A stretch of DNA of 64,000 bases from Kosakonia oryziphila. Its GTDB lineage: Bacteria > Pseudomonadota > Gammaproteobacteria > Enterobacterales > Enterobacteriaceae. The stretch spans positions 1 to 64,000 of the forward strand of contig NZ_FMBC01000028.1 of assembly GCF_900094795.1 (NCBI RefSeq), given 5' to 3'. The translations under genes were made by a program, and so were the position numbers. Below the pieces are notes generated by a model, which made no database searches, was not told the DNA's origin, and worked only from the letters and a program-made list of their open reading frames with translations. Below, in pieces: positions 1 through 64,000 of this stretch (its first letter is position 1; each line of letters opens with the position of its first letter).

Positions 1-348
1 TGACGCTGAGAAGCCGGAAACCCGAACTGGTGGAACAGGAACTGTGGGGAGTTGTACTGGCCTACAACCAGCTGCGTTTTATGATGACGCAGATGGCCTG
101 CAGCCTGAAAGGAGTGGAGCCTTATCAGATAGGTTTTAAGCAGGCGAGTCTTTATCTGACGGCCCAACTGAGTATCCTGCCGGCAGTAGCGCCGGGTAAA
201 ATACCAAAGCTAATCAAAGAAATACTGGATATGGCAGAGAGCTTTGTCCTGCCACCACGTAGGGTAAGACATTACCCAAGAGCGGTAAAAAAGAAGCCGC
301 AACGTTACGCGTTACGGCTACCTTCAAAAGCTTAACTGACAAGCATTA
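1..348 (+). mobile_element. Right end of an IS4-family insertion sequence (left part outside window)
   Basis: The first 348 bases are the 3' part of a transposase gene followed by a terminal inverted repeat. The repeat lies at 331-348 and overlaps the transposase stop codon. Read on the opposite strand it begins TAATGCTTGTCAGTTAAG, which resembles the remembered IS4 terminus (TAATGCCGATCAGTTAAG). The sequence just outside (349 onward) is half of a hairpin followed by a run of T, as if the element had landed in a terminator. The left end and any target duplication lie outside the window, so element length and intactness are unknown. Confidence 0.8.
3..335 (+). CDS. IS4-family transposase, C-terminal part (partial)
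   Basis: The frame is open at the left window edge and ends in TAA at 333-335, giving the last 110 codons. The visible text (LRSRKPELVEQELWGVVLAY, then a block around VEPYQIGFKQASLYLTAQLS and a basic tail PRAVKKKPQRY) is typical of the end of IS4-type DDE transposases. The catalytic aspartates are upstream of the window. The stop codon lies inside the right terminal repeat, the usual IS4 arrangement. Whether the gene is complete cannot be judged. Confidence 0.8.
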   Translation, partial: TLRSRKPELVEQELWGVVLAYNQLRFMMTQMACSLKGVEPYQIGFKQASLYLTAQLSILPAVAPGKIPKLIKEILDMAESFVLPPRRVRHYPRAVKKKPQRYALRLPSKA

Positions 349-375
349 CAGCCGAAAGCTGCGGATTTTTTTTGC
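349..375 (+). terminator. Hairpin plus T-run just outside the IS4-family end
   Basis: CAGC-CGAAA-GCTG followed by CGGA and eight T residues. The stem is short, and the following CGG lacks a partner on the left, where the insertion sequence ends. This suggests a longer terminator (CCGCAGC...GCTGCGG) cut by the insertion. This is inference; an empty-site comparison would settle it. Confidence 0.35.
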
Positions 376-559
376 CTGTCCTGTGTCAATGTTTGTCGCG
401 TTTATAATATTCACGCATTGAAATTTCACGGTGCTACTTATAAAGTGGTACCTGCGCTACGGATATGAAAAGCGGTTTTAAAACCTTATAAGTCATTAAG
501 TTAATGCTATTTTGTCGTTGGTTTATTAACCAATGTTTGCCGCAAATAAGGGAGGAAAT

Positions 560-733
560 ATGTTTATCTCATGGTACTGGCTTCTGGCGATCGTCATCGT
601 CGTTTTCGGCTATGTCCACGTACTTAGACGTCATTGCAAAGCCTGCCGCCACGATCGCGAAGCGATTTATAAAGCTTACCAACGGGTGCTCGAAGAGCTG
701 AAGAAAACTCGCCGCGTCGGGCAGAGCGAATAA
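560..733 (+). CDS. Small single-pass membrane protein, unrecognised
   Basis: A 57-residue protein starting at ATG 560 behind a strong ribosome-binding site (GGAGGA at 551-556). Residues 2-20 (FISWYWLLAIVIVVFGYVH) form one hydrophobic segment. The rest is charged and basic with CKAC and a likely cytoplasmic helix (AYQRVLEELKKTRR). A longer reading from 533 exists, but its extra residues precede the ribosome-binding site and are unlikely to be translated. I do not recognise the family. It stands alone between the insertion sequence and the zupT remnant. The good ribosome-binding site and clear membrane segment make it a plausible real gene; function unknown. Confidence 0.6.
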   Translation: MFISWYWLLAIVIVVFGYVHVLRRHCKACRHDREAIYKAYQRVLEELKKTRRVGQSE

Positions 734-767
734 GACGCGCCAGCTTTCAGCAAGAGTGTCCCAATCA

Positions 768-997
768 TTAGCCGCTAAACCCCATTGCCTGCAACGCCAC
801 CAGGCTTAAGCCCATCACCGACATACCGCGCTGCGTTTTGAACCTGTTGCCGCGTAAACCGGCCCGGCAACCGCAAGTCCTTCAGGAATATTGTGCAACG
901 TGACCGCAAAGGCGATACCGAAGCCTAATTCCAGGTCGTTACTGGCGGTCACATAGGTAGCGGTGCCTTCCGGAAAGTTGTGGAGGCTGATACCCAG
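768..997 (-). pseudogene. zupT: zupT remnant (zinc transporter), internally and N-terminally deleted
   Basis: Reading the minus strand from 997, the text [20 protein letters not shown] continues through [20 protein letters not shown], the two metal-binding HNxPEG segments of ZIP-family ZupT. After TGSKR the sequence jumps in another frame to [19 protein letters not shown] and a stop at 768-770, which matches the ZupT C-terminus. The stretch between these two parts (several membrane helices) and the whole N-terminal third are missing, and the junction is out of frame. Position next to ygiD matches zupT in E. coli. It cannot make a transporter. Confidence 0.85.
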
Positions 998-1110
998 CTG
1001 CTTACATTCAAAATTACTGATGATCTTCATCATGGTTATCTGAGTTCTTCACACCATGAAAAGGCGTAATGTATCGTTATCAAATCGATACAATCAGTAA
1101 GGATATCACC

Positions 1111-1899
1111 ATGTCTGCACCTCGTATGCCAGCACTGTTCCTGGGCCATGGTAGCCCGATGAATGTTCTGGAAGATAACGTTTATACCCGCGCCTGGGGA
1201 ATGTTAGGCGAGACGCTGCCGCGCCCGAAAGCGATAGTGGTGGTATCCGCCCACTGGTTTACCCGTGGCACTGGCGTTACCGCGATGGAAGCGCCGAAAA
1301 CTATCCATGATTTCGGTGGCTTCCCACAGGCGCTGTACGATACTCATTATCCGGCACCGGGATCGCCGGAACTGGCTCAGCACCTGGTTGATTTACTGGC
1401 ACCTGTACCCGTTGTGCTTGATAAGGAAGCCTGGGGTTTTGACCACGGTTCCTGGGGCGTGCTGATTAAAATGTACCCGAATGCCGACATCCCGATGGTA
1501 CAGCTCAGTATCGACAGCACGAAACCAGAGGCATGGCACTTTGAGATGGGCCGCAAGTTGGCGGCGCTGCGTGATGAGGGCGTTATGCTGGTGGCCAGCG
1601 GCAACGTGGTGCATAACTTGCGTACCGCGCGCTGGAATGGTGAAAGTACGCCGTATCCGTGGGCCACATCGTTCAACGATTATGTGAAAGCGAATCTCGC
1701 CTGGCAGGGGCCGGTTGAGCAGCATCCGCTGGTAAATTACCTCGATCATGAAGGCGGATCGTTGTCTAGCCCAACGCCGGATCACTACCTGCCGCTGCTG
1801 TATGTGCTGGGCACATGGAACGGCATCGAGGCTATTACTATCCCGGTAGATGGTATTGAGATGGGTTCGCTGAGTATGCTTTCGGTTCAGGTTGGTTAA
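1111..1899 (+). CDS. ygiD: 4,5-DOPA-extradiol-dioxygenase-like protein YgiD
   Basis: A 262-residue member of the LigB-type extradiol ring-cleavage dioxygenase family, very close to E. coli YgiD. Zinc/iron ligands typical of the family are visible: His13 in GHGSPMN, His48 in VSAHWF, the His in ASGNVVHN, and the His in YLDHEGG. E. coli YgiD is reported to open the ring of L-DOPA. The start at 1111 (ATGTCTGCACC) fits the family N-terminus and has AAGGA upstream; the reading frame runs back to 1069 but without a comparable site. Divergent from the zupT remnant. Physiological substrate is uncertain in enterics. Confidence 0.93.
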   Translation: MSAPRMPALFLGHGSPMNVLEDNVYTRAWGMLGETLPRPKAIVVVSAHWFTRGTGVTAMEAPKTIHDFGGFPQALYDTHYPAPGSPELAQHLVDLLAPVPVVLDKEAWGFDHGSWGVLIKMYPNADIPMVQLSIDSTKPEAWHFEMGRKLAALRDEGVMLVASGNVVHNLRTARWNGESTPYPWATSFNDYVKANLAWQGPVEQHPLVNYLDHEGGSLSSPTPDHYLPLLYVLGTWNGIEAITIPVDGIEMGSLSMLSVQVG

Positions 1900-2092
1900 A
1901 CAAAGGGTGGCTCTGGCAGCCCCCCTTTCATTGTCACCCCTAAACCATCTCCTGGGGCGGTGGTGATGGATCCTGTAAGGCTTATAGCCTGAAGAATGCC
2001 CATGCCGGAATATCTCTGCTTACTCGCCACAAGTAATAAAAGGAGACAAACCGACATGGGGCATTATTGGCATCACGGCGATGTTTCTTAGG

Positions 2093-3253
2093 TTATTCGG
2101 TAAAAATATGCGGATAGAAACGAGACAGATCCTGGGTGATCAGTGCGCGATCTTCACGAATGCCGATTCCTGCTGGCTGATCATTGATCAGCCAACTGCC
2201 GATTAGCGTATAACTGTCGCCGAATTTTGGCAGCGGGTGGAACTGCTGCACAATCATGCCCTCCTCGCCGTATGGCCCTTCAACGGCCTCGACCATTTTT
2301 CCGTTCTCAATGATCGATACATTTGCGCCTTCACGGGAGAAAATCGGTTTCACGACGTACTTTTCCATCTGCGGATAATCGTCTTCGGCAAAGTACGCAG
2401 GCAGCAGATTGGGGTGATTGGGAAACATCTCCCACAGCAGTGGCAACAGCGCTTTATTGGAAATAATGCTCTTCCAGGCGGGTTCGAGCCAGCGAACACC
2501 GGCATCTTCAAGCTTGGTGGAGAACATTTCGCGCAGCATGTATTCCCACGGATAAAGCTTGAACAGGTTGCCAATCACCTGATCCTGAAGATCGGTAAAC
2601 TGGCCTTTCTCGCCAAGACCGATATCCTCGATATAGAGGAACTCCGACGCCAGCTCCGCTTCTGCTGCGCAATCCTGCAAATACTGCACGGTACCGCGAT
2701 CTTCAACAGTATCCCGGCAGCAGGTGAAGTGCAGCAACTGGAAACCGTGCTGTTCGCGAAGCTCGGCGAAACGCGCAATAAGCTGTTCTTGCAGGCTGTT
2801 GAATTGATCGCTGCCCGCTGGCAGTTTTCCGGCGTTGAGCTGGTCTTCCAGCCAGATCCACTGGAAAAAAGCAGCTTCATACAGAGACGTCGGCGTATCT
2901 GCATTATTCTCCAGCAATTTGGGCTCGTCCACACCATCCCAGGCGAGATCGAGACGCGAATAGAGCGAGGGTTGCTGTGTTGCCCAGGACTGGCGTACAA
3001 AGCCCCAGGTGTGCTTTGGAATGCGGAATTTAGCCATCAGTTCGTCGCTGGCAACCACTTTTTCCACCACTTTCAGGCACATCTGGTGCAGCTCGGCGGT
3101 GACCTCTTCCAGCTTCTCGACCTGAGCAAGCGTCAGCTTGTAGTACGCTTCTTCACACCAGTACGGTTCTCCGTACATGGTGTGAAAATTAAAACCATAT
3201 TCGGTGGCTTTTTCTCGCCAGTCCGGGCGCTCGGTAATTGCGATTCTTTCCAT
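2093..3253 (-). CDS. ygiC: Glutathionylspermidine-synthase-like ATP-grasp protein YgiC
   Basis: 386 residues, the same length as E. coli YgiC and colinear throughout ([20 protein letters not shown] at the start, [10 protein letters not shown] at the end). Belongs to the GSP-synthase C-terminal ATP-grasp family; the segment [18 protein letters not shown] near residue 305 is the ATP-binding core with the phosphate-contacting lysine. The family forms an amide bond between an acid and an amine, but YgiC lacks the amidase domain of Gss and its substrates are not known. The ATG at 3253 follows three upstream in-frame codons (ATGATGGTC) and is chosen by homology. It lies directly downstream of ygiB, likely co-transcribed with it. 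Confidence 0.93.
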
Positions 3254-3258
3254 GACCA

Positions 3259-3927
3259 TCAACCGCCCATTGAACGGGTTGGCGTACCGCTGACGCTACG
3301 CTGCATCGTGTTCTGCTTCGCAACCGACTCACCAAATCCGCCACGGGTTACCGTGGTTGTGGTCGCCGGTTTTGGTGCCATGGCCGTTTTCGGTACGGTC
3401 ATGGTGCGGCCCGGCTGCGCTGCGCCATAGCCTTTCCCGGATGCATCGGTGTACTGACCATAAGCCGGGCTTGCCGGATTACGGGAGCTGAACAGCGGTT
3501 GCTGGGCAAAGCCTGCGCCACCACCCATCAGGCGGCCCATCATATAGCCTGCCATCAGCGGCATCCAAAAGCTGCCGCCGGATTGTGCCTGCGCCTGATT
3601 TTCCGGCGCCGTGCCTGCCTGAACAGGGGTCTGCTGACACTGGCCTTCGCCAAATTCAGCAACACAGGCTTCGCGCGTTGCGTACTTCGGTGCCGTACGC
3701 TCAGCTTCTTTCAGCGCGTTGTTGTAAGCGGCTTTACATTCCGCGCTTTTCCCCGGATTTGCCGACGAACAGTCGTCCGCATTCTGGTACAGGGAAACCG
3801 TTTCGTCGCTTTTTTCACAGCCCGCCAGCATGAAAACGGCAGTCACCGCCAGTGCTACAGGCGTTAAATGACGTGCGCTCCAGCTTTTGCGGAACGTCGC
3901 ATGTTGAATGTTTTTTGTCCGTTTCAT
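3259..3927 (-). CDS. ygiB: DUF1190 lipoprotein-like protein YgiB
   Basis: 222 residues with a positively charged start, a hydrophobic segment ([16 protein letters not shown]) and a lipobox-like LAGC with Cys37, so probably an envelope lipoprotein. The middle is rich in Gly, Met and Gln ([20 protein letters not shown]) and the C-terminus in Thr, Ser and Gly. Start at 3927 is supported by AGGAAG a few bases upstream; the frame also runs to 3954. Colinear with E. coli YgiB. Lies between tolC and ygiC on the same strand, as in the E. coli tolC-ygiB-ygiC transcription unit. Function unknown. Confidence 0.92.
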
Positions 3928-4027
3928 TGTTATCTTCCTGGATCCCAAAGGCATACGTAAAACGCTCAGGATAGAGGATGAGTGGTTGAAATTAAAGCGA
4001 GGAGGGGAGGACTTTACGTTGCCTTAC

Positions 4028-4056
4028 GTAAAAACGGGGGCTGGATTGCCCCCCGT
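4028..4056 (-). terminator. Rho-independent terminator after tolC
   Basis: On the minus strand a GC-rich stem (ACGGGGG paired with CCCCCGT, loop of about nine) is followed by TTTTTACG. It lies 17 bases past the tolC stop and may only partly stop transcription, since ygiB-ygiC continue on the same strand. Confidence 0.7.
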
Positions 4057-4072
4057 TGCTGATCGGTGCTGC

Positions 4073-5509
4073 TTAGCGTTTAACTTTGGTGCGTGCTGCG
4101 GCAGGTTGTACGTTGCCGTTGAAGTTATCAACGCTGGCATCCTGCTGCGGGTTCTCCGGCGCCACGCTTTCCGGCGTGGTAGAGACGTTTTTACCCAGCG
4201 CATTGTTCAGCGCCAACAGATCCTGCTCGTTCAGCGTACCCAAAGCTGATTTGATATTTAACTGATTAATCAGATAGTTGTAACGTGCGCTTGAGAGCTG
4301 TTGCTTGGCATTATACAACGTGGTTGTCGCATTCAGTACATCTACAATGGTACGCGTACCCACGGAATAACCTGCTTCCATCGCATCCAGAGAGCTTTGG
4401 GCAGAAACAACTGCTTGTTTGTAGGCGTTGATACTGCTGATAGACGCGTTTACGTTGTTGAAAGAGGAGCGCACGTTCTGTACGACGCTACGATGCGCGC
4501 TTTCCAGTTGTTCACTTGCGCCAACAAAGTTGTACTGTGCTTGTTTCACCTGCGAATTCACCTGACCGCCCTGATACAAGGGGAGTGAGAATTTCAGGCC
4601 GACTTTGTTTTGACCGGCATTCACATCGTCATATTGCGACGTATTGGTTTTTGAACCGCTGTAGGACGTGTTAGATACACCCGTGGAGGCCGTCAGGTCC
4701 AGGGTCGGGAGATGGCCATCCTGAGCCTGGCGGATTTGCTCGCGGGCCAGATCCTGGCTCAGACGCGCCTGTAGCAGCGTCAGGTTACGGTTTTCCGCTT
4801 CCTTCAGCAGCGCATTAACTGCCTGCGGTTTGTCCGTTTTGAAATTGTCGACATTCAGCGACGCCAGTTCCGGATAGTAGTTGCCAGTCACCTGACGCAG
4901 TGCTTCCACCGCGTTGTCGAGGTTATTACGCGCGGTGACTTCATTCGCCAGTACGGTATCATACTGTGAACGAGCGTTCTGTACGTCGGTAATGGCGACC
5001 AGGCCAACATTGAAACGCTGAGTGGTTTGATCCAACTGGCGATAGATCGCCTGTTTCTGCGCTTCGGTGTAGGAAAGTGCGTCGATGGCACTCAGTACGT
5101 TGAAGTAGGCCGTCGCGGTGTTAAGAATCAACGTTTGCTGGTTGGTCTGCCAGGTCACATCCTGAATACCTGCGGTTTTTTCCTGTACCGTCAGCGCACG
5201 CCATTTTGACATATCAAAAATGGTCTGCGTCAATTGCAGAGAGGCGCTGGTAGCGTTGGAGTTCACGCCTTTGCTGTCACGGTAGCCGTTGGCATAATCG
5301 TAATCTGCACCCAAACCGAGCTGAGGCAGTAACGGGCTGCGCGCTTCGTTAATTTTCTCGAAAGCGGCGTCGCGGTCCGCTGCGGATTTACGCAGGTCCG
5401 GGTTACTTAAGCGTGCCTGCTGATAAACCTGCAGCAGGTTTTCTGCCTGGCTCATGGTGCTGAAACCTGTCAGGCTCAGACCGATAAGGAGGGGGAGCAA
5501 TTTCTTCAT
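4073..5509 (-). CDS. tolC: Outer-membrane efflux channel TolC
   Basis: 478-residue precursor of the trimeric outer-membrane exit duct used by AcrAB, other RND pumps and type I secretion. The signal peptide MKKLLPLLIGLSLTGFSTMS ends in QA|E, giving mature ENLLQVYQQA. The two structural repeats of the OEP family are present (SLQLTQTIFDMSKWRA and LKFSLPLYQGGQVNSQ strands). The C-terminal tail is shorter and unlike the E. coli one, as is common. ATG 5509 is preferred over an in-frame ATG six bases upstream because AAGGA sits at the right distance only for 5509. A mar/sox/rob-type box lies in the promoter region. Confidence 0.98.
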   Translation of the reverse strand: MKKLLPLLIGLSLTGFSTMSQAENLLQVYQQARLSNPDLRKSAADRDAAFEKINEARSPLLPQLGLGADYDYANGYRDSKGVNSNATSASLQLTQTIFDMSKWRALTVQEKTAGIQDVTWQTNQQTLILNTATAYFNVLSAIDALSYTEAQKQAIYRQLDQTTQRFNVGLVAITDVQNARSQYDTVLANEVTARNNLDNAVEALRQVTGNYYPELASLNVDNFKTDKPQAVNALLKEAENRNLTLLQARLSQDLAREQIRQAQDGHLPTLDLTASTGVSNTSYSGSKTNTSQYDDVNAGQNKVGLKFSLPLYQGGQVNSQVKQAQYNFVGASEQLESAHRSVVQNVRSSFNNVNASISSINAYKQAVVSAQSSLDAMEAGYSVGTRTIVDVLNATTTLYNAKQQLSSARYNYLINQLNIKSALGTLNEQDLLALNNALGKNVSTTPESVAPENPQQDASVDNFNGNVQPAAARTKVKR

Positions 5510-5596
5510 TTGCATTCCTTGTTGTGAAGCAGTATTAGCGCTGGTCTAAATTGGAAAAAATAATCGCCGATTCTAGCAGAAACGGACACCGCTTAA

Positions 5597-5615
5597 GCTT
5601 GGCGTTACGTGCCAT
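5597..5615 (-). promoter_or_regulatory. Mar/Sox/Rob-type box upstream of tolC
   Basis: Read on the minus strand the 19 bases ATGGCACGTAACGCCAAGC fit the known marbox consensus (AYnGCACnnWnnRYYAAAY) with one mismatch. It lies about 90 bases upstream of the tolC start codon, as expected from known activation of tolC by MarA, SoxS and Rob. Confidence 0.7.
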
Positions 5616-5715
5616 TGGCGTAAATTTGCACCAATCTATCACATAGCGCTTGAAACGATAATGAAACAGGCTTGAAATCTACAGTTTTGTCATTATTTCG
5701 AATGAGATGCCGCCA

Positions 5716-6348
5716 ATGAATCAGCCAGTAACATCCCCTGTGACTTTCACAAAAAACGATGTAGAAATTATTGCACGAGAAACGCTGTACAGCGGTTTTT
5801 TTTCGCTCGATCTTTACCGTTTTCGCCACCGTTTATTTAATGGTGAAATGAGCGGCGAAGTGCGTCGTGAAATTTTTGAACGCGGCCATGCCGCAGCCTT
5901 GCTACCCTTTGACCCAGTGCGCGACGAAGTTGTGCTGATCGAACAGATCCGTATTGCGGCATTTGATACCAGCGAAAGCCCGTGGCTGCTGGAGATGGTC
6001 GCCGGTATGATTGAAGAGGGCGAAAGCGAAGAAGACGTTGTGCGCCGTGAGGCTGTAGAAGAGGCGGGCTTAACCGTTGGGCGCGCAAAAAAAGTATTGA
6101 GCTATCTGGCAAGCCCTGGCGGTACCAGCGAGCGTTCCGCCGTCTTTGTCGGTGAAGTGGATGCCACTCAGGCCGAAGGTGTTCATGGTCTGGTGGATGA
6201 AAACGAAGATATTCGGGTTCATGTGGTGAGTCGGGAGCAGGCTTACCAGTGGGTAGAAGAGGGGAAAATCGATAACGCAGCATCTGTCATCGCCCTGCAA
6301 TGGCTGCAACTGCATCATGAGAGCTTACGAAACGAGTGGAAAAAATGA
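5716..6348 (+). CDS. nudF: ADP-ribose pyrophosphatase NudF
   Basis: 210 residues. Splits ADP-ribose to AMP and ribose 5-phosphate. The Nudix box is intact ([23 protein letters not shown], with the REVEEAG-type metal site near residues 105-118). ATG 5716 gives eight residues before VTF, exactly as in E. coli; an upstream ATG at 5707 is possible. First gene of nudF-yqiB-cpdA; its stop overlaps the yqiB start (ATGA). Divergent from tolC. Confidence 0.95.
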
Positions 6349-6767
6349 AGCGCTATACACCTGACTTCCCTGAAATGATGCGCCTGTGCGAAACCAATTT
6401 CGCTCAGTTGCGTCGTCTGTTGCCGCGTAATGATGAAGCGGGCCAAACGGTGAGCTATCAGGTGACTAACGCGCAATACCGGTTAACGATAGTAGAAGCG
6501 ACGCGTTATACGACGCTGGTGGAAATTGAACAGACGGTGCCTGCCGTGAGTTACTGGAGCCTGCCGTCTATGACGGTACGCTTGTACCACGACGCGATGG
6601 TCGCTGAAGTGTGTTCAAGTCAGCAGATCTTTCGTTTCAAAGCACGTTATGATTATCCTAATAAAAAGTTGCATCAACGCGACGAAAAGCATCAAATTAA
6701 TCAGTTTCTGGCCGATTGGCTACGTTACTGTTTAGCACATGGAGCAATGGCGATTCCGGTTTGTTAG
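6345..6767 (+). CDS. yqiB: DUF1249 protein YqiB
   Basis: 140 residues beginning [20 protein letters not shown], nearly identical to E. coli YqiB along its length ([20 protein letters not shown], ending HGAMAIPVC). No catalytic motif or membrane segment is obvious. The start codon overlaps the nudF stop, indicating translational coupling. Function unknown; conserved position with nudF and cpdA suggests a housekeeping role. Confidence 0.93.
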
Positions 6768-6791
6768 CGTCATGAAACCTAAGGACACCAT

Positions 6792-7619
6792 TTGGAAAGC
6801 CTGTTAAACCTCTCTCTGGCCGGTGAGTCCAGAGTCAGGGTCTTACAAATTACTGATTCTCACCTGTTTGCCGAAAAGCACGAGACGCTGTTAGGGGTCA
6901 ATACCTGGGAAAGTTATCAGGCGGTACTGGAGGCTATCCAGGCCCAGCAGCGCCCTTGCGATCTGATCGTCGCCACTGGCGACCTGGCACAGGATCACTC
7001 CGCTGCGGCTTATCAGCATTTTGCTGAAGGCATCGCAAGATTCTCTGCGCCTTGCGTATGGTTACCGGGTAATCACGATTTCCAGCCCGCCATGTACAGC
7101 GCATTGCAGGATGCGGGAATATCCCCTGCAAAACGCGTATTTATCGGCGAACGCTGGCAAATTCTGCTGCTGGATAGCCAGGTATTTGGCGTCCCGCATG
7201 GTGAATTGAGTGAATTTCAGCTTGAGTGGCTGGAGAATAAACTCTCCGACAGCCCGGATCGGCATACTTTGCTGTTGCTTCACCATCATCCGCTGCCATC
7301 TGGCTGTAGCTGGCTCGATCAGCACAGCCTGCGTAACGCGGGCGAACTGAATAATGTGCTTCAGCACTTCCCGAAAGTGCGCTACCTGCTGTGCGGGCAT
7401 ATTCACCAGGAGCTGGATCTCGACTGGAATGGCCGCCGCCTGCTGGCGACGCCGTCAACCTGCGTGCAGTTCAAACCGCACTGTGCCAACTTTACGCTCG
7501 ATACCGTTGCACCGGGCTGGCGTTGGCTGGATCTCTACGATGACGGAACGCTACATACTGAAGTCTGTCGGCTGGAGAGCACGCAGTTCCGCCCCGATAC
7601 GGCTTCCGAAGGTTACTAG
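6792..7619 (+). CDS. cpdA: 3',5'-cyclic-AMP phosphodiesterase CpdA
   Basis: 275-residue metallophosphoesterase that hydrolyses cAMP and so tunes CRP activity. Metal-site motifs in order: D22 and H24 in QITDSH, GDLAQD, GNHDFQ, LLLLHHHP and LCGHIHQE. TTG start behind AAGGACACCA; the family N-terminus (MESLLNL) supports it. The stop codon is unusual: the coding part ends TAC, then TAG, where TA is target sequence and the final G is the first base of an inserted 265-bp element. The insertion therefore changed the original TAA of a cpdA/yqiA TAATG overlap into TAG without changing the protein. Confidence 0.96.
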   Translation: MESLLNLSLAGESRVRVLQITDSHLFAEKHETLLGVNTWESYQAVLEAIQAQQRPCDLIVATGDLAQDHSAAAYQHFAEGIARFSAPCVWLPGNHDFQPAMYSALQDAGISPAKRVFIGERWQILLLDSQVFGVPHGELSEFQLEWLENKLSDSPDRHTLLLLHHHPLPSGCSWLDQHSLRNAGELNNVLQHFPKVRYLLCGHIHQELDLDWNGRRLLATPSTCVQFKPHCANFTLDTVAPGWRWLDLYDDGTLHTEVCRLESTQFRPDTASEGY

Positions 7620-7883
7620 GCTGTGTCCCGTAATTGGTCGTGGTGGCGACGCTGGGTACAACGCGCGTTGTCAAGGCGGAGGATGCAGGGCATAGTGGGC
7701 CTGTGTTCAAGTCCGACAACGCAGAGAACGCGCTTTTTAAACGCGTCCCGAAGGGCTGAGGCCATTTTTACGCATGACTGCGTTGCTCACGGCTCATTTG
7801 GGTCCCCAAACGTCGCCGTTTGCGCCTTGCCCTGCGTAAAAATGACCATCAGCGCCACTCGTGCACAATTAAGGGACACAGCC
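7619..7883. mobile_element. 265-bp MITE-like inverted-repeat element, copy 1
   Basis: A non-coding block bounded by terminal inverted repeats: left GGCTGTGTCCCGTAATTG, right the same inverted with one mismatch (AATTAAGGG instead of AATTACGGG). It is flanked by TA on both sides (7617-7618 and 7884-7885), as expected for transposition into TA by IS630/mariner-type transposases. Copy 2 at 61674-61938 has the same length and differs at five positions that I could see. Inside are further palindromes: ACAACGCGCGTTGT, TTTGGGTCCCCAAA, and a 15-bp arm pair starting GGCCATTTTTACGCA. No transposase is encoded; the open frames within it are not conserved genes. It separates cpdA from yqiA, which overlap in E. 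coli. Confidence 0.85.
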
Positions 7884-7885
7884 TA

Positions 7886-10395
<2,510 letters not shown>

Positions 10396-10406
10396 TAAAT
10401 CCCATC

Positions 10407-10440
10407 ACGAAAAAGGGATGCCTGGCGCATCCCTTTTAAT
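10407..10440. terminator. Terminator between parE and hutG
   Basis: AAAAGGGATG-CCTGGCG-CATCCCTTTT is a near-perfect stem with A-rich and T-rich flanks, so it can stop transcription from both sides of the convergent parE/hutG pair. Confidence 0.8.
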
Positions 10441-11241
10441 TTAGCGGCCCAGGTTTTGGTCGCTCCACGCAAGCGCTGTGTTTATCAGGGCACTCAGCAG
10501 TTCGCGAAAGCGTTCGCTCTTCTCTTCGGAGAATGCAAAGCTCGTTTCATCCATGTAGCAGCACTGCGCCACTTCCAGTTGTACCGCATGGATGTTCTGT
10601 TGCGGTGCGCCGTAATGGCGGGTGATATATCCGCCTTTAAAGCGGCCGTTGAGCACGTTGGTGTAGTGCGGAAACGCGTCGCAGCAGTCCAGTAATACGC
10701 GGCTCAGCTCCGGCGCGCAGCTTGCCCCATCGGCCGTGCCGAAATTCAGATCCGGCAGTTTGCCCTCAAACAAACGCGGAACCACCGATTTGATGGAGTG
10801 CGCATCCCACAGCAACACGTAGCCGAAGGTGTCGCGCAACCGCGCCAGCTCCTGCGCCAGCGCCTGGTGATAAGGCTGCCATATATTGTGCAAAATGGCG
10901 GTTTTCATGGTGTCATCTGGCGCTTTGCCCGATTCGAACAGCGGTTCGCCGTCAAAAAAAGTCCCCGGGAACAGGCCGGTGGTCGCCGTGCTGTATAGCG
11001 GTTTGTCATCCGCCGGGCGGTTTAAATCCACTACATAGCGGGAATAGCTGGCGCTCAGCATGCTGGCGCCAAGCTCGCGAATCGGCTGATACAGCAGCGG
11101 AATATGCCAGTCCGTATCCTCCAGGCGCTGCGCCCGCGCGGTAAGACTGCAGGCGATCTCTGGCGTCAGTTGCGTGCCTGGATGGGGCATGCTGACCAGC
11201 AGTGGCAGCCGACCCTGATGTAATTCAAATCCGTTAGTCAT
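10441..11241 (-). CDS. hutG: N-formylglutamate deformylase HutG
   Basis: 266 residues of the N-formylglutamate amidohydrolase (FGase) family. Hydrolyses N-formylglutamate to glutamate and formate, the last step of the five-step histidine pathway. Visible features: [41 protein letters not shown] and [11 protein letters not shown], with the metal-binding His residues of the family. It is not the arginase-like formiminoglutamase also called HutG, which fits the presence of hutF. The ATG at 11241 overlaps the end of hutI, so hutU-hutI-hutG form one transcription unit. Confidence 0.92.
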
Positions 11242-12442
11242 GCCACACTTCCTCCCCCTGATAAATGACCTGTTTTGACAGCGTTCCACCCAGCCAGTAG
11301 CTGAGTTCTGCCGGATGGGCGACATCCCACGCGACAAAACTGGCCTCTTTACCCACCTGTAGCGTCCCGCAGCGATCGCTGATACCTAATGCGCGGGCGG
11401 CATGGCAGGTCACTCCCGCCAGCGCTTCTTCAGGCGTCAGACGGAATAACGTACAGGCCATATTCATCATCAGGCGTAGAGATAATACCGGTGATGTACC
11501 AGGGTTCAGATCGCTGGAAATGGCCATCGGCACCTTGTGCTGACGAAGCAGCGCCACAGGCGGCTGTTGGCTCTCGCGCAAAAAGTAAAAGGCGCCCGGC
11601 AGCAGAACGGCAGTGGTGCCATGCTGCGCCATCAGCACGATATCCTCTTCACACAAATACTCCAGGTGATCGGCGGAAAGCGCGTTGTGGCGGGCGGCCA
11701 GGCCTGCGCCGTGCAGCAGTGAAAGCTGTTCGGCATGCAGTTTTACCGGTAAGCCAAGCTGCTGCGCTTTGTGGAAAACCTGCTCCACTTGTTGCGGCGA
11801 AAAGGCCAGATGTTCACAAAAAGCATCAACTGCATCGACCAGCCCTTGTTCGTGCCAGGCGGGTAACCAGTGCTGGCATATCTCATCGATATAGTCGTCT
11901 GGGCGTCCCTGATACTCGACCGGCAATGCATGTGCTGCAAGGCAGGTACTGAAGATCGTGAGCGGCATTTCTGCGCCAAGCGCGCGGATCACCTGCAACA
12001 TTTTGCCTTCATCAGCAAAGCTGAGGCCGTAGCCGGATTTGATCTCAAGTGTGGTAACGCCGTCTTTGCGCAGCGCGTGAATGCGCTTGCGAGCGCTTTC
12101 AAGTAGTTGTTGCTGGCTGGCGTTACGGGTGGCATTCACGGTACTGATAATGCCGCCGCCTGCTGCGGCGATCTCCGCGTAGCTCGCGCCGTTGAGCCGC
12201 ATCTCAAACTCCTGGCTGCGATCGCCGCCAAATACGCTATGGCTATGGCAATCGATCAGCCCGGGTGTAACCAGCCGTCCGTGCAGATCTACTTCACGAT
12301 CAATCGCATCGTCCGGCTGCGTTCCCTCTTCGCCCAGCCACACAATGCACGGGCCATCGGTGATCATCGCCGCGTGCAGGATCAGGTTGTATTTGCCCGC
12401 TTCCATGGTGGCAATCTGGCAGTGACGCCATAAAATGCGCAT
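11234..12442 (-). CDS. hutI: Imidazolonepropionase HutI
   Basis: 402 residues. Opens the ring of imidazolonepropionate to formiminoglutamate. Amidohydrolase-type metal motifs are intact: [15 protein letters not shown], the substrate loop [23 protein letters not shown] and [14 protein letters not shown] 12442 is supported by GGGAG eight bases upstream; the frame extends to 12502, overlapping hutU, without a better site. Lies between hutU and hutG, overlapping the latter by a few bases. Confidence 0.95.
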
Positions 12443-12491
12443 CCGCGTTCTCCCGTCATGGTTCGGCGCGGCAATCACCGCGCCGCCGGTT

Positions 12492-14168
12492 TTACTTTGC
12501 AATCATCGGCAGGTTGAGGCCGTGCTCTTTGGCACAGGCGACAGCGGAATCATAGCCTGCATCGGCATGGCGCATCACGCCCGTTGCCGGATCGTTATGC
12601 AGTACGCGAGCGATACGTTCTGCCGCTTCATCCGTGCCATCACAGACGATAACCATTCCTGAATGCTGTGAGAATCCCATACCGACGCCGCCGCCGTGGT
12701 GCAGGGAAACCCAGGTCGCGCCGCTGGCGGTATTAAGCAAGGCGTTCAGCAACGGCCAGTCGGAAACTGCATCGGAGCCATCTTTCATCGCTTCGGTTTC
12801 GCGGTTCGGGCTGGCAACGGAGCCGGAGTCCAGGTGATCGCGGCCAATAACAATCGGCGCCGAGACTTCGCCGCGACGCACCATTTCGTTAAATGCCAAC
12901 CCCAGACGCGCGCGCTGCCCCAGACCAACCCAACAAATACGTGCTGGCAGGCCCTGGAAACTGATGCGCTCTTTCGCCATATCCAGCCAGCGGTGCAGAT
13001 GCGCATCGTCCGCAATCAGCTCTTTCACCTTTTCATCGGTGCGATAGATATCTTCTGGATCGCCGGAGAGTGCGGCCCAGCGGAATGGCCCGATACCACG
13101 GCAGAAGAGCGGGCGAATATAGGCAGGCACAAAACCCGGGAAATCGAAGGCGTTGCTGACGCCCATCTCTTTCGCCATCTGGCGGATATTGTTGCCATAA
13201 TCGAAGGTTGGAATACCTTGCTGCTGAAAGGCGAGCATCGCTTTAACGTGCTCCGCCATTGAGGCTTTCGCCGCCTGAATAACCACTGCTGGCTCAGTCT
13301 TCGCGCGTTCGCGATAGTCTTCCCATTGCCAGCCAATCGGCAGATAGCCATTCAGCGGATCGTGGGCGCTGGTTTGATCGGTCACGATATCCGGACGAAC
13401 ACCGCGTTTAACCAGTTCCGGTAATATTTCCGCCGCATTACCGTGCAGCGCAACAGAGATGGCTTTACCTTCACGGGTATAGCGTTCAATACGCGCCAGC
13501 GCATCGTCCAGATCCGTTGCCTGCTCATCCACATAACCGGTACGCAGGCGGAAGTCGATACGGGATTGCTGACACTCAATATTCAGCGAGCAAGCGCCCG
13601 CCAGCGTGGCGGCCAGCGGCTGTGCGCCACCCATACCGCCCAGACCAGCAGTCAGAACCCAGCGGCCAACCAGTGAACCGTTATAGTGCTGGCGACCCGC
13701 TTCGACGAAAGTTTCGTACGTCCCCTGAACGATCCCCTGGCTGCCAATATAGATCCAGGAGCCGGCAGTCATCTGGCCGTACATCGCCAGCCCTTTAGCG
13801 TCCAGTTCGTTAAAGTGCTCCCAGTTAGCCCAGTGGGGAACCAGGTTGGAGTTGGCGATCAGTACGCGCGGCGCATTGCTGTGGGTTTTAAATACGCCGA
13901 CTGGTTTGCCGGACTGCACCAGCAGCGTTTCATCATCGTTAAGCTGCTTCAGCGCTTCCACCATTTTGTCAAAGCACTCCCAGTTACGCGCTGCCCGTCC
14001 AATCCCGCCGTAAACCACCAGCTCTTTCGGGTTTTCCGCGACTTCGGGATCAAGGTTGTTCATCAGCATGCGCAGCGGCGCTTCGGTTAGCCAGCTTTTC
14101 GCATTCAATGTTGTGCCGCGCGGCGCTCTGATCTCAACATCACGATAACGGGAAAATTCACTACTCAT
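12492..14168 (-). CDS. hutU: Urocanate hydratase HutU
   Basis: 558 residues, full family length. Converts urocanate to imidazolonepropionate using tightly bound NAD. The nucleotide-binding region ([13 protein letters not shown]) and the conserved [13 protein letters not shown] with the active-site Cys are present. First gene of the hutU-hutI-hutG unit. A TGTATATACA palindrome about 70 bases upstream is a likely HutC operator. Histidase (hutH), which usually neighbours hutU in enteric hut clusters, is not present in this window. Confidence 0.97.
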
Positions 14169-14236
14169 GCGGTTTACCTTCTTTGTTTGATAGCGGAATA
14201 AATGCTTACTGACGTTGCGAGGCTGTTGTACACGTC

Positions 14237-14248
14237 TTGTATATACAT
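14237..14248. promoter_or_regulatory. Likely HutC operator upstream of hutU
   Basis: Contains the palindrome TGTATATACA (14238-14247) within CTTGTATATACATG. The same ten bases occur at the hutC/hutF promoter (16443-16452). GntR/HutC repressors of histidine utilisation recognise TGTA-N2-TACA-type sites, and urocanate relieves binding. Confidence 0.6.
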
Positions 14249-14571
14249 GATAAGCACATATGGTGCCACTTTGATCTATTTATTTATTTTACATATAAAA
14301 CAGTAGCTTGATGTATTTTGTCTTTTGTAAGACGTTGAGATACAGGATTTTAGCGCGCTTTTCTACACTGTTATTGTGCTTAACAGCAGAAAAATGATCA
14401 TTTTTAGTGCATTTATGTGCCGCTTTATAGCGAGTGGACAGAGTTAACCAGCAGGGGAAATCTTCATGGTTATGCTGATTTTATTAACTCAATATTTTTA
14501 TTTTATTGTTTTTAATGTGTTTTTATTTTTTGATGTATGTTGCGATTACGTTATGGCACATGGCTTGCATG

Positions 14572-14592
14572 TTGTACATACAAGGATATACA
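14572..14592. promoter_or_regulatory. Likely HutC operator upstream of the truncated ABC ATPase gene
   Basis: TTGTACATACAA followed at once by GGATATACATAA: one near-palindrome of the HutC type plus an adjoining half-site resembling the other two sites in this cluster. It suggests that the broken transporter gene downstream was once part of the hut regulon. Confidence 0.45.
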
Positions 14593-14652
14593 TAAAGCAT
14601 TTTTGCATCACCGTCATAACGGGACGGTAAATGATGACCATAAGGCGTAACG

Positions 14653-14934
14653 ATGATTACTTTCAATAATGTGACCAAGCATTACGACGACGGCACCGTC
14701 GTGGTCGATGGCCTGAACCTTGTCGCGCCAGGAGGCAAAAATACTGTGCTGGTAGGGCCGTCGGGCTGCGGCAAAACCACCTCATTACGCATGATCAACC
14801 GGCTGGTCGAACCCTCTTCCGGCACGATTTTGCTCAATGGCGAATCCACTGCACAGATGGATGTGGTGCAGTTGCGTCGACGCATTGGTTACGTGATCCA
14901 GAATGCCGGGTTATGCACGCTGTTCGGGATCTGA
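14653..14934 (+). pseudogene. Truncated ABC transporter ATPase (osmoprotectant/HutV-like)
   Basis: Encodes only 93 residues. It has a normal N-terminal ATPase start (MITFNNVTKHYDDGTVVVDG), Walker A GPSGCGKTTSLRM and the Q-loop RRRIGYVIQNAGL, then leaves the family sequence (CTLFGI) and stops. Signature motif, Walker B and everything after are missing; normal length is about 300-390 residues. The sequence resembles quaternary-amine (OpuCA/ProV-like) ATPases. In rhizobia a related ATPase, HutV, belongs to a histidine ABC importer. With a HutC-like site upstream, this may be the stump of a hut transporter gene. In another frame downstream (about 14911-14988) a short tail ending VLLIKEE may belong to a second, deleted gene. 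Confidence 0.75.
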
Positions 14935-15061
14935 TTGCGGATGGCGAACTGAGCCGCCAGCTCGTTTTATTGATTAAGGAGGAGTGAAACGCGGGGGAAG
15001 GCTTTTTATTCAAACGGACTGGCGGCGTTCAGAACAGGCAGGCGCCGCAGCTTACCGGGCG

Positions 15062-15616
15062 TTAGTGGGATGTCAGCGTCACGCAGGCGAAAAGCGTGTC
15101 GCTGTCTGCGTGGACGGTAACCGTTGCCGGGTTATCGATTAACAGGCTGTCGTAATGTTGCAGGGTATGGCGTTCACTCTCGACGGTAATATCAAGCAAA
15201 TTTCCGGCGTTGAACAGCAGCATCGTTTCCTGTTGATGTTGCCATGCGCCATCGCGCAGCCAGCGCACCGTTGCCTGGGTGGTTTCATGGCGATAAATCA
15301 CGTTGAAATCGAGTAACGGCCCGCCGACAACCTCGCAAAACACTTCGCTGTCGCCATTAAAATCCGTCGCCTGAAAAGGCGAAATTAACGCGCTGCGCTG
15401 GTCATCAACCGTCAGAAACATGCCTTCGCCTTCCAGCACGCTGATATTTCGCAAGTAGCCGGAGAAACGTGAGAACGCGCCGTCTTCGCGGATCGTCGCA
15501 ACCGATATGCGCCAGTCATACTGTTCACTGGCGGGGAAACGGTACACTTCGCGGGTAACGCCCTGGCCATTTTTCCAGCGCATCTCAGCGTAGCCGCTAT
15601 AAGGTAACTGCTTCAT
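15062..15616 (-). CDS. hutD: HutD family protein
   Basis: 184 residues of the HutD family (cupin-like fold), conserved next to hut genes in many bacteria. Recognisable by the N-terminal MRWKNGQGVTREVYRFP, the segment DWRISVATIREDGAFSRFSG and a C-terminal beta-rich half. Proposed to act as a governor that limits hut expression or urocanate load, but the mechanism is not settled. The start at 15616 overlaps the hutC stop (ATGA), so the two are translationally coupled. Confidence 0.88.
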   Translation of the reverse strand: MKQLPYSGYAEMRWKNGQGVTREVYRFPASEQYDWRISVATIREDGAFSRFSGYLRNISVLEGEGMFLTVDDQRSALISPFQATDFNGDSEVFCEVVGGPLLDFNVIYRHETTQATVRWLRDGAWQHQQETMLLFNAGNLLDITVESERHTLQHYDSLLIDNPATVTVHADSDTLFACVTLTSH

Positions 15617-16374
15617 TTGCGCATGCTTCCTTCCAGGCGGTAGCGCGAACCCGGATAGACCAGGCGCACACTGGTGACGATTTTCTTGTCCTGACGACCG
15701 GTCCAGGTGCGGCGGTTCACTTGCAGGCAAGGAGTGTGCTCATCTATTTCCAGATAAACGCACTCGCTGCGGGGCACGTTCACGGCCTCGATAATATGCT
15801 CGCCCTCAACAATTGGCGCGATGGAAGAGAGATAGGCATTTGGAGTGATACGGGTGAAATCCTGTTGCAGATAGTCCGGCACAATCAGCGCATTCACCAG
15901 CCTGTCTTCCAGCATCACCGGAACGCCGTTTTCATAATGACAAATTAGCGAATGGAACAGGCGGCTGCCTTTCGGCAGATTAAAGGCCAGAGATTGCTGA
16001 GCATCTGCATGCAGTTGAGTCAGCTCCAGCACTCTGGCGTGATGGCGGTGACCGCGGCTGGCAATCTCATCGGCAATGTTGTTGATTTCCAGCAGCGCCG
16101 ACTGCCCGCGCACTTCGGCGACAAAGGTGCCAACGCCCTGCATGCGCACCAGTAGCCCTTCGGCGGTTAGTTCACGCAGCGCACGGTTAATGGTCATCCG
16201 GCTATAGCCAAACTGGCTGACCAGCTCACTTTCGGACGGCACGCGGTAATTCACGGGCCAGGTACCGCTGTGGATATTGGTTTTAATCATGCTTTTCACC
16301 CTTTCATAGAAAGGGGCTGGCTGATCGAGATGCGTTTCGCCTGCGGCTGCTTTAAAAATTTCGCTTTGCTCCAT
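15613..16374 (-). CDS. hutC: Histidine utilisation repressor HutC (GntR family)
   Basis: 253 residues. N-terminal winged helix (VPSESELVSQFGYSRMTINR, then ALRELTAEGLLVRMQGVGTF) followed by a UTRA ligand domain (PVMLEDRLVNALIVPDYLQQ onward) that in the family binds urocanate. ATG 16374 has AGGAAG upstream; the longer frame to 16572 runs across the operator and is not credible. Divergent from hutF. The TGTATATACA sites at hutU, at the truncated ABC gene and in the hutC-hutF gap are its likely targets, implying autoregulation. Confidence 0.93.
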   Translation of the reverse strand: MEQSEIFKAAAGETHLDQPAPFYERVKSMIKTNIHSGTWPVNYRVPSESELVSQFGYSRMTINRALRELTAEGLLVRMQGVGTFVAEVRGQSALLEINNIADEIASRGHRHHARVLELTQLHADAQQSLAFNLPKGSRLFHSLICHYENGVPVMLEDRLVNALIVPDYLQQDFTRITPNAYLSSIAPIVEGEHIIEAVNVPRSECVYLEIDEHTPCLQVNRRTWTGRQDKKIVTSVRLVYPGSRYRLEGSMRK

Positions 16375-16425
16375 TAACCCTTCCTCGGCCGGATAACCGT
16401 TGAAGTTTACTCTACGCACAATTGG

Positions 16426-16453
16426 ATGTATATATATAAACATGTATATACAT
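16426..16453. promoter_or_regulatory. HutC operator region between hutC and hutF
   Basis: Two adjacent TGTATATA-type palindromes: TGTATATATA at 16427-16436 and a perfect TGTATATACA at 16443-16452. The centres are 16 bases apart, in the 109-base gap between the divergent hutC and hutF start codons. Confidence 0.65.
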
Positions 16454-16483
16454 CTTCCATGACGGCAGGTGACGAGGGGATAT

Positions 16484-17851
16484 ATGACGGTATATTTCGC
16501 GGCAAAAGCATTGTTGCCGCAGGGCTGGGCGGAGAATGTCCGCATTACGGTTTCCGCACAGGGCATCATCACCGCGCTGGAAAGCGGTAGTCAGCCAGAC
16601 GACAATACGATTCGCCTGGACGGTTTCCTGGTGCCGGGCATGCCAAACCTGCATTCGCACGCCTTTCAGCGTGCAATGGCCGGGCTGACCGAAGTGGTGG
16701 GCGATCCGGCAGACAGTTTCTGGACATGGCGCGATTTGATGTACCGGCTGGTGGATAAAATCACCCCCGAACAACTGGAAACCATCGCCAGCTATCTGTA
16801 CATCGAAATGCTGAAGGCCGGTTATACCTCGGTTGCCGAGTTTCACTATTTGCACCACGATCGCGGCGGAAAACCTTATGCGCAGCCTGCCGAACTGGCA
16901 TTGCGTATTTCACGGGCGGCGAAAACGGCGGGCATTGGCCTGACATTGCTGCCGGTGCTTTACAGCTTCTCCGGTTTTGGCGGGCAGCCAGCGACCGCCG
17001 GGCAGAGTCGCTTCATTCACGATACGGAAGGTTATCTGGCGCTGCATGAGGCGCTGACCTCGCAGCTTGCCGCTGAGCCGATGCAGCGTACCGGGCTGTG
17101 CTTCCACTCACTACGGGCCGTTACGCCGGAGCAGATGCAGAGCGTGCTCAACGCTTGCCCGCAACCGCAACCGGTGCATATTCATATTGCCGAGCAGCAA
17201 AAAGAGGTGGATGACTGTGTTGCCTGGTCCGGGTTGCGTCCTGTTGAGTGGCTTTACCAGCAGATGCCAGTGGATGAGCAGTGGTGTCTGATTCACGCCA
17301 CGCACCTTACGCCGCAGGAAACCCAACAGATTGCCGCTTCCGGCGCAGTGGCGGGCCTGTGTCTGACCACTGAAGCTAATCTTGGAGACGGTATTTTCCC
17401 CGGGCCGGACTACCTTGCGCAACAAGGGCGCTGGGGGATTGGCTCCGATAGCCATATCAGCGTCAGCGTTAGCGAGGATTTGCGCTGGTTTGAGTACGGG
17501 CAGCGGTTAAACAAACGGCGGCGCAACCTGCTCCATCTGCCGGATGAACCTTATATCGGCAATGTGCTGTATCAGGGCGCATTGCAGGGCGGACGCCGCG
17601 CGCTGGGGCAGGCGATTGGTCAACTGGCGCCGGGCGATCGCGCAGATATGCTGCTGCTCGACAGCCGCGATCCCTTCCTTGCCGCCGCAGGCGATCGTGA
17701 ACGTCTGAACCGCTGGATTTTCGCTTGTTCGACGAACCCGATAAAAAGCGTGATGACCGGAGGCCGTTGGGTGATTGAAGCGGGGCGTCACGCGCAGGAA
17801 GAGCAGGTGGCAGCCGCGTTTATCAAGGTCATGCAGCAACTGCTGGCGTAA
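16484..17851 (+). CDS. hutF: Formimidoylglutamate deiminase HutF
   Basis: 455 residues, amidohydrolase superfamily. Converts N-formimidoylglutamate to N-formylglutamate and ammonia, feeding HutG. Metal and active-site motifs: PGMPNLHSHAFQRAMAGL, AEFHYLHHD, VHIHIAEQQKEVDDC, LIHATHL and GIGSDSHISVSVSEDLRW. Start ATG 16484 has GAGGGG upstream. Divergent from hutC with the HutC operator between, so induced with the rest of the pathway. Its presence defines the five-step (Pseudomonas-type) route rather than the formamide-releasing route usual in Klebsiella. Confidence 0.95.
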   Translation: MTVYFAAKALLPQGWAENVRITVSAQGIITALESGSQPDDNTIRLDGFLVPGMPNLHSHAFQRAMAGLTEVVGDPADSFWTWRDLMYRLVDKITPEQLETIASYLYIEMLKAGYTSVAEFHYLHHDRGGKPYAQPAELALRISRAAKTAGIGLTLLPVLYSFSGFGGQPATAGQSRFIHDTEGYLALHEALTSQLAAEPMQRTGLCFHSLRAVTPEQMQSVLNACPQPQPVHIHIAEQQKEVDDCVAWSGLRPVEWLYQQMPVDEQWCLIHATHLTPQETQQIAASGAVAGLCLTTEANLGDGIFPGPDYLAQQGRWGIGSDSHISVSVSEDLRWFEYGQRLNKRRRNLLHLPDEPYIGNVLYQGALQGGRRALGQAIGQLAPGDRADMLLLDSRDPFLAAAGDRERLNRWIFACSTNPIKSVMTGGRWVIEAGRHAQEEQVAAAFIKVMQQLLA

Positions 17852-17854
17852 AAC

Positions 17855-17880
17855 AAGGGATGCCGGGTGGCATCCCTCGC
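17855..17880 (+). terminator. Hairpin after hutF
   Basis: AAGGGATGCC-GGGT-GGCATCCCTC: a perfect nine-base stem directly past the hutF stop. The T-tract is poor, so the stop may be partly rho-dependent. Confidence 0.6.
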
Positions 17881-17882
17881 AA

Positions 17883-18212
17883 TCCAGCCGTTCCATACGT
17901 CTTTTTCCGCACAATTATCAGTGCGTCACCATAACAAAAGCGCACCACGGGCAACAGTCAGCGCCGTTGCGACGCGTGATTTTTACGGTATTGCAGCGAC
18001 GAATAATAAAGCCACTACCGGGTAGCTGAAATATTCTTTCTACCCTCTGTCTGGCAATAACGGGGGGAATGAGTGCTGTAGCTGAGGGGATTACTTCTCT
18101 GTTGAGGCGCTGGCGCGTTTTTCGCTTACTGGTAGAGATAAAAACGCCGGATAGCGGCTGTGCTTATCCGGCTTTCGTCACTTCCCCTCGCCGAGCGATG
18201 AGGGGCGCGTGC
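17883..18212. other. Intergenic stretch between hutF and ygiN
   Basis: 330 bases between convergent genes. Apart from the REP-like hairpin at 18146-18175 I see no gene, promoter or conserved motif; the one long frame through it (18069 onward) is antisense to ygiN. Confidence 0.5.
18146..18175. repeat. REP-like palindrome downstream of ygiN
   Basis: GCCGGATAGCGGC...GCTTATCCGGC fits the enterobacterial REP layout (GCCGGATG...CTTATCCGGCC) and forms a stem of about eight pairs with a bulge. It lies just past the mdaB-ygiN unit, a usual place for REP sequences that protect or end messages. Confidence 0.6.
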
Positions 18213-18527
18213 TCAAAGACCCGCTTGCAGAATGCGGATATGCGTTTCCAGCACGTCGCCTTTGACCGCTTCGCTCCACGCTTTCATGTGCGGCGTTTGC
18301 AGGTGCGCTTCAAGATGCGCCACACTTTCCCACCGCTCCACCATCATAATGGAATCCGGCGCAGTAGCCTGGAAACTAACGCCCGCAGCGTGATCGACCA
18401 GCGGCTCATAGCCGTGACAACCCTCTTCCTGCAACACAACAGGAACGATTTTCGCGAACTGATCGAGCACCGCCTGGCGATGATGTTGCCCGGGACGGGT
18501 ACGGATTTCGGCAATAACTGTCAACAT
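18213..18527 (-). CDS. ygiN: Quinol monooxygenase YgiN
   Basis: 104 residues, ABM (antibiotic biosynthesis monooxygenase) fold. Starts MLTVIAEIRTRPGQHHRQAV and carries MMVERWESVAHLEAH, the usual W and H positions of the family. E. coli YgiN oxidises menadiol to menadione and pairs with MdaB in a quinone redox cycle. It follows mdaB on the same strand, 34 bases downstream, as in E. coli. Confidence 0.95.
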   Translation of the reverse strand: MLTVIAEIRTRPGQHHRQAVLDQFAKIVPVVLQEEGCHGYEPLVDHAAGVSFQATAPDSIMMVERWESVAHLEAHLQTPHMKAWSEAVKGDVLETHIRILQAGL

Positions 18528-18561
18528 AATTGGCTAACTCCTTCTAAGTCCAGCTACACAG

Positions 18562-19143
18562 TTAAGCAAAAATCTCCGCCAGATGCTTGCGATATTCTGC
18601 GATATAGCGCGGCACATCCGGCATTTTAATTACGTCATTGGTGATAAAAGTCGGCAGCGCTTCCATACCGAGGAACTGATTCGCTTTGTGGAACGGCAGG
18701 TAAACACCATCAACGCCAACACCGTGGAAGAACTGATCTTTCTCGGTGAACGCTTCCAGCGGCGCATTCCACGTCAACGATAACATATAGGTTTTGCCCT
18801 GAATCAGACCACCGGAACCGTATTTTTTGGCGGCATCGGAACGGGTGCGGCCATCGCTGGCGTACAGTGAGCCGTGACCTTCGGTGAATACGTCGTCCAT
18901 ATATTTCTTCACGGTCCACGGCGCGCCCATCCACCAGCCCGGCATCTGCCAGATAACGGTGTCGGCCCACAGGAAGTTTTGCACTTCCGCTTTGATGTCG
19001 TAATCGCCGTCGGTACGCACGGTTTTAACATCATGTCCGAGGTCACGCAGAAAGCTTTCTGCAGCTTCGGTCAGTGTGTCGTTCAGTTGGCCATTCGAGT
19101 GCGCGAATTTTTTTGCACCGTTGATAATCAGAATATTGCTCAT
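18562..19143 (-). CDS. mdaB: NADPH:quinone reductase MdaB
   Basis: 193-residue flavodoxin-fold oxidoreductase (NQO/WrbA-like) that reduces quinones by two electrons. Features: NILIINGAKKFAHSNGQLND (FAD phosphate loop), WADTVIWQMPGWWMGAPWTV and KTYMLSLTWNAPLEAF. ATG 19143 is preceded by AAGGACG. First gene of mdaB-ygiN. The divergent neighbour is only a fragment of ygiW, and no qseBC genes, which lie next to mdaB in E. coli, are present. Confidence 0.96.
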   Translation of the reverse strand: MSNILIINGAKKFAHSNGQLNDTLTEAAESFLRDLGHDVKTVRTDGDYDIKAEVQNFLWADTVIWQMPGWWMGAPWTVKKYMDDVFTEGHGSLYASDGRTRSDAAKKYGSGGLIQGKTYMLSLTWNAPLEAFTEKDQFFHGVGVDGVYLPFHKANQFLGMEALPTFITNDVIKMPDVPRYIAEYRKHLAEIFA

Positions 19144-19256
19144 GGAACGTCCTTAATCAAAATCGAATGGCGGCAATGCTACCCTGAACATCGGGACGGA
19201 AAAATTGGCAAAAAGTGCAAAGACTTTTACGTTGGCTGCAATAATCGCGCTACCAC

Positions 19257-19457
19257 GTCATTATTGTCGAGCGCCTCTCTGACCATACCTATTTATTTAA
19301 GGATGCAACTGGCACCATCAATGTCGATATCAACCGTAAGCGCTGGAATGGCGTGACGGTCGGGCCACAGGATGTGGTTGAGATCCAGGGCGAAGTCGAT
19401 AAGGACTGGAATTCGGTGGGAGTCGACGTCAAAGAGATCCGTAAAGTCACTCAGTAA
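19257..19457 (+). pseudogene. ygiW: ygiW remnant (C-terminal half of an OB-fold stress protein)
   Basis: In frame up to TAA 19455-19457 the text reads VIIVERLSDHTYLFKDATG, TINVDINRKRWNGVTVGPQD and VVEIQGEVDKDWNSVGVDVK. This is the C-terminal half of YgiW (BOF family, periplasmic OB fold). A stop codon lies 15 bases before 19257, and no signal peptide or N-terminal half is present. In E. coli qseB-qseC separate ygiW from the mdaB side; here mdaB is directly next to the fragment, so one deletion probably removed qseBC and the 5' half of ygiW. Confidence 0.8.
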
Positions 19458-19574
19458 GCGCCTGTTGCGCGCGAAAAATCGCTCATCGCTATGACTCTTA
19501 GCCGCAGATAGGGTAGTATCTGCGGCAATATTGCCGCTGCACAGGCGGTCGCATACGTTGAGGAATCTCGATTA

Positions 19575-21833
19575 ATGAGCGATATGGCAGAGCGCCTTGC
19601 GCTGCATGAATTTACGGAAAACGCATACCTGAACTACTCCATGTACGTCATCATGGATCGTGCGTTGCCGTTTATCGGTGATGGCCTGAAACCGGTTCAG
19701 CGCCGCATCGTTTACGCAATGTCAGAGCTGGGCTTAAACGCCAGCGCGAAGTTTAAAAAATCCGCCCGTACGGTCGGCGATGTATTGGGTAAATACCATC
19801 CGCACGGCGACAGCGCCTGTTACGAAGCGATGGTGCTGATGGCGCAGCCGTTCTCCTATCGTTATCCGCTGGTGGATGGTCAGGGCAACTGGGGCGCGCC
19901 GGACGATCCGAAGTCCTTCGCCGCTATGCGTTATACCGAATCCCGCCTGTCGAAATACGCCGAACTGCTGCTCAGTGAACTGGGCCAGGGCACCGTTGAC
20001 TGGGTGCCGAACTTCGACGGTACGTTGCAGGAGCCGAAAATGCTGCCTGCTCGGTTGCCGAACATCCTGCTGAACGGCACCACCGGCATTGCCGTCGGGA
20101 TGGCGACGGACATTCCGCCGCACAACCTGCGTGAAGTGGCGAATGCTGCCATCGCCCTGATTGAACAGCCGAAAACCACGCTCGATCAACTGCTGGACAT
20201 TGTGCAGGGGCCTGATTATCCGACCGAAGCAGAGATCATCACTTCCCGCGCTGAAATCCGCAAAATCTACCAGAATGGTCGCGGCTCGGTGCGTATGCGC
20301 GCGGTGTGGAAAAAAGAGGATGGCGCAGTGGTGATCACGGCGCTGCCGCATCAGGTTTCCGGCGCGCGCGTGCTGGAACAGATTGCCGCCCAGATGCGCA
20401 ATAAAAAGCTGCCGATGGTCGACGATCTGCGTGACGAGTCGGATCATGAAAACCCGACACGTCTGGTGATTGTGCCGCGCTCTAATCGCGTGGATATGGA
20501 GCAGGTGATGAATCACCTGTTCGCCACCACCGATCTGGAAAAGAGCTACCGCATCAACCTGAACATGATCGGTCTGGATGGTCGTCCGGCGGTGAAAAAC
20601 CTGCTGGAGATCCTTACCGAATGGCTGGCGTTCCGTCGCGATACCGTACGCCGCCGTCTGAACCATCGTCTGGAGAAAGTGCTTAAGCGCCTGCATATCC
20701 TTGAAGGTTTGCTGGTGGCATTTCTCAATATCGACGAAGTGATTGAGATTATCCGTACTGAAGATGATCCGAAACCAGCATTGATGTCGCGTTTTGGCAT
20801 CAGTGAAACGCAGGCGGAAGCGATCCTTGAGTTAAAACTGCGTCATCTCGCCAAACTGGAAGAGATGAAAATTCGCGGTGAGCAGAACGAGCTGGAAAAA
20901 GAGCGCGATCAGTTGCAGGCGATCCTGGCTTCCGAGCGCAAGATGGACAATCTGCTGAAGAAAGAGTTACAGGCTGATGCTGCGGCATTTGGCGACGATC
21001 GCCGTTCGCCGCTACATGAGCGTGAAGAAGCGAAAGCGATGAACGAGCATGACATGCAGCCGTCTGAGCCGGTCACCATCGTTCTGTCGCAAATGGGATG
21101 GGTGCGCAGCGCCAAAGGCCATGACATTGATGCGCAGGGTCTGAGCTACAAAGCCGGAGATAGCTGGAAGGCGTCGGTAAAAGGTAAGAGCAACCAGCCC
21201 GTGGTGTTTGTTGATACTACCGGGCGCAGCTACGCTATCGATCCGATTACGCTGCCATCTGCGCGCGGCCAGGGCGAGCCGTTAACCGGTAAGCTGACGT
21301 TGCCGCCGGGCGCGACGGTTGAGCATATGCTGATGAGTAACGACGATCAGAAGCTGCTGATGGCTTCCGATGCTGGTTACGGTTTTGTCTGTACTTTCAA
21401 CGATTTAGTGGCGCGTAACCGGGCCGGGAAAACGCTGATCAGCTTGCCGGACGGGGCGAAAGTGATGCCGCCGCTGGCGATCGAAAACGATGACGATATG
21501 CTGCTGGCCATCACCACAGCAGGACGCATGCTGATGTTCCCGGTAAGCGATCTGCCGCAGTTGTCGAAAGGTAAAGGCAATAAGATCATCGGTATTCCGT
21601 CGGCGGATGCGGCGAAAGGTGTTGATGGCCTGGCGCATCTCTATTTGTTGCCGCCGCTCAGCACGCTGACCATTCACGTCGGCAAACGTAAAATCAAACT
21701 GCGTCCGGAGGAGTTGCAGAAAGTGCAGGGCGAGCGCGGACGTCGCGGTACGCTGATGCGCGGCTTGCAGAAAATCGACCGCGTGGAGATTGATGCACCT
21801 TCCCGTCCGACGGCAGGCGATAGCGAAGAATAA
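19575..21833 (+). CDS. parC: DNA topoisomerase IV subunit A ParC
   Basis: 752 residues, full length. Breaks and rejoins DNA through the catalytic tyrosine in AAMRYTESR (about Tyr120). The quinolone-resistance region is wild type at the two usual positions ([12 protein letters not shown]: Ser80, Glu84). The C-terminal beta-pinwheel is present, ending GDSEE. Works with ParE. Start ATG 19575 has GAGGAAT upstream. Adjacent to plsC as in E. coli. Confidence 0.98.
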
Positions 21834-21842
21834 TCTTCCTAA

Positions 21843-21873
21843 AGTGTGCGCCTCTCCTTTCTCGAGGGGCGCA
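21843..21873 (+). terminator. Possible hairpin after parC
   Basis: GTGCGCCTCTCC...GAGGGGCGCA forms a GC-rich stem ten bases past the parC stop. No T-run follows, so it may act as a pause or RNA-stability hairpin only. Confidence 0.4.
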
Positions 21874-22055
21874 TGTACACGTAAAATTTCCCGTAAAAGC
21901 GTTGTTTATTCGTGCATTGCGATTAACAATACGTTGTTTTAAAGGCCGCATAACACAAAAGCCCAGACCAGTAATGGTCATCGGTGGTACAGCCTGTCTT
22001 GGCGTCATTGCAGGCATGGATATTATGCTCAAAGGTATGGGCTTCAGAGGTCGCT

Positions 22056-22793
22056 ATGCTATTCATTTTTCGTGTAATCATCGTTGTTATTTACTCCATT
22101 CTGGTGTCTGTATTCGGCTCAATCTACTGTCTGTTCAGTCCGCGTAATCCTAAGCATGTCGCCACGTTCGGCCATATGTTTGGTCGCCTTGCGCCAGTGC
22201 TTGGGCTGAAAGTGGAAACCCGCCTGCCGCCGGGCGCTGAGAAATTTGGCAACGCTATTTACATCGCCAACCACCAGAACAATTACGATATGGTTACGGC
22301 GTCCAGTATTGTGTTGCCGCCAACGGTGACAGTGGGCAAAAAGAGCCTGTTGTGGATCCCATTTTTCGGCCAGCTTTACTGGCTGACAGGCAACTTGCTT
22401 ATCGACCGTGATAATCGTGCGAAAGCGCACGGCACCATTGCTCAGGTGGTGAAACAGATCCAAAAACGCAATATCTCCATCTGGATGTTCCCGGAAGGCA
22501 CACGCAGCCGTGGCCGTGGCCTGCTGCCGTTTAAAACCGGCGCATTTCACGCGGCGATTGCGGCGGGCGTGCCGATTATCCCGGTTTGTGTTTCCACTAC
22601 GTCTAACAAAATCAACCTTAACCGCTTGCGTAATGGGCTGGCGATTGTCGAGATGCTGCCGCCTATTGATGTGACGCAGTTTGGTAAAGATCAGGTTCGC
22701 CAACTGGCGACGCACTGTCATGATCTGATGGCAAAAAAGATTGAAGAGCTTGATAAAGAAGTTGCCGAACGCGAAGCAGCGGGTCGGGTTTAA
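22056..22793 (+). CDS. plsC: 1-acyl-sn-glycerol-3-phosphate acyltransferase PlsC
   Basis: 245 residues. Makes phosphatidic acid from lysophosphatidic acid at the inner membrane. N-terminal membrane helix (MLFIFRVIIVVIYSILVSVF); acyltransferase motifs I NHQNNYD (HX4D), II/III FPEGTRSRGRG and IV VPIIPVCVSTT. Start chosen at 22056 to match the family; the frame extends to 21984 without ribosome-binding support. Second gene of parC-plsC-ftsP. Confidence 0.96.
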   Translation: MLFIFRVIIVVIYSILVSVFGSIYCLFSPRNPKHVATFGHMFGRLAPVLGLKVETRLPPGAEKFGNAIYIANHQNNYDMVTASSIVLPPTVTVGKKSLLWIPFFGQLYWLTGNLLIDRDNRAKAHGTIAQVVKQIQKRNISIWMFPEGTRSRGRGLLPFKTGAFHAAIAAGVPIIPVCVSTTSNKINLNRLRNGLAIVEMLPPIDVTQFGKDQVRQLATHCHDLMAKKIEELDKEVAEREAAGRV

Positions 22794-22865
22794 TCTTTCG
22801 TCACAAAGCAAGTCCGGCGGCGGTATCGCTTTCGGCGTATTGAGTTAGTTTTACACGGAGCAAAT

Positions 22866-24278
22866 ATGTCACTCAGTCGGCGTCAGTTTCTTCAGGCATC
22901 AGGAGTTGCGCTTTGTGCAGGCGCGGTGCCGCTGAGCGCAAATGCTGCCGGGCAGCAACCTCCGCTGCCGGTTCCTCCTCTGCTGGAATCGCGACGCGGC
23001 CAGCCGTTGTTTATGACGCTGCAACGCACGCACTGGTCATTTGCTACCGGTACCCGCGCGCAGGTCTCCGGCATTAACGGGCGTTATCTGGGGCCGACTA
23101 TTCGCGTCTGGAACGGTGACGACGTTAAGCTGATCTACAGTAACCGGCTGGCGGAAAATGTCGCCATGACCGTCAGCGGTTTGCAGGTGCCTGGCCCACT
23201 GATGGGCGGTGCCGCGCGGATGATGACGGCGAACAACGACTGGGCACCGGTGCTGCCGATCCGCCAGAGCGCGGCAACGCTGTGGTATCACGCCAACACG
23301 CCAAACCGCAGCGCTCAACAGGTCTATAGCGGCCTTGCCGGTATGTGGCTGGTGGAAGACGAAATCAGCAAATCGTTGCCAGTGCCGAACCACTACGGCG
23401 TGGATGATTTTCCGATCATTATTCAGGATAAAAGGCTGGATAACTTCGGTACGCCGGAGTACAGCGAGCCAGGGAGCGGGGGATTTGTCGGCGACACCCT
23501 GATGGTGAACGGCGCACAAAGCCCGTATGTTGAGGTCTCGCGCGGGTGGGTGCGCCTGCGTTTACTGAATGCCTCCAACTCCCGCCGCTATCAGTTGCAA
23601 ATGAGCGATGGCCGCGCGCTGCATGTGATTGCAGGCGATCAGGGTTTTTTACCTGCGCCCGTTACAGTGAAACAACTGTCGCTGGCACCCGGAGAGCGTC
23701 GCGAAGTGCTGGTAAATATGACCAACGGGGATGAAGTGTCGATCACCTGCGGCGAGGCGGCGAGCTTGATGGACAGGCTGCGCGGTATTTTCGAGCCGTC
23801 CAGCATTTTAATCTCCACGCTGGTGCTGACGCTGCGTCCGACCGGGCTGCTGCCGCTGGTGACTGATACGCTGCCGATGCGCCTGCTGCCGTCCGATGCC
23901 ATGGCCGGCACGCCGACGCGCAGCCGCGATATTACGTTGGGCAGCGATCCAGGCATTAACGGCCAGTTGTGGGACACGCAGCGTATTGATATCACCGCTC
24001 AGCAAGGGACATGGGAACGCTGGACCGTGCGCGCGGAAATGCCACAGTCGTTCCACATTGAAGGCGTAATGTTTCTCGTGCGCAACGTGAACGGCGCGCT
24101 GCCGTTCACGGAAGATCGGGGCTGGAAAGACACGGTGTGGATCGACGGGCAGGTTGAGCTGCTGGTGTGGTTCGGTCAGCCTTCATGGCCACATTTTCCT
24201 TTTCAGTTCCAGAGCCAGACGCTGGAAATGGCCGATCGCGGTTCGGTGGGGCAACTACTGGTCAACCCATCGGCATAA
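22866..24278 (+). CDS. ftsP: Cell division protein FtsP (SufI)
   Basis: 470 residues, multicopper-oxidase fold without the copper-binding His clusters. Exported by Tat: SRRQFLQASGVALCAGAVPL at the start carries the twin-arginine motif, with cleavage near SANA. Known in E. coli to localise to the septal ring and protect division under stress. ATG 22866 is preceded by GGAG. Third in parC-plsC-ftsP. Confidence 0.95.
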   Translation: MSLSRRQFLQASGVALCAGAVPLSANAAGQQPPLPVPPLLESRRGQPLFMTLQRTHWSFATGTRAQVSGINGRYLGPTIRVWNGDDVKLIYSNRLAENVAMTVSGLQVPGPLMGGAARMMTANNDWAPVLPIRQSAATLWYHANTPNRSAQQVYSGLAGMWLVEDEISKSLPVPNHYGVDDFPIIIQDKRLDNFGTPEYSEPGSGGFVGDTLMVNGAQSPYVEVSRGWVRLRLLNASNSRRYQLQMSDGRALHVIAGDQGFLPAPVTVKQLSLAPGERREVLVNMTNGDEVSITCGEAASLMDRLRGIFEPSSILISTLVLTLRPTGLLPLVTDTLPMRLLPSDAMAGTPTRSRDITLGSDPGINGQLWDTQRIDITAQQGTWERWTVRAEMPQSFHIEGVMFLVRNVNGALPFTEDRGWKDTVWIDGQVELLVWFGQPSWPHFPFQFQSQTLEMADRGSVGQLLVNPSA

Positions 24279-24429
24279 ATTCCACAGTCTGATAATGTAT
24301 TTACCAAACTTATGTTTCCTGTGCTTTTCGGGCAAGGGAAACAAGCGCGTAATACTCCTTCATTTCCCGCTACAATCCGGCGTATAATCGCCGGCCTTTG
24401 ATTATTTTTTTACCAATTTTGGAAGCAAA

Positions 24430-26613
24430 ATGAGCGCAATATCCCTGATCCAGCCGGATCGAGACCTTTTCTCCTGGCCCCAATACTGGGCGGCCTGCTT
24501 CGGCCCTGCGCCTTTTTTGCCGATGACGCGCGAAGAGATGGATCAACTTGGCTGGGATAGCTGCGACATTATTTTGGTTACCGGCGATGCGTATGTTGAT
24601 CACCCGAGCTTCGGTATGGCGATTTGCGGCCGTATGCTGGAAGCGCAGGGTTTCCGCGTTGGCATCATTTCCCAGCCGGACTGGAACAGCAAAGACGATT
24701 TTATGCGTCTGGGCAAACCGAACCTGTTCTTCGGCGTAACCGCCGGGAACATGGACTCGATGATCAACCGTTATACTGCCGATCGTAAGCTACGCCACGA
24801 CGATGCCTACACGGCGGATAACGTTGCCGGTAAACGTCCGGATCGCGCCACGCTGGTTTATACCCAGCGCTGCAAAGAGGCATGGAAAGATGTGCCGGTG
24901 ATCCTTGGCGGAATCGAAGCCAGCCTGCGCCGTACCGCGCATTACGATTACTGGTCTGATACCGTGCGCCGCTCGGTATTGATTGATGCCAAAGCGGATA
25001 TGCTGATGTTCGGCAACGGTGAACGGCCGCTGGTTGAAGTGGCGCACCGCCTTGCTGCCGGAGAGCCGATCGCGGAGATCCGTGATGTTCGCAACACGGC
25101 GATCATTGTTAAGGAAGCGTTGCCAGGCTGGAGCGGAGTTGATTCCACCCGTCTGGATACGCCGGGCAAAATCGATCCTATCCCGCATCCTTATGGTGAA
25201 GATCTGCCGTGCGCAGATAATAAACCGGTCGCACCGCAGGCGCAGGAAGTGAAGCGTGTCACCGTTCAACCGCCGCGTCCGAAACCATGGGAGAAAACCT
25301 ATGTGCTGCTGCCTTCCTACGAGAAGGTAAAAAGCGACAAGGTGCTCTACGCGCATGCGTCGCGTATTTTACACCATGAAACTAACCCAGGTTGCGCCCG
25401 TGCGCTGTTACAAAAGCATGGCGATCGTTATATCTGGATCAACCCGCCAGCAATCCCGCTTTCCACCGAAGAGATGGACAGCGTTTTTGCACTGCCGTAC
25501 CAGCGCGTGCCGCATCCGTCATACGGTAAGAGCCGTATTCCGGCGTATGAGATGATCCGCTTTTCGATCAACATCATGCGCGGCTGTTTTGGCGGATGCT
25601 CTTTCTGCTCCATTACCGAGCATGAAGGACGCATTATTCAGAGTCGCTCTGAAGATTCGATCATCAACGAAATTGAAGCGATCCGTGATTCGGTGCCGGG
25701 CTTTACCGGCGTGATTTCCGATCTGGGCGGCCCGACGGCCAACATGTATATGCTGCGCTGCAAATCACCGCGTGCGGAGCAAACCTGCCGTCGCCTCTCC
25801 TGTGTCTATCCGGATATCTGCCCGCACATGGACACCAACCATCAGCCGACCATCGATCTCTATCGCCGTGCGCGCAGTCTGAAAGGTATCAAGAAGATTT
25901 TGATTGCCTCTGGTGTGCGTTACGATCTGGCGGTGGAGGATCCGCGCTATGTGAAGGAACTGGCGACGCACCACGTTGGTGGTTATCTGAAGATCGCGCC
26001 TGAGCATACCGAAGAGGGGCCGCTGTCGAAAATGATGAAGCCGGGCATGGGCAGCTACGATCGCTTTAAACAGTTGTTCGATACCTACTCGAAAGAGGCG
26101 GGTAAAGAACAGTATCTGATCCCATACTTTATCTCGGCGCACCCAGGTACGCGTGATGAGGATATGGTGAATCTGGCGCTGTGGTTGAAACGTCACCGTT
26201 TCCGTCTCGACCAGGTGCAGAACTTCTATCCTTCGCCGCTGGCTAACTCAACCACCATGTATTACACCGGCAAAAACCCGCTGTCGAAAATCGACTACAA
26301 GAGCGAGGAAGTGGTTGTGCCGAGAGGGGATAAGCAGCGTCGTCTGCATAAAGCGCTGCTGCGTTATCATGATCCGGCGAACTGGCCGCTGCTGCGCGAA
26401 GCGCTGGAAGCAATGGGCAAAAAGCATCTGATCGGTTCACGCCGTGATTGTCTGGTGCCTGCGCCGACGCTGGACGAGATGCGTGAGGCACGCCGCCAGA
26501 ATCGCCAGTCGCGTCCGGCCCTGACCAAACACACACCGATTGCGCACCAGCGCAGCAACGGCAAGAGCGCCGCTGCGGCCCCGGCGAAAAAGCGCGCGCC
26601 GCGCGTTCGTTAA
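24430..26613 (+). CDS. ygiQ: YgiQ family radical SAM protein
   Basis: 727 residues. Radical SAM cluster motif CxxxCxxC at Cys386, Cys390 and Cys393 ([10 protein letters not shown]), preceded by the UPF0313 N-terminal domain ([20 protein letters not shown]). The C-terminus is basic and Ala/Lys-rich ([13 protein letters not shown]). E. coli YgiQ has been linked to alternative heme or ubiquinone-related chemistry, but the reaction is not settled. Intact here, whereas several E. coli strains carry a frameshift. Monocistronic, ending in a strong terminator. Confidence 0.95.
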
Positions 26614-26622
26614 GCGCAATAG

Positions 26623-26655
26623 CAAAACCCGGCAAAAAAACGCCGGGTTTTGTTT
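26623..26655. terminator. Terminator between ygiQ and dkgA
   Basis: CAAAACCCGGC-AAAAAAAC-GCCGGGTTTTG: an 11-base perfect stem with A-rich and T-rich arms, working in both directions for the convergent pair. Confidence 0.85.
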
Positions 26656-26675
26656 ATCTGTAACCGAATAAGACG

Positions 26676-27503
26676 TTAACCGCCGAACTGATCCGGATCC
26701 GGCCCCAGCCGTTTACCCTGTTCCAGTTTGGCGATTTCCGCCAGCTCATCTTTGTCCAGACGGAAATCCCAGACGTTGAAGTTCTCGGCAATACGCGCCG
26801 GGGTGACCGATTTCGGGATCACAATCAACCCGCTGTCGAGATGCCAGCGGATCACTACCTGCGCCGGTGTTTTGCCATATTTATCCGCCAGATCGCGGAT
26901 AATTTTCTGATCAAACACTCCTTCGCCGCCCTGTGCCAGCGGGCTCCAGGATTCAGTCTGGATCCTGTGCGTGGCATTCCAGGCATGTAGCTGGCGCTGC
27001 TGCATCAGCGGGTGCAGTTCGATCTGGTTGATCACCGGCGTCACGCCAGTTTCATCGATGATCTTTTGCAGATGATGAACCTGGAAATTGCACACGCCGA
27101 TGCTCTTCACCAGTCCCTGTTTTTGCAATTCGATCATACCCTTCCAGGCATCCACATAATGATCGATTGCCGGAACCGGCCAGTGCATCAGCCAGAGATC
27201 GATATAGTCGAGCTGAAGTTTTTTAAGGCTCTCCTGCAAGGCTTCTGCTGGCCGTTTCTGATCGTCGTTCCACAGTTTGGTGGTGATAAAGAGTTCATCG
27301 CGCGCCACGCCCGCACTGGCTAATGCTTTGCCAACGCCGTCTTCATTTTTGTAGGCCGTCGCGGTATCGATGGAGCGATAGCCCACTTCCAGCGCTTTAT
27401 GAATGGCGGTTACCACTTCCTCGTTGCTTGCTTTCCACACGCCAAGGCCGAGCTGCGGCATCAGATTGCCATCGGAAAGCTTAATCACGGTGGGATGTGT
27501 CAT
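26676..27503 (-). CDS. dkgA: 2,5-diketo-D-gluconate reductase A / methylglyoxal reductase DkgA
   Basis: 275-residue NADPH-dependent aldo-keto reductase. Catalytic residues in place: D in SIDTATAYKNE with Tyr, Lys in FITTKLWN, and His in LMHWPVP. The phosphate-binding IPKSVTPARI follows. Reduces 2,5-diketogluconate and small aldehydes including methylglyoxal and furfural. Start ATG 27503 with GGAG upstream. Downstream of yqhD on the same strand; in E. coli YqhC activates both. Confidence 0.96.
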   Translation of the reverse strand: MTHPTVIKLSDGNLMPQLGLGVWKASNEEVVTAIHKALEVGYRSIDTATAYKNEDGVGKALASAGVARDELFITTKLWNDDQKRPAEALQESLKKLQLDYIDLWLMHWPVPAIDHYVDAWKGMIELQKQGLVKSIGVCNFQVHHLQKIIDETGVTPVINQIELHPLMQQRQLHAWNATHRIQTESWSPLAQGGEGVFDQKIIRDLADKYGKTPAQVVIRWHLDSGLIVIPKSVTPARIAENFNVWDFRLDKDELAEIAKLEQGKRLGPDPDQFGG

Positions 27504-27604
27504 GCATTTCTCCTTTCAATAGGCTTACCGGGACAGGCCCGGTAAGGTGGTTTGCATTAAGTGTGGTCGAAAAACCCGAAAACGGAAGCCCGGCTTTTCA
27601 GTGC

Positions 27605-28768
27605 TTAGCGAGCTGCTTCGTAGATACGACGGCTGACATCCAGCGTAATATCGTGATGTTCGCCAAGTTGTGTCATACCGTGTTCTTCCAGTTTTGCCAG
27701 AAGCGCCGGGATGGAGCTACCGTCAAGGCCATAGCCAGAAAGACGCGTCGGTACACCCATGTGTTCGAAGAAGTTGCGGGTGGCTTCGATTGCGGCATCA
27801 ATGCGCTCATTTTCGGAACCTTTAGTGATATTCCATACGCGTTCCGCATATTGCAGCAGTTTTTCGCGTTTAGTTTCACGTTTTTCATTCCACAGTGCTG
27901 GCAGTACAATCGCCAGTGTTTGCGCGTGATCCAGCCCGTGCATTGCGGTCAGTTCATGGCCCAGCATATGAGTTGCCCAGTCCTGCGGTACGCCCGCACC
28001 AATCAGACCGTTCAGCGCCTGTGTCGCTGCCCACATCACATTGGCGCGAACATCGTAGTTTTCCGGTTCCTGCAATGCTTTCGGGCCTTCTTCGATAAGC
28101 GTCAGCAGAATGCCTTCGGCGAAACGATCCTGAATTTTGCCATTCACCGGCCAGGTGACGTACTGCTCAACAGTGTGTACGAACGCATCGATCACACCAT
28201 TCGCCACCTGGCGCGGCGGCAGAGTGTAGGTATAAACCGGATCCAGCACGGCAAACACTGGCTGGACGAACGGCGAGTGGAATGCCTGCTTGTCGCCTGT
28301 GGCTTTACGTGAAACCACGGCACCGGCATTGGATTCAGAGCCGGTAGCGGGCAGTGTCAGCACAGAGCCCATCGGAATAGCGCTTTTGATTTCGCTACCA
28401 CGGGTTTGCAGGATGTGCCACGGATCGATGCCGTCAGCATAGTTGGCGGCAGCCGCGATAAATTTGCTGCCGTCCAGCACAGAACCCCCGCCCACGGCCA
28501 GCAGGAAGGTAACGTTTTCTTCGCGGACGATTTTTACTGCTTTCATCAGGGTTTCGTACGTCGGGTTTGGCTCGATACCGCTGAATTCAAGAATGTCCAG
28601 CCCTTCAAGCGCGCTGTAAACCTGATCCAGTACGCCGTTTTTCTTCACGCTGCCGCCACCGTAAGTGATCAGCACGCGTGCGCCAGTTGGGATTTGCCCA
28701 CGCAGGTCGGCAATCGCGCCTTTACCAAACAGAATGCGGGTCGGGGTATGCAGATTGAAGTTGTTCAT
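27605..28768 (-). CDS. yqhD: NADPH-dependent aldehyde reductase YqhD
   Basis: 387 residues, iron/zinc-containing alcohol dehydrogenase family. NADPH loop around ITYGGGSVKKNG and GGGSVLDGSKF; metal ligands in DAFVHTVEQ and HELTAMHGLDH. Detoxifies aldehydes and lipid peroxidation products. ATG 28768 is the family start; the frame runs on to 28924 across the divergent promoter. Forms a unit with dkgA. Confidence 0.97.
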   Translation of the reverse strand: MNNFNLHTPTRILFGKGAIADLRGQIPTGARVLITYGGGSVKKNGVLDQVYSALEGLDILEFSGIEPNPTYETLMKAVKIVREENVTFLLAVGGGSVLDGSKFIAAAANYADGIDPWHILQTRGSEIKSAIPMGSVLTLPATGSESNAGAVVSRKATGDKQAFHSPFVQPVFAVLDPVYTYTLPPRQVANGVIDAFVHTVEQYVTWPVNGKIQDRFAEGILLTLIEEGPKALQEPENYDVRANVMWAATQALNGLIGAGVPQDWATHMLGHELTAMHGLDHAQTLAIVLPALWNEKRETKREKLLQYAERVWNITKGSENERIDAAIEATRNFFEHMGVPTRLSGYGLDGSSIPALLAKLEEHGMTQLGEHHDITLDVSRRIYEAAR

Positions 28769-28962
28769 TGCTCGTTCCCTTCTAACTAGAGGTGAAAAAA
28801 AGAGGCAGCGGACTGCCTGATGACGGTTATTGTGGGCGTGCGCGCCCACTCTCTCAATGCACATTCCTGCCGATGTCTTGCCTGTTTCTCCACGCGACTG
28901 GAGAAAAGGCACAAAACTCTGCACACTGTGCTCGTCAAAACGTCTTGCCGGAGCAGCGGAAA

Positions 28963-29862
28963 ATGAAGCGTGAAGAGATTTGCCTGCAACTGACAGAAAA
29001 AATTAAACGACTGAAAATAAAAGAAAACCGTCTAACTGAGTTGTTACCGGATATTCGCCTGCTGTACGGTACGCAGCCGGGAACCCGCACGCCGGTGATG
29101 TACCAGCCCGGGATCGTTTTTCTCTTTTCCGGCCATAAAATTGGTTATATCAATGAAAGGGTGTTCCGTTATGACACCAATGAATATTTGCTGCTGACGG
29201 TTCCGCTGCCGTTTGAGTGCGAAACGTTTGCTACCCCGGAGGTTCCATTGGCGGGGTTACGCTTAAATGTTGATATCCTGCAATTGCAGGAGCTGCTGAT
29301 GGATATTGGTGAAGATGAATATTTCCATCCTGGCGCTGCGGCCAGCGGTATCAACTCGGCGGTGCTGTCGGAGGAGATCCTCTGCGCGGCAGAACGTTTG
29401 CTGGATGTGATGGAGCATCCGCTGGATGCCCGTATTCTCGGTAAGCAGATTATCCGCGAAATGCTGTACCACGTGCTGACCGGGCCGCGCGGCGAAGCAC
29501 TGCTGGCGTTGGTCAGTCGTCAGACGCATTTCAGCCTGATCAGCCGTGTGCTGAAACGTATTGAAAGCCAGTACACGGAAAATCTCAGCGTGGATCAATT
29601 GGCGGCGGAAGCCAACATGAGCGTCTCTGCGTTTCACCACAACTTTAAGTCAGTTACCAGCACGTCGCCGTTGCAGTATTTGAAAACGTTCCGCTTGCAC
29701 AAAGCGCGGATGCTGATGGTGCATGACGGGATGAAAGCCAGCGCGGCGGCAATGCGCGTAGGGTATGAAAGTCCGTCGCAATTCAGCCGAGAATTTAAGC
29801 GTTATTTCGGCCTGACACCGGGGGAAGATGTGGCAAGGATCCGCCTGATACAGGGCGCGTGA
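28963..29862 (+). CDS. yqhC: AraC-family activator of yqhD-dkgA, YqhC
   Basis: 299 residues from ATG 28963 ([20 protein letters not shown]). N-terminal AraC-type cupin ([19 protein letters not shown]); C-terminal two-helix-turn-helix domain ([20 protein letters not shown], then [20 protein letters not shown]). Known in E. coli to activate yqhD-dkgA in response to aldehydes. Divergent from yqhD, the proper position. Upstream in-frame codons back to 28792 lack support. Confidence 0.94.
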
Positions 29863-29866
29863 TTTT

Positions 29867-29891
29867 CCCTCTCCTGGAGCGGAGAGGGAGA
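29867..29891. terminator. Terminator between yqhC and yghB
   Basis: CCCTCTCC-TGGAGC-GGAGAGGG: an eight-base perfect stem in the gap between convergent genes. T-tracts are short on both sides. Confidence 0.55.
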
Positions 29892-29894
29892 GAA

Positions 29895-30554
29895 TCAGGC
29901 GCTGCAATACTTTTTCTTCAGCACCACGGTGACCGCGCCGACAAGGCCAACCACCAGCAGGAACAGCGGCAACAGCATCAGGAAGGTCATCACCTGATCT
30001 TCATGACGTTTGACGAAAGGGATCATGCTGATGGCATAGCCCAGCGACATCACCACGCCAACCCACAGCAACGCGCTCAGCCAGTTAAATAACTGGAAGC
30101 GGCGGTTCGACAGACCGGAAATGCCCGCCATGGTCGGTAGCAGCGTGCGCACAAACGCAAGAAAGCGTCCAGCCAGCAGCGCCAGCAGGCCATGACGGTC
30201 AAACATATAAGTCGCCCGTTCGTGATACTTCACTGGCAGATGTGACAGCCAGCTCTTCACCACCCGCGTATTGCCGAGCCATTTCCCTTGCAAATAACTC
30301 AGCCAGCAGCCGAGGCTGGCAGCCGTGGTGAGGAGCGCGATGGTGGAGATGAAATCCATGCAGCCACGCGCAACCAATGCACCAGCGAGCAGTAAAAGGC
30401 TGTCGCCTGGTAAAAATGAGGCAGGAAGCAAGCCGTTTTCTAAAAACAACGTGGCAAACATCACCAAATAAACGACACCGACAACATGTGGATTTGCCAG
30501 CGCAGCAAAGTCGTGATGCCAGAGCGCCGCAATAATATCTTGAATAACAGCCAT
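29895..30554 (-). CDS. yghB: DedA-family inner-membrane protein YghB
   Basis: 219 residues, VTT/DedA domain with multiple hydrophobic segments. Key family features: [20 protein letters not shown] and the conserved [19 protein letters not shown] with essential Arg residues. E. coli YghB (with YqjA) is needed for division, Tat export and envelope proton-motive-force maintenance; undecaprenyl-phosphate or lipid flipping is proposed for the family. Between yqhC and metC as in E. coli. Confidence 0.95.
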
Positions 30555-30617
30555 GGACTTTCCTGTGGTACTGCGTAGAAGAGGCTATTGTACTCCAACT
30601 CGCCTGAAACACCTTGA

Positions 30618-30662
30618 TCCGGGGCGCAAGAAATAAGAAATTTCCTGCCTTGCAGCCCCGGA
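30618..30662 (-). terminator. Hairpin downstream of metC
   Basis: TCCGGGGC-GCAAG pairs with CTTGC-A-GCCCCGGA across a loop of about 18 bases. It lies between the metC stop and the yghB start on the minus strand; a weak T-tract makes efficiency uncertain. Confidence 0.5.
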
Positions 30663-30670
30663 CGTCAGGT

Positions 30671-31858
30671 TTACACGATGCGTTGGAAGCCTGCTACTAA
30701 ATCTTCGATCAGATCATCAACATTCTCTAAACCGATATGCAGGCGGATTAATGTTCCGCTGAAATCGATGCCGCCATCCGGGCGAATCGCAGCGAGCTGT
30801 TCTGGTTGGTTCGCCAGAATCAGGGATTCATAGCCGCCCCATGAATAGGCCATGCTGAACAGTTTGAAGTGGTCGAGATACTGCGATAGCTCTTCGTTGC
30901 TCAGTCGTTTATTCAGCACAAACGAGAACAGACCACTGCTGCCCGTAAAATCGCGTTTCCAGTATTCATGCCCTTTACTGCCAGGCAGCGCGGGGTGGTT
31001 AACGCGCGCCACTTGCGGATGCGTTGCCAGCCATTCGGCAATCTTCAGACTGCTTTCATGATGCTGGCGCAAACGGACGCCCAGCGTGCGCAGGCCCCGG
31101 CTGGTCATATAGGCGGTGTCGGCATCAACCATTTGTCCCATCAGGTAGGCATTTTCACGCAATTGTTCCCAACAACGTGCATTGGATACCGCTGTGCCTA
31201 TCATGCCGTCGGAGTGACCAATCAGATATTTTGTGGCGGCCTGAATGGAGATATCAATATCGAATTCCAGCGCCTTAAACAGGATCCCCGCCGCCCAGGT
31301 GTTATCAATCATGATAATTGCCTCCGGCGCGACGCTTCTTACCGCCTGAACGATGGCCGGAACGTCATGGACTTCCATGGTGATTGAGCCGGGAGATTCG
31401 AGAAACACCACTTTGGTGTTGGGCTGGATCAGCCTGACGATACTGGCGCCAATCAGCGGGTCAAACCAACTGGTGGTAACGCCCAGTTTGGCGAGAATTT
31501 TGGTGCAGAAATCCTGGCTTGGCTCGTAGGCTGTGTTGGTCATCAACACATGATCGCCCTGTTCGACGAACGCCAGAATGGTGTTGGCTACTGCCGCCGC
31601 TCCGCAGGGGAAGAGCGCACAGCCCGCACCGCCTTCAAGTTCGCACATCGCTTCCTGTAATGAAAAGTGCGTCAGCGTACCGCGGCGGCCATAAAACAAT
31701 TCGCCATTGGCGCGATTGCGTGTAGCATATTTTTTGGCTTCAACCGTGTCGAATACCAGTGAAGATGCGCGCTGGATAACGCTGTTCACCGAACCCTGCG
31801 TGTATTTTTTACTGCGCCCTGCGTTTACCAGAGCGGTATCTATATGCTTCGCCGTCAT
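30671..31858 (-). CDS. metC: Cystathionine beta-lyase MetC
   Basis: 395 residues, PLP-dependent Cys/Met metabolism family. Cleaves cystathionine to homocysteine, pyruvate and ammonia. PLP lysine in [14 protein letters not shown] (about Lys210), aspartate in [10 protein letters not shown], and Tyr/Arg of [14 protein letters not shown] MetJ-box-like site lies just upstream. Single gene between yghB and the divergent exbB. Confidence 0.97.
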
Positions 31859-31877
31859 TGTTGCTCAACCTGTTTTT

Positions 31878-31898
31878 ATACGTCTGGATGTCCAGACT
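31878..31898 (-). promoter_or_regulatory. MetJ operator (met boxes) upstream of metC
   Basis: Read on the minus strand the site carries two tandem imperfect copies of AGACGTCT: AGTCTGGA then CATCCAGACGTAT. It lies 20-40 bases before the metC start codon, the usual MetJ target position. Confidence 0.65.
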
Positions 31899-32025
31899 AC
31901 CACGATTGCGCGTTGATGCATCGCCATGTTGGCGGCAGAGCGTTAATTTTTTCTCATTCCTTGTCTTGCGTAGCGGTTTACTGTGTTAGCGCAAAGAAAC
32001 AGGCCTCTCTTTACGGCACTACGCA

Positions 32026-32050
32026 AATAGTAATGAGAACCACTATCAAT
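32026..32050 (+). promoter_or_regulatory. Fur-box-like site upstream of exbB
   Basis: AATAGTAATGAGAACCACTA followed by TCAAT resembles the 19-bp Fur consensus (GATAATGATAATCATTATC) with overlapping arms. It sits about 60-85 bases before the exbB GTG start. exbBD is Fur-controlled in enterics. Confidence 0.6.
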
Positions 32051-32110
32051 TCGGTGGTGTTTTGATATTATTACGCGCAGATTTTATGATTTGCATCCCG
32101 GAGATATACA

Positions 32111-32842
32111 GTGGGTAATAATTTGATGCAGACGGATCTATCCGTGTGGGGTATGTATCACCATGCTGACATCGTCGTAAAGGTTGTGATGATCGGCCTG
32201 ATTCTCGCGTCAGTCGTTACATGGGCGCTGTTCTTCAGTAAAAGCGTGGAGATGATCTCGCAGCAGCGCCGTCTTAAGCGCGAGCAGCAAAAACTGGTTG
32301 CAGCGCGTTCTTTGGATCAGGCCAGCGAAATTGCTGCTTCTTTCCACGCCAGAAGTCTGAGTCTGTCATTAATTAATGAAGCCCAGAATGAACTGGAGCT
32401 ATCCGCAGGCAGTGAAGACAACGAAGGCATTAAAGAGCGTACCGGTTTTCGCCTCGAACGCCGTGTCGCGGCGACAGGTCGCCATATGGGGCGCGGTAAC
32501 GGCTACCTTGCGACGATTGGCGCCATTTCACCGTTTATCGGTCTGTTTGGTACGGTATGGGGCATCATGAACAGCTTTATTGGTATTGCGCAGACACAGA
32601 CCACCAACCTTGCTGTTGTGGCGCCGGGTATCGCAGAAGCGCTGCTGGCAACGGCTATCGGCCTGGTCGCGGCAATTCCTGCGGTGGTGATTTATAACGT
32701 CTTTGCCCGCATGATTGGCAGTTACAAAGCCACGCTTGGCGACGTTGCCGCGCAGGTTCTGTTGCTTCAAAGTCGCGATCTCGACCTGGCCGCCAGCAAT
32801 ACTCAGCCGGTTCGCGCCGCTTCGAAATTACGTTTAGGTTGA
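32111..32842 (+). CDS. exbB: TonB-system motor protein ExbB
   Basis: 243 residues, three membrane helices ([56 protein letters not shown]) typical of MotA/TolQ/ExbB proteins. With ExbD it energises TonB for iron-siderophore and B12 uptake. GTG start at 32111, behind GGAGATATACA, is the E. coli-type start. Followed by exbD with six bases between. Confidence 0.97.
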
Positions 32843-32848
32843 TGCTCC

Positions 32849-33274
32849 ATGGCAATGCGTCTTAATGAAAACCTGGATGATAACGGCGAAATGCATGAAA
32901 TCAACGTGACGCCGTTTATCGACGTTATGTTGGTGCTGCTGATTATCTTTATGGTGGCCGCGCCGCTTGCCACCGTTGATGTAAAAGTGAATCTTCCAGC
33001 CTCTACCAGCCAGCCGCAGCCTCGCCCTGAAAAACCGGTCTATCTGTCGGTAAAAGCTGATAACACCATGTTCATTGGTAACGATCCGGTAACCGACGAG
33101 ACGATGATTAACCAGCTTAATGCCGTGACGGAAGGTAAAAAGGACACCACAATCTTTTTCCGTGCGGATAAAACCGTGGATTACGAGACGATGATGAAAG
33201 TGATGGATGCCCTGCATCAGGCGGGTTATCTCAAAATCGGTCTGGTCGGCGAAGAGACGGTTAAAGCACACTAA
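32849..33274 (+). CDS. exbD: TonB-system motor protein ExbD
   Basis: 141 residues. N-terminal cytoplasmic segment, one membrane helix (NVTPFIDVMLVLLIIFMVAA) carrying the essential protonatable Asp, and a periplasmic domain. Partner of ExbB; tonB itself is not in the window. Confidence 0.97.
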   Translation: MAMRLNENLDDNGEMHEINVTPFIDVMLVLLIIFMVAAPLATVDVKVNLPASTSQPQPRPEKPVYLSVKADNTMFIGNDPVTDETMINQLNAVTEGKKDTTIFFRADKTVDYETMMKVMDALHQAGYLKIGLVGEETVKAH

Positions 33275-33295
33275 ATACGGTGCTAATAAGTGATA

Positions 33296-33322
33296 AGAGT
33301 TGGCAAACGCCAGCTCTTTTAT
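33296..33322 (+). terminator. Terminator after exbD
   Basis: AGAGTTGGC-AAAC-GCCAGCTCTTTT: stem with one mismatch and a T-run, 22 bases past exbD. Confidence 0.75.
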
Positions 33323-33357
33323 GTCTGAGACATTAGCAGTATAAAAAAGTGGCGCAC

Positions 33358-33822
33358 TTACTTTAATTTTGTGCCTGCGGTTTTTTCTTGCTTCTCCGGC
33401 GCGGTTTTTGGGGTTTCTGGCTCTGGCGCGACGGTGGAGACCGTCGTTGTATGGTATTCACCGTCGCTGAGTTTGCGGCTCAGGCGCAACGTCGCGGTTT
33501 CCCGCGCCAGTAGATGCTGGTAGTGAGCCTCCAGCCGACCCATAATTTTGTCACGTAGTTCCGGCTTTAGCTCGATGATGGCGTTGATTACCGCACCGTA
33601 AATTTCTTCTTTCACCTGTAACGGGTAGATTTCACGGCGGTTCTGCCATTTCAGGCGCACAAGCGCCGCAGGAATGGAAACCAACTCGTGGGCAATACGG
33701 GCGATGGTTTCATTTTTACTGAGTATCAGAGCCTCTTTATTTTGCTCTAAGATAAATTCATCGCTATTTTTGTCGGCTAAAGTTAAATAAATATTATTAT
33801 CGACATCACTCACGTTATTCAT
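33358..33822 (-). CDS. Unrecognised 154-residue soluble protein
   Basis: From ATG 33822 (MNNVSDVDNNIYLTLADKNS). No signal peptide or membrane segment. A predicted helical middle (ELVSIPAALVRLKWQNRREI, then VKEEIYGAVINAIIELKPEL) is followed by a Pro/Glu/Thr/Lys-rich tail (APEPETPKTAPEKQEKTAGT), likely disordered. The start codon overlaps the stop of the gene upstream (ATGAATAA), so the two are translationally coupled. The N-terminal coding part is AT-rich compared with exbD, hinting at acquisition. I do not recognise the family and offer no function. Confidence 0.6.
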   Translation of the reverse strand: MNNVSDVDNNIYLTLADKNSDEFILEQNKEALILSKNETIARIAHELVSIPAALVRLKWQNRREIYPLQVKEEIYGAVINAIIELKPELRDKIMGRLEAHYQHLLARETATLRLSRKLSDGEYHTTTVSTVAPEPETPKTAPEKQEKTAGTKLK

Positions 33823-34219
33823 CCCCAAGCTTATAAAATAGTGGCCCGTCCTTTTCGCGAGTAATCAGGTTAAGCCAAATCACATTCCCGTTTTCATTAA
33901 TTTGCTGCGTTTTTTCGGTAATTATCTGACTTAATGTTTGAGGTTCAATCTCGCCCTCTTCCTGTAACTCATTAAGCAGACGAGCGAATGTCTCGATTTT
34001 TACCACCCGTAACAGACGATCTTTTATTTGGCGATCGTGCTCTTCAAGTAACATATTTCTTGACTGCCCACCACGGCTGGCATTAGCTAATATATCGTTG
34101 GCATGATCGGCGAGGGTTGTTTTCCCCTGAGCTAAATTAGCTTCTGTTCCTTCTTCTCCAGGGTTGGTTTCAGCAGTAGCAATATGAAATCGTGCCGGGA
34201 CAAGATTCTCGGGAAGCAT
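33815..34219 (-). CDS. Unrecognised 134-residue soluble protein
   Basis: Starts MLPENLVPARFHIATAETNP, then a Gly/Glu/Thr-rich stretch, then helices (NMLLEEHDRQIKDRLLRVVK, IETFARLLNELQEEGEIEPQ). The C-terminus reads VIWLNLITREKDGPLFYKLG. No export signal or known catalytic motif. First gene of a two-gene unit with the gene ending at 33358. Divergent from a membrane protein gene at 34322 with a 100-base promoter gap. Family unknown. Confidence 0.6.
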   Translation of the reverse strand: MLPENLVPARFHIATAETNPGEEGTEANLAQGKTTLADHANDILANASRGGQSRNMLLEEHDRQIKDRLLRVVKIETFARLLNELQEEGEIEPQTLSQIITEKTQQINENGNVIWLNLITREKDGPLFYKLGDE

Positions 34220-34321
34220 TTCTAATATCCTTTAATATCAACAAGGAAGAGGTGACGCAGGCGTGAGGTTCGTTGACAATATCACGGCACACTTTTAAAA
34301 TCAAAAAAAAGGAGCCTGCTC

Positions 34322-34828
34322 ATGAACAGTGTTTTTTATTCTGTTATTGCTATATTGCTGCTGACGGGCGGCGTACTTTTATTGATGCGTGAGCACAATA
34401 AAAAAACTCCCCTTAGTGAAATTGACAATCGCCCCCCGCAGTATCAGCCATTGTCGAAAGAAGAAGGCGAAGATCATTTTTCGTTATTAATGAACGCGAT
34501 TACTCCGGTATGGTACTGGCGTGTCAACCATGAATATATTGATTTTCTTCATGCGACAATTAAACGTATGAACATGGCGGAATTAAATAGCACACCGGGT
34601 TTATTTGAAGCACAGCGTCGCTGTAGCGATCTCAACTCAGCGGTGTACAAGTATTATGACAACATAAAAAAACGTTGTGTCAACGGTGAAAAAGTCGCGC
34701 AGTCCGATCTGGACGTCCTCAATCTACGCCAATGTTTTCGCGAGTTCAGTATGGAAGCCTATCCGGCGCTGGTGGTGTTGGTCTGGCCTGAGAATCAACG
34801 GCCGTGGGTGAACCCGGAGGATGTGTAA
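34322..34828 (+). CDS. Unrecognised 168-residue single-pass membrane protein
   Basis: N-terminal hydrophobic segment (VFYSVIAILLLTGGVLLLM, residues 4-22), then a charged soluble domain with Trp/Tyr-rich VWYWRVNHEYIDFLHATIKR and paired Cys residues (RRCSDLNS, KKRCVNG, LRQCFRE). Start ATG 34322 has AAAGGAG at good spacing. Divergent from the two-gene unit at 33358-34219, with which it may work. Ends at a good terminator. Family unknown. Confidence 0.65.
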   Translation: MNSVFYSVIAILLLTGGVLLLMREHNKKTPLSEIDNRPPQYQPLSKEEGEDHFSLLMNAITPVWYWRVNHEYIDFLHATIKRMNMAELNSTPGLFEAQRRCSDLNSAVYKYYDNIKKRCVNGEKVAQSDLDVLNLRQCFREFSMEAYPALVVLVWPENQRPWVNPEDV

Positions 34829-34886
34829 CCCCGGCTGGTTGTATCACTGATTCTGCGAGAGAAAGCGAAAGCCTCAAGAGGGCTGA

Positions 34887-34918
34887 AAGCCGGGTAAGCA
34901 ACGCTACCCGGCTTTTTT
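34887..34918. terminator. Strong terminator between the membrane protein gene and gpr
   Basis: AAGCCGGGTAGC-type stem: AAGCCGGGTA, loop AGCAACGC, TACCCGGCTTTTTTG. Long GC stem and T6 for the plus strand; it may also serve convergent gpr. Confidence 0.85.
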
Positions 34919-34919
34919 G

Positions 34920-35959
34920 TTACTTATCTGACGATGCCTGCCAAAGATTCAATTCACCGTCGGCTACATGCTGATCGATTTGCGCCAGTTCTTTTTCACT
35001 GAACATCAGGTTATTCAGCGCCAGTACGTTCTCTTCGAGCTGCTCCGGACGGCTTGCACCAATCAGCGCGGAGGTAACGCGCTGATCTTTCAATAGCCAG
35101 CTCAACGCCATTTGCGCCATCGACTGCCCGCGATGTTGCGCCATCTCATTGAGCAACCGCAGGCTGTTGAGATTGCTCTCCGTCAGCATTTTCTCCGTTA
35201 AACCGCGTACTTTCTTGCCTTCACGCTGCATACGCGAACCTTCCGGAATGCCGCTCAGGTATTTGCCGGTCAGCAGCCCCTGCGCCAGCGGAGTAAAGGC
35301 GATACATCCCACGCCGTTATCTTCCAGCGTATCGAGCAAGCCAGTTTTGTCGACCCAGCGGTTCAGCAGGTTGTACGAAGGCTGATGGATAAGCAGCGGG
35401 ATCTTCCACTCGCGCAGCAACGCTGCCATCTGTTGTGTACGTTCAGTGGAGTAAGAAGAGATGCCGACATATAGTGCTTTACCGCTTTGCACCGCCTGGG
35501 CGAGCGCAAAGCGGTCTCTTCCATCGGCGTTTTTTCATCTACGCGGTGTGAGTAAAAGATATCCACGTACGCAACGCCCATGCGTTTCAGGCTCTGATCG
35601 AGGCTGGCCAGCAGATATTTACGCGATCCGCCGGAACCATACGGGCCAGGCCACATATCGTAACCAGCCTTGGTGGAGATAATGATTTCGTCGCGATAAG
35701 CCGCGAAATCATCGCGCAACAGGCGACCAAAATTCTCTTCCGCGCTGCCTGCCGGCGGCCCGTAGTTGTTGGCTAAATCAAAGTGGGTAATGCCAAGGTC
35801 AAACGCTTTACGCAGCAGAGCACGTTGCAAATCCCGCGCCTGCCCATGACCAAAGCTGTGCCACAAACCGAGGGAAAGTGCGGGCAGTTGCAGGCCACTT
35901 TTACCGCAGTATCGATATTGCATCTGTTTGTAGCGATTCGGATTGGCGAAACCGGGCAT
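34920..35959 (-). pseudogene. gpr: gpr (yghZ) aldo-keto reductase, split by a frameshift
   Basis: Two overlapping frames together encode all of the L-glyceraldehyde 3-phosphate reductase YghZ. The N-terminal part (from ATG 35959, MPGFANPNRYKQMQYRYCGK) contains DLANNYGPP, ISTKAGYDM and IFYSHRVDEKTPMEETA. The C-terminal part continues AVQ-SGKALYVGISSYSTERT to LWQASSDK. The switch occurs near 35508-35510, in a run of three A (three T on the coding strand), where one base is missing compared with the expected codons. Either a true frameshift mutation or a sequencing error; everything else looks intact. Good ribosome-binding site (AAAGGAGAC). Confidence 0.85.
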
Positions 35960-36060
35960 GATGTCTCCTTTCTTATCTGGCTTTTATATGAAAATCGAAA
36001 CAGCGTTTTTATCTTACGTCCGTTTTCTGTGTATCAAAAGGGCGTCAGCTGTAACAAAAA

Positions 36061-36171
36061 GTCGATCCCACAAAACCGATGAATGGCTTCTTTGCCGCCA
36101 TTGAGTTTCTGCAAAAGCATCCGGATGTCACTGGCAAAGTAGAGACCACCAGTGTTTGCTACGGCGGCGGA
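36061..36171 (+). pseudogene. yghX: yghX fragment (dienelactone hydrolase family)
   Basis: Translates VDPTKPMNGFFAAIEFLQKH then PDVTGKVETTSVCYGGG, matching the middle of E. coli YghX (VDPTKLMNDFFAAIEF..., ...TGKVGITGFCYGGG), including the nucleophile Cys of the family. The sequence before and after does not continue the family. yghX lies beside gpr in E. coli, so this is a decayed leftover. Confidence 0.7.
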
Positions 36172-36416
36172 ACTGGTCTGGCAATGGTCCCAGTATGGTT
36201 TAAAAAACATCTGCATTGCGTGGATCTTTCCCGAAAAAAGAGCAGAAAATCGCCAGTGGAGGAATGTATTGTGAATAATAAATTGCTTATGATTATTCGT
36301 AGGAAAATGAATTATTGCAGACTTTTATGCCGTCAGACGGCGAAAAACAGATTCTGTATAGATAATGGCGCATTTTTATTATCCGTTCGCAAGTAAAACT
36401 GCGCTATTAATTTACG

Positions 36417-36578
36417 TTAGGTGTTGCCATTCTTCTGAGAAAATTCCTGGATAAACGTCTGAGAAAAATCTTCCGAGCGAAACGCCAGTGAGAGATCGAA
36501 AATAGAATGGATGCAGCGCTGAATATAAGCCTTGTTCTCACTGCGGCTGTAACCGGGCGTATGAGAGAATTCGCAGAT
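36417..36578 (-). pseudogene. C-terminal fragment of an unidentified gene
   Basis: On the minus strand a frame just after a stop codon reads EFSHTPGYSRSENKAYIQRC, IHSIFDLSLAFRSEDFSQTF and IQEFSQKNGNT before TAA. The composition is protein-like and unlike the surrounding AT-rich DNA, but there is no start. I cannot name the family. Confidence 0.35.
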
Positions 36579-37138
36579 TCACAGCTGTATCGTTGCAGGT
36601 CAGTGTTTATGCGGCCTACGGCGATATGTCCGCGCCAGTAAGTGCGAAAAACATCACAGCGGTCAGTGTAATAAATAATCCGTTAACCGTACTTAAAATA
36701 AGTTTTATATACCTTAAGCGTCATTTTTATTCGTTATAAAAAACATGCTGAATTATCTAATGTGTTCTTTGGTTGCGTGTTTTTATTCATTTTTTTTTAA
36801 CTTTTTTAGAGTTATTATTCTAAGTTTTTGCAACATTTAATCGTGTCTTTTCTATATATTGTTAAGTGGTGATGTTTTTGCGCATTATTTATCATGGGTT
36901 TTTGAAGTATTAACGCTTGAAATATTTAGTGAATTAATATTTATTTTTTTATTTTAAAAAACAATTACTTATGTAATGCCTCTGGAAAGAAATACCATGA
37001 TGGTAACGATAATTAATAACCCAGTGATGAAATGGGATAACATTCTGTACGGCTACGATGCAGGTTGACGAAAAAACATAAGGGTGAAATTTTTTTATCA
37101 TTTTTTTCAGCTTTACCATGCAGAATTTCCTTGTCCAT
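36579..37138. other. AT-rich non-coding stretch upstream of the chemoreceptor gene
   Basis: About 560 bases with long T- and A-runs (36680-37000) and no supportable gene. No RNA gene or repeat recognised. It probably holds decayed sequence and the promoter of the chemoreceptor. Confidence 0.5.
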
Positions 37139-37146
37139 GCCGATAA
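37139..37146 (+). promoter_or_regulatory. Possible sigma-28 -10 element of the chemoreceptor gene
   Basis: GCCGATAA is an exact match to the flagellar sigma-28 (FliA) -10 consensus, 56 bases before the start codon at 37202. The -35 match (TAAAGTTT) at the expected spacing is poor, so this is tentative. If real, it excludes the upstream ATG at 37118. Confidence 0.4.
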
Positions 37147-37201
37147 CGAAGATAAGTCTTGCCCGCAGGCGAGAGTGTACCTTCACCGCAAGGATAATAT
37201 T

Positions 37202-38851
37202 ATGAGTATGCTTCGTAACTTTACTATACGAGCCGTTATGCTGGCGATCCTCGGGATTTTCGGTGTGCTGTGGTCAGGCGTTGGCTTGTATAGCGTTTTT
37301 TCTTTGTCAAAGGTGGCCGATGGCAATGAGGTAGATCGCCAGTTAGTGTCACAGATGACTCTGCTTAGCCAGGGCAATGATCAGTACTTTCGGTTTGTGA
37401 CTCGTCTCAGTCGCGCAATGGAAGCCAAAGCTGCGGGTGGCTCGCCGGATATGGCGCCCGTTCAACAGGCGCTGGACAATATGGCCCGTTATCTGGCGGC
37501 GTTTAAAGCGATTTCACCAGGGCCGATAGATGCGAAAATCTCTGAGCAAGTGATCAATAACTGGCAGGCGCTGCTGGAGCAGGGCATCACGCCACAATTT
37601 CAACTGGCTCAGCAGGGAACGCCAGACGCTTATCGCCAGCAAGCAAATAATGTCACGCCGGGTTTAAGCCGCAACTTTGGCGCATCGGCCGAAAGCTTTA
37701 ATAAAGCTGCGGGTGATATGCTCGATCAGACTCGCGTTGTCGTCGATAGCCGGACGAGAAGTACCCGCGTGGCAATTATTGTAGCGATGGTGATTGGCCT
37801 GTTGATCCTGCTCTTTACCGATCGCTATCTGGTCGCCATGCTGGTGCGCCCGCTGGAGCGTATCCGCGCGCATTTCATGCTGATGGCGCAGGGCGATCTC
37901 AGCCAGCCGCTGGAAGGTTTTGGTCGTAACTGCGTTGGCAAAGTCGTGCCGCTGTTGCTGGCAATGCAGGATAGCCTGCGTGAAGCGGTTAGCAGTATCC
38001 GTCACGGCAGTGAAAATATCTGGCGCGGGGCGAGTGAGATCTCTTCCGGCAATAATGATCTCTCTTCCCGTACCGAAGAGCAGGCCGCCGCGCTGGAGCA
38101 AACGGCAGCCAGCATGGAAGAGCTGACTTCAACGGTCAAACTGAATGCTGATAATGCCAGCCAGGCCAGCCAACTGGCGGAAGTGGCTTCAGCCACTGCC
38201 AGCAAAGGCGGTGCGCTGGTTAAAGATGTCATCAGTACGATGGATGGTATTTCCGGTAGCTCGAAGAAAATTGCTGAGATCACCACTGTGATTAACAGCA
38301 TTGCTTTCCAGACAAACATTCTGGCGTTGAACGCTGCGGTTGAAGCGGCGCGCGCGGGTGAGCAAGGGCGTGGCTTTGCCGTCGTCGCCGGGGAAGTCCG
38401 TAATCTTGCCAGCCGTAGTGCCGGCGCGGCGAAAGAAATCGAAACGCTGATTGCCGATTCAGTCAGCCGCGTTGAGAAAGGGGCGCGACTGGTTAATGAC
38501 ACCGGCAGCACCATGGAAAGTATCCTGCGGGCCGTGACCGAAGTAACCACCATTATGAAAGAAATTGCCTCGGCCTCTGCAGAACAGAGTAAAGGCATCT
38601 CTCAGGTGGGCGTCGCGATCAGCCAGATGGATAGCGTCACGCAGCAGAACGCCTCGCTGGTAGAGCAGATCTCTGCGGCAGCGGAGGCGCTGGAACGCCA
38701 GACAGAAGAGCTGCAACGCTCTGTTCAGCAGTTCCGTCTTTCCAGCAACGAGCAGAATACCCCGGCAACAACCACGCTGGTGAAACCGGATTTGTCGCGT
38801 AAAACCACCTCTAAATCTGCTGCATCGCCGGACGAATGGGTGGCATTTTAA
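37202..38851 (+). CDS. Methyl-accepting chemotaxis protein
   Basis: 549 residues. First membrane helix about residues 8-32 ([20 protein letters not shown]), a periplasmic Tar-type four-helix ligand domain, second helix ([20 protein letters not shown]), HAMP ([20 protein letters not shown]), then the methylation helices and the hairpin tip [37 protein letters not shown]. The protein ends EWVAF, fitting the xWxxF pentapeptide that tethers CheR/CheB, so it is probably a high-abundance type receptor. ATG 37202 with CAAGGA upstream is preferred over 37118. Ligand unknown. No E. coli counterpart at this locus. Confidence 0.93.
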
Positions 38852-38875
38852 TCAGCGCTATCGCCCCTGCAATAT

Positions 38876-38903
38876 ATCGTTATATAATTATTTATATAAC
38901 GAT
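38876..38903. promoter_or_regulatory. Perfect AT-rich palindrome between the chemoreceptor gene and yghW
   Basis: ATCGTTATATA, six-base spacer, then TATATAACGAT: two perfect 11-base arms, ending 13 bases before the yghW start codon. Could be a protein operator or a weak hairpin in the message. Confidence 0.5.
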
Positions 38904-38916
38904 TAGGGTGATAACG

Positions 38917-39204
38917 ATGGAAAACCACTTTGGTAAGGGTTTAATGGCCGGGCTGAATGCGGCGCAGGCGGATAGCGCCAGCAATGTGGCGCATTTCTGC
39001 CCGGACTATAAACGGGGTTTTGTCCTTGGATTTTCGCACCGCATGTTTGAAAAGACAGGCGATCGACAACTCAGCGCGTGGGAAGCAGGAATTCTCACTC
39101 GCCGCTACGGGCTGGATAAAGAGATGATGATGGACTTTTTTCGCGAGAGTCACTCCAGTACGGTGATCCGATTTTTTATGGCGGGATACCGCCTCGGAAC
39201 ATAA
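38917..39204 (+). CDS. yghW: DUF2623 protein YghW
   Basis: 95 residues, the same length as E. coli YghW and colinear ([20 protein letters not shown], then [20 protein letters not shown], ending FMAGYRLGT). No signal peptide or membrane segment. Located immediately upstream of hybO, as in E. coli, but function is unknown. Start chosen at ATG 38917 by family; the frame extends upstream into the chemoreceptor gene. Confidence 0.92.
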
Positions 39205-39444
39205 CAATACGCTTCGCTCAATATGTAGTTCTCTTTTGTGAAGGTCGCTTTTGTCGGGTGACTTTCATTTTTTTTGTTCATTTGTGCCCTAATATCCCTA
39301 CAATAAGTCCGTGTAATGTAATCTGCGTCTCATTTTTGCATAATACCCATGATTTTTATGTGCTTAATTGTCGGAGCGATCGCAGCACTCTTCTTCCTGT
39401 TGGATGGAGAATATTCTTAGTTCGGGCTGAGGAATAAAAAATAA

Positions 39445-40563
39445 ATGGCAGGAGATAATTTACATTTAGCATCGCAGGGTGTGAGTCGTCGTGATTTTAT
39501 GAAGCTGTGCGCCGCGCTGGCGGCCACGATGGGGCTGAGCGGCAAGGCGGCCGCAGAGATGGCGGAAGCCATCAGCCATCCGCAACGTCCTCCAGTTATC
39601 TGGATTGGTGCACAGGAGTGCACCGGATGTACTGAATCGCTGCTTCGCGCTACTCATCCCACCGTTGAAAACCTTGTGCTGGAAACCATTTCGCTGGAGT
39701 ACCACGAAGTGCTTTCCGCCGCGTTCGGGCATCAGGCTGAAGAGAACAAACACCATGCTCTGGAGCAGTATAAAGGCCAGTACGTGCTGGTGGTTGACGG
39801 CTCTATTCCGATGAAAGATGGTGGCATTTACTGCATGGTGGCCGGCGAGCCTATTGTTGACCATATTCGTAAGGCGGCAGAAAACGCAGCCGCCATTATC
39901 GCGATCGGTTCCTGCTCCTCCTGGGGTGGTGTGGCTGCGGCAGGGGTGAATCCCACCGGTGCAGTCAGTTTGCAGGCAGTGTTGCCAGGGAAAACGGTGA
40001 TTAATATTCCTGGCTGTCCGCCGAACCCACAAAATTTTCTCGCCACCGTGGCGCATCTCATCACCTTTGGCAAACCCCCTGCGCTGGACAGCAAAAACCG
40101 GCCTTCTTTTGCCTACGGGCGTTTGATTCACGAAAACTGCGAGCGACGCCCGCACTTCGATGCCGGGCGTTTTGCGAAAGAGTTCGGCGATGCCGGGCAC
40201 CGGCAGGGCTGGTGTCTTTATCACCTCGGTTGTAAAGGCCCGGAAACCTGGGGCAACTGCTCTACATTACAGTTCTGCGATGTCGGCGGCGCATGGCCAG
40301 TTGCTATTGGTCACCCTTGTTACGGCTGTAATGAAGAAGGCGTTGGCTTTCACAAAGGTATTTCTCAGCTTGCTCATGTCGAAAATCCGACACCTCGCGC
40401 TGAAAAACCCGACGTACAACTGAAAGAGGGCGGCACGGTGTCGGCAACGGCTGTCGGCCTGTTGGGTGGCGTAGTCGGTCTGGTGGCGGGCGTTGGCGTG
40501 ATGACGGTGCGCGAGCTGGGACGGCAACAGAAGAAAAACGACGCTGATTCGCAGGGAGAATAG
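39445..40563 (+). CDS. hybO: Hydrogenase-2 small subunit HybO
   Basis: 372 residues, E. coli length. Fe-S subunit of the periplasm-facing [NiFe] uptake hydrogenase. Tat signal [20 protein letters not shown]; proximal cluster Cys in ECTGCTES, further cluster Cys in [28 protein letters not shown] and [11 protein letters not shown]-terminal membrane anchor ([19 protein letters not shown]). First gene of hybOABCDEFG. Confidence 0.97.
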
Positions 40564-40565
40564 CC

Positions 40566-41543
40566 GTGAACAGACGTGATTTTCTCAAAGTGGCGTCCGG
40601 CGGGGCGCTGCTGATGGGGGGATCGTCCACCGGTTTTGCCGCTGCGCAAAACCGGCCGCCGATCCCAGGAGCGCTGGGCATGTTATATGACTCTACGCTC
40701 TGTGTCGGCTGCCAGGCCTGTGTCTCACGTTGCCAGGCGATCAACTCGCCGGTGCCTAATCCGCAGGGTGAACAAACCTGGTCGAACAACGACAAACTCT
40801 CTCCGTATACCAACAACATTATTCAGGTCTGGCACAGCGGTAACGGGCAAAACAAAGACCAGGCCGAAAATGGCTATGCCTACATCAAAAAGCAGTGCAT
40901 GCACTGCGTGGATGCTAATTGCGTGTCGGTCTGCCCGGTACAGGCGCTGACGAAAGACGCCGTCACTGGCATCGTTCATTACAACCCGGATGTTTGTACC
41001 GGCTGCCGTTACTGTATGGTCGCTTGTCCTTTCGACGTGCCGAAATATGATTACGACAACCCGTTCGGCCAGATCCACAAATGCCAGCTCTGTAATCAGA
41101 AAGGCGTCGGGCGTCTTGATAAAGGCGAGCTTCCCGGCTGTGTGGAAGTTTGTCCGGCAGGGGCGGTGATCTACGGCACCCGCGAGGAGTTACTGGCCGA
41201 AGCAAAAAAACGCCTCACGCTGAAGCCGGGTTCCGAATATCGCTATCCCCGCCAGACGTTGCACGCCGATGATGTTTACCTTCACGATGTCCCGCATTAC
41301 TACCCGCATTTGTACGGCGAGAAAGAGGGCGGTGGCACGCAGGTGCTGGTATTGACAGGTGTGCCTTACACGGATCTCGGTTTACCAGCGCTGGACTCTC
41401 TGGCTACTGGCGCGCGATCCGAACACGTTCAGCATACGGTGTACAAAGGCATGATGTTGCCGCTGGCGGTGCTGGCAGGTCTGACAGCGCTGGTACGGCG
41501 TAATACAAGGGAGCACCACGAGGAGGATGACCATGAGTCATGA
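40566..41543 (+). CDS. hybA: Hydrogenase-2 electron transfer protein HybA
   Basis: 325 residues. Tat signal ([20 protein letters not shown]), then a ferredoxin domain with several CxxCxxCxxxC sets ([45 protein letters not shown]...CVEVCPAG) for four [4Fe-4S] clusters, and a C-terminal membrane helix ([15 protein letters not shown]). Passes electrons from HybOC to HybB and the quinone pool. Two bases after hybO; its end overlaps hybB. Confidence 0.97.
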
Positions 41544-42705
41544 TCCACAAGCCATGGGCGGTAAGCTGCTGAGCAAACCCGTGCTTCTGTTCGCCCCGTT
41601 GGTCGTGCTGTGCGCGATCTTTATTCTCAAGCGTCTGATCTTCGGTCTGGGATCGGTCTCCGATCTGAATGGCGGATATCCGTGGGGGATCTGGATCGCT
41701 TTCGACCTGCTGATCGGCACCGGTTTCGCCTGCGGTGGCTGGGCGCTGGCGTGGGCGGTCTATGTCTTCAATCGTGGCGATTATCATCCGCTGGTGCGTC
41801 CGGCGCTGCTGTGTAGCCTATTCGGTTACTCGCTGGGCGGGCTATCCATCACTATTGACGTTGGTCGTTACTGGAATCTGCCGTATTTCTATATTCCCGG
41901 ATACTTCAACGTCAATTCGGTGCTGTTCGAAACGGCCGTCTGTATGACCATCTATATTGGCGTAATGGCGCTGGAATTCGCGCCTGCACTGCTGGAAAGA
42001 CTGGGCTGGAAGGTTTCGCTGCGTCGTCTGAACAAGGTGATGTTTTTTATCATCGCCCTTGGCGCACTGTTGCCGACAATGCACCAGTCATCGATGGGAT
42101 CGCTGATGATTGCTGCCGGATACAAAGTCTATCCGCTGTGGCAAAGCTACGAAATGCTGCCGCTCTTCTCACTGCTGACCGCTTTTATTATGGGCTTTTC
42201 AATCGTTATCTTTGAAGGCTCCTTAATGCAGGCCAGCCTGCGGGGTAACGGCCCGGATGAGAAGCGCCTGTTCAATAAACTGATGGGCGTGCTAAGCGTC
42301 TTGCTGGCACTGTTCCTGCTGCTGCGCGTCGGGGAGATCAGCTGGCGCGGCAAGTGGCATTACGCGTTCGCGGGGGATTTTTACAGCCTGATATTCTGGC
42401 TGGAGCTGGCACTGCTGGCCTTCCCGCTGCTGGCGCTGCGCGTTTCCCGCTGGCGCAACGATTCCCGCGTTCTGTTCCTGGCCGCTCTCAGCATGCTGTT
42501 AGGCTGCGCGCTGTGGCGGCTCTCTTATTCGCTGCTGGCCTTCAATCCCGGCAACGGATACGGCTACTTCCCGACCGGGGAAGAGTTGATGATCTCTATT
42601 GGTTTTGTGGCAATTGAAGTCTGTGCATACATCTTACTCATACGTCTGTTGCCGATTATTCCTCCGTTAAAAACACCTGCGCGACATGAGGCGAGTGAAG
42701 CATGA
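41533..42705 (+). CDS. hybB: Hydrogenase-2 membrane subunit HybB (NrfD/PsrC family)
   Basis: 390 residues with about ten membrane helices and no heme-ligand pattern, typical of NrfD-like quinone-binding subunits ([40 protein letters not shown]). Exchanges electrons with menaquinone and may couple to proton movement. ATG 41533 is chosen because AGGAGG lies six bases upstream; the ATG at 41527 overlaps that site. Overlaps hybA and hybC ends. Confidence 0.96.
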
Positions 42706-44405
42706 GTCAACGTATCACCATCGATCCGGTGACCCGTATTGAGGGTCATTTACGCATTGATTGCGAAATTGAAAACGGCGTCGTATCAAAGGCCTGGTCA
42801 TCGGGAACCATGTGGCGCGGAATGGAAGAGATTGTGAAGGGGCGCGATCCGCGCGATGCCTGGATCATCATGCAGCGTATTTGTGGCGTTTGTACCACCA
42901 TTCACGCTATCACCTCGGTGCGGGCAGTCGAAAGTGCGCTGAAGGTCAATGTGCCGCTGAATGCGCAGTACATCCGCAACATCATTCTTGCCGCACACTC
43001 GATCCACGATCATATCGTCCATTTTTATCAGCTCTCGGCGCTCGACTGGGTGGATATCACCTCGGCATTGCAGGCCGATCCGGCAAAAGCAGCCGCGCTG
43101 CTGAAAGGGATCTCCGACTGGCCGCTGAACAGTGAAGGCGAGTTCAAAGCAGTGCAGGATAAGATCAAAGCGCTGGTCGCCAGCGGTCAGTTGGGTATTT
43201 TTGCCAACGGTTACTGGGGACACCCGGCAATGAAGTTACCGCCGGAAGTGAACCTGATAGCTGTCGCACACTACCTGCAAGCGTTGGAGTGTCAGCGCGA
43301 CGCTAACCGCATCGTGGCGCTGCTCGGCGGCAAGTCGCCGCATATCCAGAACCTGGCAGTCGGCGGTGTCGCCAACCCGATCAACCTCGACGGCCTTGAA
43401 GTGCTGAACCTTGAACGTCTGATGTACCTGAAGTCGTTTATCGATCGCCTGGAGGGTTTTATTGAGCAGGTTTACAAAGTTGATACCGCCGTCATTGCCG
43501 CGTTTTACCCCGAGTGGTTGTCGCTTGGCAAAGGCGCGGTGAATTACCTCAGTACGCCGGAATTTCCCACCGATGCCAACAACGGCAGCTTCCTGTTCCC
43601 TGGCGGGTATATCGAAAATGCCGATCTCAGTACCTTCCGGGCGATCACGACGGGTGACGATCCCTTTATGGTGAAAGGGATCCAGGAGAGTTCTAAACAC
43701 GCATGGTACAAAGATGAGGCGCCGCAGGCACCGTGGCAGGGCACGACATTGCCGCAGTACACAGGCTGGCAGGAAGAGGGCAAATATTCCTGGGTGAAAT
43801 CGCCCACTTTTTACGGCAAAACGGTGGAAGTTGGTCCGTTAGCTAATATGCTCTGCAAACTGGCGGCGAAACACGAAACTACGGCGACTAAGCTAAATGA
43901 CATTGTCGCTATCTACCAGAAACTGACCGGCAAAACGATCGGCGTAGCGCAGCTACATTCAACTCTGGGACGTATTATTGGCCGCACCGTTCACGCCTGC
44001 GAACTACACGGCGTGTTGCAAAATCAGTATCAGGCGTTGATCGATAATATCGGCAAAGGCGACATGCAGACCTATGCGAAAACCGACATTCCGCAGAGCG
44101 GCGAATTTAAAGGTGTCGGCTTTCTGGAAGCGCCGCGCGGCATGCTCTCCCACTGGGTGGTGATCAAAGACGGTAAAATCGAGAACTATCAGGCAGTTGT
44201 GCCATCGACCTGGAATGCCGGGCCGCGCAACTTTAATGATGATGCCGGGCCCTACGAACTGTCGCTGGTGGGTACGCCAGTTGCGGACGTGCAAAAACCG
44301 CTGGAAGTGGTGCGCACCGTGCATTCGTTCGATCCCTGCATGTCCTGCGCGGTGCATGTGCTGGATGCGGACGGCAACGATGTTGTGTCGGTAAAGGTGC
44401 TGTAA
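42702..44405 (+). CDS. hybC: Hydrogenase-2 large subunit HybC
   Basis: 567 residues. Holds the [NiFe] site through two CxxC pairs: RICGVC near the N-terminus and DPCMSCAVHVLDADGNDVVS at the C-terminus. The last 15 residues after His are the extension removed by HybD. No own signal peptide; exported with HybO by Tat. Start overlaps the hybB stop (ATGA); its stop overlaps the hybD start (TAATG). Confidence 0.98.
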   Translation: MSQRITIDPVTRIEGHLRIDCEIENGVVSKAWSSGTMWRGMEEIVKGRDPRDAWIIMQRICGVCTTIHAITSVRAVESALKVNVPLNAQYIRNIILAAHSIHDHIVHFYQLSALDWVDITSALQADPAKAAALLKGISDWPLNSEGEFKAVQDKIKALVASGQLGIFANGYWGHPAMKLPPEVNLIAVAHYLQALECQRDANRIVALLGGKSPHIQNLAVGGVANPINLDGLEVLNLERLMYLKSFIDRLEGFIEQVYKVDTAVIAAFYPEWLSLGKGAVNYLSTPEFPTDANNGSFLFPGGYIENADLSTFRAITTGDDPFMVKGIQESSKHAWYKDEAPQAPWQGTTLPQYTGWQEEGKYSWVKSPTFYGKTVEVGPLANMLCKLAAKHETTATKLNDIVAIYQKLTGKTIGVAQLHSTLGRIIGRTVHACELHGVLQNQYQALIDNIGKGDMQTYAKTDIPQSGEFKGVGFLEAPRGMLSHWVVIKDGKIENYQAVVPSTWNAGPRNFNDDAGPYELSLVGTPVADVQKPLEVVRTVHSFDPCMSCAVHVLDADGNDVVSVKVL

Positions 44406-44902
44406 TGTCGATTTTAGTACTGGGCGTCGGCAACATTTTATTGACTGACGAAGCGATTGGCGTACGGGTTGTGGAGGCGCTGGCGCAGCGCTTCCATCTG
44501 CCGGAAGAGGTTGAAGTGCTGGATGGCGGTACCGCCGGAATGGAACTGCTCGACGCGATGGCTAACCGCGATCATCTGATTATTACCGACGCGATCGTCA
44601 GCCGGAAAAGCGAGCCAGGAAAGGTCATTATCCTGCGCGACGACGAAGTGCCGACGCTGTTCAGCAATAAAATTTCTCCGCACCAGTTGGGGCTGGCGGA
44701 CGTACTGTCCGCGCTGCGTTTTACCGGTGAGTTTCCGGCGAAACTCACGCTGATTGGCGTTACGCCAGCCTCGCTGGAGCCGCATATCGGCATGACGCCG
44801 GTGGTGGAAGCCAGCCTTGATAGCGCGCTGGCGGCGGTGATTGATGCGTTGGCTGAATCCGACGTTGTGCTGACGCCACGGGAGGCTGCTCATGCACAAT
44901 GA
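44405..44902 (+). CDS. hybD: Hydrogenase-2 maturation protease HybD
   Basis: 165 residues, peptidase family A31/M52. Cuts the C-terminal extension of HybC once nickel is inserted. Nickel-sensing residues in VLGVGNILLTDEAIGVRVVE (Glu), LDGGTAGMELL (Asp) and ISPHQLGLADVL (His) are in place. Start codon overlaps the hybC stop. Confidence 0.97.
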   Translation: MSILVLGVGNILLTDEAIGVRVVEALAQRFHLPEEVEVLDGGTAGMELLDAMANRDHLIITDAIVSRKSEPGKVIILRDDEVPTLFSNKISPHQLGLADVLSALRFTGEFPAKLTLIGVTPASLEPHIGMTPVVEASLDSALAAVIDALAESDVVLTPREAAHAQ

Positions 44903-45374
44903 TGAATTGCCAGGATTTGACGTTTCGCCGCACCGCGAAGTTCAGCATGCTTTTAAGACGATTGCCGCCCATGAGATGCAAGGGTTGCCGTTCGTGCATC
45001 CGCAAATGGAAGTGTATACCACGCCGTTTACTCTGTTTGAAAACCAGTGGCTTGGCTGTGTTTTGACGCCGTGGATGCTGAGTTTGCAAATCTATCCTGG
45101 CCCGCAGCAATGCTGGCCGGTGCGGCGCGTCAGCGAGCGGCTGGGGTTACAATTACCCTATGGCGAGATGACCTTTACCGTGGGTGAATTACCGGCGCTG
45201 GGGCAGTACCTGAGTTGCTCTTTGATGTCGCCGCTAACGCCCGATCTCAACCCGCAGCAGGGCGTACAACTGGCGGATAACTGCTTGAAGATGGCGCTTT
45301 CGCTACCGGTCACGGATGCCAGCGTAAGCCGCCGCGCATTGCTGTTCGGCCAGCGAGGCGCGCAGCATGCATGA
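44892..45374 (+). CDS. hybE: Hydrogenase-2 assembly chaperone HybE
   Basis: 160 residues, HupJ/HybE family. Binds the Tat precursor of HybO and delays export until assembly is complete. Typical text: TLFENQWLGCVLTPWMLSLQ, LPYGEMTFTVGELPALGQYL and SRRALLFGQRG. Overlaps hybD at its start and hybF at its end. Confidence 0.95.
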   Translation: MHNDELPGFDVSPHREVQHAFKTIAAHEMQGLPFVHPQMEVYTTPFTLFENQWLGCVLTPWMLSLQIYPGPQQCWPVRRVSERLGLQLPYGEMTFTVGELPALGQYLSCSLMSPLTPDLNPQQGVQLADNCLKMALSLPVTDASVSRRALLFGQRGAQHA

Positions 45375-45705
45375 GTTATCGCTGTGCCAGAATACGGTGG
45401 AAATTATCGAACAGCAGGCGAAGCAGCACGGTGCGCAGCGTGTGACCGGCGTCTGGCTGGAAATCGGCGCACTAGCCTGTATTGAAGAGAGCGCTCTGCG
45501 TTTTGGTTTCGATATTGCCTGTCGCGATACGCTGGCACAGGGCTGTGCGCTGCATATCATCCATAAACCCGCGCAAGCGTGGTGCTGGAACTGTAGTGCG
45601 TCGGTAGAGATCACCCGGCACGACGAATGTCCGCGCTGTCACCGCCCGACGTTGCATATTGAGCACAGCGACGGCGTGCAGATCAAAAGTATTGAAGTGG
45701 AGTAA
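45367..45705 (+). CDS. hybF: Hydrogenase nickel incorporation protein HybF (HypA family)
   Basis: 112 residues. N-terminal nickel motif MHE; zinc finger CWNC...CPRC. Inserts nickel into HybC together with HypB (not in the window). Overlaps hybE. Confidence 0.96.
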
Positions 45706-45712
45706 GGCAACG

Positions 45713-45961
45713 ATGTGTATAGGCGTACCGGGCCAGGTGGTGGCTGTTGGCGAAGATTTTCATCAACTGGCGCAGGTCGATGTGTGTGGTGTGCGTCGGG
45801 ACGTCAATATTGCGCTGGTGTGCGAAGAATCGCCGCGCCAATTGCTTGGACAATGGGTGCTGGTGCATGTTGGTTTTGCCATGAGCATTATTGACGAGCA
45901 GGAGGCGCTGGTGACGCTCGCGGCGCTTAGACAAATGGAGAGCGACGAGCTGGCGCGTTAG
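45713..45961 (+). CDS. hybG: Hydrogenase maturation chaperone HybG (HypC family)
   Basis: 82 residues starting [20 protein letters not shown]. After Met removal Cys2 is the residue that carries the Fe(CN)2CO precursor with HypD and docks to HybC. ATG 45713 has AAGG upstream; the longer frame lies within hybF. Last gene of the operon. Confidence 0.96.
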
Positions 45962-46073
45962 GGCGTATGTTCCGGCCGGTTCAATAGTGGTGTCTGGCCA
46001 ATCGCCGGTATCTAAGACTCTGGTTGTGTTTGCCGCGAAAAAACAGCAGAGGGTCGCGGGAGCGGGATAAGAA

Positions 46074-46095
46074 ACCGGGCGGCATTCCGCCCGGT
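46074..46095. terminator. Terminator between hybG and yghU
   Basis: ACCGGGCGG-CATT-CCGCCCGGT: a nine-base perfect GC stem between convergent genes. T-run is weak on the plus strand. Confidence 0.65.
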
Positions 46096-46103
46096 GAGGA
46101 AGA

Positions 46104-46967
46104 TTAGGCGTTGCGTTTATCTTCAGTCTGCATATCGAAATCGCTGGCGTCATGGCGTTCGTGTAACTGCTCGTTCGGCGCGCCGAACGTACGGTTAACA
46201 ATGCGACCGCGTTTCACTGCCGGGCGGGCGAAAATCTCCTGTGCCCAGCGTTGCACATTTTTGTAGCTGCTGGCATCGAGAAATTCGGCGGCGTCATAGA
46301 CATTGCCAAGCACCACGTTGCCGTACCATGGCCAAATCGCCATATCAGCAATGGTGTACTCATCACCCGCGATGAATTTATGGTTGGCCAGTTGTTTATC
46401 CAGCACGTCCAACTGGCGTTTGGCTTCCATGGTAAAGCGGTTGATTGCGTACTCAATTTTAACCGGCGCATAGTTGTAGAAATGGCCAAAGCCGCCGCCG
46501 AGGAACGGTGCAGAGCCCTGTAACCAGAACAACCAGTTCAGCGTTTCCGTACGTCCTGCCAGATCTTTTGGCAGGAAGTGGCCGAATTTCTCTGCCAGAT
46601 ACAGCAGGATTGCGCCGGATTCAAACACGCGCGTCGGCGGTGTAGTGCTGTGATCGCGCAGCGCCGGGATTTTGGAGTTCGGGTTGACTTCGACAAAACC
46701 GCTGGAGAATTGATCCCCTTCGCCGATACGAATCAACCAGGCGTCGTACTCTGCTTCGCTAACCCCTTTTGCCAGCAATTCTTCCAGCATGATCGTGACT
46801 TTCTGACCATTCGGCGTGCCGAGCGAATAGAGCTGGAGCGGGTGTTTGCCCACTGGCAGTGTTTTATCGTGCGTCGGGCCGGAAACCGGGCGGTTGATAT
46901 TAGCGAAAGCGCCGCCGCCGGATTTATCCCACGTCCAGACCTTCGGTGGCTGATAGTTGTCTGACAT
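46104..46967 (-). CDS. yghU: Glutathione S-transferase-like disulfide reductase YghU
   Basis: 287 residues, Nu-class GST. Thioredoxin-like N-terminal domain (HPLQLYSLGTPNGQKVTIML with the Thr/Asn/Gln GSH contacts; NPNSKIPALRD) and helical C-terminal domain (TIADMAIWPWYGNVVLG). E. coli YghU binds two GSH and reduces disulfides and peroxides. Next to hybG as in E. coli. Confidence 0.95.
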   Translation of the reverse strand: MSDNYQPPKVWTWDKSGGGAFANINRPVSGPTHDKTLPVGKHPLQLYSLGTPNGQKVTIMLEELLAKGVSEAEYDAWLIRIGEGDQFSSGFVEVNPNSKIPALRDHSTTPPTRVFESGAILLYLAEKFGHFLPKDLAGRTETLNWLFWLQGSAPFLGGGFGHFYNYAPVKIEYAINRFTMEAKRQLDVLDKQLANHKFIAGDEYTIADMAIWPWYGNVVLGNVYDAAEFLDASSYKNVQRWAQEIFARPAVKRGRIVNRTFGAPNEQLHERHDASDFDMQTEDKRNA

Positions 46968-47030
46968 TTTGGTCCGCCTTTTCGTTGATATGTTGAAGTT
47001 CAGGTTAAGTGAGTATAGGTGGTCGTGGGT

Positions 47031-47588
47031 TCAGGCAAGAATGCGCTGCGCCCAGACGCTGATGTCATCACCGCTGCCAAGATCGGCCTGCACCAGCCCA
47101 TTAACCATAAAGGTTGGGGATACATGAATGCCGTTCTGACGCGCGTATTTACAGTGCCATTTGATTTCGGTTTGCAACTCCGGGCGGGCAAAAGCGTCTG
47201 CAAGTTGCACGCCGCTGTAATTTTCAATGCGTTCAATAATCTGCTGCGGTGTGGCGTCCATATTCGGACCGCTGCAATGATCCGTAAATTCAAACTCTTC
47301 ACGATGATCGGCAACCGCACGCAGCACTTTATGCGCCGCGTTTTTACCATCGGGCAGCGTTGAAGCTGCGAGGATGCAGCGCACAATCACACCAGAGAAG
47401 AGATGCCAGGGCTGTGATTGCAGGCGAATTTTGACCGTCACGTTCTCTTCGCCAACGGCTTCTAACAGCGCTTCCTGCTTGTTAAACGTCCGGACGGAGA
47501 AGGGGCAGGTGGGTTCGATAAAGATCTCGAAAGTCCGGTTGCCGTGGCCCCAGCTTAGCGGTGCGGCATGTAAAGGTTGTTGGCTCAT
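47031..47588 (-). CDS. DsbA-like thioredoxin-fold protein with a CPFS motif
   Basis: 185 residues from ATG 47588 (MSQQPLHAAPLSWGHGNRTF), with AGGAG six bases upstream. The thioredoxin motif after the first strand is EPTCPFSVRTF, having only the first Cys of CxxC. The conserved cis-Pro loop is present (IHVSPTFMVNG). No signal peptide, so cytoplasmic. The family (DsbA-like/2-hydroxychromene-isomerase fold) includes oxidoreductases and GST-like enzymes; substrate unknown. Lies 60 bases upstream of yghU on the same strand and may be co-transcribed with it. Confidence 0.8.
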   Translation of the reverse strand: MSQQPLHAAPLSWGHGNRTFEIFIEPTCPFSVRTFNKQEALLEAVGEENVTVKIRLQSQPWHLFSGVIVRCILAASTLPDGKNAAHKVLRAVADHREEFEFTDHCSGPNMDATPQQIIERIENYSGVQLADAFARPELQTEIKWHCKYARQNGIHVSPTFMVNGLVQADLGSGDDISVWAQRILA

Positions 47589-47594
47589 GGTCAC

Positions 47595-47999
47595 TCCTGC
47601 TGTTTTTTCATTTTGTGAGAATGTGAGAGTAGCAGCATGCCGCAGGAGCGGGGAATTCGCTTGGCGTCAGATGCGGTTATCGTGCGCTGTTCGATGGCTG
47701 TAGCATTTTCAAATATGAATGCTATTAATGATAAGAAATAAATACTACTGTAATGCATATAATTAATTTTTAATAGATGACTTAAATAATATTTAATTTA
47801 ATAAATCCACCTTAACGTAAATTCACAGGGTGGTTGATCAATCTTTGCTTATTTAAATTTTGCCTGTGGCGCCTGGTATTTAATCATTATTTGTTATTAA
47901 TCCGTTTCTCTCTGTTGTCGATAATCGTTATGAGGGTTTTTTTCGACTCAGATCGGATGAGTCAGTAGGGAATTATCCGGGTAACCAGCAGCGGAGATA
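47595..47999. other. AT-rich intergenic region with a possible sigma-28-like motif
   Basis: About 400 bases without a gene. GTCGATAA at 47917-47924 differs by one base from the sigma-28 -10 consensus, and TAATCCGT lies 11 bases before it, a poor -35. No other feature seen. Confidence 0.3.
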
Positions 48000-48002
48000 A
48001 TG

Positions 48003-48491
48003 ATGCAGGAGATTCAGGCGATTCAGGCAACCTCGCACCTTGCCAATGCAACACAAGAAAATACGGCCACCAAAGCCGATCTACACATCACCAGTGAAAG
48101 CGGAGCGGGTAACACATCTCATCAGGAGGAAAGTACCAAAGTCACGCTCTCCAGCCGCGCCGAAAGCCATAAAGAGGCGAAGGCTATAAAGGCGGAGCAG
48201 CAGCTTGAAAAAAATAAAGAAGTCGAAAATCATCAAATTGATTATTCGCTGGCGATGACCGGCATTCCGCAATTTGGTGGACGTCTGGTAACGGTTGTTA
48301 AATATCCTGACGGCAGTACGGAAATGATTGACGCCTTTTCCGGAAAAAAAGTGACGCAGCAGGAATTAGACATCGCCCGGGCCGAGAAAGAAAACAACGA
48401 ACATGTGCAACGCAAGCAGGAAGCGAAAAAGGTTGCGCAGGAAGTGCAGGCATTCACCCCTGGAGAATCACAGCCGACGGATCTGAAATAA
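48003..48491 (+). CDS. Unrecognised 162-residue hydrophilic protein
   Basis: Highly charged, rich in Glu, Lys, Gln and Ala; no signal peptide or membrane segment. The first 75 residues are low complexity (NATQENTATKADLHITSESG; KEAKAIKAEQQLEKNKEVEN), followed by a compact part, IPQFGGRLVTVVKYPDGSTE, MIDAFSGKKVTQQELDIARA, and a coiled, Lys/Gln-rich tail. The layout (short fold with PDG turn between disordered ends) recalls flagellar or secretion accessory proteins, but I cannot assign a family. ATG 48003 is better spaced from GGAG than the ATG at 48000. Confidence 0.6.
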   Translation: MQEIQAIQATSHLANATQENTATKADLHITSESGAGNTSHQEESTKVTLSSRAESHKEAKAIKAEQQLEKNKEVENHQIDYSLAMTGIPQFGGRLVTVVKYPDGSTEMIDAFSGKKVTQQELDIARAEKENNEHVQRKQEAKKVAQEVQAFTPGESQPTDLK

Positions 48492-48788
48492 TCCTCTGGT
48501 GGTAAATCCGAAAGAAAAGTAAAGGTTATTCAGAAATTATCCATAAAATATACCTTATATGTTGTGGGCGGCCCGAGTGGAATAGTCTGGCTGTGTTGAT
48601 GTGTATTTAGTTTAAGTCAGTATCGGTGCCATTTTGCTTCAGCTATTTATTGCTGAGGGTTGCGGCTGTCTGGCGTTCTGCCACAAGAGAAGGCACATCG
48701 CTGTAGCTTTTTTGGCGGCAGAATGCACTACTTGCTTAGCATGCTTAATATTGGCTTTATTAGGAGTCTGCCGGGATAAACGGAGGTT
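48492..48788. other. Non-coding stretch after the 48003 gene
   Basis: About 300 bases with no supported gene. An inverted repeat (TTCTGCCAC near 48678 and TGGCGGCAGAA near 48712) flanks a T-run and might be an RNA hairpin; nothing further can be said. Confidence 0.3.
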
Positions 48789-48899
48789 ATGATGATGAAG
48801 AAGAGTGGCATAACCATATTAATTACATGGCTAATTTTTACGGTATCTGACGTTTGGTTTTGTTGTGTTTTTCTTTGTAGTCGGCAATTGCCTGATTGA
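48789..48899 (+). CDS. Possible 36-residue hydrophobic peptide
   Basis: ATG repeated three times (48789, 48792, 48795) behind GGAGG. Reads MMMKKSGITILITWLIFTVS and ends CSRQLPD before TGA. One hydrophobic segment, Cys-rich end. It overlaps the 3' end of the opposite-strand gene at 48838-49074. Strong ribosome-binding site but too short for certainty. Confidence 0.3.
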   Translation: MMMKKSGITILITWLIFTVSDVWFCCVFLCSRQLPD

Positions 48900-49074
48900 T
48901 GTTTTCTGTTTCGATAACATCGACCTTTTCATCGTTAAAGAACACTTCATAGTGGCCGGATACATATTTAAATGTGAATATTTTTCCCTGATAGCGAACG
49001 CGTCTCTCTTTCACCGACAAGCCTCTGCTGCGCATCGCCACTTTCGCCATCGTATCTATCTTTTTATTTTTCAT
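48838..49074 (-). CDS. Unrecognised 78-residue basic protein
   Basis: MKNKKIDTMAKVAMRSRGLS then VKERRVRYQGKIFTFKYVSG and a C-terminal helix ENINQAIADYKEKHNKTKRQ. Lys/Arg-rich, no membrane segment. AAGGA about ten bases before the start. The AT-rich coding sequence differs from the housekeeping genes around it, suggesting acquisition. Function unknown. Confidence 0.5.
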   Translation of the reverse strand: MKNKKIDTMAKVAMRSRGLSVKERRVRYQGKIFTFKYVSGHYEVFFNDEKVDVIETENINQAIADYKEKHNKTKRQIP

Positions 49075-49407
49075 AGCTATTTTTTTCCTTTTCAGGCTGT
49101 TATGCGGTGCCTGTATTCTATTCCGTATGTTCCGGTGCTAATTTGTTATCCTCTCAAAGAAAATCAACGGTTGCTATAACCCCATGCTTAATATTAGAGG
49201 AAATATTGCCTGATAACTTAAGGTTATCTTAAGTTTAAGCGTATTCTGTAATTAATGACCAGAATATTAATTTGGTTATCCTTGTTTTTATAGTATTTAA
49301 TTTCGAACGACATTTTTTGATAATTATTTTGATTCTCATTTATACTTCGCTGGTATTAAACTTCTGCCGGGTCGCATGCGCTGACTATTACACTTATCTT
49401 AAAAGGA
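49075..49407. other. Promoter region of sfuABC
   Basis: About 330 AT-rich bases between a divergent small gene and sfuA; holds the Fur-box-like site at 49319-49343 and no other feature I can support. Confidence 0.5.
49319..49343 (+). promoter_or_regulatory. Fur-box-like site upstream of sfuA
   Basis: GATAATTATTTTGATTCTCA followed by TTTAT: contains GATAAT and TGATTCTCAT elements of the Fur consensus in the right spacing. About 70 bases before sfuA, as expected for an iron-uptake operon. Confidence 0.65.
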
Positions 49408-49413
49408 ATGATG

Positions 49414-50430
49414 ATGAAGAATCGCTTTTTGCCGTTCTGTTCAATCGCGCTGGTCATCTCTTCGGTTTTCGCCGCGTCTATGGCCTCTGCCGCCAATAAC
49501 GACGACGGGATCGTGGTATATAACGCGCAGCATGAAAACCTGACAAAATCCTGGGTTGATGAATTCACCAAAGAAACGGGGATAAAAGTGACGCTGCGTA
49601 ACGGCGGCGATACGGAGTTGGGCAACCAGATTGTTCAGGAAGGTAAAGTTTCTCCGGCTGATGTCTTCCTCACTGAAAACTCCCCGGCAATGACGTTGGT
49701 CGATAATGCCAACCTGTTCGCGCCGCTGGATGCCGATACTCTGAAGCAGGTTCCGGCGCAGTTCCGCCCGGCGCATGGCCGCTGGATAGGTATTGCTGCG
49801 CGCAGCACGGTGTTTGTTTATAACCCGACAAAAATCAGTGCGGCTCAGCTTCCGGCATCGATGATGGATTTAGCAAAACCGGAATGGAAAGGTCGCTGGG
49901 CGGCGTCTCCGTCAGGCGCAGACTTCCAGGCGATTGTCAGCGCGATGCTCACACTGAAAGGTGAAAAGGCCACGCTCGACTGGTTGAAAGCCATGAAAAC
50001 TAATTTCGTGCCTTATAAAGGCAACAGTACTGTCTTGAAAGCGGTGAATGCCGGGCAGATTGATGGTGGTGTTATCTACCACTACTACTACTTTGTTGAT
50101 CAGGCCAAAACCGGCGAAAACAGCAAAAATACGCAGCTTCACTACTTCAGGCATCAGGATCCGGGCGCTTTTGTCAGCATTTCCGGCGGCGGTGTTTTAG
50201 CCTCCAGTAAGCACCAGAAACAGGCGCAGGCCTTTATCAAATGGATCACTGGTAAAACCGGGCAGGATATGTTGCGTACCAATACCGCTTTTGAATATGC
50301 CGTCGGTGTGGGTGCGGCTTCCAATGCGAAACTGGTGCCATTGAATCAACTGGATGCGCCGAAGGTTGAGCCTTCTGCACTGAACAGCAAAAAGGTGAAC
50401 GAGTTAATGACCGAGGCCGGTCTCCTGTAA
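49414..50430 (+). CDS. sfuA: Ferric iron ABC transporter, periplasmic binding protein SfuA
   Basis: 338 residues, colinear with Serratia SfuA and the FbpA family. Signal peptide [20 protein letters not shown] ending in ASA. Iron-binding tyrosines in [13 protein letters not shown]; other family text [20 protein letters not shown] and [12 protein letters not shown]. Start placed at the third of three adjacent ATG codons because AAGGA at 49403-49407 touches the first. Captures free ferric iron for SfuB/SfuC. Confidence 0.93.
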
Positions 50431-50437
50431 TTGCGGT

Positions 50438-52027
50438 ATGAATGAGCGTTTTATGTCCAGTTTGAGTTTTCCGGCGACACGCCGCGCGGCCAGCCAAACC
50501 GTCCGGCGCCGCCCTTCCGGGGTGCTGGTGGTATTAGCCACTTTTGCGGCACTGCTTGCCTTATTGCCCCTGGGATTTGTTATTGGGGTGGGTATTGATA
50601 CCGGGTGGCCGACGGTGAAAGCACTCATTTTTCGTCCGCGCGTTGGTGAGTTACTCAACAACACCTTTTTGCTGATTGCCTGCGCCGTTCCGGCCTGTGT
50701 GACGGTGGGCGTTGCCATGGCCTGGCTGACGGAGCGAACCACACTGCCGGGGCGGCGCGTCTGGTCGCTGTTGGCTGTTGCGCCGCTGGCGATCCCGGCG
50801 TTTGTGCAAAGTTATGCCTGGGTCAGCGTCGCGCCGGGTTTCAATGGTTTGTCCGCCGCCGTTTTTCTCGCTGTGCTGGCCTATTTCCCCTTTATTTATA
50901 TGCCGGTAGCTGCCGTATTACGTCGTTTGGATCCGGGACTTGAGGATGTTGCGGCCTCACTGGGCACTCCGCCGTGGCGCATCTTTTTCTGCGTGGTTTT
51001 ACCACAACTCAAGTTGGCGATTTGCGGCGGCGCGCTGCTGGTTGCGCTGCATTTACTGGCGGAATATGGCCTGTTCGTGATGATCCGTTTTGATACCTTC
51101 ACCACCGCCATTTATGACCAGTTTCAATCTACCTTTAGCGGCCCGGCTGCCAACATGTTGGCGGGCGTGCTCGCCCTATGCTGCCTTGCGTTGTTACTAC
51201 TGGAGACCGCTGCACGCGGTAAAGCGCGTTATGCCCGCGTCGGCGCAGGTGCGGCACGTAAACAGCACCGCTTTATACTTGGCGGCAGGAGTTCGGCGTG
51301 CGGATTCGCGCTGATGCTGGTGATGGCCATCCTTGCGCTCGGTACGCCGATGGTGGTGCTTGCCCGCTGGCTATGGCTTGGCGGTCTGATGAACTGGTCC
51401 AGCGCCGATTTGTGGCTCTCTCTGCGTCAGACGTTGTTTCTGGCATTTTGTGGTGCGTTGCTGACAACCGCGTTTGCATTGCCGACAGCCTGGCTTGCGG
51501 TGCGCCATCCGCGTCCGCTGATACGTGTGCTGGAGGGATGTAACTACGTCACCAGTTCGCTGCCGGGCATCGTTGTTGCGCTGGCGCTGGTAACCGTCAC
51601 CATCCGTTACGCCCGACCGATTTACCAAACCGAGGTAACGCTGTTTCTGGCATATATGCTGATGCTGATGCCCAGAGCGCTCATCAATCTGCGCGCCGGG
51701 ATTGCGCAAGCGCCGGTGGAGCTGGAACAGGTGGCGCAGAGTCTTGGCACTTCGCCCGGCAGAGCGCTGTTGAGTGTCACGCTGCGGCTGGCGGCGCCAG
51801 GCGCAGCGGCTGCTGCTGCGCTGGTTTTTCTCGGCGTCAGCAATGAACTGACCGCCACGTTGCTGCTTTCACCGCTTGGTACCCGCACGCTGGCGACCGG
51901 TTTTTGGGCGCTCACCAGCGAGATCGATTATGTTGCGGCCTCGCCCTATGCGTTGCTGATGATATTGATTTCCCTGCCGTTGACCGGCCTTCTCTATAAG
52001 CAATCACAAAAACTGTCGGGTCTTTAA
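50438..52027 (+). CDS. sfuB: Ferric iron ABC transporter, permease SfuB
   Basis: 529 residues (524 if ATG 50453 is used; neither start has a strong ribosome-binding site). Two fused BPD_transp_1 domains with about twelve membrane helices. The two EAA loops that contact the ATPase are visible: [20 protein letters not shown] and [20 protein letters not shown]. Moves iron across the inner membrane with SfuC. Seven bases after sfuA. Confidence 0.93.
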
Positions 52028-52028
52028 G

Positions 52029-53063
52029 ATGTTAGAACTGAGCAATATTTCCAAAAGCTTTGGCTCCGCACGCGTGCTGGACGGTGTGAACCTGCTTATT
52101 CCACCCGGCAGCCGTACGGCGATAGTTGGCCCGTCTGGCTCGGGGAAAACTACGTTACTACGGTTGATTGCCGGGTTTGAGCGGCCGGACAGCGGGCAGA
52201 TTATGATGCGCGGAAGGGCGCTATTTGCTGGTGATCAGTTTGTTCCCGCTCATCAACGTAAAATTGGTTTTGTTCCGCAAGAAGGTGCGTTGTTCCCGCA
52301 TCTGCGCGTGGGGGAAAACATTGCCTGGGGGCTGAGCGGATCCCGTCATGAGAAGCGTGCGCGTGTGGAGGCTTTAATGGCGATGGTGTCGCTGGATAGT
52401 AAACTGGCCCAGCGCTGGCCGCATGAGATCTCCGGTGGTCAGCAGCAGCGCGTCGCTCTGGCACGTGCACTGGCACAGCAACCGTCACTGATGCTGCTTG
52501 ATGAACCTTTCTCCGCGCTTGATACCGGTTTGCGTGTCGCCACACGTAAAGCGACAGCGGATTTACTTACTCAGGCGGGTGTGGCGTCGATTCTGGTCAC
52601 TCACGATCAGAAAGAAGCTTTGTCATTCGCCAGTCAGATTGCGGTGATCCGCCATGGGCGCTTTGCCCAGATTGGCTCGCCCTTTGAGGTCTATTCGCAG
52701 CCTGCGGATGAAGAGACGGCGCTATTTTTAGGTGACGCGCTGATTCTGTCAGCCGACGTGGCGCAGGGGAAAGCGCGCTGCCAGCTTGGCGACATTCCGG
52801 TTGATAATGCGTCAATATCCGGCGTGCGGCGCATTATGCTGCGCCCGGAGCAAATCAGCGTCGAGCCGTGCGATAGCGCTGCGGGGCTGCCGCAGGCGCA
52901 CATCGTGGATATTGATTTCGTCGGTTACCTCTCCACGCTGACGCTCGCTTTTGCGCATACAGACGAACACATTACCGTGCAGACTGTTACCCGGCCCGGC
53001 TGGTTGCCGGGTATGAAGGTCAATATCCAGATTAACGGCTGTGCGCGCGTGTTTGCTTTGTGA
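52029..53063 (+). CDS. sfuC: Ferric iron ABC transporter, ATPase SfuC
   Basis: 344 residues. Walker A GPSGSGKTTLLR, Q-loop GFVPQEGALFPHL, signature ISGGQQQRVALARAL, Walker B LMLLDEPFSALD, switch His in LVTHDQ. C-terminal TOBE-like domain (ISGVRRIMLRPEQISVEPCD). Directly follows sfuB. Third gene of the Fur-controlled operon. Confidence 0.94.
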   Translation: MLELSNISKSFGSARVLDGVNLLIPPGSRTAIVGPSGSGKTTLLRLIAGFERPDSGQIMMRGRALFAGDQFVPAHQRKIGFVPQEGALFPHLRVGENIAWGLSGSRHEKRARVEALMAMVSLDSKLAQRWPHEISGGQQQRVALARALAQQPSLMLLDEPFSALDTGLRVATRKATADLLTQAGVASILVTHDQKEALSFASQIAVIRHGRFAQIGSPFEVYSQPADEETALFLGDALILSADVAQGKARCQLGDIPVDNASISGVRRIMLRPEQISVEPCDSAAGLPQAHIVDIDFVGYLSTLTLAFAHTDEHITVQTVTRPGWLPGMKVNIQINGCARVFAL

Positions 53064-53212
53064 TCGCCCGCCATTGGTCTGGTGCCGGGCAGGGCGGCGC
53101 ACGTTACCAACTCTCGAAGGCGAACGCAGCGCAATACAGCCTGGCTGCGATTTTTGACCTGCTGGGGTAAATTTTCAGGCACTGCCTCCGGTAACGGGGG
53201 CAATTATCGTCA

Positions 53213-53947
53213 TCAGTTACCATATTTAATGTTAAAGCCGAGAGCATCCCCAACAGTATCGTATTCGCGGAAATTAAAAATAAGCGGCTTCCATTTGGTG
53301 GAATCGACAATGCCGTTTTCACTTAATAAGCCGTTTTCTACCCACAGATTGACAATATCCAGCTCGGCGAGAATAAAACGGCCTTTATCGCTGATGGACA
53401 CTAAACGGCATTCTGCCTGAATTGGGCATTCAGCAATACGCGGCGGCGCAACATCAATCGAGGCTTCCGCAGTCAGCCCGGCTTTAGCGAATTTATCATG
53501 GCAGATTTCCACGCCCCATTTAGAACCTATCTCATTAGGCTATTTTATTTGCTGGTTTGGCCCTGGGCAGTGCTCAAAATCCTCACGTACTACGTGTACG
53601 CTCCGGTTTTTCCGCGCTGTCCGTGTCCAAACCACCGGCAACAATTACGCCTACTGGGATAGGCTCTTAGTCTGGTTTTCCGACAGCGTATCGCCGCCGG
53701 TCAGCCTGCCAACCTGCTCGACTTTCTCCCACTGGGTATGATCGGGAATATTGATGACCGCATCGGAACCAGCAACTAAATTACTATGTGTTTTGCTCCC
53801 CTTGCTTATTCCAATAATGATTTTCTCGCCAAGGGAAATGGATGAGGATGCGGTGCAAATATTATTTCCCCCTTCACTATCTTGTGTTGTGACCATGAAA
53901 ACAGGAAAGCCATAATAGAATGAGTTGAGTTTTGATTTGTTTTTCAT
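53213..53947 (-). pseudogene. Flavin-reductase-like protein gene interrupted by a 145-bp element
   Basis: The N-terminal half (from ATG 53947) reads MKNKSKLNSFYYGFPVFMVT, TASSSISLGEKIIIGISKGS and ends LTGGDTLSENQTK before running into foreign sequence and a stop. The C-terminal half, ending at 53213, continues WGVEICHDKFAKAGLTAEAS, IDVAPPRIAECPIQAECRLV. Removing 53523-53667 plus one TA joins the codons as NQTK-WGVEICHDKF in frame, giving a protein of about 195 residues of the FMN-binding split-barrel (flavin reductase/flavoredoxin) family. Divergent from the yeaR-like cluster. As it stands the gene is inactivated. Confidence 0.85.
53523..53667. mobile_element. 145-bp MITE-like element inside the flavin-reductase gene
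   Basis: Bounded by imperfect inverted repeats (left GAACCTATCTCATTAGGC; right, inverted, AGAGCCTATCCCAGTAGGC) and flanked by TA at 53521-53522 and 53668-53669. No coding capacity. It contains an internal palindrome around CACGTACTACGTGTACG. Unrelated in sequence to the 265-bp element, but similar in size class and TA flanks. Such elements are moved by transposases encoded elsewhere. Confidence 0.75.
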
Positions 53948-54080
53948 TGTCCTTTTCCCTTATATTTAAAGCCGTAATGTGACTATTTTTCACCCTGTTG
54001 ATGGTTTTTTACAATAACTCTTTTTGAGTAGAGAGAATTAGCAAGAAATAGCCATCAAAAAAGTTTCCCACAAATTCCAA

Positions 54081-54103
54081 AAGAGGTATATTATATGCAA
54101 CAT
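54081..54103 (+). promoter_or_regulatory. NsrR-like site upstream of the yeaR-like cluster
   Basis: AAGAGGTATATTATATGCAA plus CAT matches about 17 of 22 defined positions of the E. coli NsrR 23-bp inverted repeat (AAGATGCATTT-N-AAATGCATCTT). It ends 54 bases before the first yeaR-like start codon. E. coli yeaR-yoaG is repressed by the nitric-oxide sensor NsrR. Confidence 0.5.
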
Positions 54104-54157
54104 ATGCTTTTCCCCCTCCCGGTGAGTACAGCTTGCTGAGAACTTTGAGGATGAAAC

Positions 54158-54490
54158 ATGCAACGTATCGCCATACCCGCAAACTATGTTCACACCCGCA
54201 CGACGCCGTTCTGGACGAAAGAAACCGCTCCGGCGTCTATTTGGAAACGCCATCTGGACGCTGGTACCCGGCAGGGTGTGTACCCGCGATTGAGCGTGTC
54301 ACAAGGGGTGATCCGCTATAACGGCTATGCGGATGAAACCAGCCCGCAACCGGTGGAAACTGTGACAATCAACGCTGGGGAATTTGCCGTCTTTCCGCCG
54401 GAAAAATGGCACAACATTGAAGCATTAACCGACGACACGATATTCAGCGTCGATTTCTATGTTGACCCGAATATTTTGCTAGAAGAGTGA
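54158..54490 (+). CDS. YeaR-like DUF1971 protein, first copy
   Basis: 110 residues, cupin-like. MQRIAIPANYVHTRTTPFWT then TKETAPASIWKRHLDAGTRQ, GVYPRLSVSQGVIRYNGYAD and FAVFPPEKWHNIEALTDDTI. Resembles E. coli YeaR (119 residues), part of the nitrate/nitric-oxide-induced yeaR-yoaG operon; the family is proposed to help with tellurite or nitrosative stress, mechanism unknown. GAGG precedes the ATG. First of three genes, followed by a YoaG-like gene after ten bases. Confidence 0.85.
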   Translation: MQRIAIPANYVHTRTTPFWTKETAPASIWKRHLDAGTRQGVYPRLSVSQGVIRYNGYADETSPQPVETVTINAGEFAVFPPEKWHNIEALTDDTIFSVDFYVDPNILLEE

Positions 54491-54500
54491 GGCATTTATC

Positions 54501-54830
54501 ATGACGACTGAAAATAGAGGTTATTCTTTAGCGGTTTCTCATTCCAGCAAGCGTGAGTCGAAAGAAAAAATATGGCTGAAGCCGATGTCGTTATATGTAC
54601 CGGATGTCGCCGTAGAAGCGGTTGCGGAGCTGACTTCCGGGTTTAGCGAAAATAACAGTGAATATGTTCTGACGGTCACGAACAATAATAATGGTGTTTC
54701 TGTTGATAAAGAATTCCCCAGCCTTGATGCATTGAAAGATCCGCTTAATGCCGCCGATGCGGTAAAAGAGTTGATTAACATTGTCCGTGGCTACGAATCG
54801 GATGAAGAAACCAATGTGTGCGGCTGGTAA
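54501..54830 (+). CDS. YoaG-like DUF1869 protein with N-terminal extension
   Basis: 109 residues. The C-terminal half (EYVLTVTNNNNGVSVDKEFP, then AADAVKELINIVRGYESDEE, ending TNVCGW) matches E. coli YoaG, a 60-residue dimer, including the final CGW. The first 50 residues (LKPMSLYVPDVAVEAVAELT) look like a second, degenerate copy of part of the same fold, so this may be a duplicated or fused form. Lies between two yeaR-like genes. Confidence 0.75.
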   Translation: MTTENRGYSLAVSHSSKRESKEKIWLKPMSLYVPDVAVEAVAELTSGFSENNSEYVLTVTNNNNGVSVDKEFPSLDALKDPLNAADAVKELINIVRGYESDEETNVCGW

Positions 54831-54853
54831 TACGATACTTCAGGAGGTTCACG

Positions 54854-55210
54854 ATGGCATATCAAATTCCGGCTCACTTCCGCCATACCCGCTCCACGCC
54901 TTTCTGGACGAAAGAAACGGTACCGCAGGCGCTGCTCACCCATCACAATACGAAAAAGGGTGTTTATGGGCGGTTGTCGGTAATGCAGGGTGCAGTGAAG
55001 TATTTCGGTTTTGCCAATGAGCACGATACCACGCCGGAAGTGAAAGCGGTGATTGAGGCCGGACACTTTGGCATCAGCCCACCGCAATACTGGCATCACA
55101 TTGAATTACTTACCGATGATACGTACTTCAATATCGATTTCTTTGCCGATCCGCACGAAGCGCTGGAAGGAAAAGGGATTGGTCAGGTGGTCAATACACA
55201 CCGCAGATAG
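54854..55210 (+). CDS. yeaR: YeaR-like DUF1971 protein, second copy
   Basis: 118 residues, close to E. coli YeaR in length and text (MAYQIPAHFRHTRSTPFWTK; GVYGRLSVMQGAVKYFGFAN; FGISPPQYWHHIELLTDDTY). Excellent ribosome-binding site (AGGAGG). Conserved His of PQYWHHIE may bind metal in the cupin fold. It is 23 bases after the YoaG-like gene and ends at a shared terminator. Roughly half identical by eye to the first copy. Confidence 0.85.
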   Translation: MAYQIPAHFRHTRSTPFWTKETVPQALLTHHNTKKGVYGRLSVMQGAVKYFGFANEHDTTPEVKAVIEAGHFGISPPQYWHHIELLTDDTYFNIDFFADPHEALEGKGIGQVVNTHRR

Positions 55211-55218
55211 ACGCCACG

Positions 55219-55242
55219 CGCCCGGCTCAAACCGGGCGTTTT
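55219..55242. terminator. Terminator between the yeaR-like cluster and budR
   Basis: CGCCCGG-CTCAA-CCGGGCGTTTT: seven-base GC stem with T4, between convergent genes. Confidence 0.75.
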
Positions 55243-55245
55243 CAT

Positions 55246-56118
55246 TCAGAAGTTATCAATAAACCGCCTCACCGCCGGTGAACGCTCGAATTTTCTCCAC
55301 GCCAGCGCCACGTCTGTTTTCAACACTTCACCTTTGATGCGGTGGAACGTCACCAGCGGATGACTAAAGCAGGACATGGACTGCGGGACAATGGCGAAAC
55401 CAAACCCTGCGCTGACCATGCTCAGCGATGAAGAAAATTGTGATGCCTGCTGCGGGTGGCTTATATCGATACCCGCGCGCAAACAGGCGTTGTAAATCAG
55501 TTCGTACAGCCCCGGCGCAACCGCCTGTGGGAAGAGCACCAAAGGCGTGTCGCACAACTCCGACAGTGACAGATCGGCTTCATCAGCCAACGGGTGTGAA
55601 CGGTGCAACGCAATTAGCATCGGCTCTTCATCAATCAATTTCAGATTAAATATTTTGCTGTTTTCACAGGGCAGGCGCACAAAGGCGACGTCGATCAACC
55701 CTTCATCCAGCTCCTGCATGAGCGTCGCCATATTATCCTCTTTCTGATGGAGCGTGACCTGCGGATAGTCATGCTGGAACTGGCGCAGCACGGCAAAAAT
55801 GCGGATGTGAAAAGCGTTAGAACTGGTCACGCCAAGATAGAGTTTGCCGTTGATTCCCCGCGCGATGCCTTTGGCTTTTTCCAGCGCGGCATCACTTAAA
55901 GCGAGGATCTGGCAGGCATCCTCGTAGAAGGCTTCGCCCGCCTCGGTAAGCTCCACGCCGCGCGTTAAACGGTGAAATAACGGCGTCCCTACTTCCTGCT
56001 CAAGACGGCGAATTTGTTGGCTCAGCGGAGGCTGTGACATGCCCAGCATTTCCGCCGCGCGGGTGAAATGTTGCGTCTGCGCAACAGCGACAAAATAGCG
56101 TAGATAACGAAGTTCCAT
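55246..56118 (-). CDS. budR: LysR-family regulator of acetoin synthesis, BudR
   Basis: 290 residues. N-terminal helix-turn-helix (MELRYLRYFVAVAQTQHFTR; AAEMLGMSQPPLSQQIRRLE) and a C-terminal periplasmic-binding-type effector domain. Divergent from budA with 107 bases between, the usual LysR arrangement. In Klebsiella BudR activates budABC in response to acetate and low oxygen. Confidence 0.9.
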   Translation of the reverse strand: MELRYLRYFVAVAQTQHFTRAAEMLGMSQPPLSQQIRRLEQEVGTPLFHRLTRGVELTEAGEAFYEDACQILALSDAALEKAKGIARGINGKLYLGVTSSNAFHIRIFAVLRQFQHDYPQVTLHQKEDNMATLMQELDEGLIDVAFVRLPCENSKIFNLKLIDEEPMLIALHRSHPLADEADLSLSELCDTPLVLFPQAVAPGLYELIYNACLRAGIDISHPQQASQFSSSLSMVSAGFGFAIVPQSMSCFSHPLVTFHRIKGEVLKTDVALAWRKFERSPAVRRFIDNF

Positions 56119-56225
56119 ATCGAAAACATCTCAAACCTTGATGGTTTGTATATTGGAATCTCTCGCTGAAGCGAGTCAATATTTAATCAGCTTTTCTAAA
56201 GGTCTACTCAATGAGGTATTAGAGG

Positions 56226-57005
56226 ATGACTAATCTAAATTATTGTTCCTGCAAAGAAAATTTAAGTGAAACAATTCGTGCTTTTTCTAAAAGCAAACCT
56301 GAATGTGTGATATATCAAACATCGCTAATGAGTGCGCTATTAAGTGGGGTTTACGAAGGAAATACCACGATTAAGGATTTACTCAATCACGGAGACTTTG
56401 GACTCGGCACGTTTAATGAACTGGATGGCGAACTGATTGCCTTCAACAGCGAAGTCTATCAGTTGCGTGCAGATGGCAGCGCCAGGGAGGCGCGTCCGGA
56501 TCAAAAAACACCGTTCGCCGTGATGACCTGGTTCCGGCCGAGCTACAGCCAGCAGTTCGATGCTCCCGTCAGCCGACAACAACTGCACGAGATCATTGAT
56601 AAACAGATTCCTTCCGACAACCTCTTTTGCGCCCTGCGCATTGAGGGCCATTTTCGCCACGCGCACACCCGCACCGTGCCGCGCCAGACGCCACCTTATC
56701 GGGCAATGACCGACGTGCTCGACGATCAGCCGGTCTTTCGCTTTAACAGTCGCGCGGGCGTATTGGTCGGTTTCCGCACACCGCAGCATATGCAGGGAAT
56801 CAATGTTGCCGGTTATCACGAACACTTTATTACCGATGATCGACGCGGCGGTGGCCATTTGCTGGATTATCAGTTGGATCACGGCACGTTGACCTTCGGT
56901 GAGATTCACAAACTGATGGTTGATTTGCCCGCGGATGAGGCGTTTCTTCAGGCCGATCTGCACCCGGATAATCTCGATGCCGCAATTCGTTCGGTAGAGA
57001 GCTGA
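56226..57005 (+). CDS. budA: Acetolactate decarboxylase BudA
   Basis: 259 residues. Converts acetolactate to acetoin. Family features: YQTSLMSALLSGVYEG, LGTFNELDGELIAFN, and the zinc His set in IEGHFRHAHTRTVPRQ, with VAGYHEHFITDDRRGGGHLL. First gene of budABC, 22 bases before budB. Confidence 0.96.
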   Translation: MTNLNYCSCKENLSETIRAFSKSKPECVIYQTSLMSALLSGVYEGNTTIKDLLNHGDFGLGTFNELDGELIAFNSEVYQLRADGSAREARPDQKTPFAVMTWFRPSYSQQFDAPVSRQQLHEIIDKQIPSDNLFCALRIEGHFRHAHTRTVPRQTPPYRAMTDVLDDQPVFRFNSRAGVLVGFRTPQHMQGINVAGYHEHFITDDRRGGGHLLDYQLDHGTLTFGEIHKLMVDLPADEAFLQADLHPDNLDAAIRSVES

Positions 57006-57027
57006 GACACGGACAAAGGAGTGACTA

Positions 57028-59495
<2,468 letters not shown>

Positions 59496-59523
59496 TACGT
59501 TTGCTGGCTCGGACACAGCCTTG

Positions 59524-59553
59524 CCTCTGCGATCGCGCAGGGGCCTTTTTATA
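59524..59553 (+). terminator. Terminator after budC
   Basis: GCCTCTGCG-AT-CGCGCAGGGGC followed by CTTTTTAT: GC stem with a one-base bulge and T5, about 30 bases past budC. Confidence 0.7.
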
Positions 59554-59874
59554 TTCAGGAATGAAGTTCATTATCATCAATAAACAGACATTTGAAGGTG
59601 TATCTAAATACACCCTATAGATGAAGCGTATCAGATGGCGGATAGCAAAAAGTGTCTAACGATTTGCGTAACCGTGAAAATCACGCTTGTTTCCTCAGGA
59701 TGTTCCGCTTTTCCCTCGCTAATCGACGCCAGTTGAATTATGTCGCCAGTTGTTCGCGAAAATGATCTGCCGGGTATATGCGATTTTCGGCAATCCAGTG
59801 CAAAAATTCTCGTTTTGATTATGGAGGCGTTTGCGCTTAACTGAAGAGGTCAACCTTAGCCGGAGCATTCGCGG
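59554..59874. other. Intergenic stretch downstream of budC
   Basis: 320 bases. A frame at 59740-59843 (MSPVVRENDLPGICDFRQSS to a stop) starts like an acetyltransferase but does not continue; probably debris. An inverted repeat GGTGTA-TCTAAA-TACACC at 59597-59614 could be a small operator. Nothing else seen. Confidence 0.3.
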
Positions 59875-60042
59875 ATGAAGAAAATATTGCAACAGTGGTT
59901 CGATCGCCGTACTCCTGTGCTGCCTGTGCACGTGGAGGAGGGGGAATATGATTCTGGTCGCCATGTGGCGCTGATGATCCCATTCGGTCTACTCTACGGC
60001 CTTGATTATCACCCTTCTGTATGGATTTACGATGAAAAATGA
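59875..60042 (+). CDS. Possible 55-residue protein, unrecognised
   Basis: MKKILQQWFDRRTPVLPVHV, then EEGEYDSGRHVALMIPFGLL and YGLDYHPSVWIYDEK before TGA. GGAG lies about ten bases before the ATG. Balanced amino-acid composition; no membrane segment or known motif. Could be a small gene or the remnant of a longer one. Confidence 0.35.
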   Translation: MKKILQQWFDRRTPVLPVHVEEGEYDSGRHVALMIPFGLLYGLDYHPSVWIYDEK

Positions 60043-60320
60043 GCGCTTTCATCTGGTGATGCGCTACAGCTATTGGAATGAACTGTGCGTAGCGGATTAG
60101 AACCCGCCTGAAAATGAACTGCATCCCACCAAAATTCATTTTGAAATTGCGTTTCATCTCTCATTTCCATCTTATTAACTAGCGTAAGCAAAGCTTTGCC
60201 CGGGAAATAACATAATGGAAAGCTTTACGAGCGATGTTAAATAGCGTCAGTGCAGCGCTGTCGAAAATTGTAACCATATGGTCATGTGTAGAAAAATACG
60301 CTTACACTCTTTCGGCGCTT
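60043..60320. other. Intergenic stretch upstream of the Pho-box region
   Basis: About 280 bases with no gene I can support; contains only short frames and an AT-rich run near 60160-60220. Confidence 0.4.
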
Positions 60321-60338
60321 TTGTCATATAGCTGCGAT
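60321..60338 (+). promoter_or_regulatory. PhoB-box-like site, upstream copy
   Basis: TTGTCATATAGCTGCGAT matches the 18-bp PhoB consensus (CTGTCATAWAWCTGTCAY) in 6 of 7 and 5 of 7 positions of the two repeats. It is followed after 12 bases by TAATAAT (60351-60357), a good -10, the spacing of PhoB-activated promoters. Confidence 0.5.
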
Positions 60339-60363
60339 TTTTTCACTATCTAATAATCCCCGG

Positions 60364-60481
60364 CTACTGCAACTTCGCCCAATCTTTGATTGCCGGGTTG
60401 CACATTTTAACCCTTAGGTTAATTTCATTTTTATTTTGCTTTTCATACACTCCTCCGGGCTAATGCCCGGAGTTTTTTTTC
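60364..60481 (+). ncRNA. Candidate small RNA or leader under PhoB control
   Basis: Predicted start about 60364 from the -10 at 60351-60357; end at a strong terminator (60450-60480). The interval of about 118 bases has no convincing frame, an AT-rich middle and a terminator hairpin with a long T-run, typical of Hfq-binding RNAs. It ends before the pstS promoter, so it is a separate transcript or an attenuated leader. Inference only. Confidence 0.35.
60450..60480 (+). terminator. Strong rho-independent terminator upstream of pstS
   Basis: CTCCGGGC-TAAT-GCCCGGAG with eight T following. Perfect eight-base GC stem. No coding gene ends close upstream on this strand. Confidence 0.85.
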
Positions 60482-60511
60482 TGCTGATTGATATTGCTCT
60501 ATTTTTTTGTC

Positions 60512-60529
60512 ATGACACAAAATTGTCAT
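60512..60529 (+). promoter_or_regulatory. PhoB-box-like site at the pstS promoter
   Basis: ATGACACAAAATTGTCAT: second repeat 6 of 7, AT spacer as expected, first repeat weak (4 of 7). TATCCT ten bases downstream (60540-60545) is a plausible -10; the start codon of pstS is about 60 bases further. Confidence 0.5.
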
Positions 60530-60603
60530 GTAAGCGCTCTATCCTTCCCTTCGTCCGCAAAATTATTCAAAAATCTATCAACTTTTTCGTTTTTGGAGAG
60601 ATT

Positions 60604-61641
60604 ATGGCAACGTTTAATGCATCTGTTCGCCTGATGGCCGCAGCACTTGCGCTTTCTACGACTACCGTGTTCGCAGCAACCAATGTGACTGGCGCGGGTG
60701 GCACCTTCCCGGCACCGGTATACGCAAAGTGGGCCGCTGAGTATCAGAAACAAGTGGGTTCTCAGGTCAACTACCAGGGAATTGGTTCTGCTGGTGGTAT
60801 CAAACAGATCATTGCGAAAACCGTTGATTTTGGCGCATCTGACGCTCCGATGAGCGATGACGATTTGGCAAAAAACGGCCTGTTCCAGTTCCCGACCGTG
60901 ATTGGCGGCGTGGTACTGGCGGTGAACATCCCGGGCGTGAAATCAGGCGAGTTGACTCTGGATGGTAAAACTCTGGGTGATATCTACCTGGGCACCATCA
61001 AAAAATGGAACGATCCGGAAATCACTAAGTTGAACCCAAAAGTAAAACTGCCGGACACCAATATCAACGTTGTGCGTCGTGCAGATGGTTCCGGCACGTC
61101 ATTCGTCTTCACCAGCTACTTGTCTAAAGTGAACTCAGATTGGGCAAGCAAAATCGGTAAAGGTACAACCGTTAACTGGCCGGTCGGTCTCGGCGGCAAA
61201 GGCAACGATGGCGTGGCCGCTTTTGTTCAGCGCCTGCCTGGTTCTATTGGTTATGTGGAATACGCCTATGCCAAACAGAACAACCTGACCTGGACTAAAC
61301 TGTTTGATGCTGACGGCAAAGTGGTTGAACCGTCGCAGCAGAGCTTCAGCAACAGCGCCAAAGGGGCTGACTGGAGCAAATCTTTCGCCCAGGATCTGAC
61401 CTTCCAGAAAGGCAAAGATGCATGGCCGATCGCCTCTACGACCTTTATCCTGGTCTACAAAAAACAGGATGACGCAGCGAAAGGCGCAGAAGTGCTGAAA
61501 TTCTTCGACTGGTCTTACAAAAACGGTAATGCGATCGCGAACAGCCTCGATTATGCTCCGTTGCCGGAATCTGTAACCAACCAGATTCGCGCCGCCTGGA
61601 AAGCGAATGTCAAGGACGCTTCGGGTAAAGCGCTGTTCTAA
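60604..61641 (+). CDS. pstS: Phosphate-binding periplasmic protein, PstS paralogue
   Basis: 345 residues. Signal peptide ([18 protein letters not shown]) then [20 protein letters not shown]. Phosphate-contact regions intact: [27 protein letters not shown] and [20 protein letters not shown]. Clearly related to but diverged from E. coli PstS, and stands alone: no pstCAB or phoU follows. It may deliver phosphate to a PstCAB encoded elsewhere or be a second, phosphate-starvation form. ATG 60604 with GGAGAG upstream; the frame extends to 60436 without support. Confidence 0.9.
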
Positions 61642-61659
61642 TTTTTTATCCACTACGTC

Positions 61660-61956
61660 AAAGCCCGATATTAGGCTGTGTCCCGTAATTGGTCGTGGTG
61701 GCGACGCTGGGTACAACGCGCGTTGTCAAGGCGGAGGATGCAGGGCATAGTGGGCCTATGTTCAAGTCCGACAACGCAGAGAACGCGCTTTTTAAACTCG
61801 TCCCGAAGGGCTGAGGCCATTTTTACGCATGACTGCGTTGCTCACGGCTCATTTGGGTCCCCAAACGTCGCCGTTCGCGCCTTGCCCTGCGTAAAAATGA
61901 CCATCAGCGCCACTCGCGCACAATTACGGGACACAGCCTGGCGTACCGGGCTTTTT
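61660..61956 (+). terminator. pstS terminator split by the 265-bp element
   Basis: Left arm AAAGCCCGATA (61660-61670) and right arm TACCGGGCTTT (61944-61954) with T7 would form an ordinary terminator, but the two arms are now 273 bases apart with the inserted element between. The element is itself self-complementary and could fold to bring the arms together. Confidence 0.6.
61674..61938. mobile_element. 265-bp MITE-like inverted-repeat element, copy 2
   Basis: Same length as copy 1 at 7619-7883, same orientation, five differences seen by eye. Its terminal inverted repeats are perfect over 18 bases (GGCTGTGTCCCGTAATTG). Left flank TA; right flank TG, so the target duplication is imperfect or mutated here. 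It sits in the loop of the pstS terminator. Confidence 0.85.
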
Positions 61957-62067
61957 TTATTGCCAACGCGCGCTTTCACGCTTCCAGAGCGCCGGAATGC
62001 TGACCGGATCCCAGCCGGCGATAACGCTGTGTGTTTGCAGGCAGGAATAGGCCTCGCTATGTTTCAT
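61957..62067 (-). pseudogene. C-terminal fragment of a chitin-binding protein or chitinase
   Basis: On the minus strand the text YSCLQTHSVIAGWDPVSIPA then LWKRESARWQ and a stop is a typical end of a CBM5/12 chitin-binding domain (YxCLQ-H----GW-P--VPALW). Only about 37 codons are present, with no frame upstream. The remnant abuts the pstS terminator. Confidence 0.6.
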
Positions 62068-62171
62068 CTCCGATAAGGAATGAAATGGAATCAAAATTTG
62101 GCAGTAGGTACACATTTTTTAATTGTAAGGAGACTATTCTGAGATGGGCAAAATAATACAGGAGATCGAAA

Positions 62172-62606
62172 GTGTACAACTCTATTCTGGTTCCCATCGA
62201 TATTTCTGAAACAGATCTGACTCGCCAGGTCATACCCTTTGTTCAGGCGCACTCCGTGATGAATACTGCCAAAGTGCATTTTCTTACGGTTATACCCTCG
62301 GTACCGTATTACTCATCGTTGGGTCTGGCCTATTCGCTTGAAATGCCTAAAATGAAAGAAATCCAGCACGCAGCGTTATTAAAACTGGACGAGCTTGCTA
62401 AGCAATTCAAATTGCCAGCCGAAAAGATTCAGACCCATGTTGTAACCGGATCACCAAAGGATCAGATCCTCAAGCTTGCCGATTCGATTAATGCAGATTT
62501 AATCATCATTGCCTCTCATCGGCCGGATATCTCTACCTATCTGTTAGGTTCAAATGCTGCGGCCGTGGTGAGACACGCCAGATGCCCTGTTCTGGTCGTC
62601 CGGTAA
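62172..62606 (+). CDS. Universal stress protein, UspF-like
   Basis: 144 residues, single Usp domain. [23 protein letters not shown]-binding motif G2xG9xGS-type near the end ([31 protein letters not shown]) as in UspF/UspG. GTG start with AGGAG seven bases upstream. UspF and UspG in E. coli affect adhesion and motility. Isolated between chitinase debris and IS66 debris. Confidence 0.88.
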
Positions 62607-62638
62607 CATGCCCAGGAAAAGGGAACCCGGGGAAGGCG

Positions 62639-62666
62639 GGAGTTTCCTGCTTTCTCCTGAAACTCC
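62639..62666. other. Hairpin downstream of the uspF-like gene
   Basis: GGAGTTTC-CTGCTTTCTCCT-GAAACTCC: a perfect eight-base stem, 33 bases past the stop codon. No T-run; could be an RNA stabiliser. Confidence 0.35.
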
Positions 62667-62845
62667 TGCATGCAGTCGTTGACGGGGGGCTGAGTCAGAG
62701 TTGGTTTTACTGAGTGTGATGAACTCGCAAGAGTGTTACTGTGCCGATGGTTTCTGTTCCGGAAACCGCATTGCATCGGGCATTGTCGGTTTTAGTGTCT
62801 CTGGTTTGTATTTCCCGACATCAGGATTCCCGGCCAGTTAGTCAG

Positions 62846-63200
62846 TTATTCGCTGAAACTGTGCAGGAAATACAGCAACTCAGGCAGGGATTCTGCCGGT
62901 AATGATGGTAGTCGCTTCAGTACATCGTTCAGCCAGGTATGAGGCTCCAGGCCGTTCATCTTCGCTGTTTCCGGCAGGCCATTATCCTGCCCGCCCGTGC
63001 ACCCGCAGCAACCGAATCCGCGAAGAGCCAATTGTTACAGCCCATCACCACGGGTCTGATTGCACGTTCACAGCGGCTATTATCTCAGAGGTAATTTGCC
63101 ATTTTCCAGGAAGCGATTGAGCGTAACCCGTCGTTTCAGCATCCAGGCAATGAGCTCTCGTCGCATGTCGCGAATATTCTGCAAAGCAGCGTGTTAAAAT
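62846..63200 (-). pseudogene. IS66-family transposase remnant (frameshifted)
   Basis: On the minus strand, across several frames: WMLKRRVTLNRFLENGKLPL, then NSRCERAIRPVVMGCNNWLF ADSVAAGARAG, then PETAKMNGLEPHTWLNDVLK and RLPSLPAESLPELLYFLHSF before the stop at 62846. These are the conserved C-terminal blocks of IS66 TnpC (DNNxxERAIRP, NWLFAxS, ETAKxNGxEP). Frame changes and a stop separate them, and the N-terminal part and TnpA/TnpB are absent. Dead element. Confidence 0.75.
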
Positions 63201-63322
63201 CCGGGCCATCTGGAAGGTTATTCGTTAGATAAATTAGCCTGTTTGAGTTATTCATCATATGTTTAATATCTGTTAAAGTGTGGGCGATAGACTAAGTGTT
63301 TCGCCAACGTACTTATGATCCT

Positions 63323-63775
63323 ATGGAAATTGAACTTAACAAAAGTGTTCAGGAACGAATTCTTCATGCAGTTCTGTTTGAAGTGGTTGCGAACGTAAGC
63401 ATTGCTTTCTTGCTTGCATGGATAATGAATGTTTCAGTTCTGCAATCTGGCCTTCTGTCAGTCATTTCTGCTTTTACAGCTACGGGGTGGAATTTTATTT
63501 TTAACAAATGTTTCGACAATATTCAGAAGAAATATAAATTTTGTCGTAATTTTTTTGTGCGATCTCTTCATGCGGTCATGTTCGAAGCCGGACTTATTAT
63601 TATTTTAGTTCCTGCGGCCATGTTTACTTTAAATTTATCTGTACAAGAAGCTTTTTGGACAGAAGTTGGATTGGTTTTTTTCTTTCTCCCTTACACCCTA
63701 CTATTCAATTGGATCTACGACTATCTTCGCTGGATTTTTGTAGGGAGAAAAGTTATCAGCGTCATGAAAGGCTAA
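63323..63775 (+). CDS. PACE-family efflux transporter
   Basis: 150 residues (159 if GTG 63296 is used; neither start has a good ribosome-binding site). Four membrane helices in two similar halves, each opening with the family motif: ERILHAVLFEVVANVSIAFL and RSLHAVMFEAGLIIILVPAA, i.e. the bacterial transmembrane pair (BTP) domain. Conserved WNFIFNKCFD and FNWIYDYLR blocks close the halves. PACE proteins such as AceI export biocides like chlorhexidine, or short diamines. AT-rich coding sequence next to insertion-sequence debris suggests acquisition. Confidence 0.85.
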   Translation: MEIELNKSVQERILHAVLFEVVANVSIAFLLAWIMNVSVLQSGLLSVISAFTATGWNFIFNKCFDNIQKKYKFCRNFFVRSLHAVMFEAGLIIILVPAAMFTLNLSVQEAFWTEVGLVFFFLPYTLLFNWIYDYLRWIFVGRKVISVMKG

Positions 63776-64000
63776 ACATAAATGATGGCAGTCATGGGAT
63801 TTGATTTAATAGAGGGTTGAGAACAGCCTTTCTTTTTGTGGATGTTTATGTCATTCGAACACAATAGTTATGTCGCTAATAAATTTAGCTGACAGCGGTT
63901 GCTTGATTGTTTTTGTTAGTGAGAATCGTAATCATTTTCATTTCATGAATGTAATCTTATGAATTATTTTTTATAGAAATATTTCATAAGATTACTTCCT
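63776..64000. other. AT-rich region at the right window edge
   Basis: No gene seen. Contains a Fur-box-like site at 63921-63939, implying an iron-regulated gene beyond the window. Confidence 0.4.
63921..63939. promoter_or_regulatory. Fur-box-like site
   Basis: GAGAATCGTAATCATTTTC matches the 19-bp Fur consensus (GATAATGATAATCATTATC) at 15 positions. No iron gene is visible inside the window next to it. Confidence 0.5.

Follow-up and report, generated by a model that had tools for sequence, protein, structure and literature searches.

The closest described systems are the enterobacterial ERIC (MITEEc1) and YPAL/RU-2, which are non-coding, palindromic, intergenic and strongly folded, are flanked by TA duplications, and need no autonomous partner in the host genome (PMC2759123; PMC10969869); the sequence of RU-2 is given in PMC2759123. 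The element described here, located between cpdA and yqiA of Kosakonia oryziphila, resembles them in all of these respects. It is nonetheless larger, at 265 bp compared with 127 bp for ERIC and 167-168 bp for YPAL/RU-2, its ends and interior appear, on inspection, to differ from theirs, and its termini correspond to those of a recognized kind of insertion sequence (IS). An ISEhe2-like IS of the IS5 family is bounded by the same 17-18 bases and is likewise flanked by TA, whereas it is about 920 bp long, encodes a two-frame DDE transposase, and has an interior that is not common to the MITE. Other MITEs can be likened to this element by description or listing rather than by sequence. For example, the 235-bp Chunjie MITE of the unrelated host Geobacter uraniireducens has also inserted into an operon and left its organization intact, according to the title of a 2008 paper as cited in PMC10969869. 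Similarly, MITEKpn1 and MITESen1, listed in ISfinder, are also MITEs of Enterobacteriaceae (PMC13367494); MITEKpn1 has been reported around blaNDM-1 (PMC12194966), compared with one plasmid record, at 75% identity, for the family described here.

We analyzed a 64,000-nucleotide stretch of the K. oryziphila genome (contig NZ_FMBC01000028.1, positions 1 to 64,000; hereafter the window), with the names cpdA and yqiA taken from E. coli matches and other gene names in the window assigned by inspection. The features of the locus are collected in Table 1. An initial annotation had described a TA-flanked 265-bp block with 18-bp terminal inverted repeats lying exactly at the cpdA stop and yqiA start, and had proposed that the first base of the block turns the cpdA stop into TAG, that yqiA retains its ATG, and that neither protein is damaged. 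All of these features can be read in the sequence: positions 7617-7885 are bounded as TA-GGCTG...CAGCC-TA, the two ends agree in 17 out of 18 positions, cpdA ends in TAC-TAG with the G contributed by the element, the yqiA start follows immediately 3′ of the right TA, and both reading frames are intact. The window's listing of open reading frames includes none of at least 100 amino acids within the element, which is thus short and without a transposase gene. Its inverted ends, TA duplication, empty site, short length, multiple copies, and termini common to autonomous IS5-family elements on plasmids identify the cpdA/yqiA element as a MITE.

Table 1. Positions of the cpdA/yqiA element, its parts and neighboring genes in the window, together with further copies.
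Feature	Position	Strand	Remarks
cpdA (3′,5′-cAMP phosphodiesterase)	6792..7619	+	TTG start; stop TAG; basis includes E. coli annotation
Left TA of target duplication	7617..7618	.	Also supplies the T and A that begin the cpdA stop; basis: empty sites TAC-TA-ATG
Full-length MITE copy	7619..7883	+	265 bp
Left terminal inverted repeat GGCTGTGTCCCGTAATTG	7619..7636	+	
First internal hairpin arm	7648..7747	+	Family-structure helices 2-4, at alignment columns 32-131
Second internal hairpin arm	7755..7853	+	Helices 6-9; alignment columns 139-238; one gap column in the window copy
Right terminal inverted repeat GGCTGTGTCCCTTAATTG	7866..7883	-	17/18 match with the left end
Right TA of target duplication	7884..7885	.	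Abuts the yqiA ATG
yqiA (esterase)	7886..8461	+	ATG 7886-7888 directly after the right TA
Second full-length window copy	61672..61940	+	98% identical; right TA changed to TG
Orthologous ugpE/ugpC copies	L011-L015, L050-L052, L054, L055, L075, L134, L135		More conserved than adjacent coding sequence

Relatives were searched, at one genome per species, with a joined-flank query of 303 bases. The cpdA/yqiA junction was uninterrupted in all 15 other Kosakonia species, and the four closest congeners matched without gaps across the whole query at 92-94% identity. Where the junction was read out (nine congeners), it was TAC-TA-ATG in three and had TG in place of TA in six; the three near relatives with the TA, all among the four closest, carry TACTAATG at this position. 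In E. coli, where cpdA and yqiA have a one-base overlap, 5395 of 5426 genomes match the junction without interruption. These empty sites agree with the earlier proposal that removal of the element and one TA restores the overlapping stop/start arrangement of E. coli, and the duplication of TA upon insertion is apparent from the single TA in the empty sites and the two that flank the element. Since the junction is uninterrupted in congeners and in E. coli, the window copy is likely to be recent on the species scale, an age estimated from one genome per species. The opposite reading, that cpdA/yqiA carried the block ancestrally and other lineages lost it, has nothing found in its favor, was rejected already at this sampling and is hardly credible in view of the 15 congeners and E. 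coli, the exact empty site in relatives at 94% identity, and the close similarity of the genome's other full-length copies to the window copy.

The proposal that further copies would be found was borne out by a whole-genome search. Five full-length copies are present, the window copy included, at 96-100% identity, and the other four are 96-98% identical to the cpdA/yqiA copy. One of these is the second window copy, which sits between genes for a PstS-like substrate-binding protein and a universal-stress-protein-like protein (named by inspection). The genome also holds 7-8 shortened, partial or internally deleted copies, down to about 50-62 bp. Among the tiny derivatives, C25:50309-50370 and C88:53186-53235 (about 50-62 bp) and C88:36327-36450 (124 bp) have kept both ends and lost most of the interior. 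In another record (L007, positions 1501-1700), a piece of the left end continues, from element base 78, into an ERIC-like repeat, as judged by inspection. The fold of the window-copy strand is far better than that of shuffled sequences (z -5.5) and, together with the TA-flanked layout, the copies and the empty sites, argues that this pattern is not due to chance.

Which transposase moves the element was addressed through its ends. The initial annotation had pointed to an IS630/Tc1-mariner transposase acting in trans. IS630 elements duplicate TA too, and on a C. braakii plasmid that bears a related copy an IS630-family transposase is annotated close by. However, profile searches of the K. oryziphila genome gave no match to the IS630 helix-turn-helix domain (PF01710) and only a sub-threshold fragment for DDE_3 (PF13358), and the same ends sit on IS5-family elements instead, making an IS630 mover quite improbable. 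Indeed, a 30-base end query against plasmids recovered the same end on IS5-family, ISEhe2-like elements in Citrobacter, Yokenella, Pantoea, Rahnella and Arsenophonus; the shortness of the query makes these matches statistically weak (E 5), and their weight comes from their location at both IS termini. Reading the IS from both ends gave its length of about 920 bp and a TA on each side. The terminal 17-18 bases are identical between the MITE and the IS5-family elements (match region 18-20 bp), the two interiors have nothing obvious in common, and the transposase of the end-sharing IS contains DUF4096 and DDE_Tnp_1 domains. ISEhe2 has been assigned to IS5/IS427, with duplications of 2-4 bp (PMC10425158), and the duplications of Paracoccus IS427-group elements are mostly 2 bp (PMC3281130). 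The autonomous IS with the same terminal 18 bases that the annotation had suggested seeking was not found in the K. oryziphila genome, either by ends or by an ISEhe2-like protein search of this draft assembly of 129 contigs; draft assemblies can lose insertion sequences. One congener has a partial match to the ISEhe2-like transposase. At E<=1e-10 there was none in seven of the eight other MITE-carrying genomes, and the eighth has one match of 63% over part of the query, the rest being 35-38% and most with stops. The assignment is deduced from the shared ends, no partner transposase having been found in this draft genome, and an IS5-family (IS427 group, ISEhe2-like) transposase acting in trans is the probable mover.

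To describe how the family meets coding sequence, 25 copies, one per locus, were surveyed for reading frames of at least 100 codons running into an element end. All 11 such frames meet the element with the junction TA starting a stop codon; in two of them the TA has since been altered and the frame reads through. Assuming three equally likely frames and independent loci, the chance of this outcome is near 6e-6. Where the TA is intact, it is mostly preceded by C or T. Because every one of the 11 frames is in the stop-codon frame, we conclude that the family inserts at the TA with which stop codons begin.

We therefore arrive at an account of the cpdA/yqiA junction that we consider probable as a whole, namely that a MITE moved by an IS5/IS427-type transposase landed in the TA of the cpdA stop, left both genes intact, and may have allowed a coupling between them to continue. 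An ISEhe2-like transposase would recognize the 18-bp ends and insert the element at a TA, duplicating it, with the target here being the TA within the stop of cpdA in TAC-TAA-TG. Because G is the first base of the element, the stop now reads TAG and cpdA is preserved, and because the right TA lies just ahead of the ATG, yqiA is preserved as well. By pairing strongly, the two ends would rejoin the cpdA stop and yqiA start at the base of a hairpin, a ribosome finishing cpdA may open the stem and thereby expose the yqiA start, and expression of yqiA, and perhaps of parE, could still depend on cpdA translation. In a fold model covering 7561-7960, positions 7873-7888 are predicted to be mostly paired (mean unpairedness 0.13); when 7600-7631 are held unpaired, which mimics a ribosome at the cpdA stop, this value rises to 0.51, and the comparable stretch of the empty site is 0.45 unpaired. 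Some ribosome-binding-site bases remain paired in the model, which speaks against coupling. Alternatively, AAGGG at the right end could be an ordinary ribosome-binding site, which would also count against coupling. From the modeled accessibilities we infer that any translational coupling of cpdA and yqiA may have continued after the insertion.

Related copies occur in nine of 149 sampled Enterobacteriaceae genomes, K. oryziphila included, each from a different genus, and a plasmid search gave a single related record, at 75% identity, on a conjugative plasmid of Citrobacter braakii (L042), where the copy ends rfbD with its own TAG. Nineteen members could be aligned over 270 columns almost without gaps, indicating a near-fixed length, and in their consensus fold the ends pair into a long closing stem, accompanied by two large hairpin arms plus one two-pair hairpin. 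Two-sided changes are present in 47 of 97 pairs of this alignment, and the covariation score was reached by none of 500 shuffles. Four members that were folded are very stable (z -5.5 to -12.6). Both strands fold alike (-144.9 and -145.6 kcal/mol), and departures on pairs common to both strands are nearly balanced, with 28 G-T and 32 A-C. This balance and the equal folding of the strands indicate that no transcribed strand is favored, which points to constraint on, or correction of, the fold at the DNA level rather than to an RNA from one strand. Curated Rfam covariance models gave no match to the element, and literature searches with words from its end and interior sequences returned only papers seemingly unrelated by title.

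A further copy lies at the ugpE stop and ugpC start in five Kosakonia genomes, in two genomes of another genus, and in three additional records, two from Raoultella and one labelled Enterobacter sp. 10-1. The other 11 Kosakonia genomes, K. oryziphila included, have GAGAAATAAGATG at ugpE/ugpC. Among Kosakonia species this copy is 98.5-100% identical, compared with differences at about 35% of adjoining synonymous sites. For example, two Kosakonia differ at 27 of 82 fourfold sites of ugpE (50 of 135 over a longer stretch) and at none of 270 element positions. Between genera, the left half of the element shows 3-6 differences and the right half 14-17. These comparisons suggest purifying selection on the ugpE/ugpC element and suggest that this copy has been exapted. 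A recombination tract was considered as a source of the identity and rejected: in the same Kosakonia pair there are 5 and 3 differences in the 60-bp windows that abut the element, and such a tract must therefore start and stop at the element edges. It is possible that the identity arose instead because nearly identical elements inserted repeatedly, or by site-restricted conversion.

The origin of the conserved fold admits two further explanations. The element could encode a functional RNA, such as an attenuator, a processing site or a regulatory RNA, that is under selection, with mobility being secondary; the stability of the four folded members, the strong covariation, and the conservation of the ugpE/ugpC copy far beyond adjoining synonymous sites would all suit such an RNA. 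The strand symmetry, seen in both the mismatch counts and the fold energies, and the lack of an Rfam match argue otherwise, and we regard this explanation as unlikely. Paired changes might also accumulate without selection if template-switching during replication corrects one arm of the palindrome from the other. Quasipalindrome correction is an established mutational process, and mismatches that are symmetric between strands are what it would leave; against it, the internal-loop bases that are unpaired do not vary between genera either, the ugpE/ugpC copies show stronger conservation in their left half than in their right, and the length of the element hardly changes. We consider template-switching doubtful, yet a serious candidate; it concerns the origin of the fold and is compatible with insertion of a MITE into the cpdA stop as set out above.

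The insertion at cpdA/yqiA provides a clean case of a transposon entering an operon, beside parE, at the single position that lets both neighbors survive, and this survival is explained by a TA target within a stop codon and an element that starts with G. The ugpE/ugpC copy offers a second, older case, where the element is more conserved than its surroundings. These copies belong to a folded family that has spread through gut and plant bacteria and is absent from Rfam and the literature searched. A broader reading, which we put forward as speculative and rather unlikely, is that a stop-codon-targeting MITE family with a structure maintained across Enterobacteriaceae underwent exaptation at ugpE/ugpC. 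In Kosakonia, Raoultella and one more genus it would then act between the two cistrons as a conserved element setting translation of the downstream gene, and the cpdA/yqiA copy might represent the same step at its beginning. With these two loci, the conversion of mobile elements into regulatory parts becomes directly testable.
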